Below are positions 1 through 64,000 of a stretch of 64,000 nucleotides of DNA, piece after piece. The stretch comes from Lachnoanaerobaculum sp. OBRC5-5. Lineage in GTDB: Bacteria > Bacillota > Clostridia > Lachnospirales > Lachnospiraceae. Within the stretch, counting starts at the first letter, position 1. Every line of letters starts with the position of its first letter. The notes beneath the pieces were generated by a model. It saw nothing but the letters and a program-made list of their open reading frames with translations, was not told the DNA's origin and searched no databases. The stretch is from NCBI RefSeq assembly GCF_000296385.1, contig NZ_JH815185.1, positions 1,320,684-1,384,683 of the forward strand, in the 5' to 3' direction. Both the position numbers and the translations under genes were made by a program.

Positions 1-314
1 TCTTTTCTTGTCTGATTTACATACTCTGTACCGTCATATCCGAACACTCTAAGAGGCATCAACTTATCAGGTCTTGTCTGGTTCTCTAATCCAAACAGTG
101 ATATATTTATTTTACTGTTTTGCCAGTATTTTGCAATATCTCTCTCCTGTAATCTGAAATTACTTCCTATCTTAAGCATACTCATTGGAAGTGCATCCGA
201 CAATGAAGATTCATCAACTACATCTTTGCCGTCAAATAAAAGTACATTTAAGATATCAGCAAATACATCATTGTACTTTTCAAGCATCTTTTGAGTTATG
301 TCCTTATCTTTCAT
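1..314 (-). CDS. Rpn-family recombination-promoting nuclease/putative transposase, partial
   Basis: The reading frame starts with MKDKDITQKMLEKYND at an ATG (positions 314-312) behind a purine-rich GGGGGAAGAG ribosome site, and runs off the left edge, so only about 105 N-terminal residues are visible. The phrases NVLLFDGKDVV, QERDIAKYW, LFGLENQT and PLRVFGYDG match the N-terminus of the Rpn/YhgA-like PD-(D/E)XK family that is abundant in Lachnospiraceae. Known members promote RecA-independent recombination and act as DNA endonucleases. The catalytic core may lie outside the window. The gene is separated from the pilus locus by a terminator, so it is probably an independent unit. Family call fairly sure, function inferred. 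Confidence 0.75.
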   Translation of the reverse strand, partial: MKDKDITQKMLEKYNDVFADILNVLLFDGKDVVDESSLSDALPMSMLKIGSNFRLQERDIAKYWQNSKINISLFGLENQTRPDKLMPLRVFGYDGTEYVNQTRK

Positions 315-377
315 ATCTCTTCCCCCTATTATACCAAAAATATTATTATTAGGCTGTTTTTTATTATAAATTTTAAG

Positions 378-407
378 TAAAAGGGCCGTCACTTTTGTAA
401 CAGCCCC
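378..407 (-). terminator. Intrinsic terminator of the Tad locus
   Basis: On the minus strand an 11-bp stem (two G-U pairs) formed by 407-397 and 392-382 with an AAAA loop is followed by TTTTACTT. It lies 12 bases after the stop of the last pilus-locus gene and before the Rpn gene, so it probably ends the Tad transcript. Confidence 0.75.
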
Positions 408-418
408 ATTACACTCAT

Positions 419-2725
419 CTATTCTTCTTCTCTCTTTTTGTATACAAAGACTATTCCCAATCCCAATGCAATGCCTAAAGTTATAACTGCCAAAGGAATA
501 TAACCTGCTGATAAAAGTTTTGCCTGCGGTGCTTTTATTTCAAAGCTTACAGAAACGATATCGCTTAAATTACCTGCCTTATCCTTTCCCTGTGCTTTTA
601 TGGTGTGCTTGCCTTCTGTATAAATACTTAAGTTTATTGTACCGTCATCCTTGATTGTATACTCACTCTTATCGAGTAATTTATCATCAAGCCAAACCGA
701 TTCAATAAAATCTCCGGGAAGTTCAGTACTTAAAATAATATTTACACTGCCTTCATAGATTTGTCCTTCTTCGGCGCCCAGAATCATACTTACAGGTTTT
801 GTAGCATCATATATAACTTCCACCGGCTTCATTGAAGACTTATTTCCTGCCGTATCTGTTACTTCAAGATTGAAAGTATATTTTCCGTCTTTATCTATTG
901 ATTTTAAGAACTTTAACTCACCGTTTACAAACTCAAACGGCTCATCCATTCCGTTTATAGTTGCCGACACAATAGAAATTTCATCGGTGTTCCATACCTC
1001 AATACCGGGTTTAAAAGGCTTGTTTGTATACTGTCCTACAAGTTCTTCAGGCTTAAACTTAAATGTAGCACCTTTTTTATTTACCGAGAAATTCACCTTC
1101 TTCTCGGTAACATTTCCTGCCATATCATATATGGTTACGGTAAGTATATAATTGTCGTCAATATATATAGGATCAAGATTTAATATATATCCGCCGTCCT
1201 GTTTCCTTGCCTTATATATAAGGTCTCTTGACTTTCCGTCCGCTACGGCTGTAAGAGTAATCTTTGACTTTAGTAAATCTATATTTACATCGTTGTATTT
1301 TACTACAGGTGAAACTGTTCTTGCATTGGCAGTCAAATCTTCCACTCCGGTAATAGTAATATACGGTGCTGTAGCATCAACATTAAGTTTTTCTTCAAAT
1401 CTTACTCGTTCCGACTCTGAACCCGGATTGTTTTTAACAACTGTGATTCTGTACTCTCCGTCATCATCAAACACTATATTGGCTCTGTGATTTACACCGT
1501 CCGAACTCCAGGTATATTTTGTATTTGACAGTACTTCTTTTCCATTCACGTTTTTGTAAACCGATACCGAATAATTATTCTCATTAAAGTCGTTGTCGTC
1601 AACATTTACATATGTCGATCTTGTATTCAAGAATCCGTTCACCCTGTTATTTACTATATCTCTGTTTATGCTTACCGTATGTCTGACATTATTTATACTT
1701 CTACCGGTATCTGTTCTTTCGCTTACGGCATTTCCATTTCCGACAGGTTGGAAAAATTGCGGCACTTCATTTGATACATCTGTTACTTCTCCTGTTTGAA
1801 CAGGTTGAGGCGTGTCTTGTATTTCCGTCTCAGTAGTTTGGCTTGTATTATTATCTACAATATCTCTGTGTGTAATATTATTTCTTATCACTGAACCGGA
1901 TATATTTCTGTCGGTATTTACATTACTGCCGACGCTATCCGTTCTTCGGGCACTATCTGTTCTTCCTGCACCTGTATCTTCCGTATTGCTCCTGTTCGTA
2001 TCTATGGTAACTACAGTAATGCTGTTTGACATTCTCGATCTTTCTGTAAGCTGTATATTTTCATGTACTTCATGTGGTACTTCGGGCTCTATAACAGGCT
2101 GAGCCGCCAAAAAGAATATCTGATTCTTATTACCGTTTTTTGAAACAAACCTTCTCATATCTGTATTAACCGTGTTTAAGCTGTTTGTCCTTGTGATCTG
2201 TACACTGCGTCCTATCTCAAAGTATACATTGCTTCTATAAAGAGTAATACTTGCATTTCTACTTTCAGTATCACTTAAATTTGAAAAGCCTGTTCTGATT
2301 ACCAAATCATCTCTATTTGTGTTTGAATATGTTGCAATTGAAGAAGTCGCAACAGATGATGTAGCAAGAGTCGGAGGTCTTGAAACATCATAATCTTCTA
2401 TCTCAATATTCCCACTGTTTAAAATAACATTCTTTATATTTTCAAAAGAATTTTCTACCAAAACAGGACTCCAGTTAAAATAACTTTCATCATTTGTATC
2501 ACCCAAATCTTTTGGTGTAGGCAGGGTTAACTTCCCTTCCGAATCTAAGAATGATGAAACATTCCTGATATGGTATCCTTCACCGTCTCTGAAAATCAAT
2601 CCTATCAAAATGTTTGTAGACTCTGCCATGGAATCAATAATAAAAGATCTGAAAATAATTTGAAATAAAAAACAAAAACAAATGATTACTGCAATTAACT
2701 TTTTTTCTATGCCTCTAATATTCAT
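419..2725 (-). CDS. Large Ig-like surface protein with C-terminal membrane anchor
   Basis: A 768-aa protein starting at ATG 2725, four bases after the upstream stop and behind GGGAGG. A longer reading from TTG 2746 is less likely. It has an N-terminal hydrophobic segment (about residues 10-30, probable signal peptide), a long Asn/Thr/Ser/Arg-rich middle region (about 95-350) of low complexity, then Ig-like repeats in which the motif D-x-AGN recurs three times (YDMAGN, TDTAGN, KDKAGN), and a C-terminal membrane helix followed by the basic tail KKREEE. No LPxTG-like motif is visible, so it should be held by the helix. As the last gene of the Tad locus it could be an adhesin or wall scaffold for the pilus machine. 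That role is inference. Confidence 0.7.
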   Translation of the reverse strand: MNIRGIEKKLIAVIICFCFLFQIIFRSFIIDSMAESTNILIGLIFRDGEGYHIRNVSSFLDSEGKLTLPTPKDLGDTNDESYFNWSPVLVENSFENIKNVILNSGNIEIEDYDVSRPPTLATSSVATSSIATYSNTNRDDLVIRTGFSNLSDTESRNASITLYRSNVYFEIGRSVQITRTNSLNTVNTDMRRFVSKNGNKNQIFFLAAQPVIEPEVPHEVHENIQLTERSRMSNSITVVTIDTNRSNTEDTGAGRTDSARRTDSVGSNVNTDRNISGSVIRNNITHRDIVDNNTSQTTETEIQDTPQPVQTGEVTDVSNEVPQFFQPVGNGNAVSERTDTGRSINNVRHTVSINRDIVNNRVNGFLNTRSTYVNVDDNDFNENNYSVSVYKNVNGKEVLSNTKYTWSSDGVNHRANIVFDDDGEYRITVVKNNPGSESERVRFEEKLNVDATAPYITITGVEDLTANARTVSPVVKYNDVNIDLLKSKITLTAVADGKSRDLIYKARKQDGGYILNLDPIYIDDNYILTVTIYDMAGNVTEKKVNFSVNKKGATFKFKPEELVGQYTNKPFKPGIEVWNTDEISIVSATINGMDEPFEFVNGELKFLKSIDKDGKYTFNLEVTDTAGNKSSMKPVEVIYDATKPVSMILGAEEGQIYEGSVNIILSTELPGDFIESVWLDDKLLDKSEYTIKDDGTINLSIYTEGKHTIKAQGKDKAGNLSDIVSVSFEIKAPQAKLLSAGYIPLAVITLGIALGLGIVFVYKKREEE

Positions 2726-2729
2726 AATA

Positions 2730-3086
2730 CTATCTGCCTCCCGCAATTAAATTAATTTCTTCGATAATTTCAAAATTTGTATTTTTATTGTGATTATTTA
2801 GAATCTGACCATGATAATTTTCTAAAAGAATTGTTTCATCCATATCTTTATTATTTTTAACGAAATCATGTGTTCCTCTTTTTGCCGGTAATTTCCTTGA
2901 GTTTATTTTTCTAAGAGGCATGGTTGTGTTTTGCATCTTCTGATCCACTACCCACTTTTTCTTTGAACCATAACTTAAAATATCACTAAATGCCTTTCTT
3001 ACTCCCATTTTAAACCACAACAAAATACTTATAAACAACATGATGACACCTGAAAAAAACCCGCTAAAATATAGTATTCTATGCAT
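2730..3086 (-). CDS. Small membrane protein of the Tad locus, unknown function
   Basis: 118 aa with one N-terminal transmembrane helix (about residues 5-26) followed by a basic, Asn-rich tail that should be cytoplasmic. I do not recognise the family. Its ATG overlaps the stop of the kinase gene (ATGA) and its stop is four bases before the surface-protein start, so translation of the three genes is likely coupled. Position suggests a membrane adaptor between the kinase and the surface protein, but nothing in the sequence proves this. Confidence 0.6.
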   Translation of the reverse strand: MHRILYFSGFFSGVIMLFISILLWFKMGVRKAFSDILSYGSKKKWVVDQKMQNTTMPLRKINSRKLPAKRGTHDFVKNNKDMDETILLENYHGQILNNHNKNTNFEIIEEINLIAGGR

Positions 3087-5065
3087 CAGATACCTCCGAT
3101 ATTTTTCAATTTATTCTTTAAAGAAACGAAGTTGGAATTAAATTCTATATCAGGTAATTCCCCCGCCTTCATATAAATCATAGCTGATGTATTCACGTCT
3201 TTCATATCTATCAACAACATAGTCGCAAGACTTATATAAGCCGTAGCATCTTCAGGATATTTTTCTATAATATCTTCGTACTCTTCAGCTGCCCTTTTGT
3301 ATTCCCCAAGAGATCTATGAATATCTCCTACCCTGTTTTTAAATAAAACCGTCTGTTCAGGCGTAGCGAATATCAGAAATCTTTCATAATATGATACTGC
3401 TTCATATAAATCATTTCTTGATTCTTTTTCATCCGGTTCAATATTTGCTCTTCTATAGTAGGCATCCGCAAATCCGAAATACAATTCCGGTAAATATTTT
3501 TCTTTTAAATCCTTGTCTATATAGGAGCTGTTTAATATCTCACCGGCTTTATTTAAAAGTTCTATCGCTTTATCAAAAGGTTTTTCACCCACCTTCTGTA
3601 TGGCAAAAGCATTTGCTCTGTAAATCTTTGACAATGTAATATATATTTCGACCTTTTCTTCCTCATTTACTTCTGTATTCAGGTACTCATCAACATTTTT
3701 CATATCTTTGACTATAATGTTCCAGTCCGTACCTATTTCCGATAAGGATCTTGCTAAAGAAGAATAATATTTTGCCTGTGGATATTTCTTTATATTTACT
3801 TTGTCAAAATATCTTGCGGCCGTTCCATAGTCAATATCAAACTCTGTATCCTTACTGTTGCCGAGAAAATAAATCTGTCCCATTCTCATCATAAGATCGT
3901 CATTATTACCCAAATCACCTGTTCCCGATGCAATCATTGCAGAAATCGCCATAAGTCCGTTCCTTGTCTGCCCAAGATCACAGTAATAATCAAGCATTCT
4001 TATATATGCTTCCGTACTGTTTGGGGATATATTTATCGCATCTCGGAAAAGTTTTAAAATATCAGAATCAACTACATTCTCACTTCCTGCTGAAGCAATT
4101 TTAAGAGCCGCTTCAGATAAATAATTGTTATATACCTTTGAGATTTCCCTTTTCTCCATTCCGTTTACAACAATAGCCATAGAGAAAAATGTAAAAGAGA
4201 GAATAAGGCTTACCGCAAACAAATATATTTTCTTTTTTTGTGTTGCTATGTATGAATCATCCAAATCTCTGAAATGTTGCAGTGCATATGACATTTCTTT
4301 ACAATCGTTAAATCTTTTGTCAGGATCTTTTCTTGTGGCTCTGAGAATTATCTTTTCAAGACCGTTTGACAAACTCTCATCCCATCTTCTTATCGGATAA
4401 AGCTCATATGGCGGCTCTGAAGGATTCACACCGGTAAGAAGATGATACATAGTTGCACCAAGATTATATATATCCGTCCTGGCATCTGTTTGTCTTAAAG
4501 TCTCTCCCGCAAACTGCTCAGGTGCGGCATACCCTATAGTACCGAGGCAGGTTGTATCCGATACACTGTCGTAGTTGTATTTTCTTGCCGTTCCGAAATC
4601 TATCAAAGTGATTTTACCGTCAGGTCTTAACATAATATTTGCCGGCTTCAAATCTCTGTATATTATCGGAGGATTCTGCGAATGCAAGTAATCCAGCACA
4701 TCACAAAGCTGTATTGCATAATCCGCCACTTTATCTTCTTCTATAACTCCTTCCTCAGACAAAATATCGGATAAAGGCCTACCCTCCACATAATCCATTA
4801 CTATTATTATGGTATCGTCATTTTCAATTATATCTGCGATACTTGGCAGGTAAGGATGCTTTAATTCTTTCAAGAGATTCGTTTCAGTTATAAGACTTTG
4901 TTTCATAATCTCATAATTTTTGTTTTTCTCTTTTCGCATCTCCTTTATGGCCCATTGTTTATTTGCCTTTTCATTCATCGCCAAATAAACAACACTCATA
5001 CCGCCCTGTCCGATTTTATTTAAAATCTTATACTTTCCGTCTAAAAGGCTGCCTATTTCCAACAT
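3086..5065 (-). CDS. Membrane Ser/Thr protein kinase with TPR domain
   Basis: The start is taken as ATG 5065 (MLEIGSLLDGKYKI, with AGGGG four bases upstream), giving 659 aa. A start at 5119 would overlap the phosphatase and add an atypical extension. All Hanks-kinase motifs are visible: glycine loop GQGGMSVVY, lysine in WAIKEM, catalytic IYRDLKPANIML, DFG in LIDFGTA, and YAAPEQ in the activation segment. A single transmembrane helix follows near residue 285-305 (LFAVSLILSFTFFSMAIVV). Instead of PASTA domains the outer part carries TPR-like helical repeats. With the adjacent PP2C phosphatase and FHA protein it forms a phosphorylation module inside the Tad operon. Its targets are unknown; pilus assembly factors or the FHA partner are likely. 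Confidence 0.9.
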   Translation of the reverse strand: MLEIGSLLDGKYKILNKIGQGGMSVVYLAMNEKANKQWAIKEMRKEKNKNYEIMKQSLITETNLLKELKHPYLPSIADIIENDDTIIIVMDYVEGRPLSDILSEEGVIEEDKVADYAIQLCDVLDYLHSQNPPIIYRDLKPANIMLRPDGKITLIDFGTARKYNYDSVSDTTCLGTIGYAAPEQFAGETLRQTDARTDIYNLGATMYHLLTGVNPSEPPYELYPIRRWDESLSNGLEKIILRATRKDPDKRFNDCKEMSYALQHFRDLDDSYIATQKKKIYLFAVSLILSFTFFSMAIVVNGMEKREISKVYNNYLSEAALKIASAGSENVVDSDILKLFRDAINISPNSTEAYIRMLDYYCDLGQTRNGLMAISAMIASGTGDLGNNDDLMMRMGQIYFLGNSKDTEFDIDYGTAARYFDKVNIKKYPQAKYYSSLARSLSEIGTDWNIIVKDMKNVDEYLNTEVNEEEKVEIYITLSKIYRANAFAIQKVGEKPFDKAIELLNKAGEILNSSYIDKDLKEKYLPELYFGFADAYYRRANIEPDEKESRNDLYEAVSYYERFLIFATPEQTVLFKNRVGDIHRSLGEYKRAAEEYEDIIEKYPEDATAYISLATMLLIDMKDVNTSAMIYMKAGELPDIEFNSNFVSLKNKLKNIGGI

Positions 5066-5075
5066 ATTACCCCTA

Positions 5076-5834
5076 TTATTGAACTTTGACCAATGCCGCC
5101 GATATATTATCCTGTTCATTTCTCCTAAGATTCAATGATATCAGCCTCTTAATCATCTCATTAAGTTTATTACTTTCGCATCTGCCAAGTAAACTCAACA
5201 TCTCTTTTTCAGATATCTCATGCCTGAATCCGTCGCTGCAAAGCAGTAAAATATCGCCTTTTTTCACTTCTCCGCAAAACATATCAGGCTTTACCCGTTC
5301 TGATGCTCCGATACATTGCAAAAGTACATTTCTTTTCGGATCATTTTTTGCTTCTTTTTCTGTAAGTCTTCCCTCTGCCACCTCTTTTGCAATAACTGTA
5401 TGGTCATTTGTAAGTCTCTCTATTTTAGATGAAGATATTTTATATAATCTGCTGTCTCCTACATGCCATACAAAAAATCTGTTTCCCGCCAAAAGAAAAG
5501 CTGTTATTGTTGTACCGAGATATATTCCATGCTCTTTCCCATAATAGAGCAATCCCTCATTTTCAGAACTTATGATACTTCCTATATCTTCCCTCATTCT
5601 GCTTTCATCCCAGATATTTTCATATTTACTGTAACTGTACAAAAACCAGTCTGAAAATGCTTCCGCTATGCTCTTGCTGGCCAACTCACCACAGGAAAGT
5701 CCACCCATTCCGTCACAAATTATGCCTATACAGACTTCCTCACCTTTAAATTTGGCTCTCTTTAATATTACACTGTCCTGATTACAACTCTTTTTTAATC
5801 CGACTTCGGTTTGTGCCGCCAAAAAATAATTCAT
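5076..5834 (-). CDS. PP2C-family Ser/Thr protein phosphatase
   Basis: 252 aa, normal length for a bacterial PPM/PP2C enzyme. Metal-binding and catalytic motifs are present in order: CDGMGG, GDSRLY, LLCSDGF and the final DNISAALV. It should be a cytoplasmic, Mn/Mg-dependent phosphatase that reverses the action of the kinase encoded 10 bases downstream. Tight spacing with the FHA gene (3 bases) supports a common transcript. This is comparable to the prpC/prkC pair but sits in a pilus locus, so I give no gene symbol. Confidence 0.9.
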   Translation of the reverse strand: MNYFLAAQTEVGLKKSCNQDSVILKRAKFKGEEVCIGIICDGMGGLSCGELASKSIAEAFSDWFLYSYSKYENIWDESRMREDIGSIISSENEGLLYYGKEHGIYLGTTITAFLLAGNRFFVWHVGDSRLYKISSSKIERLTNDHTVIAKEVAEGRLTEKEAKNDPKRNVLLQCIGASERVKPDMFCGEVKKGDILLLCSDGFRHEISEKEMLSLLGRCESNKLNEMIKRLISLNLRRNEQDNISAALVKVQ

Positions 5835-5837
5835 ATT

Positions 5838-7229
5838 TTATACCATGTGAAATTCAAATTCTTCATTTGATAAACTTATAATGTCATTATCCCAAAGTTC
5901 AACTTCAACACTTGATGATACTTTTTCACCGTTTACCATTGTAAAATTCAGTGACTTCAAGTCTCTTATAAAAAATGATCCGTCTTTTCTTACAATTTCC
6001 GCATGATTCCTACCGACTGAAGAATTGTCATTTATACAAAAATCAACATAGCTTTTTTCTCTTCCGATTCTAAAGCTTGACTTATCTATAAGAATTTTTT
6101 CACCTGTTCTCTTCCATATCAGAAATGCGTTTAATACGTTTACAGAAAGTCCAAGTAATGTCGTCTCAGCAAAGCGGTCTGAATTTTGTAAAACAGTTGT
6201 TTCCGCAAAATTATTTGAGTGTAATTTTGATGCTTCCGTCTTGTTATCAACAACGTAAACTTCTTTTTCCTTCTTTTTCCCAAAAAGAGAAAATCCTTTT
6301 TTTTCATTGGATTCTTTACGGCTGACTGTAGCTATATTTACCGGTTCTTCTCTACCCGGAATAAGAAAACTGCTTTGTTTATGGTAATCATTTTCCCGAG
6401 TTTTTGAAATTTCCTCTTTCTTTTCAACCTTTCCAAAGCTAAACAACCCCTTTTTCTTTTCTGAATTTACCGGTTTCATATCCAATTCAATATTTGATAG
6501 GGGTTTATTATTAACAGAATTGAAAGTATTTACATGGGATTGCATATTTACCGGAATCTGTGTTCCGCTGCTGTAACCGGTATTATCAAGAGTTAACTGT
6601 TCGAGTTGCTCCTCAATATTGTATACCCTTCTTTCTTTAAACTCGGATTTGATTTCCGGCTTTATGATATCGAAGTTTTCAATATGTTTTTTTTGTTTTA
6701 TTTGGGATATTAATTGTAAGAATTTTTCGATAGAAAATGATTCTTCATCTGAGAGTTGCCTACTTACATCTGCCGCAAAATTTGCAGCCTTATTATTTTT
6801 AACCATCATATAAAGCAGTAAATTTTTAAAGAATTCGAGTATGCTTAAATTATTTCTTCTGTCATACAAAGGCAGAAGTATCATTTTTATATTTCCGTTG
6901 TCTGTAAAAATATATTTATTTTCCAAAACCAACTGTGCTTCACCAAGCATATATTCTTCTATATCCGTTAAAGCTTTACAAATGTTCTCAAATACATTCA
7001 GCAAATCTTCCTTTGTGAGTTCTTCGCTCAAATATTCATCCAGATTTTTTAACTTTTCAGTTTTATATTTAAACTCCGTCATTGAATCATGCATGATTAT
7101 ATCTATGGGAAGCAAGCCTTTAATATCATTATTTCTCATTATACCTATGCTTACATTATCAATTTTTTCATTTTCAGCAACATAATATATAAGCTCAATA
7201 TCCTTTTCAGTCTCATTACTCTTAAACAT
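5838..7229 (-). CDS. FHA-domain protein with DUF6382-like N-terminus
   Basis: 463 aa behind a TAGGAGG site. The N-terminal ~190 residues look like DUF6382, a domain that accompanies FHA domains in Firmicutes Tad loci. A low-complexity middle section holds two Lys-rich GLFSFGKVEKK / GFSLFGKKKEK segments, and the last ~85 residues are an FHA domain (FRIGREKSYVDFC, NSSVGRNHAEI, LKSLNFTMVNG) that binds phosphothreonine. It probably reads the signal set by the neighbouring kinase and phosphatase and recruits a partner such as the TadZ ATPase encoded just downstream. Domain call is firm, the partner is inferred. Confidence 0.85.
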   Translation of the reverse strand: MFKSNETEKDIELIYYVAENEKIDNVSIGIMRNNDIKGLLPIDIIMHDSMTEFKYKTEKLKNLDEYLSEELTKEDLLNVFENICKALTDIEEYMLGEAQLVLENKYIFTDNGNIKMILLPLYDRRNNLSILEFFKNLLLYMMVKNNKAANFAADVSRQLSDEESFSIEKFLQLISQIKQKKHIENFDIIKPEIKSEFKERRVYNIEEQLEQLTLDNTGYSSGTQIPVNMQSHVNTFNSVNNKPLSNIELDMKPVNSEKKKGLFSFGKVEKKEEISKTRENDYHKQSSFLIPGREEPVNIATVSRKESNEKKGFSLFGKKKEKEVYVVDNKTEASKLHSNNFAETTVLQNSDRFAETTLLGLSVNVLNAFLIWKRTGEKILIDKSSFRIGREKSYVDFCINDNSSVGRNHAEIVRKDGSFFIRDLKSLNFTMVNGEKVSSSVEVELWDNDIISLSNEEFEFHMV

Positions 7230-7238
7230 ATGGGCCTC

Positions 7239-8297
7239 CTATCTCAAATTTTCCAAAAATGAAACCTTTGACAGTATCTCAGTCAAATCATTGCCATCTG
7301 CACTATAATTTTTTACAAAGTCTCTTACAGACAAGTTTTGTGGAATTGAAATATTATTAATATCTTTTACCTTATTGCATATAAGAGTTATTTTATTTGT
7401 TATATCAATAGCTCCATTATTTTCCATAATATGTAATGCCTCATTTAACTCGGACATTTTCTTGATTCCCTGCTTTGTATCATCGAAAACAAACACTATC
7501 TTATATGCAAACTTTGAAAAAGTATTCAATCTGCTTCCGGGATCGAAATTACAGTCTATAATTATATGTCTGTACTTACCCATTCCCTTTATTTCTTTAA
7601 TAAGTACCGATATATCTTCATCACTAAGTTCAAGCATATCCAGAGCCGTCCTTGATTTATTGAAGAAATTCAGCCCTTCACTTGTCTTTAAAACACTGCT
7701 TTCTATCTTTAATGAAACACTTTGCTTTTTACTCTTTATTGCATATATGATTTCATCAAAGCCGACATTTCCCTCTCCGTTTAAGAAAATATCGGATGAA
7801 TTAAGTATTTCAAAATTCAAATAGAGTGTCGGTATTCCTCGCCTTGCCAATCTCTTTGCATAGGCTATGGCAAGAGAAGTAGCTCCCGCCCCTCCGTTTA
7901 CCGGCATAAACACCTCAACCAAAGTATTATTTCCGTCATTAAATTTATATGCAATATCACCGTTTGAACCGTCTGCCAATACATTCAATATTTCCTTATA
8001 TATATTTTCAGGCTTCTTGAATTTATTGATTGTCCTTATATTGTTTTTTCTCTCTATCAAATCCCTGTCAGAGAGGTATGCCATACTCATCTTTTCACTG
8101 TATGATGATAAGTCATCTTCTATATTTTCAGATACAAGCATAACATCTATAGACTTGTTACCTCTGTTATTTTCAAATGAATCTACTGAAGAAAATGTCA
8201 ATATTTCTATTCTGTCCTGATAATTTTTAATATAAAAATCCGACAATCTTTTTCTGTAATCCTCATCTGTGTCTATTAAAGCCAGTCTGATTTTCAT
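7239..8297 (-). CDS. TadZ/CpaE-type pilus-localising ATPase
   Basis: 352 aa. The first ~120 residues resemble a receiver-like domain (LALIDTDEDYRKRL) and the rest is a MinD/ParA-type ATPase with a deviant Walker A (NGGAGATSLAIAYAK), which lacks the usual GKGG lysine pattern. CpaE/TadZ proteins place the Tad machine at a site in the cell. Start chosen at ATG 8297 behind TAGGAGG. The divergence of the P-loop is common in this family, so ATP binding may be retained but hydrolysis is uncertain. Confidence 0.8.
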   Translation of the reverse strand: MKIRLALIDTDEDYRKRLSDFYIKNYQDRIEILTFSSVDSFENNRGNKSIDVMLVSENIEDDLSSYSEKMSMAYLSDRDLIERKNNIRTINKFKKPENIYKEILNVLADGSNGDIAYKFNDGNNTLVEVFMPVNGGAGATSLAIAYAKRLARRGIPTLYLNFEILNSSDIFLNGEGNVGFDEIIYAIKSKKQSVSLKIESSVLKTSEGLNFFNKSRTALDMLELSDEDISVLIKEIKGMGKYRHIIIDCNFDPGSRLNTFSKFAYKIVFVFDDTKQGIKKMSELNEALHIMENNGAIDITNKITLICNKVKDINNISIPQNLSVRDFVKNYSADGNDLTEILSKVSFLENLR

Positions 8298-8307
8298 TAA
8301 AAACCTC

Positions 8308-9600
8308 CTATTCTACAAGCTTAATAAATTTCCAAGTTTCCTTCTTCACAGCTGCCACACCGCTACTGTTAAAGCATCCTGCTTCACTAAACCCGAAATC
8401 AATAACTACTGTGGCTTTTTTATTAATATATCCCCACTTTTTCCCGTCATATACGGCAGCAAAACCGTTTGAAAAAGATTTTGCATTCTTATATTCGGTC
8501 ATTAACTCAACTTCACCGTTCTTATTTGCAAAACACCATTTATTATTCATTTTAACTGCTGCCATATCATCCGATACAAATGCTTTTGCATCATCAAAGC
8601 TTTCGCTTCCCTTCATATTTCCGTCCAAATCAAAAATATGATACTTACCGTCAAGCTTTGCAATATATACATTCTGTGAAGTCGCAAATCCGAAGTCATC
8701 CATTATCACATCATCATATATAAAATCAGTAACCTGTGAAAAATCATTTTTGATAACAGCCCATTTGCCTTCTTTTTTTACCGCAGCCCTCTTATTTGCA
8801 AATCCCCCTGCAAAATCATAAGTCAACTCGGTGGCTTTTTTTGCATACTCGTCTATATAAGAATACTTTTCTCCTGTCTTATAAGGAGCCAGCTTGTTTC
8901 CAAATACACCAAGTGAATCCACTTTAAAGTCAGGCAAAAGCTTCTTGTATCCGTTTTTTTCTATATAGTACCAATCACCGTCTTTACAAACGGCGGCATA
9001 ATTGGGCTCCTTACCATATGGTAATATATCATCATATTGAGACTTTATCTTTTCACTGCCGTCCGACTTCATCAGGCCCTTTTTATCATCATTTGTGAAT
9101 ACATAAAATCCGTTATAGTACTCATCTATAGAAGCTCCGGCAAAGTAAATTTCGGTATATATTCCTCTAAGCTTACCCTGCAATTCCAAAAAATCACCAT
9201 CATTAGGTTGTCTTTCCAGATAAGCATTTGCAACTTTTAGAGCATTGGCACTTTGCTTTCTTTCCATATAGTAATCGATGACCTTTTTTGTAATTACTCT
9301 CGGATAATTATAATTTTCCAAGATCATACTTCCCTGCTTTTCAAAGTCCTTATATTTCTTTAAATTGAGATAATCATCAAGAATTGCCTCTTCCACCGGA
9401 AGCTTATCTTTGGTAAATTCAAGTGCTTTTTTATACTGATCAAGAGCATCTATATAAATTTCTTTTTCATCCAAAGCTTTGGCTTTTGACATGTATTCAT
9501 TGTATTTTTTACGTTCACTTGCGTTGCCGCCTATTATATTTCCCCAGCCAAGTACCAACAGTAAGATTATTACAGGTACCAATATTTTTTTCATTGTCAT
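8308..9600 (-). CDS. WG-repeat protein with N-terminal TPR-like helices
   Basis: 430 aa with an N-terminal signal anchor (about residues 4-25), a helical TPR-like section (about 35-135), then WG beta-propeller-like repeats with the pattern aVkxxgkWgyixkxG (KKGLMKSDG, GDWYYIEKNG, GKWAVIKND, NKWCFANKNG, KKWGYINKK). WG-repeat proteins usually act in protein binding at the cell surface. Start at 9600 is supported by AGGAG six bases upstream. Lying between the prepilin peptidase and TadZ genes, it is probably an outer accessory factor of the pilus. Exact role unknown. Confidence 0.75.
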   Translation of the reverse strand: MTMKKILVPVIILLLVLGWGNIIGGNASERKKYNEYMSKAKALDEKEIYIDALDQYKKALEFTKDKLPVEEAILDDYLNLKKYKDFEKQGSMILENYNYPRVITKKVIDYYMERKQSANALKVANAYLERQPNDGDFLELQGKLRGIYTEIYFAGASIDEYYNGFYVFTNDDKKGLMKSDGSEKIKSQYDDILPYGKEPNYAAVCKDGDWYYIEKNGYKKLLPDFKVDSLGVFGNKLAPYKTGEKYSYIDEYAKKATELTYDFAGGFANKRAAVKKEGKWAVIKNDFSQVTDFIYDDVIMDDFGFATSQNVYIAKLDGKYHIFDLDGNMKGSESFDDAKAFVSDDMAAVKMNNKWCFANKNGEVELMTEYKNAKSFSNGFAAVYDGKKWGYINKKATVVIDFGFSEAGCFNSSGVAAVKKETWKFIKLVE

Positions 9601-9609
9601 ATACAGCTC

Positions 9610-10239
9610 CTAAAATCCCAGTAACATACAAGCGGTTACACTGAAAGCAATAAAAGGTGCAAAAGGTATTTCATCCTTTGTAGTTGCTTTTTTGGTAAAC
9701 ACCTTAAACAGACCGTATAATGCAATGGATACAAGTGATACTATCAATACTCCCATCAAAGTATAAGTTCTCAAGTAAAATCCCAATGCTCCTACAAGCT
9801 TTATATCCCCCATTCCGACACCGTTTTTACTGATTGCCTTACTTATGGCAAAAAGTCCACTACCGATAATCATTGCTACAGCAGAATCTATAAATATAGC
9901 CAATGCCTCAATTGTATTTGTAAATACATTTATCAAAATAAATATACAGGAAATTCCCAATATAAATACAACCGCCTCATTCGGTATTATCTTTTCTCTG
10001 TAATCAATTCCTGCAATTATTAAGGAGACGGATATCACAGTCAAAGCCTTAAATGATTTAAAAATATCATAAGCATATATCCTATATAAGATGCCTATAG
10101 CAATTCCTATAATCAAATATGTAATTATCAAAAATACATTTTGCCTTGAATAAATATTGCCATACCTTTTCTTGTACATATACAGTGTAACAGCATATGT
10201 TATCAACATAAAAACTACGCAAAAAATCAAGTTCACCAT
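9610..10239 (-). CDS. Prepilin peptidase (A24 family, TadV/CpaA type)
   Basis: About 209 aa, polytopic, with the two catalytic aspartate motifs of A24 aspartic peptidases: IDYREKIIPN and GMGDIKLVGA. It should cleave the short leader of the Flp-type pilin and pseudopilins at the inner membrane. The N-terminal cysteine-rich methylase domain of PilD is absent, as is usual for Tad peptidases. The start is either GTG 10242 or the adjacent ATG 10239; AGGAG lies 6 and 9 bases upstream respectively. Confidence 0.88.
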   Translation of the reverse strand: MVNLIFCVVFMLITYAVTLYMYKKRYGNIYSRQNVFLIITYLIIGIAIGILYRIYAYDIFKSFKALTVISVSLIIAGIDYREKIIPNEAVVFILGISCIFILINVFTNTIEALAIFIDSAVAMIIGSGLFAISKAISKNGVGMGDIKLVGALGFYLRTYTLMGVLIVSLVSIALYGLFKVFTKKATTKDEIPFAPFIAFSVTACMLLGF

Positions 10240-10251
10240 CACCTGTATCTC

Positions 10252-11565
10252 CTATTCTGTCGTATATAATTTCAACTCCATGCCGTTTTCTCTTGCATAT
10301 TCCATTGCAAGGATTATTGCCTTTTGCTGATCAATGCTCAATTCTTTGTTTTTTACCACCAGATAATAATACTTTTTATTATATTTATCAGATGTAATAT
10401 CACCTTCCCAACTGAAGTTTTTAAGTCTTTTCATATCTTTTTTTATAGCACTTAAAAATTTCTTACCGTCCTGATACTCTATTAAATCGGTATCCATACT
10501 ATGAGTTCTGGCTATATATCTCTCTTCTTCATTAAAAATACTTATACTTTTGTATATACTTGAATCCAGATTTCTCTTTACAACTGTATTATTGTAATTG
10601 CTTATCTCCTCGCCTCTATCTTTGGTACTCTTATCCCACACTGAAGCCGGTATATTCAGCCTGTTGCTCGGTGTTACTGCCGGAGTTACATTATCAAAAT
10701 TGTCTTCTTCACCCGGTATTTCATCAGCACCGTCTTCAAGTGCCGCACCTGCAACGGCTCCTCCGGCCTCATTGGGCTCATTAAAGCTTCCGTCTCCAAT
10801 CCAAGCTCTGGTGGATGCGGTATTTTTCAATATAAAATCAAATTTATCTATAAACGGTAACGGTATTCTCATCTTATATGTGGCACTTATTTCAATGCTT
10901 TGCATATCCAGAAAGAAACTCGAGCCCCAATAGTTTATCCCGTTTTTTCCACCCTGTACTCCCAACTTTTCCAAATATCCGTTTGGAAAACTCTGTAAGT
11001 ACTTATTTGTAACGGCTCTGCTTATAGGCATTGCAACAGCCAACTTCACAGCATCATATGCACCGTCTTTTATAACCGCCAATATTCCGTTAAAAATTGC
11101 TTTTTCATCAGAAAAATAGTCGGTAACGGAAGTATGCATGGCCTGTCCTGCATCATATATCTCCTGTGCACTCTGTCCCACACTGTTCATTTGAGATAAT
11201 ATATCTTCAGGATATTGCTCTGTTCCTTCATCCAATATATTTGAAGTCACATCAGTTGCATTTTCCAGACCGTTTGCACTGGCATTGAAAAACACCTGTA
11301 CGGTATTAAGCATTTTCTTTGTTTTATCGGTAAATTCACCCGCCTCACTCGATACACCCTGTCCTATATTGTGTACTCCAAGTTTCTTTGCTATATAAGC
11401 ATACTCGGACACCTGCTTCGCAGTTTGATCTATAGCATTTTGTATACTTGTATATGCCCTGTAAACATTAATCATACTTAAAATGGCAATATACGATGAA
11501 ATAAAAATCATAAGTATAAGACTTGCTTCTACCGTAATAAAACCTCTTTGCCTGTATCTATCCAT
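10252..11565 (-). CDS. Long TadE-like pseudopilin
   Basis: The start is placed at ATG 11565 (MDRYRQRGFITVEASLIL) because AAGGAG lies 7 bases upstream; an ATG at 11589 lacks a site. The resulting 437-aa protein begins with the typical pseudopilin pattern RG-FITVEASLILMIFI, in which a peptidase cut after Gly would leave Phe+1 and Glu+5 ahead of one hydrophobic helix. The remainder is soluble, extracellular and much longer than a usual TadE/TadF. A decayed copy of the 5' end occurs at 22107-22276. Confidence 0.75.
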   Translation of the reverse strand: MDRYRQRGFITVEASLILMIFISSYIAILSMINVYRAYTSIQNAIDQTAKQVSEYAYIAKKLGVHNIGQGVSSEAGEFTDKTKKMLNTVQVFFNASANGLENATDVTSNILDEGTEQYPEDILSQMNSVGQSAQEIYDAGQAMHTSVTDYFSDEKAIFNGILAVIKDGAYDAVKLAVAMPISRAVTNKYLQSFPNGYLEKLGVQGGKNGINYWGSSFFLDMQSIEISATYKMRIPLPFIDKFDFILKNTASTRAWIGDGSFNEPNEAGGAVAGAALEDGADEIPGEEDNFDNVTPAVTPSNRLNIPASVWDKSTKDRGEEISNYNNTVVKRNLDSSIYKSISIFNEEERYIARTHSMDTDLIEYQDGKKFLSAIKKDMKRLKNFSWEGDITSDKYNKKYYYLVVKNKELSIDQQKAIILAMEYARENGMELKLYTTE

Positions 11566-11609
11566 TAGTTTGCTCCTTAGTGTGGTCATTTTGAAGGAGT
11601 ATATTTAAT

Positions 11610-12458
11610 CTACTTACCCAAACTCCTATATTCTTCTTGACTTGAAAAAGTTTTCATAGAAGATTCCGCAGCCTTTTTAAGCTTTTCATAGTTTTCTTCC
11701 ATAGTCTTGGCTTCTTCTGCATCTGACATATCAACAGGTCTTACACCCCATACCGCCATTCCCATTCCATAGCCTTGCATAGTATCGGATTCCAACTGTC
11801 CTGCATCTTTAGGACTGAAATAGTAGTAAGCAATATATCCTCCTCTTATCAGTTCCGGATAATTTGTATTAGCAGGGTCCTTTCTCGTTACGTCTATATG
11901 TCCTTCTTCTTTTATAAAGTCAACACCACCATAGGTAACCTTCTCTGTATTATCTACTACCACTTCATATTGCTGTGAAGAAAACATAAAGTACATTCTT
12001 CTATCCTCTAAAAAAGAATCCCAAATGCTTGTAAGACCTTTTAGTAAACTAGGTATCTCATTAAGATCCTCGCTATAATCTATATACCAGATTTCTTCTG
12101 CATCAGATTTTTGTACACATGTTCTATCAAAAAAGCATGATGCAAGCTCACCTTTATTTTCATCGAATCCAAGTGTAAGTCCACCTGTAGGTATAAAACC
12201 GGCTTTTGGAAAGCTTTCATCATCTTCCAAGTCTATCCAACCTATAGTCCCAAGTGTTTCTGCTCTTTTAAATGTTTTTTTCTTTGTCTGTGATTTTGTA
12301 GTTTCTTCAACCTTACTCTCATTAGCCGTACTTTCAACACTTGTCGCACTGCCTGCTACTGTATCGGACTTTTTACATCCACTTCCGATAATACTTGCTG
12401 TAGCTAATATTCCTATAAATACAATTCTCTTTATATTCTGCATAATCTTTTCCGGCAT
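11610..12458 (-). CDS. Lipoprotein of the Tad locus, unknown family
   Basis: 282 aa with a lipoprotein signal peptide ending in the lipobox IGSGC (Cys near residue 28), then a Ser/Thr/Lys/Glu-rich linker and a ~210-aa globular domain that I cannot assign. GGAGG eight bases before the ATG supports this start. A clear paralogue lies at 22317-23162 (same SIIGSGC box, YAEEIWYIDYSEDLNEIP-like region, DNTEKVTY, IDVT, IAYYYFSPK, MSD, TMEENYEKLKK). Found between two pseudopilin genes, it may be an exported subunit or chaperone of the pilus base. Confidence 0.7.
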   Translation of the reverse strand: MPEKIMQNIKRIVFIGILATASIIGSGCKKSDTVAGSATSVESTANESKVEETTKSQTKKKTFKRAETLGTIGWIDLEDDESFPKAGFIPTGGLTLGFDENKGELASCFFDRTCVQKSDAEEIWYIDYSEDLNEIPSLLKGLTSIWDSFLEDRRMYFMFSSQQYEVVVDNTEKVTYGGVDFIKEEGHIDVTRKDPANTNYPELIRGGYIAYYYFSPKDAGQLESDTMQGYGMGMAVWGVRPVDMSDAEEAKTMEENYEKLKKAAESSMKTFSSQEEYRSLGK

Positions 12459-12473
12459 ATAGCCAACCTCCTT

Positions 12474-15400
12474 TTAATATCCCAATACACCTTTATAATC
12501 TATAGGATATCCAAATTCCCCTTTTAAATTGAATTTTTCGTTTTTTAAATTAAAAGCATCCAAATGTATAAATACAGGTTTTATCTGTGTCTTAGCTTCT
12601 ACCTGTAAAAGAACTGTGGCTTCCTGCATGGAAAATCCCTCTCCTGCGTAGTAGAGTGAACCTTCCTTACTTGCATTTGTCTGTATCAGATTCCCCATTC
12701 TACAAATCACACTCTGCTCATCCAATAAATACTGTATAGCCAGAAAAACCATAAGATAATCTCTGTAGCTCATATTAAAAGTGCTTGCCTTCGTCTTATC
12801 AAAACCGTTCAGCTCAAGTTTATCCTTTCCCCCTCCTATACTAAGAGCATCTCCACCTGCACCTTCAAATTCTTTATTGAACTCATTTATCTTGTTATTT
12901 ATTGCTTCCTGTGCATTACTGTTAGCAGCATCCAAAGCGTCCCCAACACTTGTTTTCAACTTTTCTTTAAGTTTACTTTTATCTATTACAGAATTTATTT
13001 TATTCTCTAATCTTTTTTTTCTTTCTTCAAAAAACCTTTGTATATTATTATTTACATTTTCCGTTACTTCATTAATATTATCCTTTGTAATACCCATAGC
13101 GTCCATAATATAGCTCACAAGTTCATCCTGATTTTCACCGGTATTTATAGCCTTAAATGCCTCAAGTTTAGCCTTAGCTACCAAGCCTCCCGTATCTACC
13201 TCAGCTTCTATATCGGCCTGCATTTGATCAAAGGTATCTTTGATTGCCGCTCTAAGTCTGTCTTCCAACCCGTCTCTTGCATCACCAACTTGAGCTACAC
13301 ACCACACTATCTTTTCCTGTATTGGAGTTTGAATGGATGTAATAATCGTTTCAGTAGATGTGTCCACCATATCTGTCACATATATATCCAAAGTATCATT
13401 AAAATCCTCTTTCATATCATCCGTATACTCATTCATCTTCTTATAAAGCTGACTCGCCGCAGTCTGTGCAACAGCTTGAGCCATACCGCTGAATCTTGAT
13501 CTCCATACATTCGGATTTTTATAAAGCGGTACCGACTTTCCCGACACCAAGTCATTGATATCCAACGCACTTTCAGTCAATGCCGCCGCAATCAGTAATA
13601 CATTCTGAACTATCGGAACTCCGAATCCTGTCCAGCCTGCAATAGCCGTAGCCATTGCAAATGTCTCATTTCTTAGAGCACTGTCACTTGTATACGCATA
13701 TATTAAATTTAACAAAAGTCTTATACCGAATATTCTTGTTTGTACACCGGACACATTTTCATTCAATTTAGGATTACCAAGAAGTATATACTCCTGCTCA
13801 GCTCTGTAAGCTTCATTGTTCTTTTCACTGAAAGGCACTCCCGACAAAGTCTTTTCATTTGTGATACCGCCCTCTTCCCTGTTTGTTGTATAGCAGCTGA
13901 ACATTGTAGTGGTATATGCCATAAGATAAAGCTTATCTCTTCCACCTACCAATATGTCTCCGATTCTGTCAAATCCCGAAACAGCTTCTTTTGAGGCCTT
14001 CAAAGCATTGTCAGCCAATTTCTTATCACCACCGCTTTGAAGTGTTTCCATTGTATTTGAATTCATTATCTGTGCCGCCTGAGCACCTATATTCATTACA
14101 TCAGCTATTCTTACCGGACTTATTTGCACAGGTTCCGGAGTATTATCAACATGTGAGCCGTTAATCATCTCATCTCTCTTGTTTTTCTGCTCCGAATCAC
14201 CTTCAGGTTTTGTCGCAACACTGTTTCTTTCAAGAAATGCAAAAAGCGGATCTACATAGTACTTTCCGTCTGTATCTGTCATACCGGAAGTTACTGAATC
14301 CATATCATAGCACTCTACTCCAATATAGTTTCGCAGTCTTGGATTTATATATCCAAATTCTGAATCAACTACTTTATATCCCTTTTCCTCTTCGGTAGTT
14401 TCAACCACCTTTTGTATCTTGGAAGGAATACTGTTCTCAAAATCCAGGAATACAAGTCTGCTGTCTTCTGTAGGAATATAAGCTCCCAATGTATGTAATG
14501 CTTCCTGCTTTGACTCAATTTCACTGTTTGTAGTCAATGTATCCGTGTTTGTCAATCCGGATACATATGATATTATGCTGTTTACCCAACCGTCATCCGT
14601 ATCATCTGAAGTAGCCGGATGTATTCCCGCATATTCATATTTTTCAAGATTTGCTATAACCTTATTTGAATAATCTATAGATCTCTCAAATATTTTTGTC
14701 ATTTCAGTGACATAACCTTCAATAACAGCCTTTGTCTTGGTATTATAGTCCTGACGCATATCATTTTTTACACCCGACTCCGCCATATTGCCGATATTGA
14801 TATCCCAGTTATTGGCTATATCTTTCAGTTCCTTAGCCGATGTTTTAAGTTTTAACAGCTCACCTCGAACACCTTCAGCTTTCTCCTTAAGCCCTGTAAA
14901 CCACAGATAGTACTCTCTTGCAGTCCTCATTTGAGGTGTAGCAAGAAGTTTAATATCATTTCTAAGATCTTTCATGTACTTATCTCTCAAATTGTTTACA
15001 TTATAGTTTGGACCTAGAGGTGCGCTTGAGAGTTCCGAACTGCCGTAATTGTCAGGTACAATCTCATTTACGCCTGTTTGTGCCCAATCACCTACAAACT
15101 TTTTATCATACCATTCCTTGATATTTTTCCAATCATCTTCCAACTCACTTAATTCATTTTCTAATCTTGTAATTTCCGAGCTGTAGTCATTCTCTTCATC
15201 ACTTTTACTTATATATCTTGCAATTTCACCGTTTATTCTTATTTTCTCACTTTCGTAATGCTCCTGTGCAAGATTAAACCTTTTAACTACAGTTTGAAAT
15301 TCATATACCTCAGTCTTATACCGATTATAATAATTCACATAATTGCCGAATCTATTGTACTCTAAAGTGGCATTCCCTCTTGGCGTTGACATCCAATCTC

Positions 15401-16307
15401 CATATGACAAAGAACTTGTAACCATATGAAAGTCTGTTTTCAATTCACTTATATCATTTTCAAAATTTTCCATTGAATAATGAATATCACCACCCTGTGC
15501 ATCATTGTTACTGCTATGCCAATATTTATCCTGTTCAAGTTTTGACAGCTTTTCCACCTGTACATATGCCAGTGCATCTCTTGTGGCATATTGAAAATTA
15601 TTGTCTCCCAAGACATAAATATCATCCTTTATCTCCTTTGGAGTCTTAAAATTTCCTGTCGGATTTATCAAATAATCCTCATATTCTCTTGAAAGAGCAT
15701 ATATTCTTAAGCAAAGATCTTGAATGTCCTTTAGTTTTTTTTCATAATCTCTTTTATTTTCCAATACCTTTTGTTGGTCAGGTAATGATTTTAAGATATT
15801 CATCTTCTCTAAAAATCCATACCCTATCACCGCCGGTGCTCTGAATTTCATATAATCAAGCACCTGTGCCCTAAGCACATTTGCATTGGAAAGATTTGCA
15901 CCTGCCGCCTGACTTACCTCAAAACTTCCGTCAGTCAGCTTCATTTGCATAATATCTGAAATTTCGTTTCCACCGCTTCCTGATAATGCAATATCAACAA
16001 GCTCTTTTACCAGGCCTTGATCATGCAGGCCGTTGCTTTTTAATGTAGCATCAAAATATACTTCCAGATTATTTCGTAACTCAGTCATATTCTTAGAAAT
16101 GGCAAACAGTCCGTATGTATCCTGTAATACCGAATTATAATATGTCAATCCTGCATTGAGTGCCATATCTCCGGCACCCGATACTATATTTCCGGCAAGT
16201 ATTATTCTGCCACCATCAACCAAAACAGTGGTAAATATTATAACCACTGTTAAGATAAGTGACATAAATATGGTCAGTGAACCATGTTTGTTATAAAAGA
16301 TTTTCAT
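12474..16307 (-). CDS. Giant DUF5702-like pseudopilin of the Tad locus
   Basis: 1277 aa from ATG 16307 (AGGTGA three bases upstream; the ATG at 16328 lies inside the TadE gene). The N-terminus MKIFYNKHGSLTIFMSLI followed by a hydrophobic stretch and VDGGRIILAGN is typical of DUF5702 proteins of Firmicutes Tad loci, where a single N-terminal helix anchors a large outer region. Several coiled-coil stretches are likely (about residues 130-170, 270-420, 480-540, 1000-1130; many Lys/Glu heptads). It could form a long tip or stalk structure. Family call is fairly sure, function inferred. Confidence 0.75.
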   Translation of the reverse strand: MKIFYNKHGSLTIFMSLILTVVIIFTTVLVDGGRIILAGNIVSGAGDMALNAGLTYYNSVLQDTYGLFAISKNMTELRNNLEVYFDATLKSNGLHDQGLVKELVDIALSGSGGNEISDIMQMKLTDGSFEVSQAAGANLSNANVLRAQVLDYMKFRAPAVIGYGFLEKMNILKSLPDQQKVLENKRDYEKKLKDIQDLCLRIYALSREYEDYLINPTGNFKTPKEIKDDIYVLGDNNFQYATRDALAYVQVEKLSKLEQDKYWHSSNNDAQGGDIHYSMENFENDISELKTDFHMVTSSLSYGDWMSTPRGNATLEYNRFGNYVNYYNRYKTEVYEFQTVVKRFNLAQEHYESEKIRINGEIARYISKSDEENDYSSEITRLENELSELEDDWKNIKEWYDKKFVGDWAQTGVNEIVPDNYGSSELSSAPLGPNYNVNNLRDKYMKDLRNDIKLLATPQMRTAREYYLWFTGLKEKAEGVRGELLKLKTSAKELKDIANNWDINIGNMAESGVKNDMRQDYNTKTKAVIEGYVTEMTKIFERSIDYSNKVIANLEKYEYAGIHPATSDDTDDGWVNSIISYVSGLTNTDTLTTNSEIESKQEALHTLGAYIPTEDSRLVFLDFENSIPSKIQKVVETTEEEKGYKVVDSEFGYINPRLRNYIGVECYDMDSVTSGMTDTDGKYYVDPLFAFLERNSVATKPEGDSEQKNKRDEMINGSHVDNTPEPVQISPVRIADVMNIGAQAAQIMNSNTMETLQSGGDKKLADNALKASKEAVSGFDRIGDILVGGRDKLYLMAYTTTMFSCYTTNREEGGITNEKTLSGVPFSEKNNEAYRAEQEYILLGNPKLNENVSGVQTRIFGIRLLLNLIYAYTSDSALRNETFAMATAIAGWTGFGVPIVQNVLLIAAALTESALDINDLVSGKSVPLYKNPNVWRSRFSGMAQAVAQTAASQLYKKMNEYTDDMKEDFNDTLDIYVTDMVDTSTETIITSIQTPIQEKIVWCVAQVGDARDGLEDRLRAAIKDTFDQMQADIEAEVDTGGLVAKAKLEAFKAINTGENQDELVSYIMDAMGITKDNINEVTENVNNNIQRFFEERKKRLENKINSVIDKSKLKEKLKTSVGDALDAANSNAQEAINNKINEFNKEFEGAGGDALSIGGGKDKLELNGFDKTKASTFNMSYRDYLMVFLAIQYLLDEQSVICRMGNLIQTNASKEGSLYYAGEGFSMQEATVLLQVEAKTQIKPVFIHLDAFNLKNEKFNLKGEFGYPIDYKGVLGY

Positions 16308-16311
16308 ATTG

Positions 16312-16998
16312 TCACCTGCCTGTTCCACCCAGTTTATCTCTTAATGTCTTTAATTTATTTACATAGACATCGACCCTTTCCTTTAAGTTGAATCTCTCTA
16401 AAAGGAAATCTATTAGATCCGCTCCCAGATCGATGTCTCTGACAAATTCCGTTGCATTGGAGGAGAATGCATAACTTGATTCCTTAAGCTCAATTTTTTC
16501 CGGAACACCTACACTTTTAAGTGCCTTACCCAATCCGGCAGGCAATTTAATGCCGTACTTGATATTGACTTTTACTGTAGGTGTTATTATTCCGGTGAAC
16601 TCTATATCGGAATCTACACTCAAACCGCTAACCATGGTATATTTATATAAAAGCGTATTCAGTTTTTCTTCAAAACCGTCTCCGATTTCATCCTTACTTC
16701 TGAAAAAACCTGCGTAGAGTTCTCTCTCCTTATAATAACTGTCAACTCCGTCCGTACCCGGAAAACTCATTACGTCTATATCTATACCGCTACTTATCGG
16801 CGCTAGATATTTTTCGTATCCCGGATATGCTCCGTCTCTTGCGGCTTGCGAAGCAATCTTTGCACCGGCAAACTGTACCAAAGTCTGCTCAAGCTTTAAA
16901 AGCCCCAAGATAAGCATTGCAATTATAGTAAATATGAATAAAGGATATATTATTGCCGCTTCTACCATCAAAGTACCACGATTGTTTTCACCTCGCAT
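16312..16998 (-). CDS. TadE-like pseudopilin
   Basis: 228 aa beginning MRGENNRGTLMVEAAIIYPLFIF: a basic leader, a candidate Gly/Thr cleavage point, then VEAAIIYP, the TadE pattern with Glu at about +5, and a membrane helix. The C-terminal part is soluble and exported. Together with TadB/TadC and the Flp pilin it should belong to the pilus fibre or its initiation complex. Overlap is minimal with the DUF5702-like gene (4 bases apart). Confidence 0.8.
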   Translation of the reverse strand: MRGENNRGTLMVEAAIIYPLFIFTIIAMLILGLLKLEQTLVQFAGAKIASQAARDGAYPGYEKYLAPISSGIDIDVMSFPGTDGVDSYYKERELYAGFFRSKDEIGDGFEEKLNTLLYKYTMVSGLSVDSDIEFTGIITPTVKVNIKYGIKLPAGLGKALKSVGVPEKIELKESSYAFSSNATEFVRDIDLGADLIDFLLERFNLKERVDVYVNKLKTLRDKLGGTGR

Positions 16999-17020
16999 AT
17001 CTCCTCCTCAGCTAAATATT

Positions 17021-17257
17021 TTATGGTGTACTGTTAGTACTGACGAAACCGCTAAGTTTATCCAATATTTGACCGACTATATCCTTTAGCCTGTCGTGAA
17101 ATAAAGTTGCAAGTGCTATTATGATAACTATAAGTACCATAACCGCAACCATATCGGATGCTCCACGCTCTTCTTTCTTAAAAGCTTCAACAGCTCCGTT
17201 AAGTTTCATTGTCTGTGTAATAAAAAACAGATCAATAAGTTCAAACATTTTTTCCAT
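17021..17257 (-). CDS. Flp-type (type IVb) major pilin candidate
   Basis: 78 aa with the pattern EERGASDMVAVMVLIVIIIALATLF: a basic leader ending in Gly, a candidate cut after Gly-33, Asp at the place often held by Glu+5, and one long hydrophobic helix. Size and pattern match the small Flp1-like pilins of Firmicutes Tad loci. AGAGGAG lies about nine bases before the ATG. An inverted repeat just upstream (17275-17313) could stabilise this part of the mRNA, which would fit a highly needed subunit. Confidence 0.75.
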   Translation of the reverse strand: MEKMFELIDLFFITQTMKLNGAVEAFKKEERGASDMVAVMVLIVIIIALATLFHDRLKDIVGQILDKLSGFVSTNSTP

Positions 17258-17274
17258 CTTGTTTCTCCTCTCTT

Positions 17275-17313
17275 TGAAAGTTTTAGTTATGTAAAAGCTT
17301 TAGTCGACTTTCA
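17275..17313 (-). other. Inverted repeat between tadC and the pilin gene
   Basis: TGAAAGT (17275-17281) pairs with ACTTTCA (17307-17313) around a 25-base loop in the 65-bp gap upstream of the pilin. There is no U-run, so it is not an obvious terminator. It may be a processing or stabilising hairpin. Confidence 0.35.
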
Positions 17314-17322
17314 GCTCAAACA

Positions 17323-18177
17323 TCAAAATCTGAGACCGGCAAACATAGGCACCATTATCAAAATGAGTACTCCTAAAAATATAAGACCTATCGGCATTAT
17401 CAATTTACTGCTTGCCTTTTCACCCTTTCTTTTTACTTCATGCTTTTTCTCTTCCCAAGCTTCATTGCTCATATCTCTAAGAAAAACAACCACTTCACCG
17501 CTTCCTTTTTGCAGATTCTGTATCATCATCGTTGAAAACTTTCTAAGAGACTTTATAGAGCATCTCTCTCCGAAAGTCTTATAAGCTTCCACCTCTTGAA
17601 TTCCATTACTCAGCTCCAAGGCGGTGTTTCGCATTTCCTGATATAAAATACCTTCATTTGTAGCTGCCACCTTCATCCATGCCTCTCTTATAGGCACACC
17701 TGCATTTACAAGCAATGTAAGCTTTGAGAGCATTCCCGGATAATCCCTTAAAAGCTCATCCCTTCTTGAGTTTATCTTGTCATTTAACAATTCATCCAAA
17801 TACCATATCATCATTGCGCTTACCGCCACTCCGGCTATTACCAGTTTAAAATTTCCGCTTATTCCCGTTATCATAAACATAAGTAAAGTTAGCACTATTC
17901 CAAATGTAATCTGTCCGCCTCGCAGTATATAAAAATAATAAGGTCCGTATTGTTTTCCGTATATTTCCGAAATAAGCTTGATCTTTCCTCTTGAATTTTT
18001 ACTGTTCATATCAAAATGTATCAGCTCCATAAGTCCAAATCCGATATAATATATGTCAGACAACGGATACTCACCCTCAGGTATTCCCGATAATACATCT
18101 TTAAACTTTTTACTGAATCTTAAATGTAAGTAAAGTACAAACAATGCAAATATTGTTACCAATATCATTACTATCAT
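17323..18177 (-). CDS. TadC-type inner-membrane pilus platform protein
   Basis: 284 aa of the type II secretion GspF-like family. Hydrophobic helices sit at the N-terminus, near residues 85-130 and at the C-terminus (LIMPIGLIFLGVLILIMVPMF), with a cytoplasmic helical T2SSF domain between them (LTLLVNAGVPIREAWMKVA, MIQNLQKGSGEVVVFLRDMS). It should form the membrane platform together with TadB, which is encoded four bases upstream. Length is normal for TadC. Confidence 0.88.
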   Translation of the reverse strand: MIVMILVTIFALFVLYLHLRFSKKFKDVLSGIPEGEYPLSDIYYIGFGLMELIHFDMNSKNSRGKIKLISEIYGKQYGPYYFYILRGGQITFGIVLTLLMFMITGISGNFKLVIAGVAVSAMMIWYLDELLNDKINSRRDELLRDYPGMLSKLTLLVNAGVPIREAWMKVAATNEGILYQEMRNTALELSNGIQEVEAYKTFGERCSIKSLRKFSTMMIQNLQKGSGEVVVFLRDMSNEAWEEKKHEVKRKGEKASSKLIMPIGLIFLGVLILIMVPMFAGLRF

Positions 18178-18181
18178 ATTT

Positions 18182-18985
18182 TTACATCCTTATATTCACT
18201 ATTCTTCTTCCCATCATATAGGCCCCTGCAAACAATCCTATTGCAAATATCTTTACCATTACTGTAAAAACCGTATTTGCCGCCGCTGACATAGTTCCCA
18301 TTCCGCTAAGTGCAATCATTATTACAATAGGCATTACCATCATAATGTTTAATTCATTTTCCTTTTCAGTAAGAATGGTCTTTATTTCCATCTCAATTTC
18401 TATCTTGTCATTGATTATCTTTCTGCTGTCCCATACAACCTGCTTGATATCTCCGCCCTGTCTAAGTCCCGACTCAAATGTAGCCGCAAAGCTTGCAACA
18501 TCATCAAGTCCGCATCTGTCCGCAAAGTCCTTTAGTAAGTCTTCGATAATTATATTATTTGTCATCCCGGCTATTATTATTCTGGTTTCATTTACAATAT
18601 CGGATTTTTCACCGTAAAGACTTAGTAAATCTTGATAACTTTCCGCAAATGCCTCCATAGTATTCTTTCCGGAAGAATAAGATGTTGTAAGTGCCTCAAG
18701 CAGATCTCTAAACTCAACAAGCAAGTCTCTTTGCCTTTTTTCTTTTCTGTATTTTCTAAAAAAATGTATAGCAGGGATTCCACAGATAATTCCCGATATT
18801 AAAGAAACGCCAAATATTCTAAAGAAGACCATTATTACTACAAAACCAAGTGCAAAACCAATTGAAAATCCGACAAGATAATCTACCAATCTCATGTGAT
18901 ATACATGATAGTCATCGGCATTTCCCATAAGACCGTGATTTTCTATATAAGTATCCGACTTACTCTTCAGTATTCTTTTTATCAT
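18182..18985 (-). CDS. TadB-type inner-membrane pilus platform protein
   Basis: 267 aa, GspF-like, with two N-terminal helices (about 35-80), a T2SSF helical domain (LLEALTTSYSSGKNTMEAFAESY, FAATFESGLRQGGDIKQVV) and two C-terminal helices. Its start overlaps the TadA stop, so both should be translated from the same message. It partners with TadC to couple the TadA motor to pilin assembly. Confidence 0.88.
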   Translation of the reverse strand: MIKRILKSKSDTYIENHGLMGNADDYHVYHMRLVDYLVGFSIGFALGFVVIMVFFRIFGVSLISGIICGIPAIHFFRKYRKEKRQRDLLVEFRDLLEALTTSYSSGKNTMEAFAESYQDLLSLYGEKSDIVNETRIIIAGMTNNIIIEDLLKDFADRCGLDDVASFAATFESGLRQGGDIKQVVWDSRKIINDKIEIEMEIKTILTEKENELNIMMVMPIVIMIALSGMGTMSAAANTVFTVMVKIFAIGLFAGAYMMGRRIVNIRM

Positions 18986-20222
18986 TAAATAACTCCTTTA
19001 TATCCCATGAGCTTTAGTTTGAATGTATTCTTTAAAGGATTCTTTGTTCTCTTAAGCTCACCTACCACCTTATCCATGGTGCTTTCTTCACTTTCCTCAA
19101 ATACATACAGGGGATTCAGTTCTATCTCACCGTCTTTTAATCCCATAACCTCCGATATTTCCATAGTCTTTCTACTATGATCTCTAAGCCTTGAAAGATG
19201 TATAATTATATCCACCGCCGAAGATATCTGCTGCCTTATAGCTTCAAGAGGTAGACCTTCAGCACCCATAAGTACCATAGTCTCCATTCTGCTAAGCATA
19301 TCTTTTGTAGAATTGGCATGTCCTGTGGAAAGTGAACCGGCATGTCCGGTATTCATTGCCTGCAACATATCAAGTGTCTCGGCACCTCTTACCTCACCGA
19401 CTATTATCCTTTCAGGTCTCATTCTTAGAGATGTCTTTATAAGATCTCTGATTGTAATCATTCCCTTTCCTGAAGAGTTTGAATTCCTAGTCTCAAGTTT
19501 TACAAGATTTTCTATACCGACTATTTGAAGTTCTGCAGAGTCTTCTATCGTGATTACTCTTTCCGTCTTCGGGATATAGTTTGATAAGGCATTTAGAAAA
19601 GTGGTTTTACCGCTTCCTGTGCCTCCGCTTATAAATATATTGTATTTTGCTTTTACCAATGTTTCTAAAACCTTGGCTATTTGTGGTGTAATGGATTTAT
19701 ATTTTATGAGTTGCTCCACCGTCATAGGTGTCTTTGAGAATTTACGAATAGTTAAAGTAGGCCCTTTTAATGCTACCGGAGGTAAAACCACGCTCACTCT
19801 TGATCCGTCCGGAAGCCTTGTATCTACAATAGGATTTGATTGATTTACCTCTCTACCGGCTCTTCCTACAATACGCTGTATTATATCTTCCAGTTTTCTT
19901 TGGCTGTCAAAACTCTGATTTAATCTTTCAATCTTTCCGTTTCTCTCAATGAAAATCTCGTCTGTACCGTTTATCATGACCTCCGTAATATCATCATCCT
20001 TTATGATCATATCAAGAAGCCCCAGACCTCTTATTGATGAATAAAGCTCATCTGTTAAATTTACTCTTTCTCTGATTGAAATATAGACATCGCCCAATTG
20101 CTCACTGACCAGCTTTTCTATTTTTGAATAAAGCTCTTCGTCCTTTAACCTGCTTAATCGAAATATTTAGATATGTATTCTCTCGCTTGATATAAAAAAG
20201 CTTTTCGTTCCAAATCGTTCAT
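18985..20222 (-). CDS. TadA/CpaF pilus-assembly ATPase with apparent N-terminal frameshift
   Basis: A secretion-ATPase motor of the CpaF/TadA family. Walker A GGTGSGKTTFLNALS, Asp box TIEDSAELQI, Walker B region RIIVGEVRGAETLDML and His box TGHAGSLSTGHANS are intact. The expected start is ATG 20222, six bases after AGGAG, reading MNDLERKAFLYQAREYISKYFD and then a TAA. One base added near 20154-20157 restores the frame into LSRLKDEELYSKIEKLVSEQ and on through the intact domain (about 412 aa in all). Without it, only a weak TTG at 20097 with no ribosome site could start the ATPase. This is either a sequencing error or a recent inactivating or phase-variable mutation. Confidence 0.85.
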
Positions 20223-20306
20223 GCTGCTCTCCTTTAAACATAATATACAATTATATCTAATCCATTCTACGTAATAACTACAATTTGCAAAAAACTTTAT
20301 GCCACG

Positions 20307-20335
20307 ATTATATCGGCCTAACGGTTTAGTGTCAA
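20307..20335 (-). promoter_or_regulatory. Consensus promoter of the Tad locus
   Basis: On the minus strand TTGACA (20335-20330), a 17-base spacer and TATAAT (20312-20307) form a perfect sigma-A promoter about 85 bases upstream of the tadA start. The bases after the -10 (CG-GGCATA-AAGTTT) nearly repeat those after the promoter at 24421-24393. Confidence 0.85.
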
Positions 20336-20569
20336 TATAGCTTACTCATCTTTGTGAATGTTTTTTTCTCATACCTTAATTCATTGTCTATACTATATAA
20401 AAATATATTGTAAATTTTGGTGCTAACTTCTAAAAAACTACGCTCCGGCGTAAGGAAACCTTAATAATTTTTGACATGTAACGCTAGATTAGTACAGTAA
20501 ATTATGCTATACAATTACATTGTTGAGCGTTTTTATATTGCCTATTTTGCATTCTACAATCTATTAATA

Positions 20570-20578
20570 TGCTATAAT
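20570..20578 (+). promoter_or_regulatory. Extended -10 promoter candidate for the Imm26-like gene
   Basis: TGCTATAAT is an extended -10 element, 22 bases before the ATG at 20601, with ACGGAGG as ribosome site. A TTGCAT lies 20 bases upstream of the -10, which is not ideal. An alternative TTGACA at 20471-20476 is followed 16 bases later by TACAGT. The rest of the 20336-20600 spacer holds nothing else I can support. Confidence 0.5.
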
Positions 20579-20600
20579 ACAGGTAAATACGGAGGATGAA

Positions 20601-21851
20601 ATGAAATTAATATTTGAACTTACTAATGAACAAAGAAAATATCTTGGACTTATTCCTGTAGAAGAGCACTGGGAACTTGTAAAGTTTGATGACAATATTT
20701 ATCACTATTTTGAAGGTGATACTATTAAAAAAGAGATAACAGTCAGTGAAAACTATTATCATGAATCTGAACTAAATGAAAAGACGGCAGAAAACCGTAC
20801 AATGATACTTCCAAAAACTAAAAGAGGTAAAATCAAAAAGTTTAATTATACCGCAGTTCAATCTTTTTCACCATTTGGAACTTATTTTACCTTTTCTACA
20901 GCTCAGGTAATTATTGCAAATTATACCACACAAAGGACTTACTATTCGGAAAGTTTTCCGGAAAGTGAAAATATCACAATTGATGATCTGAAAAAATGGC
21001 TGGATAAATGGATAGAGGAAACTACTGAAGAAGATTTAAAAGAAATAGAAGAATTTAAAAACACAAAAAGAAAACATTGCAAATTCAAAGAAGGTGATTT
21101 CTTTGCTTTTAAACTCTCAAGAAGAGAGTGGGGATTTGGCAGAATTTTACTTGATGTCGCCAAGCTGCACAAGGATGAAAATTTCAAGAAAAATAAAAAT
21201 TACGGCTTAGCACATCTTATGGGAAAGCCTTTAATAATCAAAGTCTATCATAAGATAAGTGATACTAAAAATATTGATTTGGCAGAATTATCAAAGTGCC
21301 ATGCTCTGCCTTCACAGGCTGTTATGGATAATATTTTTTACTATGGTGAAGCCGTTATTTTAGGAAATTTACCTTTGAGTCCGGAAGAAAATGATATGTT
21401 TATTTCAGTCAGCGAAAGTATAAGCGCTACAGATCCCGATATTGCATATTTGCAGTATGGACTTATTTATAAAGAAATTCCTCTGTCCGATTATCTGAAG
21501 CTTATCAAGGAATTAAACATAGGTCCTCAGACTCTTAGAAGAGAAGGCATCGGTTTTGTAATAGATACTTATAAATTAAAAGAATGTATCGAAGCAAAAT
21601 CCAATTCTCCGTTCTGGGAGAAATACAATAAAAAGAATGTACCTGATTTGAAAAATCCCGATCACATAGAACTCAAAAGAAAGGTTTTTAAAGCTTTCGG
21701 ACTTGATGCGGATAAGAGTTATGAGGAGAATTTAAAGGCAGAATCACATTTCAATGATGAATTGGAAAAAGGATATGCGGATATGCAAGCCGGAAGAACG
21801 AAAAATGTGAATGAAGTCTTTGCAGACATTCGAAAAGATTATGGTCTATGA
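20601..21851 (+). CDS. Imm26-like protein with RelB-type antitoxin-like C-terminus
   Basis: 416 aa, the first plus-strand gene. The segment from about residue 160 (KFKEGDFFAFKLSRREWGFGRIL ... FYYGEAVILGNLPL) resembles Immunity protein 26, a family that protects against contact-dependent or polymorphic toxins. The last ~35 residues (HFNDELEKGYADMQAGRTKN, then VNEVFADIRKDYGL) look like the C-terminal toxin-binding tail of RelB-type antitoxins, yet no separate antitoxin start is seen. The stop overlaps the start of a toxin remnant by four bases, the usual antitoxin-toxin layout. I infer a fusion of an immunity-like gene with an antitoxin end. No cognate polymorphic toxin is visible. Confidence 0.6.
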   Translation: MKLIFELTNEQRKYLGLIPVEEHWELVKFDDNIYHYFEGDTIKKEITVSENYYHESELNEKTAENRTMILPKTKRGKIKKFNYTAVQSFSPFGTYFTFSTAQVIIANYTTQRTYYSESFPESENITIDDLKKWLDKWIEETTEEDLKEIEEFKNTKRKHCKFKEGDFFAFKLSRREWGFGRILLDVAKLHKDENFKKNKNYGLAHLMGKPLIIKVYHKISDTKNIDLAELSKCHALPSQAVMDNIFYYGEAVILGNLPLSPEENDMFISVSESISATDPDIAYLQYGLIYKEIPLSDYLKLIKELNIGPQTLRREGIGFVIDTYKLKECIEAKSNSPFWEKYNKKNVPDLKNPDHIELKRKVFKAFGLDADKSYEENLKAESHFNDELEKGYADMQAGRTKNVNEVFADIRKDYGL

Positions 21852-22042
21852 TATATGAAATAAAATTATCTAAACAGTCTGACAGAGATTTGAGAGAAAA
21901 CTTTGAGTATATTGCTTTTGATTTACAATCACCCACTGATTTGTTTATTTATATTAAATCCTATAATATAGATTTCAAAAGAAAAGTTTTGAATTATAAT
22001 CTAAACTATCAATTTATGAGAATATTACAAAATGTTATTTAA
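21848..22042 (+). pseudogene. Decayed RelE/ParE-like toxin
   Basis: 64 codons starting in an ATGA overlap with the upstream gene. The first ~33 residues (MIYEIKLSKQSDRDLRENFE, then YIAFDLQSP) match the N-terminus of RelE/ParE-type toxins, which are normally 90-110 aa with a beta-sheet core that is absent here. The tail FMRILQNVI could be a remnant of the C-terminal strand, so an internal deletion is likely. The product is probably inactive. Judged from family pattern only. Confidence 0.55.
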
Positions 22043-22099
22043 AAAATATCCTGACAAAACCACAAAGCTATAATGCCTTGTATTTGTCAGGATATTTTT
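22042..22099. terminator. Long bidirectional terminator hairpin
   Basis: A 17-bp perfect stem (22042-22058 with 22083-22099) with A-run on one side and T-run on the other, and a 24-base loop that can itself pair partly (CAAAGC with GCCTTG). It lies between the plus-strand toxin remnant and the minus-strand pseudogene, so it can end transcription from both sides. Confidence 0.75.
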
Positions 22100-22106
22100 A
22101 TTTTAT

Positions 22107-22276
22107 ATTATGTACTCCAAGTTTCTTTGCTATATAAGCATATTCGGACACCTGCTTTGCAGTCTGATCTATAGCATTTTGTATACAAGTATATGCCCTG
22201 TATACATTCATCATACTTAGAAGTGCTATATACGCCGCAAAAAAATCATAAGTATGTTTGCTCCTTAGTGTGGTCA
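22107..22276 (-). pseudogene. Decayed duplicate of the long pseudopilin 5' end
   Basis: This stretch closely matches 11374-11588, the start of the long pseudopilin gene, including the AAGGAGCAAAC ribosome site, AAAATGCTATAGATCA and AAAGAAACTTGGAGTAC. About 50 bases around the original start codon are missing and the copy stops after roughly 55 codons at a terminator. It follows a paralogue of the lipoprotein gene in the same order as in the Tad locus, so both derive from one segmental duplication. Confidence 0.85.
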
Positions 22277-22316
22277 GATAAAACTGTTTAAATCAAGACT
22301 ATTTATCCGGAATATT

Positions 22317-23162
22317 TTAATAGGCTTTTTTATGAATCTTCCAGTACTCATCTAAGCTTATCAATGTCTCCATGGAAGCTGTTGTTGATTTTTTCAGCTT
22401 TTCATAGTTCTCTTCCATAGTCTTTGCTTCAGCTTCATCCGACATATCTACAGGTCTTAAACACCATATTGCCATTCCCATTCCATAGCCATTAAGGTCA
22501 TCGGCAGGATTTGAACCGGCACCCTTAGGACTGAAATAATAATATGCTATATATCTGCCCCTTACCAGTTCAGGGTGATCAGTATCGGAAGGATCCTTTT
22601 TTGTTACATCTATATGGCCTTCCTCCTTTATAAAATCTACACCGTTATAGGTAACCTTTTCAGTATTATCTACAATCACTTCATATTGCTGTGCAGAGTA
22701 CATGTAAAACATTCTTCCATCAGCTAAAAAATCCTCCCATACACCCTTCAACCCTTTTAATATTCCAGGTATTTTTTCCAGATCCTCACTGTATTCTACA
22801 TGCCATATTTCTTCCGCAGATGTTTTATCAGTACATTCACGTTGATAAGAACAGGAAGCAAGTTCACCCTTATTCTCTTCAAAGCCTAATATACTACCGG
22901 CACCTGCAGGAAAATACCCAGCCTTAGGAAACTCACGGTCTGCCATAAGATCCATTCCGCCTATAGTCCCAAGCGTCTTACCATATTCAAATTCTTTTTT
23001 CTTTGCAGGCTTTTGTGTAGTTTCTTCAACCTTACTTTCTTTTGCAGTAGTTTCACCGGTTGCAGTACTTCCTGTACTTGTATCAGACTTACCACATCCG
23101 CTTCCGATAATACTTGCTGTGGCCAATACACCAATAAGCAACATTTTTTTTACATTTTTCAT
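22317..23162 (-). CDS. Lipoprotein, paralogue of the Tad-locus lipoprotein
   Basis: 281 aa with lipobox IGSGC and a domain colinear with the lipoprotein at 11610-12458 (shared SIIGSGC, YDNTEKVTY region, GVDFIKEEGHIDVT, IAYYYFSPK, YGMGMA, RPVDMSD, TMEENYEKLKK). No family is recognised. The ribosome site is weak (AAGAAG close to the ATG; GGAGG is about 20 bases away), unlike the original copy. It is intact while its former neighbour is decayed, which suggests that it is either kept by selection or duplicated recently. Confidence 0.75.
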   Translation of the reverse strand: MKNVKKMLLIGVLATASIIGSGCGKSDTSTGSTATGETTAKESKVEETTQKPAKKKEFEYGKTLGTIGGMDLMADREFPKAGYFPAGAGSILGFEENKGELASCSYQRECTDKTSAEEIWHVEYSEDLEKIPGILKGLKGVWEDFLADGRMFYMYSAQQYEVIVDNTEKVTYNGVDFIKEEGHIDVTKKDPSDTDHPELVRGRYIAYYYFSPKGAGSNPADDLNGYGMGMAIWCLRPVDMSDEAEAKTMEENYEKLKKSTTASMETLISLDEYWKIHKKAY

Positions 23163-23199
23163 CTTCTTAATTTCGCCTAAACGGCTTCCTCCCGATTAT

Positions 23200-23235
23200 A
23201 TTAAAAGAGCAGGAGAAGCTTTTCTTCTCCTGCTC
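23200..23235 (-). terminator. Intrinsic terminator after the wall-binding gene
   Basis: A 12-bp GC-rich stem (23235-23224 with 23218-23207), 5-base loop and TTTTAA on the minus strand, 40 bases after the stop of the gene at 23275. It separates that gene from the lipoprotein paralogue. Confidence 0.85.
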
Positions 23236-23274
23236 CCGATAATTTTATATTTCACCTAAATATAAGGTATATAA

Positions 23275-24138
23275 TTATTTTACCCATCTTCCTGAAGCAT
23301 CAAGTCTATAGCCGTCTGCGGTAGTGGTATTGCTTAGCATTGCTCCTGACGGGCTCATATAGTACCAATCATTTCCTGACTGTACCCAACCTGTAAGCAT
23401 TGCTCCGCTTGCATTAAAGAAGTACCATGCTCCGTCTATTTGTCTCCAACTTGTAGCAATATGCCCTTCTCCGTCAAAGAAGTACCATATACCGTCAACC
23501 TGTTTCCATGTATTAGTTACATAGCTTCCGTTAGACTCTTTATATTTCCATCCTCTATCAGTGTTTTCCCAACCCTGAGATGATGTATTTGTAGATGAAC
23601 CCATATCTACATAAAAGTAACCCACTCTATTTGCATTTTTTTCATTGAAGTAGCTTCCCTCAAAATCATATCCGAGTACCTGGTTACTACCTGAATACTT
23701 GGAAAAAGATATTATAACATCCTGTCCTGTATATCCTTTATATGGACTTCTATTTAATTTTAATGTAGGATCACCAATATTATAACTGCGTATTGTAAGT
23801 GGTGAATACTCTGTTGCTCTTTCCAGAAGCAATGTAGAATACGCAAAAGCTGATTTTTTGTAGTTAAACATAACAACATTATTTTCTTTATTAATTGCCC
23901 CTGAAGGATCATAGAAATATGTATCCATATAATCTGAGTCACCTCTATTCATACTAAGAACAGCATCTTTCGTAATAACCGGCATGGTTATCTCTGTTCC
24001 AAGCGGTGAGGTCCAAGTGTAAGTCCTTCCCGTATCTCCACTTTTTATTGTGACATCAGGATTGCTTGACGTAAAAGCAAATGCATTAAAGCACATAATC
24101 ACAGAAAAAGCAGCTGTTAATAAAAATAGTTTCTTCAT
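23275..24138 (-). CDS. Secreted protein with cell-wall-binding (choline-binding-type) repeats
   Basis: 287 aa with a signal peptide (MKKLFLLTAAFSVIMCF then NAFAF). Residues about 25-190 form a domain I do not recognise. The C-terminal ~95 residues hold about five glucan/choline-binding-type repeats with the W-x-x-x-x-g-x-W-Y-y/f-f pattern (GWKYKESNG, GIWYFFDGEG, GAWYFFNASGAMLTGW, DWYYMSPSGAML). Such repeats bind wall teichoic acid or glucans non-covalently. The gene stands alone between a promoter and a terminator. The promoter resembles that of the Tad locus, so both products may be expressed together. Confidence 0.8.
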   Translation of the reverse strand: MKKLFLLTAAFSVIMCFNAFAFTSSNPDVTIKSGDTGRTYTWTSPLGTEITMPVITKDAVLSMNRGDSDYMDTYFYDPSGAINKENNVVMFNYKKSAFAYSTLLLERATEYSPLTIRSYNIGDPTLKLNRSPYKGYTGQDVIISFSKYSGSNQVLGYDFEGSYFNEKNANRVGYFYVDMGSSTNTSSQGWENTDRGWKYKESNGSYVTNTWKQVDGIWYFFDGEGHIATSWRQIDGAWYFFNASGAMLTGWVQSGNDWYYMSPSGAMLSNTTTADGYRLDASGRWVK

Positions 24139-24392
24139 AAGTACTCCTTTCAGCCCTACCTGCCTTACTTATTCATGCCTATATCTTACTTAGTAACTAA
24201 AACAAGTCACTACTTAGATATCTATGAAAAAGAAAGTGATACAGCTAAAAAATATATTTTCTAATAGTTTATAAAACTATAGAATACAATTATATACTTT
24301 GGATCTTTATTTTGTCCTTACTTACACATACCTACATTTTTCACACAAAGGACTATTTTATAATATTTCTTTTCAACAAACTTTATATGCCG

Positions 24393-24421
24393 ATTATATA
24401 CAGGCATGTTTTTTATGTCAA
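24393..24421 (-). promoter_or_regulatory. Consensus promoter with a 255-base leader for the wall-binding gene
   Basis: TTGACA (24421-24416), 17-base spacer and TATAAT (24398-24393) on the minus strand. The start codon is about 250 bases downstream, so a long, AT-rich untranslated leader is predicted (24139-24386). I see no gene and no known riboswitch in it. GAAAGGAG precedes the ATG. Confidence 0.8.
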
Positions 24422-24450
24422 TATTATGCTCTTTATATTAATATAAAATT

Positions 24451-24482
24451 AAAAAACACTCCCGACCTTTCGGTCGGGAGTG
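24451..24482 (-). terminator. Terminator of the lysine fermentation operon
   Basis: An 11-bp perfect stem CACTCCCGACC/GGTCGGGAGTG with loop GAAA read on the minus strand, followed by six T. It lies 13 bases after the stop of the NhaC-type gene and closes the kal-to-nhaC transcript. Confidence 0.92.
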
Positions 24483-24494
24483 CCTTCATATTAA

Positions 24495-26147
24495 TTAAAC
24501 AGCTTTTACTGAATCTTCTTTATATGTAACTTTCTTTATTATAAAGAGTACTCCAACCATCAATGCTACAGCTATTATAAGTGATATAACGACATTCTTT
24601 ACAAAAGCCGCTATTATATAGCTTACGAATGATACCGCTGCAACCAACATTGCATATGGTAACTGTGTATTTACATGGTTGATATGATTTGACTGTGCTC
24701 CTGCACTCGCCATGATGGTAGTATCTGATATAGGTGAGCAGTGATCACCACAAACAGCACCTGCCATACATGCTGAGATTGAAATGATCATCATCTGTGA
24801 ATCTTTTCCTGCAAATACGGCAACAACTATAGGTATAAGGATACCGAATGTTCCCCATGATGTTCCTGTTGAGAAAGCCAGACATACAGCTACTACAAAT
24901 ATGATTGCCGGAAGGAGTAATTGCATTCCTGCTGCAGAGTGCTCCATCATTGTAGCAACAAATTCCTTTGCTCCAAGTACATCTGTGATAGACTTTAATG
25001 ACCATGCAAATGTAAGGATAAGAATTGCAGGTACCATTGCCTTAAATCCTGCAGGTAAACAATCCATACATTCTGAGAACTTAAGTGATCTTCTTACAAT
25101 GTAGAATACCAATGTGATAATAAGTGCTATAAAGCTACCCATTGAAAGTCCTACTGAAGCGTCACAGTTTGAGAAAGCTTCAACGATGCCCGCACCGCTG
25201 AATATTCCACCTGTATAGAGCATTCCGATAACACAACAAATAATCAATGAAACGATAGGGAAAAGCATATCTATAAGATTACCGTCTTTATGCTCTCCTC
25301 TGTCAAGGTCTTCAAACTTCTCTTCTCCTGTTGTAAAGAGATCGCCCTTCATTGCATTCTCTTCATGGAGTTTCATAGGACCGAAGTCAAACTTCCAAAG
25401 TGTAATAACAAGCATCATTACGATTGTAAGGAGTGCGTAATAGTTAAAAGGAATTGCCTTTACAAAGAGTGCAAATCCGTCTTCACCGTCAACGAATCCT
25501 GTAACGGCAGCAGCCCAGGATGAAATAGGTGAAATAATACATACAGGAGCAGCTGTAGCATCTATCAAATAAGCGAGCTTTGCTCTTGAAACCTGGTGCT
25601 TATCTGTAACAGGTCTCATAACGCTACCTACTGTAAGACAGTTGAAATAGTCGTCGATGAATATAAGACAGCCGAGAAGAATGGATGTAAGCTGTGCTCC
25701 CACTCTGGTCTTAATTCTTTTTGATGCCCATTTACCGAAAGCATCAGAGCCGCCGGTCTTATTCATAAGAGCAACAACCATTCCCAAAATAACAAGGAAG
25801 ATCAAAATACCTACATTATAGGCACTTGATAAAACTGAAACAAATCCTTTTTCAAAAATGGTCTTCATTGTTCCTTCAAAGTTAAATCCTGATGCCAAAA
25901 GACCTCCGAATATAACTCCGATTGCAAGTGAGCTATATACTTCTTTACTTATAAGAGCAAGTACAATAGCTACAAGTGGTGGTACAAGTGACCAGAATGT
26001 TGCGTACAGCGCAGGCTTCGGTGCTTCAGCTTCCGCTCCGTACACTATCATCGGACACATAACTAAAATGAAAATCGCTAAACATAGCAAGTATGATTTT
26101 TTATTTCTAAAAAACCCGGGATTATAAGTGTCATTACCACTATTCAT
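24495..26147 (-). CDS. NhaC-family Na+/H+ antiporter-like permease, probable lysine transporter
   Basis: 550 aa with about 12 membrane helices and the NhaC-family signatures LIFIDDYFNCLTVGSVMRPVTD, FSTGTSWGTFGILIPI and CGDHCSPISDTTIMASAGA. NhaC-family proteins are often found in lysine-degradation clusters, where uptake of lysine with sodium or exchange is assumed. Here it is the last gene of the operon, 14 bases after the adenosyltransferase, which favours a role in lysine uptake over general pH control. Substrate is inference. Confidence 0.8.
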   Translation of the reverse strand: MNSGNDTYNPGFFRNKKSYLLCLAIFILVMCPMIVYGAEAEAPKPALYATFWSLVPPLVAIVLALISKEVYSSLAIGVIFGGLLASGFNFEGTMKTIFEKGFVSVLSSAYNVGILIFLVILGMVVALMNKTGGSDAFGKWASKRIKTRVGAQLTSILLGCLIFIDDYFNCLTVGSVMRPVTDKHQVSRAKLAYLIDATAAPVCIISPISSWAAAVTGFVDGEDGFALFVKAIPFNYYALLTIVMMLVITLWKFDFGPMKLHEENAMKGDLFTTGEEKFEDLDRGEHKDGNLIDMLFPIVSLIICCVIGMLYTGGIFSGAGIVEAFSNCDASVGLSMGSFIALIITLVFYIVRRSLKFSECMDCLPAGFKAMVPAILILTFAWSLKSITDVLGAKEFVATMMEHSAAGMQLLLPAIIFVVAVCLAFSTGTSWGTFGILIPIVVAVFAGKDSQMMIISISACMAGAVCGDHCSPISDTTIMASAGAQSNHINHVNTQLPYAMLVAAVSFVSYIIAAFVKNVVISLIIAVALMVGVLFIIKKVTYKEDSVKAV

Positions 26148-26161
26148 ACCTTTTCCTCTCT

Positions 26162-26686
26162 TTACATTTCTATACCGACACGGGCTCTTATACCCTTGTC
26201 AAACGGATGCTTTACCTTTTGAAAGTGTGTCAGATAATCAGCAAGTTCTACTATCTCATCCTTAGGATTTCTTCCGGTCATAACCACTTCCAGATTTTTC
26301 GGGCGGGATTTTAAAAAATCTGTGAGTACATCATGCTCCACCATATTAAGGTTATAAGCATCTATTATCTCATCCATTACTACCATATCAAACTGCTTAT
26401 CGATAGCCAGATGAATAATTTCTTTTAAATGATTGGTGAAAAACTCTTTAGCAAGAACCTTTTCTTCATCAGTCATATTGAATGTAAAACCGAAACTGTT
26501 TTTCTTTGTATACAGTTCAATGTTTTCTATATTTTTTAAAACCTTAAGCTCGTTTGAAGTATCACTTTTTAAAAATTGTGAAAACAGGACTTTTCTGCCA
26601 CTACCTGCACATCTTACTGCCAAGCCTACCGCCGCAGTTGTCTTTCCTTTACCGTCGCCTTCGTATACATGAACAAGTCCTGTCAT
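26162..26686 (-). CDS. cobO: Corrinoid adenosyltransferase (CobA/CobO/BtuR type)
   Basis: 174 aa with P-loop GDGKGKTTAAVGLAVR, FLKSDTSNELK, DMVVMDEIIDAYN and the conserved VVMTGRNP, all of the CobA/CobO ATP:cob(I)alamin adenosyltransferase family. It makes adenosylcobalamin. Its place 10 bases after kamE is telling: the aminomutase KamDE needs this cofactor and loses it by inactivation, so a dedicated supply enzyme is cotranscribed. Assignment sure; dedication to KamDE is inferred from position. Confidence 0.92.
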   Translation of the reverse strand: MTGLVHVYEGDGKGKTTAAVGLAVRCAGSGRKVLFSQFLKSDTSNELKVLKNIENIELYTKKNSFGFTFNMTDEEKVLAKEFFTNHLKEIIHLAIDKQFDMVVMDEIIDAYNLNMVEHDVLTDFLKSRPKNLEVVMTGRNPKDEIVELADYLTHFQKVKHPFDKGIRARVGIEM

Positions 26687-26696
26687 AAAATCTCCT

Positions 26697-27488
26697 TTAC
26701 TTACCTAAGCCTCTTCTTAACATCTCAGTAACCGCAAATGTAGCTACATCGTCTGCAAACTTACCTGTTCCGAATCCTGCATCATAGCCGAGCTCTTTAG
26801 CCAGCTCATGTGTGATTCTTGCACCTCCGCAGATAAGTACATATTTATCTCTAAGCTCTTCGGCTTCCAAAAGCTCCACAAGATTTGTAAGATTCTTTAT
26901 ATGAATATCTTTTTGTGTAACCGTCTGTGAAACCAGAAGTACATCTGCCTTTAACTCTCTTGCCTTCTCTATGAACTCCTCGTTTGTAACCTGTGAACCG
27001 AGGTTATAAGCTTCGATCATCTCATATCTTTCAAGTCCGTAATGTCCGGCAAATCCTTTTCTGTTCATTATAGCATCTATACCTACAGTATGAGCATCGG
27101 TACCGGTAGAAGCTCCTACCACTACTATTTTTCTGTGGAAGTTTTCTTTGATGAATTCATTAACTTCCTCCATGCTCATAGTCTCCTCTTCGACAGTTTG
27201 TACATGAATATTTGTATAATCGACACTATGTACCAGACTACCATAAACCACGTAAAATGTAAACTCAACATCAAGTGACATTCTGTGTGCGATATTCACA
27301 TCTGAAAGTCCCATCTTCTTTGCAAGTATTCTTGCAGCTTCTTCACCTCTCTCATCGTTCTTGACAGGAAGTGTGAAACTGATCTGAACCTTGCCGTCAT
27401 TCATGGTATCTCCATAGGCTTTAAGCTTTGTAAGGTCCAGAGTCTTATCAAACTCAACCTTATTAAGATTATATAAACCGCTACTCAT
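26697..27488 (-). CDS. kamE: Lysine 5,6-aminomutase beta subunit
   Basis: 263 aa, the cobalamin-binding subunit. The base-off/His-on motif D-x-H-x-x-G appears as DAHTVG (Asp131, His133, Gly136), with the following SxL-like and GGARITHELAKELGYDAGFGTG segments of the B12-binding Rossmann fold. With KamD it moves the terminal amino group of beta-lysine to C5, giving 3,5-diaminohexanoate, in a PLP- and adenosylcobalamin-dependent radical reaction. It overlaps kamD by 8 bases, typical for the two subunits. Confidence 0.95.
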   Translation of the reverse strand: MSSGLYNLNKVEFDKTLDLTKLKAYGDTMNDGKVQISFTLPVKNDERGEEAARILAKKMGLSDVNIAHRMSLDVEFTFYVVYGSLVHSVDYTNIHVQTVEEETMSMEEVNEFIKENFHRKIVVVGASTGTDAHTVGIDAIMNRKGFAGHYGLERYEMIEAYNLGSQVTNEEFIEKARELKADVLLVSQTVTQKDIHIKNLTNLVELLEAEELRDKYVLICGGARITHELAKELGYDAGFGTGKFADDVATFAVTEMLRRGLGK

Positions 27489-29040
27489 CTTTCACCTCCT
27501 TTTTCATAAGAGGAATAAATGGGTTGAAGTATACATTATCTTTAACAACTACTCCGTCTAATCCCTTACCTCCGTTAAAAGGTCTCTTTATATCCGCAAA
27601 AGTTCCCTTTTCAAGTGTAGCAAACAGTCCGTTTGTTTCTATCTCTGAGAGCAGTGTTGCCGCCTTATTTAAAACTTCATTTGCTCTGTTTCTTATAATA
27701 CCGTCCTCTTTAAACTCTATCTCATCTCCAAAGTCCTTCATTGTTCTGAAGATATACTGTGCATTCTCTATTGCAAGTGCTCTGTCGGACATAAACGGTG
27801 TATGTATAGCCTCTGTCATCATTCCCAGAAGATGTATCTTTTGACTTGTAAGTATGGTTACCATATTAAAGAGTGCATCCTGTACATGACCACGGAAAAT
27901 ATTTCCTGTCATAAACTTTGTAGGAGGCATGTACTTAAGAGGTGCCTTCGGGAAGATTTCTCTTGCCATCTGTGCCTGTGCCAGCTCAAATAAAAATCCG
28001 TTTTCAGCATCAGGTGATATCTCAAAAGCATGTCCAAGTCCCTGCTGTGCAGGCGGAAGACCTGCTTCTATAGCAAACTGCTCATTTAAAAACTGTGATG
28101 CAAGTACTGTATGTGCTTCTTCTATAGCATCTGCCGTAGTAAGGTAGTTGTCCTCACCGGTATTTATAATAACTCCTGCAAATCCGTTTATAACTCTTGA
28201 AAAATACTGGTCAACCAGAGTTCTTTGCATATTTATATCTCTGAAAAGAATTCCGTAGAGTGCGTCATTGAGCATTACATCAAGTCTTTCCATCGCACCC
28301 ATTGCGGCTATCTCAGGCATACAAAGTCCTGAACAGTAGTTGCAAAGTCTGATATATCTGTTTTCTTTCTCTCCAACCTCATCCAAAGCTTTTCTCATCA
28401 GTCTGAAGTTTTCCTGTGTCGCATATGTTCCACCGAATCCTTCGGTAGTGGCACCGTATGGAACATAGTCAAGAAGGCTCTGTCCTGTAGTTCTTATAAC
28501 GGCGATTATGTCTGCACCCTGCTTTGCCGCAGCCACGGCCTGTGTTATATCCTCATATATATTTCCTGTCGCAACTATAAGATATATATAAGGTCCTACC
28601 TTGTCTCCAAATTTTCCGAGATATTCATTTCTCTTGTCGACATTTTTTTGGATTCTTTCCACCATAGCTTTTGCTACAGGTGCAATTGCTTCTTCTATCT
28701 CTTTAGATGAATGAATCTTAAGTTTTGATAAATCTATCTCACCCTTATCAATCCCCTGTGCTATCTCAATAGGCGAAAGTGACAGTTCAAGCATTGCGTT
28801 TCCAAGCATAAATGCCGCACCCATCGGAAGAAGTTTATTTTCTACAAGGTGATCAACCACCACATTTGGCAGCGGTACTTCCACGCTGTTTACTCCGTCA
28901 ATCCCCAAAAGTCTGCATACCGTTCTCTCTACAGCTACTGTAGTATGATCATCAATAAAGGCTTGGACATCCAGTGCAACATTCTTAGCACTGCTTCTGG
29001 CTTTAGAGATTAAACTTTTATCAAGTCCAAGTTTACTCAT
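27481..29040 (-). CDS. kamD: Lysine 5,6-aminomutase alpha subunit
   Basis: 519 aa, normal length for KamD. The TIM-barrel substrate and PLP-binding part shows family signatures such as VPLPNVVVDHLVE, IIAVIRTTGQSLLDYVPYGA, TTEGFGGTYATQEN and EISPDAENGFLFELAQAQM. It acts with KamE in the second amino-group migration of lysine fermentation. Start at ATG 29040, 12 bases after kamA stop. Confidence 0.95.
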   Translation of the reverse strand: MSKLGLDKSLISKARSSAKNVALDVQAFIDDHTTVAVERTVCRLLGIDGVNSVEVPLPNVVVDHLVENKLLPMGAAFMLGNAMLELSLSPIEIAQGIDKGEIDLSKLKIHSSKEIEEAIAPVAKAMVERIQKNVDKRNEYLGKFGDKVGPYIYLIVATGNIYEDITQAVAAAKQGADIIAVIRTTGQSLLDYVPYGATTEGFGGTYATQENFRLMRKALDEVGEKENRYIRLCNYCSGLCMPEIAAMGAMERLDVMLNDALYGILFRDINMQRTLVDQYFSRVINGFAGVIINTGEDNYLTTADAIEEAHTVLASQFLNEQFAIEAGLPPAQQGLGHAFEISPDAENGFLFELAQAQMAREIFPKAPLKYMPPTKFMTGNIFRGHVQDALFNMVTILTSQKIHLLGMMTEAIHTPFMSDRALAIENAQYIFRTMKDFGDEIEFKEDGIIRNRANEVLNKAATLLSEIETNGLFATLEKGTFADIKRPFNGGKGLDGVVVKDNVYFNPFIPLMKKEVKDE

Positions 29041-29051
29041 GTGTATATCTC

Positions 29052-30308
29052 CTATTTCTTATCATGTGATCTTCTGAATCTGGCCAAATCAGCCGGTTCA
29101 ATTGTCATGGCAAGTCCCTGTTCAAGAGCTGCCACTCCTCCTAAATGCTTTTCTTTCTTTCCCCTGCAAATATCACAATTGCAATTGTTCTTATAATGCT
29201 CAGGCTCCGTATATGTTGTGATAACACCTTCATAGTTTCTGAGTATAACCTTTCCGGGGCTCTGTGAAATAACATAATTCGGCATAACAGGTGTCTTTCC
29301 GCCACCTCCCGGTGCATCAACTACGAATGTAGGTACACAGTATCCTGAAGTATGACCTCTAAGTCCTTCTATTATCTCGATACCCTTTGATACAGGTGTT
29401 CTGAAATGCTCAAGTCCCTGTGAAAGGTCACATTGATAAATGTAGTAAGGTCTTACTCTTATCTTTACAAGCTCATGAACGAGGTCGGTCATTATATGTA
29501 CGCAGTCATTTACTCCTGCCAAAAGTACTGTCTGGTTTCCAAGAGGAATACCTGCATCAGCAAGTCTTGCACAAGCCTCTGCGGACTCTTTTGTAATTTC
29601 GCTCGGATGATTGAAATGTGTATTGAGCCAGATCGGATGATACATCTTTAGCATATTTACAAGCTCAGGTGTAATTCTTTGCGGCATAACAACAGGTGTT
29701 CTTGAACCGATTCTTACTATCTCAACATGCTCTATCTTTCTAAGCTCTGAGATAATGTATTCAAGCTTTTCATCGCTGATAAGCAGTGCATCACCGCCTG
29801 AGAGCAGTACATCTCTTACCTCAGGATGTCTTCTGATATAGTCAAGACATGCATCCACCTGTGATGTAGGTACACTTGTATCGTTTTGTCCTGCAAATCT
29901 TCTTCTTGTACAATGTCTGCAATACATGGAGCACTGGTCTGTTACAAGGAATAAAACTCTGTCGGGATATCTGTGTGTAAGACCGTGTACAGGTGAATCC
30001 GTATCCTCATGTAAAGGATCCGCAAGATCCGCTTCAGCTATATGAAGCTCGGATACTGTAGGTATTGCCTGCTTTCTTACAGGGTCGTTCTCATCCTCAA
30101 GATCGATAAGTGAAAGATAGTATGGTGTGATAGCCATTCTAAGGTTTTCCAGACATCTCTTTACACCTTCTTCTTCTTTTTCTGTAAGCTTTACATACTT
30201 TTTTAAACTCTCTACATTTGTTATTCTGTTTCTAAGCTGCCATTTCCAGTCGTTCCACTCATTATCGGGAACGTCTACGAACAATCCGTTTTCTCTACTG
30301 TTTCTCAT
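29052..30308 (-). CDS. kamA: Lysine 2,3-aminomutase
   Basis: 418 aa radical SAM enzyme. The cluster motif is CSMYCRHC (Cys126, Cys130, Cys133), followed by TRRRFAG. DVLLSGGDALL is the SAM-contacting GGD element. The PLP lysine lies in PGGGGKTPV, and zinc-type cysteines are seen in NCNCDICRGK. It turns L-lysine into L-beta-lysine, the first step of the pathway. The genes kdd (26 bases upstream) and kamD (11 bases downstream) flank it. Confidence 0.96.
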   Translation of the reverse strand: MRNSRENGLFVDVPDNEWNDWKWQLRNRITNVESLKKYVKLTEKEEEGVKRCLENLRMAITPYYLSLIDLEDENDPVRKQAIPTVSELHIAEADLADPLHEDTDSPVHGLTHRYPDRVLFLVTDQCSMYCRHCTRRRFAGQNDTSVPTSQVDACLDYIRRHPEVRDVLLSGGDALLISDEKLEYIISELRKIEHVEIVRIGSRTPVVMPQRITPELVNMLKMYHPIWLNTHFNHPSEITKESAEACARLADAGIPLGNQTVLLAGVNDCVHIMTDLVHELVKIRVRPYYIYQCDLSQGLEHFRTPVSKGIEIIEGLRGHTSGYCVPTFVVDAPGGGGKTPVMPNYVISQSPGKVILRNYEGVITTYTEPEHYKNNCNCDICRGKKEKHLGGVAALEQGLAMTIEPADLARFRRSHDKK

Positions 30309-30334
30309 CTTTATTTCCCCTTACATACTGTAAA

Positions 30335-31369
30335 TTACACGTATTTTTTCTCAAAAACTTCTCTGATTGCCGGATTTTCACGAATTTCCTGCAATGTTAT
30401 CTTGTCATGTCCCTTTGTATATCCGTTTCCTATGATCATATCAATATCTTTTCCTACACCCTCTGCTCCCAGTGCAGCCTTTGTAAAGCTTGTAGCCATT
30501 GAGAAGAAGTATACACATCCGCCGTCACGAACAGGAAGGATCGCGCTCATCTCACAGTTATTTACATTTACGCAGCATATTGAAACATCATATTCTCTTC
30601 CGTCATTAAGCTCCAAAGCCTTATCAAGTACTTCTACAGGAAGTGCGGCACTTGCCAGGAATGCTTCATGGCAAAGTCCCATCTTCTTTAACTCTTCCAC
30701 ACCTTCTTTGCTGTAGTCCATAGCAACTACCTTACCTGTAGGTCCTACTCTCTTCATTGCCTCATAGCAAACAAGCATTCCGCTCTTTCCGGCTCCTCCA
30801 AGTACCAGTACACTCTGTCCCGACTGTACAAGCTTTGCTGTCTGTGCAGGAGCTCCTGCTACATCCAAAGCTGCAAGTGCAAGCGGCTCAGGAAGATCTT
30901 CAGGAAGTTTTGCATATAATGCACTTTCAAATAATACTGCCTGTCCTTCGATATCCACTCTGTCGATTTCAGGATGAATAGCCTTTATCTTATCAATCTT
31001 TAAAGGTGTCATTGAAAGTGATACCAAAGATGCAATCTTATCTCCAACCTTGATATCAGTATCAAGCTCTTCACCGATATAGCTTACTGTTCCTATAAAC
31101 ATACCGCCTGAACCGGTTACAGGATTTTGCATTTTTCCTCTTTCATTTACTATATCAAGAATCATCTGTCCGATTTTCTCAACATCTTTATTGCAAGCTT
31201 CTTCAATCTGTGTAAATGATGCGGAGTCAATATTTAATGAAATAACATCACAGATAATCTCATTTGAATATCTCTTTGTCATATCATTGTCTATCTTCTT
31301 TGCCGCCTGAGTTAAAACTCCCTGTGGTTCAATAACTCTGTGAATACCGTACTTGTTTCCCTTTAACAT
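30335..31369 (-). CDS. kdd: L-erythro-3,5-diaminohexanoate dehydrogenase
   Basis: 344 aa, distant relative of the alcohol dehydrogenase/zinc-reductase fold with nucleotide-binding SVLVLGGAGKSGMLVCYEAM. GIHRVIEPQGVLTQAAKKIDN and VTGSGGMFIGTV are typical of Kdd. It oxidises 3,5-diaminohexanoate to 3-keto-5-aminohexanoate with NAD+ or NADP+ and release of ammonia. Position between kce and kamA matches the pathway. Confidence 0.94.
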   Translation of the reverse strand: MLKGNKYGIHRVIEPQGVLTQAAKKIDNDMTKRYSNEIICDVISLNIDSASFTQIEEACNKDVEKIGQMILDIVNERGKMQNPVTGSGGMFIGTVSYIGEELDTDIKVGDKIASLVSLSMTPLKIDKIKAIHPEIDRVDIEGQAVLFESALYAKLPEDLPEPLALAALDVAGAPAQTAKLVQSGQSVLVLGGAGKSGMLVCYEAMKRVGPTGKVVAMDYSKEGVEELKKMGLCHEAFLASAALPVEVLDKALELNDGREYDVSICCVNVNNCEMSAILPVRDGGCVYFFSMATSFTKAALGAEGVGKDIDMIIGNGYTKGHDKITLQEIRENPAIREVFEKKYV

Positions 31370-31379
31370 AAGTCCTCCA

Positions 31380-32198
31380 TTATTTCAAACCCAATATTTC
31401 TCTTGCTTCAGCCGGTGTTGCTATCTCTCTGCCAAGCTCCTTTGCAAGTCTTACGACCTTTTCTACAAGTTCACCGTTTGACTTTGCCATAACACCTTTA
31501 CTTAGATATACATTATCTTCAAATCCCACTCTTGCATTGCCGCCCATAAGTATAGCCATGGTCACCATAGGAAATTCCGCTCTGCCGACTCCCGATGCTG
31601 TCCATGTGGAGCCTGCAGGTATACTCTCAACCATAAAGTTTAAATCTCTTGCAGTTCCCGAGATACCGCCGTTTACGCCCATTACAAAATCAAAATGCAT
31701 AGGTGATTTTATAATTCCTTTTTTATTGAGGCGTATGGCCATATCCACCATTCCCTTGTCAAATACCTCAACTTCAGGTTTGATACCAAGCTCATTCATT
31801 CTGTTAGCAAATTCTATAATTGTATTTTCAGTGTTTACAAAGATATCGTCTCCGCCGAAATTACATGTTCCGCAATCAAGTGTTGCCATCTCCGGACGAA
31901 GCAAGGTAGGTGCCAGCCTCTCTTCATTGCTCATTCCCACCGCTCCGCCTGTTGAAGGCTGAATGATAACATCAGGTAATTCTTTCTTTATAGCGTCAAT
32001 ACATTCTTTAAATCTTTCCGCGCTCTGTGTAGGAGTGCCGTCATCCTCTCTTACATGAAGATGTATAATAGCTGCTCCCGCATCATAAGCGGACTTTGCT
32101 TCTCTTACAATCTCTTCCACAGTATAAGGCACATTCGGGTTTTGTTCCTTTGTAACCTCGGCACCGCATATACATGCCGTAATAATAAGTTTATCCAT
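31380..32198 (-). CDS. kce: 3-keto-5-aminohexanoate cleavage enzyme
   Basis: 272 aa of the Kce/BKACE family (TIM barrel). Metal-binding and active-site features are seen in IIHLHVREDDGTPTQS (two His) and VEVFDKGM, MHFDFVMGVNGGISG. It cleaves 3-keto-5-aminohexanoate with acetyl-CoA to give acetoacetate and 3-aminobutyryl-CoA. Eleven bases separate it from kal. Confidence 0.95.
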   Translation of the reverse strand: MDKLIITACICGAEVTKEQNPNVPYTVEEIVREAKSAYDAGAAIIHLHVREDDGTPTQSAERFKECIDAIKKELPDVIIQPSTGGAVGMSNEERLAPTLLRPEMATLDCGTCNFGGDDIFVNTENTIIEFANRMNELGIKPEVEVFDKGMVDMAIRLNKKGIIKSPMHFDFVMGVNGGISGTARDLNFMVESIPAGSTWTASGVGRAEFPMVTMAILMGGNARVGFEDNVYLSKGVMAKSNGELVEKVVRLAKELGREIATPAEAREILGLK

Positions 32199-32208
32199 AA
32201 TATATTCT

Positions 32209-32598
32209 CTATTTATTGTTTCTTTGTCTGTCTTTTAATACTACACAGGTTCCGCTTGCTCTGCATACAACTACAGGCTCTTCCAAAACATCACATGCGG
32301 AATCATTTATATCTGTTCTCGGTGTAATAACTTTTCTTGCCTCAAATACCATCTTTCTTGATGTATTTCCTACAGAAACTATCTCACCTGTTGCTTCGAT
32401 GAAATCTCCTGCATGAACAGGTGCCAAAAACTCTACACTGTCATAAGCTTTGAAAAGTCCCTCGTCACCGTCATTGATAATCAAAAGCTCTGTTGCCACA
32501 TCTCCGAATAAACCAAGCATTCTTGCTCCGTCCACCAATTCACCGCCATAATGTGCATCATGAGCGCTCATACGAAGTCTGATAGTTGATTTAACCAT
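32209..32598 (-). CDS. kal: 3-aminobutyryl-CoA ammonia-lyase
   Basis: 129 aa from ATG 32598 (GGAGG seven bases upstream); an ATG at 32613 lacks a site. Hotdog-fold lyase with [22 protein letters not shown] and [21 protein letters not shown]. It deaminates 3-aminobutyryl-CoA to crotonyl-CoA, which feeds butyrate formation. First gene of the catabolic operon. Genes for later steps (CoA transferase, butyryl-CoA dehydrogenase) are not in this window. Confidence 0.93.
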
Positions 32599-32678
32599 AT
32601 TTTTCCTCCTCACGTAGATAAGTCTTCTTATCCTTTTTTATGTATGTATATTACAATAAAATTAATATTTTTATTACT

Positions 32679-32756
32679 GACTAAATGTATATAAAAAAAT
32701 ACAAGTTAGTGGACAAAATGTATATTTGCACAAAAAAAGATATAGACCACATGTAT
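32679..32756 (-). promoter_or_regulatory. Three direct repeats with exact 33-bp phasing upstream of kal
   Basis: The 12-mers at 32679-32690, 32712-32723 and 32745-32756 share GAC-n-A-n-ATGTAT on the plus strand (centre bases TA, AA, CC vary) and are spaced exactly 33 bp, about three helical turns. They precede kal by about 80-160 bases and follow the PucR-type gene, so they are candidate operator sites for this regulator. The rest of the 32599-32793 spacer is AT-rich; I see no clear sigma-A promoter. Confidence 0.5.
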
Positions 32757-32779
32757 TTTCTTATGTAATCTATATCTTT
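32732..32779 (-). terminator. Terminator after the PucR-type gene
   Basis: On the minus strand AAAGATATAGATTAC (32779-32765) pairs with GTGGTCTATATCTTT (32751-32737, G-U and one mismatch tolerated), followed by a T-run. It would end the DMT-kamB-kamC-pucR transcript, so kal should have its own promoter. The third 33-bp-phased repeat lies in this hairpin. Confidence 0.7.
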
Positions 32780-32793
32780 ATCCTCTTAAAATA

Positions 32794-33954
32794 TCAATCA
32801 AAATAATCATTAAGTATCAAGGCCATGGACAAATCCAGTCTCTCATAGTAATCATCAAAGTTAAAGCCCGTCAAATCCTTAATACTGTCCATTCGATTTA
32901 TAAGGGTATGCCTGTGTATAAAAAGTCTTTTGGCGGCTCTTGTTACATTTCCGTTTTCCTCCAGGAAAAATCTTATAGTCTTTATATAATCACTGTCCGA
33001 CTCTCTGTCTTTATCAAGGAGCAGCCTTAATACCTTATTCTCCTTTGAATAGAGTGTATTTGTTCTGTATATTGAATATAACTTTTTAAGAAACGACATA
33101 TGATCATACAGGCATGTACCACGTATGGCTCTTACACTGTGCAAGGTTTGAAGCGCCTCCATACAATGCTTCATCGAAATGTCAAGTCCGTTGTCATCTG
33201 AAAGCATATCTGCCGCAACAAAAAGATTCAATCCTATCTTATTTGAGAGTCTTATAAGTAATACCTGTATTTCAGCCAACAAATCCTTAAGCTTTGTCAT
33301 ACTCTCAAGACCTATACAAAATGTCATTTGTACTCCCTTTTCAAAATGACAAATATATGTATCACAGCTGAATACCACCAAAGAATTTATATTTTCAAAG
33401 GCCTCCTTTATATCAGGTCCTACTTCATTATATACATTTACCGACGAAACCGTCAAAACTGCAATCTCATTTTCATTTCCGATGCCTCGAAGGAGACTTT
33501 CTTTAAGTTTCTTTTTCAGCTTCGGGTAAAAATAATTATAGTCCAGATAGCTTTGATTTCCGAGTACCGACTCTCTGTTTATTTCACTTATCAATGTCTT
33601 TAAAACTTCCGAAAAGGAAAAACTTGCAGGCAATTCAAGTACCGGAAATTTATATTTTCTGGCAGACTCAAGTATGTAAACAGGTATACTCTCAACATAA
33701 TATCCTGTCTGTACCATAAGCCCGACCACTCCCTTGGCTTTCAGTCTCTTTATTAAATTAAAATATCTTGTATAGTCGGCCAGATCAAATCCGGTCGTTA
33801 TAAGAAGTTCACCGCTTCCAACCATATCAACGGAGTCCAAAATTTCCTGAACATTTACCCAGCTGATTATATTTCCCGCACTCTCTCTTCCTGTTATAAG
33901 TTCCGTTCCCGGGAAGAAGTTGTTCTCAATGATGTCTCTTACAGTAAGTGGCAT
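32794..33954 (-). CDS. PucR-family transcriptional regulator
   Basis: 386 aa. The N-terminal PucR domain (MPLTVRDIIENNFFPGTELI then GSGELLITTGFDL) senses a metabolite, and the C-terminal ~60 residues form the PucR helix-turn-helix (FLEENGNVTRAAKRLFIHRHTLINRM). PucR-type activators often control adjacent catabolic genes. Here the obvious targets are the lysine fermentation genes, and lysine or a pathway intermediate could be the signal. Family sure; target inferred. Confidence 0.85.
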   Translation of the reverse strand: MPLTVRDIIENNFFPGTELITGRESAGNIISWVNVQEILDSVDMVGSGELLITTGFDLADYTRYFNLIKRLKAKGVVGLMVQTGYYVESIPVYILESARKYKFPVLELPASFSFSEVLKTLISEINRESVLGNQSYLDYNYFYPKLKKKLKESLLRGIGNENEIAVLTVSSVNVYNEVGPDIKEAFENINSLVVFSCDTYICHFEKGVQMTFCIGLESMTKLKDLLAEIQVLLIRLSNKIGLNLFVAADMLSDDNGLDISMKHCMEALQTLHSVRAIRGTCLYDHMSFLKKLYSIYRTNTLYSKENKVLRLLLDKDRESDSDYIKTIRFFLEENGNVTRAAKRLFIHRHTLINRMDSIKDLTGFNFDDYYERLDLSMALILNDYFD

Positions 33955-33966
33955 AAGCCTGCCTTT

Positions 33967-35415
33967 CTAATTAATTTCAACTAAAATATCCATAATTTCT
34001 TCCTGCAATCCCAAAAGTCTGCAAATCATCAGTGCTTCTTTCGGAGGCTGTGCCTGCTTTTTTACTTTGAAAATACCGTAGTTCATAAACTCCGCTATCG
34101 CCGTGATTTTTGCATCATCACTTGATTTTGTAAGAAGTGCTTTGTATATTCTCTCTTCCGAAGCTCCCTGTAAGCCCCTTACCTGATAGTGACTTCCTGA
34201 AAGCTCCGCAACATGATCAAAATGTGTTACCAAAAGACTTATTGCTCTTTTTTTATTTAAAAGAGCTACAAGTCCTCTTACTATACTCTCACCTTCCTTA
34301 GGATTTGTTCCTCTTGCAAACTCATCCAATATTGCAAATATATATTTACCTTCTATCTCATTCAAAAGATTTTTAAGCTCCACTATCTGTGCGCCGAAGC
34401 TTGATAATCCCTTATCTACCGACTGTGACTCTTCGGATATTATAACTATTTCATCAAATAAAGGAATACTTGCAACATTTGCATATGCAAAGAATCCACA
34501 TAATGCAAGATATGTATTAAGCGCTACCGTCTTTAATGTAACACTCTTTCCGCCCATATTTGCACCTGTAAGTACTGTTGTTCCTATTGTCATATCTATG
34601 CTTACCGGTGTGAATTTCAGTCCCTTTTCTTCAAGTATATCACATATATAAGGATTTATCGTATCTTCCAGTATAAGTATATCCTCCGTAATCTTCGGAA
34701 GACAGGAGGGATAGAGTTTTGCCGCTCTGTATTTTTCCAAAAGTAAATCAAATCTTCCGATTACATCTATATTCTTTATTACATTGTCAAAATACGGCCT
34801 TAAGTTTGCAGAAAGAACTTCTCTTATCTTTCTTTCTTCTCTTTCTTCCTCCACAGTTGCGGCAAGTCTTTTTTCCTTAAGTTCTTCGAAAGCTTTATCG
34901 CTCTCCTGCATTTTAATTTCTATATCACGTTTTTTTCTTCTGATTGCTTTCAGTTCATCCGAATAGTCGTCATAGATTGCAAATGTAGGTATTCTTCTTT
35001 TATCGGGATCAAGTATATCCACCGCCTCACTTACAGACTCTATATTAAAACCTGTTAATCCTATTTCTTTTGATACTCTTTCGATAAGAGGTTTAAGTTT
35101 TTCCATATGCATCAAAAGTGTTTTTATCTCAAAGAGCTCTATATCAGACAATGTATTATCTCTGCCGAATTTAACGGAGCCCCTCACATCTTTTATTTGC
35201 ATAAAAATTCTTCTTATGGCATTAACATCTGATTTGACGGTATCATATTTTTGATACAGTTTATTCAGATTTTCAAGTTCTTCATTCAGTAAATCCTCTT
35301 CACCCCTTCCAAACGGAGTTATGTTTTTTATAAGCTCCGCTCCGAAAGGAGTGGCAGGCAACATCTTGCTTTTTATATATTCAAAGCCGATATTTTCTCT
35401 TTGCCAAAATTCCAT
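33967..35415 (-). CDS. kamC: KamC, MutS-related ATPase of lysine fermentation clusters
   Basis: 482 aa from ATG 35415 (AGGGGG four bases upstream, directly after the kamB stop). It holds only the MutS C-terminal part: helical lever/clamp with a coiled coil near 165-205, P-loop VLTGANMGGKSVTLKTV, and Walker B with signature (SSFGAQIVEL, YIFAILDEFARGTNPKEGES). Mismatch-binding domains are absent. kamB and kamC accompany kamDE in lysine-fermenting bacteria; their role is not established. A part in reactivating or assembling the B12 enzyme is possible but inferred. Confidence 0.85.
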   Translation of the reverse strand: MEFWQRENIGFEYIKSKMLPATPFGAELIKNITPFGRGEEDLLNEELENLNKLYQKYDTVKSDVNAIRRIFMQIKDVRGSVKFGRDNTLSDIELFEIKTLLMHMEKLKPLIERVSKEIGLTGFNIESVSEAVDILDPDKRRIPTFAIYDDYSDELKAIRRKKRDIEIKMQESDKAFEELKEKRLAATVEEEREERKIREVLSANLRPYFDNVIKNIDVIGRFDLLLEKYRAAKLYPSCLPKITEDILILEDTINPYICDILEEKGLKFTPVSIDMTIGTTVLTGANMGGKSVTLKTVALNTYLALCGFFAYANVASIPLFDEIVIISEESQSVDKGLSSFGAQIVELKNLLNEIEGKYIFAILDEFARGTNPKEGESIVRGLVALLNKKRAISLLVTHFDHVAELSGSHYQVRGLQGASEERIYKALLTKSSDDAKITAIAEFMNYGIFKVKKQAQPPKEALMICRLLGLQEEIMDILVEIN

Positions 35416-35416
35416 G

Positions 35417-36430
35417 CTACCCCCTATGCTTGCTTTCAATATTTATAACCGGTAAATCTGTACACTTTTGCATATATTCCAGAAATTTTTCACTGTCATA
35501 GTGATGTCCGTAGGCTGAAAAAGGATTTATTGTAATCGCCACTATATTTATTGCCTCAATACATGAAAATATCAAACCTCTTTGTCTGAGTTTTTCAAAA
35601 TTTTCATATTTTATCAAAATTCTTGAACCGTCAAAAAATACAAGTCGTTTTCCCTCAAGTTTGGCATTTGATAGCAGCAAAGAATTGATCATGGCATCGC
35701 TTAGAGCACCGTTTACAAATATACTCTCTATATCACTTTCCTTTGCCCAGACTTCTCTTAATTCAATCTTTTTATCAGTCTTTTTTATAGTATTTCCTTC
35801 TATTATATAGTACTTCTCACTGTAATTTTCTCTGTTAAAATCTTCAGGCAGCTTGAGTTTATATTCCGGCAGTGAAAAAAGCATTGCAGTATATGCGGTA
35901 TCTCTTACAGTTTTTTCCATATCCGCACTGTATGAAGCACCGCTTGAAAGTATTGCCACATTACTTACCTTTCCTGTCGCAATACTCTTTCTCTCAAGTG
36001 CTCCGTCAATTAAAATCTTTCCCGAACTATATTCTTTGAATTTATTACAAATCGTTGCCATCTGTGTTGCAATGGACGGACCGGCTATTTGTACAAAGCC
36101 GTCGCTCATCGCTCTAATTATTATTATCTCACCGAGAGGAGTATATATTCCCGTACTTTCCACTATCTCTTTTGTTATATCACAATATTTTATCAAATCT
36201 CTTGCTGTTGCAATATAATCATCCTTATAAACATATATCTCAGGCTTTTTGGTATTGGTCACAAGATCAAGTTCTTCACCGTCTCTTCCTATGGATGTAA
36301 GCATAATACTTTCATTATTATTATGAAGTTTTTTTATTACCTCATTTAATACTGTGGTCTTTCCTGCATTCTTACACATTCCGATGAAAGAGACTCTTTC
36401 TTCATCCTTTATCAAATCATAGATATCCAT
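35417..36430 (-). CDS. kamB: KamB, conserved P-loop protein of lysine fermentation clusters
   Basis: 337 aa with an N-terminal Walker A (SFIGMCKNAGKTTVLNEVI) followed by LTSIGRDGEELDLV, like small GTPase/ATPase chaperones of the MobB or MeaB kind. Conserved later blocks include GPSIATQMA and LIDGALERKSIA, and NPFSAYGHHYDSEKFLEYM at the end. Its ATG overlaps the stop of the DMT gene (TAATG) and its stop abuts kamC. The gene is regularly linked to kamC and kamDE. Biochemical role unknown; P-loop chaperone-like action on the aminomutase is inference. Confidence 0.85.
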   Translation of the reverse strand: MDIYDLIKDEERVSFIGMCKNAGKTTVLNEVIKKLHNNNESIMLTSIGRDGEELDLVTNTKKPEIYVYKDDYIATARDLIKYCDITKEIVESTGIYTPLGEIIIIRAMSDGFVQIAGPSIATQMATICNKFKEYSSGKILIDGALERKSIATGKVSNVAILSSGASYSADMEKTVRDTAYTAMLFSLPEYKLKLPEDFNRENYSEKYYIIEGNTIKKTDKKIELREVWAKESDIESIFVNGALSDAMINSLLLSNAKLEGKRLVFFDGSRILIKYENFEKLRQRGLIFSCIEAINIVAITINPFSAYGHHYDSEKFLEYMQKCTDLPVINIESKHRG

Positions 36431-37329
36431 TATTCTCTACCCTTTATAGGAAGCTGTGCCAAGATTATGGCGGAAAACATAAGTATTGCTCCAAGCATCT
36501 CACGACTTCCCAACATTTCCCCCAATATTATCCATGCGAATATCGCACTGAAAACACTCTCCAAACTCATCAAAAGACTTGCAATACTTGGTCTTACATA
36601 TTGCTGCCCTACATTTTGCAATGTATATCCACATGCTCCGCTGAAAATTCCTACAAATAAAAGTGACGGCATTGCCTTAAGTATCATATCTGCAGACGGC
36701 TTTTCAACAGCAATCATCACAATACTTGAAAAAATTGCCACCACCAAAAATTGAAATATAGACAAATCCAAAACGTCCACTTTTTTTACGAAATGAGCCA
36801 CCGTTATTATCTGAAGGGCAAATAAAAATGCGCAAAATAAAAGAATTGCGTCTCCGTACTCTAAATTGAATCCGTCGTGTATACATAGTAAAAACAGTCC
36901 TGCAACACTTAGTACAACACTTATCCAAAGTCTAATTCCTTCTTTCATCTTAAAGAATATAATGGAAATAATCGGAACAAAAATCACGTACAATGCGGTG
37001 ATAAATCCGGCTTTTGACGCATTGGATTCTTTTATACCTATCTGCTGCATAGCACTTGCAATAAAAAGAAAAAATCCTGAGCACATTGAAGCTATAATCA
37101 ATGTCTTTTTATAATACTTATTTATTATATGTTTGTTTGAACTTTTTTTACTCTTAAAAAAACATACTACAGGAATCATCGCAATAAAAGATATCCAGCT
37201 TCTTATTGCCAAGAATGTATAAGCATTTACATATCTTGCCCCTATACTCTGTGCTGAAAAGGCCGATCCCCATATCAAAGCCGCTAGCAACAGCATAAGT
37301 ACTCCAAGAGCATTTTTATTTTTTGACAT
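36430..37329 (-). CDS. DMT-superfamily (EamA) transporter
   Basis: 299 aa with ten predicted helices and two EamA repeats (LLLAALIWGSAFSAQSIGARY; LLMSLESVFSAIFAWIILGEML). AGGGGG precedes the ATG. First gene of the unit that leads into kamB, kamC and pucR, so it may move lysine or a fermentation product across the membrane. The substrate cannot be read from the sequence. Confidence 0.85.
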   Translation of the reverse strand: MSKNKNALGVLMLLLAALIWGSAFSAQSIGARYVNAYTFLAIRSWISFIAMIPVVCFFKSKKSSNKHIINKYYKKTLIIASMCSGFFLFIASAMQQIGIKESNASKAGFITALYVIFVPIISIIFFKMKEGIRLWISVVLSVAGLFLLCIHDGFNLEYGDAILLFCAFLFALQIITVAHFVKKVDVLDLSIFQFLVVAIFSSIVMIAVEKPSADMILKAMPSLLFVGIFSGACGYTLQNVGQQYVRPSIASLLMSLESVFSAIFAWIILGEMLGSREMLGAILMFSAIILAQLPIKGRE

Positions 37330-37369
37330 ATTGACCCCCTGTTGTTAAAATAGTAATTTTGCACTACTT

Positions 37370-37387
37370 ATCTTATTATATCCCAAT
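37370..37387 (-). promoter_or_regulatory. Weak promoter candidate for the DMT-kamB-kamC-pucR unit
   Basis: On the minus strand GGGATATAATAAG (about 37387-37375) gives a good -10 TATAAT about 45 bases upstream of the start codon, but no matching -35 is clear. The remaining spacer to the plus-strand gene (37388-37567) is AT-rich and divergent. Confidence 0.4.
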
Positions 37388-37494
37388 CCGATTATAAAAA
37401 AAAGATAAGATTATAACCAAAAAATGTAAAGATTACTTAATATTTGAATTTTTTACGCAGTTTATACATAATATCACGCAATTTATACTTTTTT

Positions 37495-37518
37495 ACAATA
37501 TCCTTTCAAGAATATTGT
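37495..37518 (+). promoter_or_regulatory. Inverted repeat upstream of the surface-protein gene
   Basis: ACAATAT (37495-37501) and ATATTGT (37512-37518) form a perfect 7-bp inverted repeat over a probable -10 TATGAT (37518-37523). It may be an operator or an overlapping promoter. Ribosome site ACAGGAG precedes ATG 37568. Confidence 0.35.
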
Positions 37519-37567
37519 ATGATACCAATATGTTAAAGAAGTTCAAAGGAACAGGAGATATAGGAAT

Positions 37568-38824
37568 ATGAAATTAAATTTAAACAAGAAAGCAGTCGCA
37601 CTTGCACTTTCATTAGCATTAGCAACAGGGTTTACAGCAACCGCATTCCCTACATTAAATGTTATCGCCGGAGGTTTTACATCAAATCCTGCCGTAGCAC
37701 AGGGACATGCAATTCCAAACACAGATGTTGTAAATATTTCAGGAAACACTGTAACTGTAGCCCTTGAGGGAACAGGAATCAGTGATGCTGTAAAAGCTGC
37801 AACTTATGTTACTATAACTAATAATGCAGGATCTGCAATCGTTACCGCACCTACACTTACATGGACAGGCAGCACAGGCGCTTGGACAGGATTCAGCTTG
37901 CAGCTCCATGCAAACTGGCAGACACTTTTCCATAACTCTGAGCAGATGGGTGTTAAAGTATCTTCAACTGTAGGTACTTCAACATTTAATGCTACAGCAA
38001 ACAAAATCGTAAATAATGATACACAGATCAGAATTGAGATTCCTGCAGCAGGTGCTACTACACTTTCTGCAAAGGTTACAAGAGGCTCATTATACTCTAA
38101 CACAGTTGCTCAGAGCTTAAGCGACTATACATATGAGTACACTGTTGCTCCAAGGGTTTCAGGTTCTATAACAGCTGCCGCTGCAAATGCTATATTCAAT
38201 GCAAGCTCAAATATAGTATCTCTTTCAAATGCAACTGCTACTCCTGACGCTTCAGGTAACTTTACTCTTACTCTTCCTGCAGGAAAGAGCGTTCAAAACC
38301 TTGGTTCAAATGATGCAATCTTTGTAAGAAGAAAAGCAAAGAACTCAAATGCACAGTATATCTTCATAATAGACAGTGTTACAACAACTACAACTACACC
38401 TACTGCACCTGCTGTTGCTACTCCTTCAGTACCGAGAGCAACATCTTCTACAGCTACAATAAAGCCTGCAACACCATCTAATCCTATTGTTGCTACAGGT
38501 TCAAACTCAAAAAGAAGCTCAGGCGGTTCAAGTTCAGGCGGCGGTTCAGGCAGACGTTCTTATTCAAGCAACAATTACACTGCTACAACTCCAAGCCAGA
38601 CACCTGCAGCTCCAAGTGTAACACCTGCAGCTCAAAATACAGCAGGCGATGCATCAAAAGTACCTTCACCTACAGGTCCTTCGGCAAGAAAAAACACAAG
38701 AGGCAAACTTAATGTTCCTAAGACTGCCGATGTTTCAGACATGACAGGAAGCGTAATGATGCTCTTAGGCTCATTGGTAGCTATGGGAATGATTGCCGGA
38801 GTTACAAAGAAAAAAGAAGACTAA
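37568..38824 (+). CDS. Sortase-anchored surface protein with variant sorting motif
   Basis: 418 aa. A signal peptide (MKLNLNKKAVALALSLALAT) is followed by a Thr/Ala/Ser-rich, probably beta-rich extracellular domain (about 40-270), a Thr/Pro-rich linker (280-320), a Gly/Ser patch (GGSSSGGGSG) and a second Pro/Ala/Thr-rich linker. The C-terminus has NVPKTADVSD, a hydrophobic helix and the tail KKKED, i.e. a cell-wall sorting signal with VPKTA in place of LPxTG. No sortase is encoded nearby. It could be a wall-bound coat or adhesin. The body domain is not recognised. Confidence 0.75.
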   Translation: MKLNLNKKAVALALSLALATGFTATAFPTLNVIAGGFTSNPAVAQGHAIPNTDVVNISGNTVTVALEGTGISDAVKAATYVTITNNAGSAIVTAPTLTWTGSTGAWTGFSLQLHANWQTLFHNSEQMGVKVSSTVGTSTFNATANKIVNNDTQIRIEIPAAGATTLSAKVTRGSLYSNTVAQSLSDYTYEYTVAPRVSGSITAAAANAIFNASSNIVSLSNATATPDASGNFTLTLPAGKSVQNLGSNDAIFVRRKAKNSNAQYIFIIDSVTTTTTTPTAPAVATPSVPRATSSTATIKPATPSNPIVATGSNSKRSSGGSSSGGGSGRRSYSSNNYTATTPSQTPAAPSVTPAAQNTAGDASKVPSPTGPSARKNTRGKLNVPKTADVSDMTGSVMMLLGSLVAMGMIAGVTKKKED

Positions 38825-38847
38825 TAAATATTTATACATCCCTCTTT

Positions 38848-38896
38848 AAAGGCAATATATATCTAAAATAAAGGATATATATTGCCTTTTATTTTT
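38848..38896 (+). terminator. Intrinsic terminator of the surface-protein gene
   Basis: A 16-bp stem AAAGGCAATATATATC (38848-38863) with its complement at 38874-38889, then TATTTTTT. It lies 24 bases after the stop codon and ahead of the TetR-family start. Confidence 0.88.
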
Positions 38897-38938
38897 TCTG
38901 ATATTATAATTCATTTGTATTTTGTTATGGAGAAATAT

Positions 38939-39484
38939 ATGAGACGAAAAAATACTACACATGAAATGATGATGGGCTATATGGCTACAGCACTGTTGGA
39001 ACTTATGCTTGAGAAAGATTATACTAAAATTTCAATCGGTGAGATTGCCAAAAAGGCCGGTGTGGACAGATCATCTTATTACAGACATTTTAAATCCAAG
39101 GAAGATATTATATCATTCTTTTTTTATATGGTTTTAAAAGAATCGCTTGACGGATACACAAACCTTTCAAGCATTGATTTTACACTGTATATACATTCAA
39201 TATATACCGCTTTTTTTAATTACAAAAATGAAATTTTGCTTATTCATTATGCAAATCTCTCATTCCTGCTTTTGGATGTGCTTTCAAAGAGATTTCAATT
39301 CAGTGAGCTTGCCACTCAGTTCCCGCTCACCAAGCAATATGAGCTTTCTTATATAATAGGCGGAATTTACAACAATCTTATATTCTGGATGAGCAGAGAT
39401 ATGAAGGAAACTCCCGATGAACTCACGGAGATTGCTCTGCGATTCAGAAATGAAGACTCACTTTCTTTACTGAGCCTTAGATAA
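38939..39484 (+). CDS. TetR/AcrR-family transcriptional regulator
   Basis: 181 aa from ATG 38939 (MRRKNTTHEMM), six bases after GGAG; upstream in-frame starts would lie in the preceding terminator. The HTH is clear (KISIGEIAKKAGVDRSSYYRHFKSKEDII). The C-terminal part resembles TetR_C DhaS-like domains. Target unknown; the neighbouring genes are separated by terminators on both sides, so it may act elsewhere or on itself. Confidence 0.85.
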   Translation: MRRKNTTHEMMMGYMATALLELMLEKDYTKISIGEIAKKAGVDRSSYYRHFKSKEDIISFFFYMVLKESLDGYTNLSSIDFTLYIHSIYTAFFNYKNEILLIHYANLSFLLLDVLSKRFQFSELATQFPLTKQYELSYIIGGIYNNLIFWMSRDMKETPDELTEIALRFRNEDSLSLLSLR

Positions 39485-39516
39485 AAAACGGATGAGCTGT
39501 TAACTCATCCGTTTTT
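39485..39516. terminator. Bidirectional terminator between tetR-like gene and hydF
   Basis: AAAACGGATGAG pairs with CTCATCCGTTTT around a 7-base loop, with A-run and T-run at the two ends. It serves the converging regulator (+) and hydF (-). Confidence 0.9.
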
Positions 39517-39521
39517 ATTAT

Positions 39522-40712
39522 CTAAAATTTTCCTTCAAGAGGTTTCATCGCTCTTTCAAGTATACCGTTCATATAAGCTATTGATATACCGTAATTTGTC
39601 ATAGGTATGGTAGCTTCATTTGCATACTTCATCCTTGACTTCATCTGGTTTTCATTTAACATACAGGCACCGCAATGAATTATTATCTTATATACTGAAA
39701 GATCTTTTGGGAACTCTCCTCCACTTGAAAGTTCAAACTTCAACGCATCTTCATCCTGCAGGCCGGTAAATTTTCTGACCAGCCTCGGTATCTTTACACT
39801 TCCGATATCCTCGCATTGTCTGTGATGTGTACAGCCTTCACTTATAAGTACTTTATCTCCTTTTTTAAGTGTGTCTATAACTCTTGCGGCATTATAAAGA
39901 TTGTAAAGAGCGCCCTTATAGTTTGCAAATATTATTGAAAATGAGGTAAGAGGTATGTTTTGAGGTATCAATTCATCCACTTCCTTAAACACCTGTGAAT
40001 CACATACCACCAAGGCAATATCATTAAACTTTTTTAATGTCGCTTCTATCTCATTCACCTGAAGCACAACTGCGATACCATGTCTGTCAAGAATTTCCCT
40101 TATTACCTGCTGCTGCGGCAAAATAAGTCTGCCCTTCGGTGCCGATGAATCTATAGGTGTTACAAGCATTATAATATCACCTTCCTTCATCATATCACCG
40201 AGTATTGTCTTTTCTTTCTTTTCTTTGCCAAGAACCTCAGACATCATATCTTTTAGCTTATCTATATTGATATTATTTAATGCTGAAACATATATATCAA
40301 TCTTTTCATCTTTTCTTTCTTCATCTGCTATAGAGTCACATTTATTTCCTACAACAAGACATCTTTTTTCTTTTATCTTTTCTAAAAATTCAAGCTCATC
40401 ATCACTGAACTCACTACCTGCATCCACCACAAATAGTATGAGATCCGCCCTGTCTATATATTCCAGACTCTTTTCCACTCTTAAATTTCCAAGGCTGCTC
40501 TTATCGTCAAGTCCCGGTGTATCCACAAGTACCACCGGTCCGAATGGCAAAAGCTCCATACTCTTTTTTACAGGATCTGTTGTGGTACCGCTGATATCGG
40601 ATACTATTGCAATGTCCTGTGAGGTTATAGCATTTATCAAGCTTGATTTTCCAACATTACAGCGACCGAAAAGGCAAATAGTCGCTCTCTCTCCCATCGG
40701 TGTACTATTCAT
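39522..40712 (-). CDS. hydF: [FeFe]-hydrogenase maturation GTPase HydF
   Basis: 396 aa from ATG 40712, two bases after the hydG stop. N-terminal GTPase motifs: GRCNVGKSSLINA, DISGTTTDP, DTPG, GNKCD. The C-terminal cluster ligands follow the HydF pattern C-x-H ... H-C-x-x-C (GCTHHRQCED and IHCGACMLN). HydF is the scaffold on which HydE and HydG build the 2Fe subcluster before transfer to the hydrogenase. The structural hydrogenase gene itself is not in this window. Confidence 0.95.
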   Translation of the reverse strand: MNSTPMGERATICLFGRCNVGKSSLINAITSQDIAIVSDISGTTTDPVKKSMELLPFGPVVLVDTPGLDDKSSLGNLRVEKSLEYIDRADLILFVVDAGSEFSDDELEFLEKIKEKRCLVVGNKCDSIADEERKDEKIDIYVSALNNINIDKLKDMMSEVLGKEKKEKTILGDMMKEGDIIMLVTPIDSSAPKGRLILPQQQVIREILDRHGIAVVLQVNEIEATLKKFNDIALVVCDSQVFKEVDELIPQNIPLTSFSIIFANYKGALYNLYNAARVIDTLKKGDKVLISEGCTHHRQCEDIGSVKIPRLVRKFTGLQDEDALKFELSSGGEFPKDLSVYKIIIHCGACMLNENQMKSRMKYANEATIPMTNYGISIAYMNGILERAMKPLEGKF

Positions 40713-40713
40713 A

Positions 40714-42162
40714 TCAGAACCTGAAGTCCCTTGCATTTGTAGTTTCAATTTCATTTATATACTGAATCGCTCTTTCCTTCACCTTCGGATTGCTTACCTT
40801 TTCAATCTCCGATTTTATCATCTTCATTCCATGCTCTTTTGTCTGATCGGATGCATAATCGGTCATATATTCACTGAGTGTCATAAGAGCATTCGGATGA
40901 CAGCAGTTTATGATCTGTCCGCTCTTGCAAAGGCTCATAAATCTGTCACCTGTTCTGCCTTCTCTGTAGCAGGCGGTACAAAATGAAGGTATATGTCCCA
41001 TTCCCATAAGCCAGTCCACCACCTCATCCAAAGTTCTTTGATCTGATACATCAAACTGCTCCGAATCTGTAGGTCTGATTTCCTCAGTATATCCGCCGAC
41101 TGAAGTTCTTGAAGCACCGCTTATCTGTGATATTCCCACCTTCAAAGCTCTTTCTCTTACTTCCTGACTCTCTCTTGTGGAGATAATCATTCCGGTATAA
41201 GGAACCGCTATTCTTATACATGCAATAATTTTTTCAAATATATCATCATCAAGTCCGTTATCAAAAGTATCCGGATCTATATCATCGGCTCTTTTAATTC
41301 TCGGTACGCTTATAGTATGAGGTCCTACTCCGAATGTAGCTTCCAAATGTTCCCCATGCATCAAAAGTCCTGCAAACTCATATTTATATGACTCCAGTCC
41401 GAAAAGTACTCCAAGTCCTACGTCATCAATTCCGCCCTCCATAGCTCTGTCCATAGCCTCGGTATGATAGATATAGTTATGCTTAGGTCCTGTAGGATGA
41501 AGGCTCTCATAGGACTCTTTATTATAGGTCTCCTGGAAAAGTATATATGTTCCGATTCCGGCTTCATGAAGCTTTTTATAATTTTCCACCGTAGTGGCCG
41601 CAATATTTACATTTGCTCTTCTTATAGCACCGTTTTTATGCTTTATACTGTAGATAGTCTTTATAGATTCAAGTATATACTCAATAGGGCTGTTTATAGG
41701 ATCTTCTCCCGATTCTATGGCAAGTCTCTTATGTCCCATATCCTGAAGTGCAATTACCTCATTTTTTATTTCTTCCTGAGTAAGTTTTTTTCTGGCTATA
41801 TTCTTGTTCTTTGCATGATATGGACAGTATACACATCCGTTTACACAGTAGTTTGAAAGATAGAGGGGTGCAAACATTACTATTCTGTTTCCGTAGAAAG
41901 TCTGCTTTATCTCTCCTGCAAGAGCATAAATCTTTTCTATGATTTCCTTGTCCTCACAGGCAAGAAGTACTGATGCCTCTCTGTGAGTAAGCCCTTTGGC
42001 TATAATACCTTTCTCCGTTTTTTTCGGTCTTGCTTTTTCAAGATATTCTTCTATCAAAGGAATATTATTTTTATTTTCCTCGGCAAACTTAATTGTCTCC
42101 AATATTTCTTCATGGTTTATAAATTCTTCGGCATTTCTTGATTTTACATCGTATTTAAACAT
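40714..42162 (-). CDS. hydG: [FeFe]-hydrogenase maturase HydG (tyrosine lyase)
   Basis: 482 aa radical SAM enzyme of the ThiH-like family. The N-terminal cluster is CVNGCVYC (Cys106, Cys110, Cys113). The C-terminal second cluster is CTACYREGRTGDRFMSLC. It splits tyrosine into p-cresol, CO and cyanide for the H-cluster. It overlaps hydE by 19 bases. Confidence 0.96.
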   Translation of the reverse strand: MFKYDVKSRNAEEFINHEEILETIKFAEENKNNIPLIEEYLEKARPKKTEKGIIAKGLTHREASVLLACEDKEIIEKIYALAGEIKQTFYGNRIVMFAPLYLSNYCVNGCVYCPYHAKNKNIARKKLTQEEIKNEVIALQDMGHKRLAIESGEDPINSPIEYILESIKTIYSIKHKNGAIRRANVNIAATTVENYKKLHEAGIGTYILFQETYNKESYESLHPTGPKHNYIYHTEAMDRAMEGGIDDVGLGVLFGLESYKYEFAGLLMHGEHLEATFGVGPHTISVPRIKRADDIDPDTFDNGLDDDIFEKIIACIRIAVPYTGMIISTRESQEVRERALKVGISQISGASRTSVGGYTEEIRPTDSEQFDVSDQRTLDEVVDWLMGMGHIPSFCTACYREGRTGDRFMSLCKSGQIINCCHPNALMTLSEYMTDYASDQTKEHGMKMIKSEIEKVSNPKVKERAIQYINEIETTNARDFRF

Positions 42163-43268
42163 TTATAATCTCCTCTTACTTTTGCAACTCCGTAACCTAT
42201 ATTGTTGATTCTGTTGGTAATACATCCGATGCAGTGAGCGGCTTCATCTCCTGTACATACCTTTCCGTCATATAGTTCATATTTTTTTCTTGTTTTTAAC
42301 GGTGAAAGATTCGGCATCACCACATTTGCACCTGCCAGTATTCCCTTCTCTCTTCCCAGATTGTCCAATGTACTTAAAGAAGTGGTTGCAGGTATTAGCA
42401 TATTCGGTCTCATTATTCTAAGTATGGCTATCAAAAATAAAGTCATTTGAATACTGCCGCTTTTTTCGTCCTTAAATGCAGTATCATGATGCGGTATAAA
42501 AGGTCCTATACCGCACATCTGCGGTCCGAACTCTTCTATAAACTTTAAATCCTTTGCCAATGTGTAAGAACTTTGATACGGTGAACCCACCATAAATCCG
42601 CATCCTACCTGAAATCCGATATCTTTTAAAGCTTTCAGACAGTTCATTCTGTGTTCAAACGACATCTGCTTAGGGTGAAGTTTCTCATAATGTTCTTTGT
42701 CCGCAGTCTCATGTCTTAAAAGATATCTGTCCGCACCTGCGTCAAACATTTTCTGATAGTCTTCTTTCTCATATTCTCCCAAAGAAAGCGTAACGGCAAC
42801 GTCCTTATACTTTTCCTTGATTTTCTTTACAATACTACATATATAATCCGGTTCAAATTTTCCGTCTTCACCTCCCTGCATTACAAAGGTTCTATAACCG
42901 AGCCTATATCCTTCATCCGCACATTCAAGTATTTCTTCTTCTGTGAGCCTGTAGCGGTCACAGTTTCTGTTTGAATGTCTTATTCCACAATAATAACAGT
43001 CGTTTTTGCAAATATTGCTTATCTCTATGAGGCCTCTGAGATAAACATCTTTACCGTAGTTTTCATCGCCTATAATTCTTGCCTTTTTACTGATATAGTC
43101 AAATACCTCTTCATTCAAATTTTCTACAAGATATTTGTATTCTTCAAGGTCAAGGCTTCTTTCTTTTTCTAATCTTTCTATCAGAGCAATACTTTTATCG
43201 ATTTCCAAATATCTGTCATATTCGGTATTTTTAAAGTCCGTCTTATAAAGTGATATATCTTTAGCCAT
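42144..43268 (-). CDS. hydE: [FeFe]-hydrogenase maturase HydE
   Basis: Radical SAM enzyme of the BioB-like family, 374 aa from ATG 43268 (GGGTGA as possible ribosome site, overlapping the upstream gene by 8 bases; ATG 43283 has no site). Cluster motif ICKNDCYYCGIRHSN. EIGYRTFVMQGGED-like GG element and RHETADKEHYEKLHP are typical. It supplies the azadithiolate or iron-cysteine part of the 2Fe subcluster. Confidence 0.95.
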   Translation of the reverse strand: MAKDISLYKTDFKNTEYDRYLEIDKSIALIERLEKERSLDLEEYKYLVENLNEEVFDYISKKARIIGDENYGKDVYLRGLIEISNICKNDCYYCGIRHSNRNCDRYRLTEEEILECADEGYRLGYRTFVMQGGEDGKFEPDYICSIVKKIKEKYKDVAVTLSLGEYEKEDYQKMFDAGADRYLLRHETADKEHYEKLHPKQMSFEHRMNCLKALKDIGFQVGCGFMVGSPYQSSYTLAKDLKFIEEFGPQMCGIGPFIPHHDTAFKDEKSGSIQMTLFLIAILRIMRPNMLIPATTSLSTLDNLGREKGILAGANVVMPNLSPLKTRKKYELYDGKVCTGDEAAHCIGCITNRINNIGYGVAKVRGDYKCLNTM

Positions 43269-43521
43269 TGGCGTCACCCACATTTGAATAAGCGGTTTTA
43301 ATACTTACCCCTGGTAATTTTCCGATTTTACCTGACAAACTTGAAATCAGATTATTAGGTGCGTCGAGAGCAACCGACAACACACTTATACCTCTTTTGT
43401 GATATGGTATTCCCATTCTTCCGATAATATGATCTCCGTACTCGTGCAATAAATCATTGAGTTCTTTTACAGAATCCCTGTCCTCCACAATTATTGCCAT
43501 CAATGCTACTCTGTTATCCAT
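43261..43521 (-). CDS. TM1266-like iron-only hydrogenase system regulator
   Basis: 86 aa with an ACT-like/NikR-C-like fold (VALMAIIVEDRDSVKELNDLL, GIPYHKRGISVLSVALDAP). Proteins of this small family sit at the head of hydrogenase maturation operons and are thought to sense a ligand; DNA binding has not been proven to my knowledge. AAGGGG lies four bases before the ATG. The 30-base gap to the upstream terminator contains no promoter. Confidence 0.88.
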   Translation of the reverse strand: MDNRVALMAIIVEDRDSVKELNDLLHEYGDHIIGRMGIPYHKRGISVLSVALDAPNNLISSLSGKIGKLPGVSIKTAYSNVGDANG

Positions 43522-43553
43522 ATTTCCCCTTTATAAATAATAGATTTTTGTAT

Positions 43554-43686
43554 CAAAAAAACCCAAAGCCTCGGTGGCTTTGGGTACTCAAATAAATGTG
43601 CCTTCGCACAATCTTATACATTCACAAACCACCTTCCAAGTCAGATCCGGTATAAAGATCCTGTCTTCCCTGTTAGGAGCATCTGT
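43554..43686 (-). ncRNA. Candidate riboswitch/attenuator leader of the hyd operon
   Basis: A ~130-base leader begins about 43686 downstream of a clear promoter. Its 5' ACAGAT can pair with GTTTGT (43629-43624). GGATC/GATCT and GTGCGAAGGCAC form inner hairpins. An intrinsic terminator (ACCCAAAGCC/GGCTTTGGGT, 585-576 with 570-561, then seven T) ends it. The segment GGTGGTTT (43633-43626) is complementary to AAAGCCACC (43581-43573), the 5' half and loop of the terminator, over eight to nine positions with one G-U pair, which gives a competing antiterminator. That element overlaps the 3' strand of the closing stem. This is riboswitch-like logic. I could not match it to a known class by eye. Independent small RNA is the alternative. 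Confidence 0.6.
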
Positions 43687-43690
43687 ATAC

Positions 43691-43719
43691 AATGTAAATC
43701 CTTTTTAGTTGTTTGTCAA
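43691..43719 (-). promoter_or_regulatory. Promoter of the hyd leader
   Basis: TTGACA (43719-43714), 17-base spacer and TACATT (43696-43691) on the minus strand, placing the start near 43686-43684. It is the only good promoter for the regulator-hydE-hydG-hydF operon. Confidence 0.75.
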
Positions 43720-43776
43720 TATATATCCTATCGTTACTTTTATAACTATATTTTACTATAACTTTTTAATATATAC

Positions 43777-45033
43777 TTAATCATCAATCTCTGAGCTGCT
43801 TGATAATATCGCACCGCTTGTAGCATCGATATCATAGTCATATTCTACATTTCCGACCTTAAACTCAATCTCATAAACTCTTACGCCGTCATCCGTATCA
43901 AGCTCCACCTTGGTAAAGCTTGCACCGCTTATGCCCGCATGAGAAAGTGCTATCTGCTTAGCTCTGTCTGCCGAAATACCTGAAGCTGCAGCCTGTGTAG
44001 GTGCTGCCGTCTGTGGTTGTGTGGCGGCCTGAGTAGGTGCCGCCGGCTGTGTAGGTACTTCTGTCTGTGCCGCTGTTGTTGCTGCAGGTGCAGGCTGTGT
44101 TTCTGCCGGCTGCGCAGGTGCAGGCTGTGTCGCTGCCGGCTGTGCTGTTGTGGCGGCTGCAGTATTGTTCTCTACAGCAGCACTTGTAGCGATTCCTTTT
44201 TCTCTTGCATCCTCATCTATATCTTCAATAGCATCTGCAATATTTTCCCAGATACTGTCATCAGAATCATAATCAACTATATCTCTGATATCTATACCCT
44301 TTTGTACAACCAGACTTGCAATCTCACTTACTTTCATCTTTGCAAGCTCTTTTGCATCCAGCGAACTGTCTTTAGCGGCAAGATTCAGTACAAATACCGC
44401 CTTTCCTATAGATATATTATTTTCTGCGGCAAACTTTTTAGCATCTACAGTACTCTTTACAGTCTGATTTATAACTGTTGCCTGTACCGAATTTGTTGAA
44501 AGCGCGATATTTATATCGTTTAACACCTCGGCTTTAACTTTGTTTGCCTTATCTTCATTATCATTTCTTACGGTAACCAAAATACCTGTATTCTCATTTT
44601 GGATATAACCCTTTTGAACCATTGAACCTATAAGTGCATTAACTGCAACCTTAAGCTCCGTATTCTTAAGATTCATACCGTCAATTACAGCGGCTCCGTC
44701 CTGATTTGTAGACTGAACTTCCAACACCTTGTTCTTTTTGTTTGTTACAATCTCAACTCCCGGATTTACGTCAATATCCACATGTGAATCCGGAACATAA
44801 TTATTTCCGTAATATGGTACTCCTACAACTCCTACTGCAAACAGCACACAAGCGGCAGCCGCCACTCCTACAAATCCCTTACCGAATATATTAAATTTCT
44901 TCTTCATTCCTTTTTCAATCCTTTCTGCGTCGACAGAAACGATATTTTCAGAAATTCTTTTAAACATATCCTCGGGAATCATTCCCGATACAGCAGTGTC
45001 GAGCTTCTTCTCAATTTCTTCTCTTTTCATCAA
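43777..45033 (-). CDS. RsgI-like anti-sigma factor with PepSY domain
   Basis: 418 aa. An N-terminal cytoplasmic segment (~50 aa) precedes one membrane helix (GFVGVAAAACVLFAVGVVGV). Outside comes an RsgI-like domain (DSHVDIDVNPGVEIVTNKKN then KVLEVQSTNQDG, LNVAVNA-like region), a Pro/Ala/Gln/Thr-rich repeat linker (QPAPAQPAETQPAPA) and a C-terminal PepSY domain (DRAKQIALSHAGI ... YEIEFKVGNVEYDYDIDA). It should hold the ECF sigma factor encoded four bases upstream until an envelope signal arrives. The start overlaps the sigma stop, which supports partnership. Confidence 0.8.
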   Translation of the reverse strand: MMKREEIEKKLDTAVSGMIPEDMFKRISENIVSVDAERIEKGMKKKFNIFGKGFVGVAAAACVLFAVGVVGVPYYGNNYVPDSHVDIDVNPGVEIVTNKKNKVLEVQSTNQDGAAVIDGMNLKNTELKVAVNALIGSMVQKGYIQNENTGILVTVRNDNEDKANKVKAEVLNDINIALSTNSVQATVINQTVKSTVDAKKFAAENNISIGKAVFVLNLAAKDSSLDAKELAKMKVSEIASLVVQKGIDIRDIVDYDSDDSIWENIADAIEDIDEDAREKGIATSAAVENNTAAATTAQPAATQPAPAQPAETQPAPAATTAAQTEVPTQPAAPTQAATQPQTAAPTQAAASGISADRAKQIALSHAGISGASFTKVELDTDDGVRVYEIEFKVGNVEYDYDIDATSGAILSSSSEIDD

Positions 45034-45602
45034 AAGCCCTCCTCTTCCAAGTATTTCTGCATCTTCCTGACAGTCCTGTTGTACTTTGAAAGTACGGTAT
45101 TTATGGACATATCAAGTAATTCCGCTATTTCACGATTCTTAAGGCCTGCCACCGCATGTAGTAAAAGTATCGTTCTTTCATTTTCGTCCAACTTATTTAT
45201 AGTTGTTTTAAGAATAATACGCTCACTGAGATCTTCCACAAAGGAAAAATCCTGTTCCGGCAAATCGTTATCATCTTCTAAACTACCCTCTTTTTTTCCG
45301 TCACGAATCTTCATAAGTGCAAAATTTCTTGCTATCGTAAAGATCCATGCCATAGGTTTATCATATGAGGTGTAATCTGCTGCCTTTTGATAGATTTTCA
45401 AAAAAGTATCCTGCAAAATATCCTCTGCATCATGAGTATTTTTTGTTATTGAAAGGGCAAAGGCATATACACTTTTATGAGTTTTTTCATATAAAGTATG
45501 TAAAGCCTCCATACTTCCCTTTGCGATATCTTTTATAAGTTTATCATCCACCGTCGACGAAGCTTTTGATCCCTCCTCCAAGACCGCCACAAAATTAAGC
45601 AT
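45030..45602 (-). CDS. ECF-family RNA polymerase sigma factor
   Basis: 190 aa with region 2 (LHTLYEKTHKSVYAFALSIT, DAEDILQDTFLKIYQ, WIFTIARNFAL) and region 4 (ERTILLLHAVAGLKNREIAE then LLDMSINTVLSKYNRTVRKM). There is no region 3 or 1.1, as expected for ECF. It should direct transcription of an envelope-related regulon in response to its membrane partner. Its own regulon cannot be read from here. Confidence 0.92.
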   Translation of the reverse strand: MLNFVAVLEEGSKASSTVDDKLIKDIAKGSMEALHTLYEKTHKSVYAFALSITKNTHDAEDILQDTFLKIYQKAADYTSYDKPMAWIFTIARNFALMKIRDGKKEGSLEDDNDLPEQDFSFVEDLSERIILKTTINKLDENERTILLLHAVAGLKNREIAELLDMSINTVLSKYNRTVRKMQKYLEEEGF

Positions 45603-45624
45603 CTAATAATCATCCTTTCAATAT

Positions 45625-45660
45625 ATTAATGCATGAGAATATCATTTTATTGCATGCTGT
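45625..45660 (-). promoter_or_regulatory. Possible promoter of the sigma/anti-sigma operon
   Basis: Minus-strand TTGTAACA followed about 17-18 bases later by TATTCT. It resembles both a weak sigma-A site and the AAC-containing -35 of ECF promoters, so self-activation is possible. Weak evidence. Confidence 0.3.
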
Positions 45661-45677
45661 TACAATTTTTTTATTTT

Positions 45678-46964
45678 TTAAAAACTTTTTCTCATCAGTA
45701 TTAAACATAATATTGCAGTAAACATTTCCGCCACAAAAAATGAGCTCCATACTCCCGTTATTCCGAAAATTCGAGGTAATATAAGTGCAAATACAATTAT
45801 TGCCACTATACCTCTTGATATTGCTATAAGAGAGGACTCTTTTCCTCTTCCTGTAGCACTGTAAAATCCTGCAGTAATAATATTAAATGCGGCAGGTATA
45901 AATCCAATAAAATAAATTCTGATACCCGGAATAGCATAATTTGCCAGTACATCGGAATTTTCATTGTTGAATGCGGCTATAATGTTTGGAGCAAATGCCG
46001 TAACCACTGCCACCAAAACTCCCGCTATAATCATACCTGTAAAAAGTGAATATAAGTAAATTTTCTTTAAGTCTTTTTTCTCACCTTTACCGTAAGTTTC
46101 ACTTGCCACAGGTTGCAATCCTTGTGAGACACCGTTTAACATCGCCACTCCCACCAAGGCGGAATTTGCTATAACTCCATATGCGGCAACCGCTATATTT
46201 CCGACAAGTGAGAGCAAAATAAAATTAAATACTATCGTTATTATTCCGTTTGAAATTTCACCTACAAATGCCACCAGACCGAGACTGCATGATAAAATCA
46301 ATTTTTTTACTGAAGGCAAATTGAAGCAAAAACGCACATTATTCTTTTTTGACAGAAAATGTACCATACAGATACTCATACTTACTATTGGTGATATTCC
46401 TGTTGCAAGTGCGGCACCTGCCATACCCATTCCTACAGGGAACATAAGTATGTAATCAAATATTATATTAAAAATTCCGCTTATAAGTGTTGCCGCCATA
46501 GCAATCCTCGGTGAGTTGTCATTTCTCACAAAGGCTGTAAATGTAAAGTTCAACATAAAAAACGGTGAGAAGCAAAGAATTATACGTGCATATGTGTGAG
46601 TTACATGCACTATAACCTCATCTGCACCGAAAATTCTAAGCACCACATCCGGAACAAAAATACCCAGAATTAAAAATTGTAAACTAAGTAGTAAGGTACA
46701 AATAAATGAATTCGAAAAATATTTATCCGCACTGTTTTTATCACCTAGTGACTTTAACAATGTGTACTTTGTTGCGGAGCCTATTCCTATCATGGCTCCT
46801 ATAGCAAATGTTATTGCAAATATCGGTAAAACAAGATTTAAACCTGTTATGCCGTTTGCCCCTTCCGCCATTGATATAAAAATAGTATCCGCCAATACAT
46901 AACATGATGTACCTGTTGTAGCAAGGATATTGGGCAGAATATATCCTCTAAGTTTTTTTTTCAA
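45678..46964 (-). CDS. MATE-family efflux transporter
   Basis: 428 aa with 12 predicted helices. MATE signatures include ILATTGTSCYVLADTIFISM at the N-terminus, NGVSQGLQPVASETYGKGE and VRNDNSPRIAMAATLISGI. Typical length is 440-460, so it is slightly short but appears complete. It should export cationic drugs or metabolites with Na+ or H+. It is separated from the sigma operon and from the ribosomal cluster. Confidence 0.88.
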   Translation of the reverse strand: MKKKLRGYILPNILATTGTSCYVLADTIFISMAEGANGITGLNLVLPIFAITFAIGAMIGIGSATKYTLLKSLGDKNSADKYFSNSFICTLLLSLQFLILGIFVPDVVLRIFGADEVIVHVTHTYARIILCFSPFFMLNFTFTAFVRNDNSPRIAMAATLISGIFNIIFDYILMFPVGMGMAGAALATGISPIVSMSICMVHFLSKKNNVRFCFNLPSVKKLILSCSLGLVAFVGEISNGIITIVFNFILLSLVGNIAVAAYGVIANSALVGVAMLNGVSQGLQPVASETYGKGEKKDLKKIYLYSLFTGMIIAGVLVAVVTAFAPNIIAAFNNENSDVLANYAIPGIRIYFIGFIPAAFNIITAGFYSATGRGKESSLIAISRGIVAIIVFALILPRIFGITGVWSSFFVAEMFTAILCLILMRKSF

Positions 46965-47044
46965 TCATAAAAGACTCTCCTGTCGTAGTTATCGAATTAT
47001 ATCATAAATATTCTGTAAGCTCAATCAAAGGGAAGTTTATTACA

Positions 47045-47070
47045 TAAAAAATAGCAGTCATAGACTGCTA
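47045..47070 (-). terminator. Terminator of the ribosomal supercluster
   Basis: TAGCAGTC/GACTGCTA stem (47070-47063 with 47059-47052) and a T-run on the minus strand, 23 bases past the rplQ stop. Confidence 0.88.
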
Positions 47071-47092
47071 CTTTTATATATCAAAGATGGTA

Positions 47093-47629
47093 TTATACTA
47101 ACTCAAGTAAAACTTCCATAGCCGCATCTCCCTTACGAAGACCGATCTTAACTATTCTTGTGTATCCACCCTTACGATCTGCATACTTTGGACCGTACTC
47201 ATCGAAAAGCTTCTTTGCAATGTCAACAGACTTTGTATTCTTCTTCTTTCCGGCTGCCTTTGCAGGTAACTCTGTTGGAACATATACTACAGCATTGATT
47301 TTGCTTCTTGCATGCAGTCTTGAAGGTCTGTCTTTCTTGATTTCCTTCTCTACCTCATCATAAACAGTAACTTTCTTACCGTCTACAACTTCTTTTACTC
47401 TCTTGCCGTCAGCATCTTTTCTTGCAACCTTTGCATTTACCTTTACAAGGTCGAAGTTATCCTTCTCCTTAACAGCTAATGCTATAAGCGGCTCAACAAT
47501 CTTTCTGATCTCTTTTGCTCTAGCTTCTGTAGTTACAATCTTACCATGCTGTAAAAGTGCTGTAACCTGGTTTCTCAATAATGCTTTTCTCTGACTTGAT
47601 GTCTTTGAAAGTTTTCTATACTTTGCCAT
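47093..47629 (-). CDS. rplQ: 50S ribosomal protein L17
   Basis: 178 aa from ATG 47629 (MAKYRKLSKTSSQRKALLRN, GGAGG site); ATG 47662 is too far upstream. Core L17 residues GRIVTTEARAKEIRKIVEPLI-like are clear. Usual length is 115-130 aa. The extra ~50 residues form a Lys/Asp/Val-rich insertion around residues 65-140 (DADGKRVKEVVDGKKVTVYD, PAKAAGKKKNTK), known in several Lachnospiraceae. Last gene of the cluster. Confidence 0.95.
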   Translation of the reverse strand: MAKYRKLSKTSSQRKALLRNQVTALLQHGKIVTTEARAKEIRKIVEPLIALAVKEKDNFDLVKVNAKVARKDADGKRVKEVVDGKKVTVYDEVEKEIKKDRPSRLHARSKINAVVYVPTELPAKAAGKKKNTKSVDIAKKLFDEYGPKYADRKGGYTRIVKIGLRKGDAAMEVLLELV

Positions 47630-47698
47630 TTTTTCTCCTCCATAGGAAACATATATACGCAAACATTGGACTTACTATATATGTCTGTTTATTCTTTT

Positions 47699-48652
47699 TT
47701 ATGATTCTTCGCTCTCACGAAGGTGAAGTCCGAGCTCTTCAAGCTTTTGAAGGACTTCCTCTAATGATTTTCTACCCAAATTTCTGACTTTCATCATATC
47801 ATCTGAAGTACGTGAACACAATTCTTCAACTGTATTGATTCCTGCTCTCTTTAAACAGTTGTAAGATCTAACTGACAGTTCAAGTTCATCTATATTCATC
47901 TCCAGAACTTTTTCCTTGTCATCCTCTGCTTTTTCTACCATTACATCTACAGTTTTAGCGTTATCAGACAAATCTATAAACAGATTAAGGTGCTCACTCA
48001 AAACTTTGGCAGCTAAACTTACCGCCTCATCAGGTGCCAATGTACCGTTTGTAGTAACATCAAGTGTTAACTTATCAAAGTCTGTCATCTGACCTACACG
48101 AGTGTTCTCTACAAGAAGATTTACTCTCTCTACAGGGGTGTAGATAGAATCGATTGCTATCACGCCTATAGGAGTATCCTCTCCTTTATTTTTATCTGAA
48201 CTTACATAACCTCTACCGTTTGTTATTGTCAATTCCATATAGAACTTGCCTTCTGAAACTGTTGCAATAACCTGGTCTTTGTTAATGATTTCTATACTTG
48301 GATCACATTGAATATCTTCTGCAGTGATAACTCCTTCACCGTCAAAATCTATATAAGCAACCTTCGGCTCATCATCGATAGATGTATTCTTGATTGCAAG
48401 GCTCTTTACATTCATTATGATCTCTGTCACATCTTCTTTTACTCCCGGTATGGAAGAAAATTCATGCAACACGCCGTCAATCTTAACCTGACTGACCGCC
48501 GATCCAGGGAGGGATGAGAGCATGATTCTTCTTAGGGAATTGCCTAAAGTTGTTCCATAACCTCTCTCCAGTGGTTCACATATGAATCTGCCGAACTTCT
48601 TATCCTCGGAAATTTCTGCAATCTCTATATTGGGTTTTTCAAAATCAAACAC
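47699..48652 (-). CDS. rpoA: RNA polymerase alpha subunit
   Basis: 317 aa. N-terminal dimerisation and assembly domain ([20 protein letters not shown] then [11 protein letters not shown]), linker, and C-terminal domain that contacts UP elements ([39 protein letters not shown]). Flanked by rpsD and rplQ, as usual in Firmicutes. Confidence 0.98.
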
Positions 48653-48747
48653 GAATGTCCCTCCTTTTAGATAAACTATATCTATGTCTCAAATATTTGA
48701 GACTTGGTTAATACTTCAAGGCTAAAATATTTCTATTATTAGCAAAT

Positions 48748-48775
48748 CAGCTGATACGAAAATAAGTATCAGCTG
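48748..48775 (-). other. Hairpin between rpsD and rpoA
   Basis: CAGCTGATAC (48748-48757) and GTATCAGCTG (48766-48775) form a perfect 10-bp stem with an 8-base loop, 12 bases after the rpsD stop. No T-run follows. Possible processing or attenuation site. Confidence 0.5.
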
Positions 48776-48787
48776 TTAAGATTCCTA

Positions 48788-49381
48788 TTACTTAGAGTAC
48801 AACTCAACGATAAGAAGTTCGTCTACAGGAACATCAATTTCTTCTCTTGTAGGGAGGCTCTTTACAGTACCTTTTAAGTTTTCAAGATCTGCATCAATCC
48901 AAGCCGGTACAATTCTTCCGGCTGTTGACTCTACAACTTCCTTATATCTTGCAGATGATTTTGCCTTCTCTTTGATCTCTATAACATCTCCTGCCTTAAC
49001 AAGGTAAGATGGAATATTTACACACTTACCGTTTACAAGAACGTGCTTATGATCAACAATCTGTCTTGTCTCTTTTCTTGTTCTGCCGAATCCCATACGG
49101 AAAACAACATTGTCAAGTCTTCTCTCCAAGAGAATCATAAGGTTCTCACCAACCTGACCCTTCATTCTCTCAGCCTTAGCATAGTAGTTTCTGAACGGTT
49201 TCTCTAATACACCGTAGATAAACTTTGCTTTCTGCTTTTCTCTAAGCTGCAAACCGTACTCACTGAGCTTACGGCCTGCTCTTTTTGTATCTCTGTTAGA
49301 CTTTTTATCTATTCCCAGAAAACCCGGCTCAAGGCCAAGTGATCTGCATCTTTTAAGAACGGGAACTCTATTAATTGCCAC
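48788..49381 (-). CDS. rpsD: 30S ribosomal protein S4
   Basis: 197 aa with the S4 RNA-binding domain ([20 protein letters not shown] then [14 protein letters not shown]). The N-terminus [20 protein letters not shown] lacks the four-Cys zinc site, so this is the zinc-free form. S4 starts 30S assembly and represses its own operon in many bacteria. Confidence 0.97.
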
Positions 49382-49396
49382 TTTTAGTACCTCCTA

Positions 49397-49795
49397 TTAG
49401 ACTCTTCTGCGTTTTGGTGGACGACATCCATTGTGTGGTACCGGAGTTACATCCTTAATACTTGTTACTTCTATTCCACATGCAGCCAACGCACGAATAG
49501 CTGCTTCTCTTCCTGAACCGGGTCCCTTTACCATAACATCTACATACTTAAGTCCATGTACTAAAGCTGCTTTTGCAGCAGTTTCTGCAGCCATAGATGC
49601 CGCATATGGAGTAGATTTCTTTGAACCTCTAAATCCTAGACCACCGGCACTTGCCCATGATATCGCATTACCCTGGGTATCAGTTAATGTAACAATTGTA
49701 TTGTTAAATGATGACTGAATATGTGCCTGTCCGCGTTCAACGTTTTTCTTTACGCGCTTCTTTGTCACCTTCTTGGTGGACGCATTCTTTGCCAT
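49397..49795 (-). CDS. rpsK: 30S ribosomal protein S11
   Basis: 132 aa. [34 protein letters not shown] and [13 protein letters not shown] are family signatures. Binds 16S rRNA in the platform. The 96-base gap to rpsM holds no gene. Confidence 0.98.
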
Positions 49796-49891
49796 TAAAC
49801 TAACCTACCTTTTTAAACTTTACTACGCTCCTGTTTTTAAAACATACAGCGAAAATTACTTTTCGAAAAAATGAACAGATTATATTATCTA

Positions 49892-50260
49892 TTATTTCTT
49901 CTTGTTTGCTACTGTCTTTCTTGGACCCTTACGTGTTCTTGCATTTGTCTTAGTCTTCTGTCCGCGAACCGGAAGATTCTTTCTATGACGAATACCACGA
50001 TAACATCCTATTTCCTGTAATCTCTTGATGTTCATAGCGATCTCTCTTCTAAGATCACCCTCTACCATCTGAGTATCGGAAATAACCTGTGCCAACTCTT
50101 TTACTTCATCGTCTGTAAGATCCTTTACTCTTGTATCAGGATTTACATTAGCCTCTTTCAAGATACGTCTTGAACTTGTAAGACCTATACCATAGATATA
50201 TGTCAAACCAATCTCAATACGCTTTTCTCTTGGTAAATCAACGCCTGCTATACGAGCCAT
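49892..50260 (-). CDS. rpsM: 30S ribosomal protein S13
   Basis: 122 aa. [34 protein letters not shown] and the basic tail [17 protein letters not shown] are typical. Contacts the head of the 30S subunit and P-site tRNA. Confidence 0.98.
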
Positions 50261-50290
50261 TTACCTACTTCCTCCTTATTCCTATGCAGA

Positions 50291-50404
50291 TCAACCTTGT
50301 CTCTGCTTGTGCTTTGGGTTCTCACAAATTACTCTGATGGAACCTTTTCTCTTAATTATTTTGCATTTTTCGCAAATCGGTTTCACTGAAGATCTGACCT
50401 TCAT
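50291..50404 (-). CDS. rpmJ: 50S ribosomal protein L36
   Basis: 37 aa, read directly: [20 protein letters not shown] then [17 protein letters not shown]. The zinc ligands C-x-x-C ... C ... H are present (Cys11, Cys14, Cys27, His32). AGGAGAG site before ATG 50404. Lies between infA and rpsM as usual. Confidence 0.97.
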
Positions 50405-50483
50405 TGTAACTCTCCTTTCATCGCTACTAATAAAGACGCCATAGTATTATAGCATTAACTACTATAATATGCAAGGTCTTATT

Positions 50484-50702
50484 TTATTTATCACGCCAAA
50501 TGATTCTTCCTTTTGTCAAATCATATGGAGATAATTCGATAGTAACTTTATCACCCGGTAAAATTCTTATATAATTCATTCTAAGTTTACCGCTGATATG
50601 TGCCAATACCTGATGCCCGTTCTCAAGCTCTACCTGAAACATAGCATTAGGTAACTTCTCAACAACTGTTCCTTCAATCTCTATAACGTCTGATTTAGAC
50701 AT
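50484..50702 (-). CDS. infA: Translation initiation factor IF-1
   Basis: 72 aa, S1-like OB fold: [47 protein letters not shown]. Its start lies 22 bases inside the end of the KOW gene, so translation is probably coupled. Confidence 0.97.
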
Positions 50703-50956
50703 TTATTCCTCCACTTTTTCAAGAGATATTTTAACTTAACATCGTTAAAGTTATCACCACTGTTCTTAATATCAATAAATTCATCACTTTTTCCAAGCCT
50801 GCTGACATGCTTTATGTTCTTTTTCTTAGGCTTGTCAAGAGTCTTTAATCTTCCGTCCGCAACATAGATGAAATCTTTGTCACAGTCTATAACCAGATAA
50901 TGCTCTCCTCTGTCATGTCCCATTATCGATATTACAATATCACCTGTATTTATCAT
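50681..50956 (-). CDS. KOW-domain (L14e-like) RNA-binding protein
   Basis: 91 aa with a KOW-type start ([20 protein letters not shown]) and then [20 protein letters not shown]-like ([12 protein letters not shown]). Small proteins of this type lie between map and infA in many Clostridia and resemble archaeal/eukaryotic L14e. Function in bacteria is not settled; ribosome or rRNA binding is likely. It overlaps map by 4 bases and infA by 22. Confidence 0.8.
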
Positions 50957-51711
50957 ATTTTCCTTAAAGAAAGGATCTCAGGCTCACCGTCTGTTATCAA
51001 AATAGTATTTTCATAATGTGCCGCAAGCGAGTTGTCATCTGTAACAACCGTCCAGTCATCATCAAGCCATACCACTTCATCTCTTCCCGCTGTAATCATA
51101 GGTTCTATAGCAAGAGTCATTCCCGGCTGTAGTTTTATTCCGCCTCTTTTCATATCAAAGTTCGGAACTTCAGGATCTTCGTGAAGATGTGTACCTATAC
51201 CGTGTCCCACAAGATCTCTTACCACACCGTAGCCTCTATCCTTTGCATATGCTCCTATTGCCTTACAGATATCATTCAGGTGATTTCCCGCAATCGCATA
51301 TTTTATTCCCTCGTAAAAGCACTCTCTTGTGACCTTTACAAGTTCCTTTGCTTTTTCGCTTCCTTCGCCTATTATATGGGTTCTGGCAGCATCTGAATGG
51401 TATCCCTTCCAGATAACACCTGCGTCTAGACTCACAACGTCTCCGTCTTTTAAAATTCTTTTCTTTGACGGAATACCATGTACAACTTCTTCATTTACAG
51501 ACACACATATTGAAGCAGGATAACCGTGATAGTTCAAAAATGAAGGAACACAACCGTATGATCTTATTATCTCATCTCCGATTTTATTCACCTCATATGT
51601 ACTCATACCTGCATGTAATGCCTTTTCCAATTCTTCATGAGTTTTAGCCAGTATTATTCCGGCCTCTCTCATCAATTGTATTTCTCTGTCAGACTTTATT
51701 GTTACTGCCAT
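50953..51711 (-). CDS. map: Type I methionine aminopeptidase
   Basis: 252 aa from ATG 51711 (MAVTIKSDREIQLMREAG, GAGG seven bases upstream). Metal ligands appear in SLDAGVIWKGYHSDAARTHI (two Asp), HGIGTHLHEDPEVPN, LAIEPMI and the final HYENTILIT. No N-terminal SEC-C zinc motif. Removes initiator methionine. Encoded 15 bases downstream of adk. Confidence 0.96.
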   Translation of the reverse strand: MAVTIKSDREIQLMREAGIILAKTHEELEKALHAGMSTYEVNKIGDEIIRSYGCVPSFLNYHGYPASICVSVNEEVVHGIPSKKRILKDGDVVSLDAGVIWKGYHSDAARTHIIGEGSEKAKELVKVTRECFYEGIKYAIAGNHLNDICKAIGAYAKDRGYGVVRDLVGHGIGTHLHEDPEVPNFDMKRGGIKLQPGMTLAIEPMITAGRDEVVWLDDDWTVVTDDNSLAAHYENTILITDGEPEILSLRKI

Positions 51712-51726
51712 TTTCATCCTCACAAT

Positions 51727-52368
51727 CTATTCCAAAACTGCAATAATGTCTAAGAATACTTCTTCCATATCCTTTGTTCCGTCTACTGAAGCCAAAATTT
51801 TCTCATTATCATAGTAGTCTATCAAAGGCTGTGTCTGATCATGATAAATCTCAAGTCTTTTCTTTACAGTCTCCGGCTTGTCGTCATCCCTGATTACAAG
51901 CTCGTTACCACATGTATCACATACATTTTCCGCTTTCGGTGCCGAATATACTATATGATATGTAGCTCCGCAATTTACACATGCTCTTCTACCGCCCATT
52001 CTTGTGATAATCGACTCATCCGGAACATCTATATTTACAGCATAATCGATTTTTTCACCAAGCTCCGATAACGCCTTTGTTAAAGACTTTGCCTGAGGTA
52101 TCGTTCTTGGAAAACCGTCAAGTACAAAACCGTCTTTACAATCATCTTTATGTATTCTGTCTAAAAGCATTCCGATAGTAATATCATCAGGGACCAACTC
52201 TCCCTTATCCATATACTCCTTTGCTTTATTTCCAAGCTCGGTTTTTTCTTTTATATTTGCTCTGAATATATCGCCTGTGGATATATGCGGTATATTATAC
52301 TTTTTTGCAATTCTCTTTGCCTGTGTGCCTTTTCCGGCACCGGGTGCACCTAACATAATAATTTTCAT
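51727..52368 (-). CDS. adk: Adenylate kinase, zinc-binding lid type
   Basis: 213 aa from ATG 52368 (MKIIMLGAPGAGKGTQ, GGGAG eight bases upstream). P-loop GAPGAGKGTQAKRIA, DGFPRT, and a lid domain with four cysteines (CVNCGATYHIVYS ... CDTCGNEL), the zinc-binding type common in Firmicutes. Balances ATP, ADP and AMP. Confidence 0.97.
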   Translation of the reverse strand: MKIIMLGAPGAGKGTQAKRIAKKYNIPHISTGDIFRANIKEKTELGNKAKEYMDKGELVPDDITIGMLLDRIHKDDCKDGFVLDGFPRTIPQAKSLTKALSELGEKIDYAVNIDVPDESIITRMGGRRACVNCGATYHIVYSAPKAENVCDTCGNELVIRDDDKPETVKKRLEIYHDQTQPLIDYYDNEKILASVDGTKDMEEVFLDIIAVLE

Positions 52369-52386
52369 GGCGTATCTCCCCAATTT

Positions 52387-52438
52387 TCATTAGTAACCAC
52401 GAAAAACCCCTGAAGAATATCCCCAGTGGTTTTTCGTA
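52387..52438 (-). other. Inverted repeat between secY and adk
   Basis: ACGAAAAACC (about 52397-52406) and GGTTTTTCGT (about 52429-52438) form a 10-bp stem. No run of T follows on the minus strand, so it is not a clear terminator. Confidence 0.4.
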
Positions 52439-52444
52439 AGATGA

Positions 52445-53761
52445 CTAGTCTAATAAGAATCCTCTGTAATTTCTTACAAGCATTTGTGATTCAATTGCTT
52501 TTATTGTCTCAAGGACTACACCAACAATGATGATCAGGGATGTTCCGGTAAATGAAAGTCTACTGATATTGAACAATCCTGAAATTATTATAGGTATTAT
52601 ACAAACTATTATAAGTCCTGTTGCACCTATAATGATAATGTAGCTTAAAATCTTTGAGAAGTAATCGCTGGTAGGTTTTCCCGGTCTGATACCCGGTATA
52701 AATCCGCCTGATTTCTTCATATTGTTAGCTACCTCAAGTGGGTTAAAAGTAATTGATGTATAAAAATAAGCAAATAAGATAATCAAAATGATATAAACTA
52801 TAAGTCCGATTGAATACTTCGGTGCTTCAGGCTTAAACCACATTGATGAATTCATATATGTTAATATCTCACCTATTATTGAGCCGTTATTAATTTGCAA
52901 GAATTGGCCAATAACTATAGGTGTAGAGAATAATGAAGAAGCAAAAATAACAGGAATAACACCTGCAGTATTTACTTTGAGCGGAATATTGGATGATGTT
53001 CCGCCTACACTTCTTCTACCCTGCGTTTTGGATGAATACTGTACAGGAATCCTTCTCTCGGCGTCCTGTAAGATAATGGTGAACACTACCATTGCTACTA
53101 TAAAAGCTATTATAATAACCGCGGCAACCACCATTCTTGCCACTGTCTGACCCTTTAAGAATCTGACATACAGATTGTTAAAATCTGACGGTAATGAAGC
53201 AAGAATATTCAGAAGAAGAACAACAGATATACCGTTTCCTACGCCATTTTCCGTAATTCTCTCTCCCATCCACATCAAAAATGCACTACCTGCTGTCATT
53301 GTAACTACAGCTACAACTACACTCTTTATTCCAAAATGAATTAAAAGTCCCTGTCTACCGAATCCTATTGCCATGGCTGAAGACTGTAAGAGGGCTAGTG
53401 CGACAGTTAAGTATCTTGTGTACTCTACTATCTTTTTTCTACCGTCTTCACCATCCTGTTGTAATTCCTCAAGTGCAGGAATTGCAATTGTCAAAAGCTG
53501 GATTATGATAGAACTTGTAATATATGGAGTAATGCTTAGTGCAAGCACACTCAGACTTTCAAATGAGCCTCCGGTGATTGCATTGAAAAATCCAAATGCG
53601 TCACCGGTCTGCTTTGCAAAAAAATCTTTAAAATAAGTTGTATTCACACCCGGTATCGGTAAATTACTGCCGAAGCGAATAATTACCAGCATTATAAATG
53701 TGTACAGAAGCTTCTTTCGTACATCCTTTACCTTAAATGCATTTCGGAGTGTTGTGAGCAT
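52445..53761 (-). CDS. secY: Preprotein translocase subunit SecY
   Basis: 438 aa with ten helices. Signatures: GSNLPIPGVNT, LALSITPYITSSIIIQLLTI, GNGISVVLLLNI and IRPGKPTSDY. Forms the SecYEG channel for export and membrane insertion; the signal-peptide-bearing surface proteins in this window depend on it. Start overlaps the rplO stop by one base. Confidence 0.97.
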   Translation of the reverse strand: MLTTLRNAFKVKDVRKKLLYTFIMLVIIRFGSNLPIPGVNTTYFKDFFAKQTGDAFGFFNAITGGSFESLSVLALSITPYITSSIIIQLLTIAIPALEELQQDGEDGRKKIVEYTRYLTVALALLQSSAMAIGFGRQGLLIHFGIKSVVVAVVTMTAGSAFLMWMGERITENGVGNGISVVLLLNILASLPSDFNNLYVRFLKGQTVARMVVAAVIIIAFIVAMVVFTIILQDAERRIPVQYSSKTQGRRSVGGTSSNIPLKVNTAGVIPVIFASSLFSTPIVIGQFLQINNGSIIGEILTYMNSSMWFKPEAPKYSIGLIVYIILIILFAYFYTSITFNPLEVANNMKKSGGFIPGIRPGKPTSDYFSKILSYIIIIGATGLIIVCIIPIIISGLFNISRLSFTGTSLIIIVGVVLETIKAIESQMLVRNYRGFLLD

Positions 53762-54201
53762 CAGATCACCTCACAAGTTCCGCCTGCGGCTTCAATCTTA
53801 GCTTTTGCGCTTTCACTAACAGCAATATACTTGATATTGAACTTCTTTGTCAATGAACCGTTTCCTAAGAGTTTAACTCCATCTCCAGTTTTTTTGATTA
53901 TTCCTGCAGCTACTAATGTCTCAGGAGTAACTTCTATACCGTCCTCAAGACGATCAAGAACAGAAATGTTTACAGCTACGATATCCTTAGAGTTACGATT
54001 TGTAAATCCTCTCTTTGGAATACGTCTGTATAATGGCATCTGTCCACCTTCGAATCCCGGTCTTGTAGCACCTGAACGAGCTTTCTGACCCTTGTGACCC
54101 TTACCGGCAGTCTTACCGTTACCTGAACCATGTCCACGGCCACGTCTGAAATTATCGCTATGCTTTGAGCCTAATGCAGGCTGTAAATTAGATAAATCCA
54201 T
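53761..54201 (-). CDS. rplO: 50S ribosomal protein L15
   Basis: 146 aa from ATG 54201 ([26 protein letters not shown] seven bases upstream); ATG 54231 lies in rpm[20 protein letters not shown] and [20 protein letters not shown] are diagnostic. Confidence 0.97.
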
Positions 54202-54217
54202 AACTACACCTCCTTCT

Positions 54218-54397
54218 TTAGACTTCTTCAACTTTTACAAGATGTCTTACATGCCAAATCATGCCTCTTACAGCATCATTATCAGGCATTTCCACTGTCT
54301 TGTTTAATTTTCTTAAACCAAGCGCCTCTACAGTTGCTCTCTGTTTTGGGATAGCACCGATAGGGGATTTAACCAATGTAATTTTTAACTTTGCCAT
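54218..54397 (-). CDS. rpmD: 50S ribosomal protein L30
   Basis: 59 aa, read directly: [59 protein letters not shown]. Short bacterial L30. Lies between rpsE and rplO as expected. Confidence 0.97.
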
Positions 54398-54409
54398 ATT
54401 TTCCTCCTA

Positions 54410-54919
54410 TTATGCTAATATTTCTTCAACTGACTTTCCACGGAGTTTTGCAATCTCCTCAGGAGTCTTAAGTGCTGCTAAACCTGCAAGTGTAGCAAGA
54501 CATACATTTGTCTTGTTATTTGAACCCAAAGACTTTGAACGGATATTCTTATATCCTGCAAGCTCCAATACCGCACGGGCAGGGCCACCTGCGATGATAC
54601 CTGTACCTTCAGGTGCTCTCTTTAAAAGAACACTTGCACTTCCGAATTTTCCTGTGTAATCATGTGGTACACTGAAATTCTCATCTATTCTAACTTCAAC
54701 TAATGACTTAGTTGCAGCTTCTTTACCTTTACGGATAGCCTCAGGTACCTCTCCTGCTTTACCAAGACCGATACCGACATGACCATTACCGTCACCTACA
54801 ACAACAAGAGCAGAAAACTTCATTGTACGTCCACCCTTTACGGTTTTGGATACACGCTTGATATTTACGACTCTGTCATTTAACTCCAATTTGCTTGGAT
54901 CGATGATTTGTCTCTTCAT
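54410..54919 (-). CDS. rpsE: 30S ribosomal protein S5
   Basis: 169 aa. Double-stranded RNA-binding N-terminal half ([40 protein letters not shown]) and C-terminal [20 protein letters not shown]. Shapes the mRNA entry site and accuracy of decoding. Confidence 0.98.
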
Positions 54920-54936
54920 GTATGTTTCTCCTCCTA

Positions 54937-55305
54937 TTAGAATTGTAATCCTGCTTCACGGGCAGCTTCTGCCAATGCAGCAACCTTACCTTGATAGATA
55001 AATCCGCCTCTATCAAATACAACTTTGTCTATACCCTTCTCAAGTGCTCTCTTTGCAATAAGAGTTCCAACGAATGCTGCAGCATCTACATCATTTGTCT
55101 TTGAAAGCTCCGCTCTTGCACTCTTCTCAAGTGTTGAGGCACTAACTACTGTATTTCCCACTGTGTCGTCAATAATCTGAGCGTACATATGGTTGTTACT
55201 TCTAAATACAGCAAGACGTGGTCTCTCAGTTGTTCCGCTGAGACGATTACGTAATCTGTAATGCTTCTTAGTTCTAAGATCGCTTTTTGATTTTTTGCTA
55301 ACCAT
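54937..55305 (-). CDS. rplR: 50S ribosomal protein L18
   Basis: 122 aa. [31 protein letters not shown] and [20 protein letters not shown] are typical. Binds 5S rRNA together with L5. Confidence 0.98.
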
Positions 55306-55320
55306 TTACTTACCCTCCTA

Positions 55321-55863
55321 TTATTTCTTACCGGTCTTACCGACTTTACGTCTGATAACTTCAGTAGAGTATTTGATACCCTTGCCCTTATATGGCTCAG
55401 GCTTTCTCTTGCCTCTTATTTCAGCAGCGTACTGACCAACTTTTTCCTTGTCAATACCCTGAATCTTTATGATGTTCTGTCCGTCAAGAACAGATGTGAT
55501 ACCTTCAGGATCTTCCATCTCTACAGGATGTGAATATCCGAGTGAAAGTACAAGCTTGTTTCCTTGCTTTGCTGCTCTGTAACCAACACCGTTTACCTCA
55601 AGTACCTTCTCATAGCCTTCGGTTACACCTACTACCATGTTATGTATAAGAGTTCTTGTGAGACCGTGTAATGCCTTATTCTTCTTTAAGTCATTTGGTC
55701 TAGTTACTACAATATCATCACCTTCCTGCTTAATAGTCATTTCTACAGGTAATGCTCTCTCAAGTGTACCCTTAGGACCTTTTACAGTCACATGATTATT
55801 TTCTGCAATTGTAACAGTTACTCCTGCCGGAATTGCGATAGGCATTCTTCCAATTCGTGACAT
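55321..55863 (-). CDS. rplF: 50S ribosomal protein L6
   Basis: 180 aa. [32 protein letters not shown] and [16 protein letters not shown]. Two L6 domains near the factor-binding site. Confidence 0.98.
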
Positions 55864-55922
55864 GCCGTCTTCCTCCTTAAATTTGTCGTGAGCTTTTCGC
55901 TCAGGTTTTCAGGTTTATATCA

Positions 55923-55973
55923 TCTAATAGGCAGCCATTAAAGAAATATTTCTTTATGACTACTGCTATTAGA
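55923..55973 (-). other. Hairpin in the rpsH-rplF spacer
   Basis: TCTAATAGGCAG (55923-55934) pairs with CTGCTATTAGA (55963-55973) with one bulged G; inside, AAAGAAATATTTCTTT is itself palindromic. The 154-base spacer also holds GAGC/GCTC near 55890. No T-run follows. Unusual for the middle of the spc operon; possible attenuation or processing site. Confidence 0.5.
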
Positions 55974-56017
55974 GTTGAAACTTAATTTATATTATTATTA
56001 TATTCTTTCGTTTGGAA

Positions 56018-56419
56018 TTACCATACGAAAGCAAGCACTTCTCCACCTACGTTAAGCTTTCTTGCTTCTTTGTCTGTGATAACGCCGTTATTTGTTGAAA
56101 TAATAGCTGTTCCAAGACCACCAAGAACTCTTGGAAGCTCTTCTCTGCTTGCATATATACGTAAGCCCGGCTTTGAAATTCTCTTCAATCCACTTATTAT
56201 TCTCTCGCTCTTGTTAGCTGTATACTTTAAGAATATTCTGATATCCTTAAAGTTACCATTGTCAACAAGTTCGTACTTCTCTACATAACCTTCTTCTACA
56301 AGTATGTTAGCTATTGCTATTTTCATCTTTGAGGAAGGAATATCAACTGAGTCATGTTTTGCAGTATTTGCATTTCTGATTCTGGTAAGCATATCTGCAA
56401 TTGGATCGCTCATTGTCAT
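56018..56419 (-). CDS. rpsH: 30S ribosomal protein S8
   Basis: 133 aa. [36 protein letters not shown] and [20 protein letters not shown] are family signatures. In many bacteria S8 represses the spc operon by binding its own mRNA. Start is MTMSDP at 56419 with GGAGG upstream, or the second ATG six bases on. Confidence 0.97.
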
Positions 56420-56439
56420 GGAATTTTTTCCTCCTGTTT

Positions 56440-56699
56440 ATTTTAAATGTATCTTGTATAACTTCTTTTCTTTGCTTTGATTAAGCCTTTTGATAAATAC
56501 GTCCACTCGACATTCGCATACATATGTGTGCAAGGTGGGTTCGACTCCACTAGCGCTCAAACTACGTTTTCGCTGAGTGTCGCGAACGACTTTCACACTA
56601 AGTTCACACTGCGTGTTCACTAAGTGTTCAATGTCTCGGGACGGGCTTTCACACTAAACTCACGCTTCGCTTTGCTTGCGTTCGTTAAGTGTTCAATGC
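56440..56699. repeat. Repeat-rich insertion between rpsN and rpsH
   Basis: About 260 bases with no convincing gene. Two related units end in AAGTGTTCAATG (about 56621-56632 and 56687-56698) and each begins with CTTTCACACTAA (about 56590 and 56649), so an imperfect tandem duplication is seen. GGTGGGTTCGACTCCACT near 56535 looks like a tRNA T-arm but does not fold as a real one. Composition is more GC-rich than the neighbourhood. It splits genes that normally lie a few bases apart. Confidence 0.6.
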
Positions 56700-56885
56700 C
56701 TACCAGCTGGCTTTCTTAACTCCCGGGATTTGACCCTTATAAGCCAATTCACGGAAGCAAATTCTACAGATACCATACTTTTTAAGATAAGCATGTGGAC
56801 GACCGCAGATTTTACATCTGCTGTATTCTCTTGTAGAGAATTTTGCCGGTCTAGCCTGCTTAATCTTCATTGAAGTCTTTGCCAT
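56700..56885 (-). CDS. rpsN: 30S ribosomal protein S14, zinc-binding (type Z)
   Basis: 61 aa. [20 protein letters not shown] with zinc ligands [20 protein letters not shown]. This short form with C-x-x-C twice is the zinc type. Site AGGAAG upstream. Confidence 0.97.
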
Positions 56886-56902
56886 GAAATCTTCCTCCTA
56901 AA

Positions 56903-57442
56903 TTATTTGAAAAATGGCATATTGAATAATGTCAAAAGTTCTCTAGCTTCTTCATCTGTGTTTGCTGTAGTAACGAATATAACATCCATACCACGCACTT
57001 TATCAATCTTATCATACTCTATCTCAGGGAAGATAAGCTGTTCCTTAACTCCAAGAGCATAATTTCCTCTGCCATCAAATGCATTAGGATTTACACCTCT
57101 AAAGTCACGCACTCTAGGAAGAGCAAGATTTATAAGTCTGTCAGCAAACTCATACATCTTTGAACCACGAAGAGTTACCTTACAACCTATAGGCATACCC
57201 TCTCTAAGTTTAAAGTTAGCAACTGATTTCTTTGCCTTTGTAACTACCGCCTTTTGTCCGGAGATAATTTCAAGATCTCTAACTGCAGCATCTAATACTT
57301 TTGCATTATCTTTTGCTTCACCAACAGCCATGTTGATAACGATCTTATCAAGCTTTGGTACCTGCATAGGATTCTTATAGCCAAACTTCTCAATCATCTT
57401 TGCAACGATTTCGTTCTCATATGTTTCCCTTAATCTTGTCAT
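56903..57442 (-). CDS. rplE: 50S ribosomal protein L5
   Basis: 179 aa. [60 protein letters not shown] and [20 protein letters not shown]. Binds 5S rRNA and contacts P-site tRNA. Confidence 0.98.
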
Positions 57443-57459
57443 GTTTTCCTCCTTTCCAA

Positions 57460-57765
57460 TTAGTCGATAGCCTTGCCGGTCTTCTTAGCTACACGAACCT
57501 TCTTGCCGTCTTTTACTTCAAAACCGACTCTTGTAGCCTTACCGTCAACAACTAACATTACATTTGATATATCAATAGTTCCCTCTGTATTTACGATTCC
57601 ACCGTTTTGGTTAGCCATACTTGGTTTTGTATGCTTTGTAATCATATTACAGCCTTCAACTACTACTCTGTTCTTCTTAGTATCAACCTTTAATACTTTA
57701 CCTGTCTTGCCTCTATCTTTTCCAGATATGATCTTAACCATATCGTCTCTTTTGATTTTATGCAC
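57460..57765 (-). CDS. rplX: 50S ribosomal protein L24
   Basis: 101 aa with the KOW motif ([18 protein letters not shown]) and [20 protein letters not shown]. Assembly initiator of the 50S subunit. Confidence 0.98.
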
Positions 57766-57776
57766 GCTAGACCTCC

Positions 57777-58145
57777 TTATAATACTTCAGGTGCGAGAGA
57801 TACAATCTTCATGAAATGCTTCTCACGAAGTTCTCTTGCAACCGGTCCAAAGATACGAGTACCTCTTGGAGTCTTGTCATCCTTGATTATAACTGCTGCG
57901 TTTTCATCGAATCTGATGTATGAACCGTCTTTACGGCGTGTGCTATTGACTGATCTTACTACAACAGCCTTAACAACATCACCTTTCTTTACAACACCGC
58001 CTGGTGTTGCATCTTTAACGGTAGCGACGATTATATCGCCGATATGAGCATATCTTCTAGTTGAACCACCCATAACACGAATTGTAAGCAATTCCTTTGC
58101 TCCGGTGTTATCGGCTACCTTCAATCTTGTTTCCTGCTGAATCAT
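57777..58145 (-). CDS. rplN: 50S ribosomal protein L14
   Basis: 122 aa. [60 protein letters not shown]. Core 23S-binding protein, normal length. Confidence 0.98.
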
Positions 58146-58169
58146 GCCGGATACTCCTTCCTACCTAAA

Positions 58170-58424
58170 TTATTTTGCCTTCTCAATTATCTGTACAAGT
58201 CTCCATCTCTTATCTTTTGAAAGAGGTCTTGTCTCCATAATCTTTACAGTATCGCCAATGTTACATTCATTCTTTTCATCATGTGCTTTGAACTTAACAG
58301 TCTTCTTTACAATCTTGCCATAAAGTGGATGCTTTACATGGTCTTCGATTGCAACAGTGATTGTCTTATCCATCTTATCGCTAACAACCTTGCCGATACG
58401 GGTTTTTCTAAGATTTCTCTCCAC
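58170..58424 (-). CDS. rpsQ: 30S ribosomal protein S17
   Basis: 84 aa OB-fold protein. [60 protein letters not shown]. Confidence 0.98.
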
Positions 58425-58442
58425 GGTTTATCTCCTTTATCT

Positions 58443-58658
58443 TTATGCCAATTTTGCATTCTCAGTGATAACTGTCTGAATTCTGGCAATGTTTCTACGA
58501 ACTTCCTTAATTCTTGAAGTGTTATCCAACTGGCTGGTTGCATTTTGGAATCTAAGGTTGAAAAGTTCCTTCTTTGCGGAAACCAATTCCTCATTTAACT
58601 GTTCTAAGCTTTTTGACTTTAATTCGTTTACATAATTCTTAGTTTTCACTTGCTTCAC
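58443..58658 (-). CDS. rpmC: 50S ribosomal protein L29
   Basis: 71 aa helical hairpin protein: [40 protein letters not shown]. Start overlaps the end of rplP by 20 bases. Lies near the exit tunnel. Confidence 0.97.
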
Positions 58659-59076
58659 CGCCTTCCAAATCAGCCTTTGAAACTATCTTACATCTGCAAG
58701 GAAGCTTATGCATTGCAAGACGAAGAGCCTCTCTGGCAACCTCTTCAGGTACGCCTGCGATCTCAAATAATACACGACCCGGCTTTACAACAGCTACCCA
58801 ATATTCTGTAGATCCCTTACCTGAACCCATTCGAGTCTCAGCAGGTTTTGCTGTAACAGGCTTATCAGGGAAAATCTTTATCCAAACTTTACCACCACGC
58901 TTGATATAACGAGTCATAGCAACTCTGGCAGCCTCTATCTGGTTTGACTTTATCCAACAAGGATCAAGGGATACTAAACCATACTCACCATAAGTAATCT
59001 TATTGCCTCTTAAGGCCTTACCTGCCATAGAACCTCTGAACTGTTTTCTACGCTTTACTCTCTTAGGCATTAACAT
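58639..59076 (-). CDS. rplP: 50S ribosomal protein L16
   Basis: 145 aa. [60 protein letters not shown]. Binds near the A-site and helps subunit assembly. Confidence 0.98.
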
Positions 59077-59077
59077 A

Positions 59078-59734
59078 TTATTTTACGCTCCCTTCCTGTG
59101 TTTTTCTCTGAGGAAGCACCTCACCTGTATATATCCAAACCTTAACACCGACTTTACCGTATGTTGTGTTTGCCTCTGCAAAACCGTACTGAATATCAGC
59201 TCTTAATGTCTGAAGAGGAATTGTACCCTCTGAATAGAACTCTGTACGAGCCATGTCGGCACCGCCAAGACGTCCTGAACAGCTTGCCTTGATACCAAGT
59301 ACTCCTGCCTTCATACTTCTTGACATTGTTGACTTCATTGCTCTACGGAATGAAATACGGTTCTCAAGCTGTGACGCAATGCTCTCAGCTACAAGCTGTG
59401 CATCTCTATCAGGTCTCTTGATTTCTTTGATATCAATGAATACTTTCTTATCTGTAAACTTTGATACTTCCTTCTTTAATTTCTCAACTTCTGCACCCTG
59501 CTTACCGATAACAACACCCGGTCTTGCAGTATGAAGTATTATTCTAACTCTGTCTGAAGCACGCTCGATTTCAATATCTGATACGCTTGCTGAATAAAGC
59601 TTGTTCTTTAAGAACTTTCTGATATTGTAGTCTTCTACTAAACAATCAGCGAAATCCTTATCAGCGTACCATCTGGAGCTCCAGTCTTTTATAACACCGA
59701 CTCTAAGTCCATGTGGATTAACTTTCTGTCCCAT
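59078..59734 (-). CDS. rpsC: 30S ribosomal protein S3
   Basis: 218 aa. KH domain ([11 protein letters not shown]-like [20 protein letters not shown]) and C-terminal [28 protein letters not shown]. Forms part of the mRNA entry tunnel. Confidence 0.98.
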
Positions 59735-59748
59735 TTTCGCGTCTCCTC

Positions 59749-60135
59749 CTATCTTTCATCTAAGACCACTGTGATATGGCTCATTCTCTTCTCGATACGA
59801 TAAGCTCTACCCTGTGCTCTTGGCTTAATTCTCTTCATTATAGGGCCGTCACTTGCATAACACTCTGCAATATATAATTTAGAAGGATCTAAATTATTAT
59901 TGTTCTCAGCATTAGCTACTGCAGACTCTACCAATTTCTTGATAACACTTGACGCATATCTTGGGCTATACATAAGAATACCCAAAGCCTCACCAACATT
60001 CTTTCCTCTGATTGCATCAAGCACGAAACATGCTTTCTGAACAGGTACTCTGGCATATGAGAGCTTAGCTGATGGTCTGGTGTCCTTAACTGCATTTCTT
60101 TCTCTTTTAATCTGGGATCTATGTCCTTTTGCCAT
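59749..60135 (-). CDS. rplV: 50S ribosomal protein L22
   Basis: 128 aa. [60 protein letters not shown]. The loop reaches into the exit tunnel where macrolides bind. Confidence 0.98.
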
Positions 60136-60161
60136 TTAAAAAACCTCCTTTCAACCCTCTC

Positions 60162-60440
60162 TTATCTTGAAGCTTTCTTATCGTCAGCTTTATGTCCTTT
60201 GTAAGTTCTTGTTGCAACGAACTCACCAAGCTTATGTCCTACCATATCCTCGGTAACATATACCGGAACATGCTTTCTTCCATCATGAACAGCAATAGTA
60301 TGACCTACCATCTGTGGGAAGATTGTTGAACGGCGTGACCATGTCTTGATGACACTCTTGTCGCCGGTCTGATTCATTGCATCAACTTTCTTTAATAAAC
60401 TTGCATCTGCAAATGGTCCTTTTTTAAGTGAACGTGACAT
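60162..60440 (-). CDS. rpsS: 30S ribosomal protein S19
   Basis: 92 aa. [58 protein letters not shown]. Head of the 30S subunit with S13. Confidence 0.98.
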
Positions 60441-60454
60441 TTATCTTTCCTCCT

Positions 60455-61303
60455 TTATTTAGTAGCGGCCTTACCATCTCTTCTTCTGATGATCAACTTA
60501 TTAGACTGTTTCTTCTTATTTCTAGTCTTAAGACCAAGAGCCGGCTTGCCCCAAGGAGTAGATGGACCCGGACGACCGATTCCGGTTTTACCTTCACCAC
60601 CACCGTGTGGATGGTCATTAGGGTTCATAACAGAACCACGAACTGTAGGTCTTATACCCATGTGACGCTTTCTTCCGGCCTTACCAAGCTTAACAAGTGA
60701 ATGCTCACCGTTTCCAACAACACCGATAGTAGCTCTACAAATGATTGGAACCATTCTCATCTCACCTGAAGGAAGACGAAGAGTTGCATACTTGCCTTCT
60801 TTTGCCATAAGCTGTGCAACATTTCCTGCTGAACGAACAAGCTGTCCGCCCTTTCCCGGATAAAGCTCGATATTGTGAATCTGTGCACCTACAGGAATCT
60901 CTGCAAGTGGTAAACAGTTTCCAACTCTTGCCTCTGCACCTGAACCGCTAACGATTGTAGCTCCGACCTGAAGTCCTTCAGGAGCAAGTATATAAGCCTT
61001 AGCACCGTCTACATATGCAATAAGTGCAATGTTAGCCGTTCTGTTCGGATCATACTCTATAGCAACAACTTTTGCAGGAACTCCGTCTTTAGAGTTTCTC
61101 TTAAAGTCGATGATTCTGTATTTTCTCTTTGCACCGCCACCGCGATGTCTAACTGTTATTTTACCCTGATTGTTTCTTCCTGAGTTCTTCTTAATTGGTG
61201 CCAATAATGACTTCTCAGGAGTACTCTTTGTGATTACGCTAAAGTCCAAACCTGTCATGTTTCTTCTTGACGGTGTATATGGACTATATTTCTTTATTCC
61301 CAT
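60455..61303 (-). CDS. rplB: 50S ribosomal protein L2
   Basis: 282 aa. [39 protein letters not shown], and the C-terminal [20 protein letters not shown] with the conserved histidine near the peptidyl-transferase centre. Confidence 0.98.
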
Positions 61304-61335
61304 TTTTTTCTCCTTCTTGTGCTACGCACTTTATC

Positions 61336-61394
61336 ACGGCAGGATGCCGTATAATATATCCCGAATCAATTTCGGGAAAGCAACTTTTGTTGCT
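61336..61394 (-). other. Three consecutive hairpins between rplW and rplB
   Basis: In a 91-base spacer ACGGC/GCCGT (61336-61350), CCCGAA/TTCGGG (61360-61376) and AGCAA/TTGCT (61379-61394) each form a small perfect hairpin. No T-run follows. A similar series lies at 63044-63088. They may slow polymerase or mark RNase cleavage. Confidence 0.5.
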
Positions 61395-61694
61395 TTATAA
61401 GCCCTGGAACAACTCGATCTCTTTGCTATCCTCTGTAAGCCATACAATAGCCTTCTTAACTTTTGCAGTCTTACCTGTTGTCATTCCTCTTCTTCTTGTC
61501 TTTCCATCCTGGTTCATAGTATTTACTTTTGAAACCTTAACGCCGTCAAACATCTTCTCAACCGCTTCTTTGATCATTGTCTTGTTTGAGTCAGGATGTA
61601 CAAGGAAAGTATATTTCTTATCTGTCATGCCGAGCATGCTCTTCTCTGTAATAACCGGCTTAAGTATTACGTCATAGTATTGAATATTTGCCAT
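61395..61694 (-). CDS. rplW: 50S ribosomal protein L23
   Basis: 99 aa. [60 protein letters not shown]. Docking site for trigger factor and SRP at the tunnel exit. Start overlaps the rplD stop by one base. Confidence 0.97.
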
Positions 61695-62314
61695 TACGCA
61701 TATACCTCCTCTATAGTCTTAACAGCGTCCTTTGAAGCAACTACTGTATTGTACTTTAAGATATCATATACATTGATAGTCTTAGGTGAAGCAGCCTTAA
61801 CACCGTAAATATTTCTAACAGAAAGTACAGTGTTCTTCTCATTCTCAGCACATACAACAAGCGCCTTCTTAACATTTAAGTTATTTAAAGTCTGCTGCAT
61901 TTTCTTTGTCTTAATCTCGCTCATTGCGAAATCATCAACAACGATGAACTTGTTCTCAAGAACTCTGCTTGTAAGAGCACTCTTAAGAGCAATTCTCTTT
62001 TCTTTTTTATTTAAGTTGATTGTATAATCTCTTGGAGTAGGTGCGAATACAACACCGCCACCCTTCCACTGAGGTGATCTTGTTGAACCCTGACGTGCAT
62101 GTCCTGTACCTTTTTGCTTCCAAGGCTTTCTTCCGCCACCACTAACTTCGGAACGGGTCTTTGCCTTTTGTGTTCCCTGACGCTTGTTTGCCAACTGTGC
62201 AACAACTGCCATATGAACTAAATGCTCGTTAACATTAACTCCGAACACAGCATCATTTAATTCTATACTACCTACTTCTTTTCCTTCAATATTAAATACT
62301 GATATATTAGCCAT
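61694..62314 (-). CDS. rplD: 50S ribosomal protein L4
   Basis: 206 aa. [40 protein letters not shown] and [14 protein letters not shown] are diagnostic. Its loop lines the exit tunnel. In enterobacteria L4 represses the S10 operon; whether that holds here is unknown. Confidence 0.98.
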
Positions 62315-62336
62315 TTGTGTTCCTCCTTTCTGTTAG

Positions 62337-63014
62337 TTATTTCTTCTTAACAGTTTCTTTTAATGTTATTAGAGCCTTCTTTGAACCCGGCATTGAACCC
62401 TTTACAAGGATAAGGTTCTTATCTGCATCAACTCTTACGATTTCAAGATTCTGTGTAGTTACCTTCTTTGCGCCCATATGTCCAGGCATTCCTTTGCCCT
62501 TAAATACATGGCTTGGATCTGAAGATGAACCGTTTGAACCCTGATGACGGTGGAACTTGGAACCGTGACTCATAGGTCCTCTTGACTGTCCATGACGCTT
62601 AATAGCACCCTGGAATCCTTTACCCTTTGAGATAGCAGTTGCATCAACCTTATCTCCTGCAGCGAAGATATCTGCTTTGATTTCAGCCTTTGGAGCATAC
62701 TCTGATGCGTTCTCAAACTTGAACTCTCTGATAAATCTTCCGGCAGCAAAAACTTCTCTCTTCTTATCACCGTTCTCTACAACAGCCTTCTCAACTCCTG
62801 CCTTAGCAAGGTGACCTGCCTTAGCCTTATTAACCAACTTTGTACGGATCTGTCCATATGCAACCTGAACTGAATTGTATCCGTCATTTTCCTCTGTCTT
62901 AACCTGTGTAACAACACATGGTCCTGCAAGAAGAACTGTTACAGGTATTAACACACCGTTCTCATCGAAAATCTGTGTCATACCGACTTTTCTAGCAAGT
63001 ATTGCCTTCTTCAT
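62337..63014 (-). CDS. rplC: 50S ribosomal protein L3
   Basis: 225 aa. [51 protein letters not shown] and [20 protein letters not shown]. Early assembly protein near the peptidyl-transferase centre. Confidence 0.98.
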
Positions 63015-63043
63015 TAATATACCTCCTGGTTTATTCTACAGCG

Positions 63044-63088
63044 GAGCACTCTGTGCTCATCCTAGAGCAGGATTAACGCTATTTAGCG
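63044..63088 (-). other. Three consecutive hairpins between rpsJ and rplC
   Basis: GAGCAC/GTGCTC (63044-63058), ATCCT/AGGAT (63059-63073) and CGCT/AGCG (63077-63088) follow each other directly in the 76-base spacer, right after the rpsJ stop. Same style as the rplW-rplB spacer. Confidence 0.5.
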
Positions 63089-63090
63089 GA

Positions 63091-63408
63091 TTATCTACTC
63101 TTCATTTTGATGTCTATGTTCACACCTGCTGGCATTTCCAATCTGGAAAGTGCATCAACAGTCTTCTGTGATGGTGCAATGACATCAATCAGTCTCTTGT
63201 GAGTTCTCTGCTCGAACTGCTCACGAGAGTCTTTGTACTTATGTACAGCTCTAAGGATAGTAACCACTTCCTTCTTTGTTGGTAGTGGAACAGGTCCTGA
63301 AACAGCTGCTCCTGTCTTCTTTACAGTATCAACAATTCTTGCAGCACAGCTGTCAACTAATTGATGATCATAAGCTTTTAATGTGATTCTCATTACCTGA
63401 TTTGCCAT
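63091..63408 (-). CDS. rpsJ: 30S ribosomal protein S10
   Basis: 105 aa from ATG 63408 ([30 protein letters not shown] site); an ATG at 63468 lies in the leader. [20 protein letters not shown] and [15 protein letters not shown] are typical. First gene of the supercluster; S10 also acts with NusB in antitermination. Confidence 0.97.
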
Positions 63409-63628
63409 AAAAAAAGCCGCCTCCTTTTCAATCTTTATAAAAGAAATTGACAAGTGGTGACTGTACACTCTTCCGTGCGTGTCATAGTGACTAACCCACG
63501 AAAATACTCAATATGAGATGCTGTTTGTACAGTGACTTGTCGCCAGTTTTTGCAACATGACCTTCGCTCCACATAAAACCCGTAAACGGCAACCTATGCT
63601 TCTTAGCTATCAATGTCACAGCCATACT
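63409..63628 (-). other. Untranslated leader of the S10 operon
   Basis: About 215 bases between promoter and rpsJ. Several self-complementary segments are present (GTGACTGTACA with TGTACAGTCAC-like repeats at about 63458-63472 and 63516-63532; ATACTCAATATGAG). No gene. It may hold a regulatory structure for ribosomal protein control, but I cannot define it by eye. Confidence 0.45.
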
Positions 63629-63657
63629 AGGATAGCACAAACAAAAACCGATTGCAA
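63629..63657 (-). promoter_or_regulatory. Promoter of the S10 operon
   Basis: TTGCAA (63657-63652), 17-base spacer and TATCCT (63634-63629) on the minus strand, about 220 bases before rpsJ. Confidence 0.7.
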
Positions 63658-63725
63658 GCACTTTTTTAAAATTATTTTTATTTCACAGCTTTTATAGTAT
63701 TTTCGTGAGTTATATTTTAATACTT

Positions 63726-64000
63726 CTAATCGAAGTTTTTTCTTAAGTTATGCTGCTCCATAAACTTTAATATAGCAAATGCCATAAAACTGTTTATAGG
63801 AAGTAAAATCATGTTTTTTACCACTCTCATAGGCAAAATAGCAAGGAAGGCTTTTCCGTATAATATATTGAGCCAAAGTGTACCAAGCAATATATTACAT
63901 AAAAAGCTTACCAAAACTTCAGCTACCAATATCCTTGTTATCGAAACAGGCTTTTTATATAGAAGACTTCCATATATAAGGCCTGCTATGACAGCATTAA
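63726..64000 (-). CDS. Folate-type ECF transporter S component (FolT-like), partial
   Basis: Reading frame open to the right edge; about 90 C-terminal residues visible, with NAVIAGLIYGSLLYKKPVSI before VLVSFLCNILLGTLWLNILY and KAFLAILPMRVVKNMILLPI. The P-x-R-x-x-K-N motif close to the C-terminus is typical of FolT-like S components that bind folate in ECF transporters. The start lies outside the window. It reads in the same direction as the ribosomal cluster, which lies downstream, with no clear terminator between them except the S10 promoter region. Confidence 0.8.
   Translation of the reverse strand, partial: NAVIAGLIYGSLLYKKPVSITRILVAEVLVSFLCNILLGTLWLNILYGKAFLAILPMRVVKNMILLPINSFMAFAILKFMEQHNLRKNFD

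Follow-up and report, generated by a model that had tools for sequence, protein, structure and literature searches.

The [FeFe]-hydrogenase maturation operon of Lachnoanaerobaculum sp. OBRC5-5 is preceded by a leader whose RNA appears to end in a terminator before the first gene, which raises the question of whether this RNA is a sensor and, if so, of what. The locus was analysed within a stretch of 64,000 nucleotides, referred to here as the window. A riboswitch is expected to combine a conserved structured domain that covaries across species, an expression platform with mutually exclusive folds and a consistent association with the genes of one pathway. Our comparison of related genomes suggests that the leader is probably a cis-acting RNA sensor, a new candidate riboswitch class that represses hydrogenase maturation.

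The leader and its operon

An initial annotation of the locus described a promoter, an RNA of about 130 bases ending in a strong terminator shortly before the TM1266-like gene, and no second promoter, and all of these features were recovered (Table 1). The TTGACA/TACATT pair has a 17-nt spacer and 10 of 12 consensus bases. The terminator consists of a 10-bp stem with a 5-nt loop followed by a T-run that ends 33 nt before the TM1266 ATG, and the promoter scan returned no site between the terminator and that ATG. Taken alone, promoter and terminator scans are weak evidence; over 8 kb, promoter-like sites numbered 32 (shuffles, 26.5 +/- 5.1) and terminator-like sites 6 (shuffles, 4.3 +/- 2.0). 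The 137-nt leader RNA is more stable than expected (z = -3.3, with 0/200 shuffles as stable), and the leader minus the terminator is unremarkable, with a z of only -1.4 and 16/200 shuffles equally stable. The TM1266, HydE, HydG and HydF proteins of the window each score above the NCBIfam cut-off.

Table 1. Positions of the leader elements and operon genes in the window.
Feature	Position	Strand	Remark
-35 box TTGACA	43714..43719	-	sequence and promoter scan; invariant in 6/6 genus genomes
-10 box TACATT	43691..43696	-	promoter scan; TAATCT in two genus species
Outer stem (P1), ACAGAT 43686-43681 with GTTTGT 43629-43624	43624..43686	-	conserved in genus only
Core block CTAA (consensus CTRA)	43673..43676	-	
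P2 5' strand CAGG, partner 43637-43640	43669..43672	-	covaries
Core block GAA (consensus RAA)	43666..43668	-	its final A is paired to the U of UGA
P3, 43666-43664 with 43645-43643, variable loop 43663-43646	43643..43666	-	
Core block TGA	43641..43643	-	
P2 3' strand CTTG	43637..43640	-	
Core block GAAGG (consensus RAAGG), switching strand	43632..43636	-	
GGTGGTTT, antiterminator 5' half	43626..43633	-	
Small linker hairpin GTGC/GCAC	43597..43610	-	
AAGCCACC, antiterminator 3' half	43573..43580	-	inside terminator 5' arm and loop
Intrinsic terminator hairpin	43561..43585	-	then T-run to 43555
TM1266-family gene, operon gene 1	43261..43521	-	TIGR03959 109 bits, PF21699; relative of PDB 2nzc
hydE	42144..43268	-	TIGR03956 556 bits
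hydG	40714..42162	-	TIGR03955 908 bits
hydF	39522..40754	-	TIGR03918 517 bits

Upstream of the leader, positions 43777-45602 (minus strand) hold an RsgI-like anti-sigma gene (PepSY domain) and an ECF sigma factor. The C-terminus of the RsgI-like protein precedes the leader in 5/6 genomes of the genus, and another protein does so at the sixth locus (L046). Elsewhere in the window, an S10-Clostridia ribosomal protein leader (63537-63612, minus strand) is the sole match at Rfam gathering level.

Conservation within the genus

The promoter, the ~130-nt leader, the core, the terminator and the GGTGGTTT/AAGCCACC pairing are kept in all six genomes of the genus Lachnoanaerobaculum, and at L046 (genome G299) promoter, leader and terminator are retained behind a different upstream gene. 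The six leaders share invariant blocks around one loop of varying length. The terminator loop contains the bases ACC, which are required solely for pairing in the antiterminator. These are invariant in 6/6 leaders, and the remaining two positions of the loop are variable or missing. The proposed helices are paired in 197 of 198 cells, the sole exception lying in the terminator. Because these six near relatives contain no double-sided covariation, the genus alone proves little on structure.

With own-genus matches set aside, BLAST beyond the genus found short matching stretches in 6/299 genomes (E<=0.01) and 2/397 genomes (E<=0.001). Seven of these eight matches look coding by eye; the eighth (L007) is intergenic and has only 27 bases in common. 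That stretch, CTCCTAACAGGGCAGACAGGAT at 36-62, is partly core-like and sits at a contig edge before a gene that by eye is cyclodeaminase-like; it is probably a chance match. A second BLAST match in the own genome (L002) is antisense within a coding gene. Model R1, built from the genus leaders only, was run on 397 genomes and gave eight matches beyond the genus, which we read as chance: the best E value was 0.024, in one genome, and none lay at the TM1266 locus of a matched genome for which one was listed. A contig scan for the genus-type strand, which possibly did not include the own genome, returned four records, all from this genus or its oral relative.

A core motif shared by other genera

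The core that recurs outside the genus has the order CURA-P2-RAA-P3-loop-P3'-UGA-P2'-RAAGG and spans roughly 45-60 nt. Genomes were searched as a family set (Lachnospiraceae) and a class set (Clostridia), labels that follow from the placement of Lachnoanaerobaculum in these groups. TM1266 was found in 152/299 family genomes, and loci from 149 of them were used (147 from other genera and 2 from the genus), leaving aside three genomes beyond the matches listed, any second match in the same genome, and one contig piece that was a duplicate (G135:C33). As an earlier pattern scan had demanded P2 pairing, the scan was repeated without that requirement, with a pattern that fixes the unpaired blocks only (CTRA N4 RAA, 4 to ~25 nt, TRA N4 RAAG, with two loose bases). 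This P2-free pattern matched 22/147 other-genus loci, 6/6 genus leaders and 0/153 reverse complements, against a background of 0.16 matches per set in 200 dinucleotide shuffles. The 4-mers left free at P2 can form all four pairs in 23 of the 28 matches and three of four in another 4, with combinations such as TTAC/GTAA, CACC/GGTG, CCCG/CGGG and TCTG/CAGA besides the CAGG/CTTG of the window. One locus (L020) fits the pattern with 1/4 P2 pairs and is probably a chance match.

At 40/147 other-genus loci, the covariance model R2 detected a sense-strand copy of the element 5' of TM1266 (E<=0.05), including 17 of its own training sequences (new matches, 23/130); at the other 107 loci, no upstream match reached this threshold. 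Over 52 aligned matches, 95.7% of the pair cells are paired, compared with 69.2% in shuffled and 26-57% in slid controls, and 123 cells are altered on both sides, compared with 34.7 in shuffled ones. Since this alignment is fitted to the model, the counts lean to the model, and the P2-free pattern serves as the independent check. Covariation is found in both P2 and P3; in the alignment of the 52 matches (A9), the pair A22-U78 changes to G-C five times.

In the same alignment, C11-G88 and U12-A87 close the core, with G/A13 and A14 opposite A86 and R85; past P2, R20 and A21 lie opposite A80 and G79, and P3 starts with A22-U78. Two purine mismatch pairs may thus flank the 4-bp P2 helix on either side. 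Core bases are near-invariant across genera, and loops and terminators vary. A -10-like match (5/6 bases) precedes the core at 24/40 loci (29% in shuffles), a tendency only. The ACAGAT/GTTTGT stem that had been proposed to close the RNA fared less evenly: it is invariant across the genus, and an outer stem is visible in some relatives, but a general counterpart is not clear, with -4.8 kcal/mol for own and -4.4 kcal/mol for swapped partners and 141/2000 swaps equally good, which is not significant. As judged from sequence comparison, P2 and P3 with their flanking blocks appear to form a conserved structured domain with cross-species covariation.

Genes next to the element

Model R3 was applied to 250 family genomes, 55 of which contained a match at E<=0.1. 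The 46 matches at E<=0.001 lie at TM1266 (29, assigned by the coordinates of TM1266 matches), hydE (7), hydG (1), ABC transporter genes (8) and within a coding sequence (1). The eight transporter cases encode an SsuA/NMT1-like binding protein and/or an SsuC-like permease. Because TM1266 leaders made up most of the training data of R2 and R3, the 29 TM1266 cases are mostly not independent; the independent ones are the 16 family matches at hydE, ABC transporter and hydG genes together with the class matches, except for the hydG sites L033 and L035:2820, which were in the R3 training set. Weaker family matches (E 0.001-0.1, n=15) are unreliable, as eight are coding, repeat or unrelated sequences (L226, L227 three times, L228, L229, L231, L239). 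Four of the others are linked to hydrogenase genes (G099, G090, G051, G021), two lie just 3' of TM1266 (G134, G226) and one remains (G020). Further false positives were L224, L265 (coding), L269 (repeat) and L276 (coding).

In the class set, 32/177 genomes have a match at E<=0.02, and 31 of these are not the own genome. Among the 31, 27 have the element at TM1266 (15), hydG (9), hydE (1), hydF (1) or an aspartase gene followed by hydF (1); the remainder comprises one SsuABC-like transporter, one operon with a NuoE/HoxE-like first gene and two coding or repeat sequences. The NuoE/HoxE-like operon is a doubtful target, its third gene scoring as a glutamate-synthase-like oxidoreductase and not as a hydrogenase. 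At phylum level, 4/129 genomes match, including the own: one at hydE, one with two copies and one in a coding sequence. Such few matches indicate that the element is mainly one of the class. The genome with two copies (G623; L275, L277) carries them ~430 bases apart, one preceding TM1266 and the other a FecCD-type permease. All 17 of the 17 HydE, HydG and HydF targets scanned were above their cut-offs, and other assignments were taken from sequence or coordinates.

The confident matches thus lie mainly at TM1266, hydE, hydG and hydF, with most of the rest at ABC transporters, a distribution that suggests a consistent association with the genes of one pathway and fits the hydrogenase-linked signal suggested at the outset. 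Two clusters (L225, L234) combine an ABC transporter of the SsuA/SsuC-like kind with TM1266, and L225 also contains hydE and hydG. Only one confident copy of the element occurs in the window genome; its homologue of the SsuA-like binding protein (L278, G000:C1:1811472-1812494, 47% identity), which is followed by a permease and an ATPase, has no detectable element.

Several neighbourhoods deserve mention in their own right. At L221, the element is followed by an SsuA/NMT1-like protein, a radical SAM enzyme that is HydE-related at a sub-cut-off score, and a nitrilase-like gene. At L272 (G487), it precedes aspartate ammonia-lyase, with hydF directly after; in Pelobacter carbinolicus, an aspartate ammonia-lyase gene sits between hydG and hydF, according to a passage of PMC3543383. 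At L134 and L174, a gene for the large bacterial SRP RNA is found close to the TM1266 leader, on the same strand as TM1266.

Competition between antiterminator and terminator

The initial annotation had also noted a leader segment complementary to the terminator and proposed two exclusive folds. In the window, GGTGGTTT and AAGCCACC can form eight pairs, one of them U-G. We examined this relation in 67 elements (48 TM1266 leaders and 19 others) with a terminator script, which found a terminator within 230 nt in 49 and none in 18; this set excluded L033, L035:2820, L047, L177, L211, L212, L219 and a further eight loci from the class. The conserved 3' strand of the core pairs with the 5' arm and loop of its own terminator at a mean of -10.7 kcal/mol, compared with -7.5 kcal/mol for swapped terminators, and 0/2000 swaps were as good. 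The own terminator ranks within the best tenth for 24/49 elements, and pairings of -3.2 kcal/mol or weaker occur in 4/49, including one mis-picked terminator (L085) that was kept in these statistics. Clear cases are AAGATGCG/CGCATCTT (L024), CAAAAGCG/CGCTTTTG (L172), GGCACAAA/TTTGTGCC (L147), GAAAGAC/GTCTTTC (L095) and AAAGGGC/GCCCTTT (L157). These comparisons strongly support the same predicted terminator/antiterminator logic, with compensating changes, in many genera.

Folding of the growing window RNA is consistent with such a competition. At lengths of 118 and 120 nt, the RNA folds best with the antiterminator, which is favoured by 3.6 and 4.8 kcal/mol over a fold that preserves the core; from nt 126 onwards, the fold with core and terminator is preferred, and at full length it reaches -42.4 kcal/mol compared with -34.3 kcal/mol with the antiterminator forced, in energies that take in neither kinetics nor ligand. 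A second layout points to translation. At nine loci (L033, L035, L220, L243, L245, L248, L249, L254, L261), the Shine-Dalgarno sequence of hydG coincides with the 3' strand or lies directly next to it, and at two others (L223, L234) the same holds for that of a transporter gene. Sequence and energy together thus argue for an expression platform with mutually exclusive folds.

Comparison with Rfam and the literature

Rfam 15 contains no family that matches the window element at gathering score, in agreement with the earlier impression that no known aptamer is present. At E<=10, the window gave weak matches on the opposite strand only, far under gathering scores, and no independent small RNA was matched on the leader strand. 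A search of 40 further loci, 29 of them carrying an element match, likewise placed no gathering-level match on the element. When 15 loci were searched at E<=1, the only family to overlap the element was U6 (L174), at 19.7 bits against a gathering score of 44, which is chance level.

In the passages retrieved from the open-access literature searched, several of which came from surveys of structured RNAs, there was no account of the element. It is absent from the passages of PMC11109978, PMC8632094, PMC9481103, PMC8040213, PMC2864571, PMC6429828, PMC7266159, PMC12456013, PMC5317091, PMC3543383 and PMC6239172. One of these mentions a Bacteroidetes RNA, HMP2_1881, near radical SAM genes (PMC8040213). 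Passages on RNA control of [FeFe]-hydrogenase cofactor assembly were likewise not found in this literature. With no Rfam match and no report found, we regard the element as a new class within a familiar type of device, a candidate riboswitch.

Mechanism and rival explanations

The sequences compared reveal a covarying core, its association with particular genes and a pairing that competes with the terminator, and the sensor may well be the RNA itself. In the mechanism that we propose, the core of 45-60 nt would fold at once upon transcription. A signal that stabilises it would lock the 3' strand RAAGGNG, leaving the terminator free to form and to end transcription ahead of TM1266-hydEGF. In the absence of the signal, the 3' strand would pair with the 5' arm of the terminator (GGUGGUUU with AAGCCACC in the window) and the operon would be read. 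In the hydG layout, locking of the Shine-Dalgarno strand would block translation. As locking of the core would silence the genes in both layouts, an OFF switch is predicted, which would amount to feedback repression of H-cluster assembly and of the linked transporters.

Alternatively, a protein could bind the core, lock it and so autoregulate the operon, the most plausible one being TM1266, the small putative regulator encoded by the first gene; the leader would then be a protein-controlled attenuator and not a riboswitch. As a sensor, TM1266 is a candidate only, and we consider this explanation unlikely. It would account for the position of the element directly upstream of TM1266 in 29/46 family matches (E<=0.001, with models trained on TM1266 leaders) and 15/31 class matches, for the presence of TM1266 in 28/31 class genomes with an element match, and for the NCBIfam title of the family, putative regulator of iron-only hydrogenase system. 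However, Pfam assigns TM1266 no RNA-binding domain, and the core is rich in near-invariant internal-loop bases, which would be expected of a pocket for a small molecule but can resemble a protein site as well. Moreover, G413, a genome that is 97% complete, has the core before hydG-hydF and no TM1266 match, which is weak evidence against TM1266 as sensor because the gene could sit in a gap and this is one genome; the other two class genomes without TM1266 are G529 (61% complete) and one whose match is coding.

Two further explanations dispense with a sensing core. A constitutive attenuator would hold the proportion of terminated and read-through transcripts constant, or serve as the source of a small RNA, and the leader's own promoter and terminator would indeed release an RNA of ~125-130 nt. 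A conserved core would seem superfluous for fixed attenuation, yet the core is near-invariant across genera while loops and terminators vary, and it also occurs at hydG starts with its 3' strand at or next to the Shine-Dalgarno sequence. Given these features and the lack of an Rfam small-RNA match on the leader strand, we regard constitutive attenuation as highly improbable. Control of the terminator by translation of a leader peptide is scarcely credible: in the window, a short ORF starting ATGTATAAG does follow GAAGGTGG, which by eye lies 7 nt before the ATG, but this ATG is ACG in two of the six genus species (L047, L048). With the start codon lost there, the short ORF is not conserved and leader-peptide attenuation was rejected.

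What the element might sense

For the preferred reading, an RNA sensor that switches the operon off, the ligand would presumably be tied to H-cluster assembly, such as a precursor (iron or iron-CO/CN) or some other pathway metabolite. Vitamin and cofactor riboswitches place biosynthesis and uptake genes under one element, and the same arrangement under an OFF-type element here hints at an H-cluster product or precursor. The FecCD transporter, seen in two cases (directly behind the element at L277 and downstream of TM1266 at L255), leans thinly towards iron. A more specific proposal, that the core is an aptamer directly sensing an [FeFe]-hydrogenase cofactor intermediate, be it an iron-carbonyl/cyanide species, free iron or an iron chelate, is tentative, and we hold it to be possible rather than probable.

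[FeFe]-hydrogenases are the source of much gut and fermenter hydrogen. If the aptamer proposal is true, H-cluster synthesis, uptake of iron or precursor (FecCD- and SsuC-type transporters) and HydG translation would be joined in one feedback loop in Clostridia. The element marks maturation genes and certain ABC transporters and would thereby offer a ready assay for the signal. It is also a guide to genes of obscure role, including TM1266, the SsuA/NMT1-like transporter and the HydE-like radical SAM enzyme.

Comparison with known systems

SAM-I and TPP riboswitches are of the transcription-attenuating OFF type. The parallels, drawn in general terms, are threefold: the 3' strand of the aptamer likewise acts as an antiterminator that rivals an intrinsic terminator, one aptamer class is likewise able to control translation elsewhere, and biosynthesis and transporter genes likewise stand under one element. 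Unlike them, the present core falls below Rfam 15 gathering scores and its targets are hydrogenase maturation genes. In protein-controlled attenuators such as the RAT sites of BglG/SacY and PyrR leaders, a leader hairpin likewise overlaps terminator and antiterminator; none of the four proteins of the operon, however, belongs to those families. The Rfam family of the tungsten/molybdenum cofactor riboswitch gave no match to the element, and the present core is distinguished by its ~45-60 nt and two short helices. According to a passage of PMC9481103, that riboswitch, likewise a metal-cofactor element in kind, is reported upstream of hydrogenase genes, among others.
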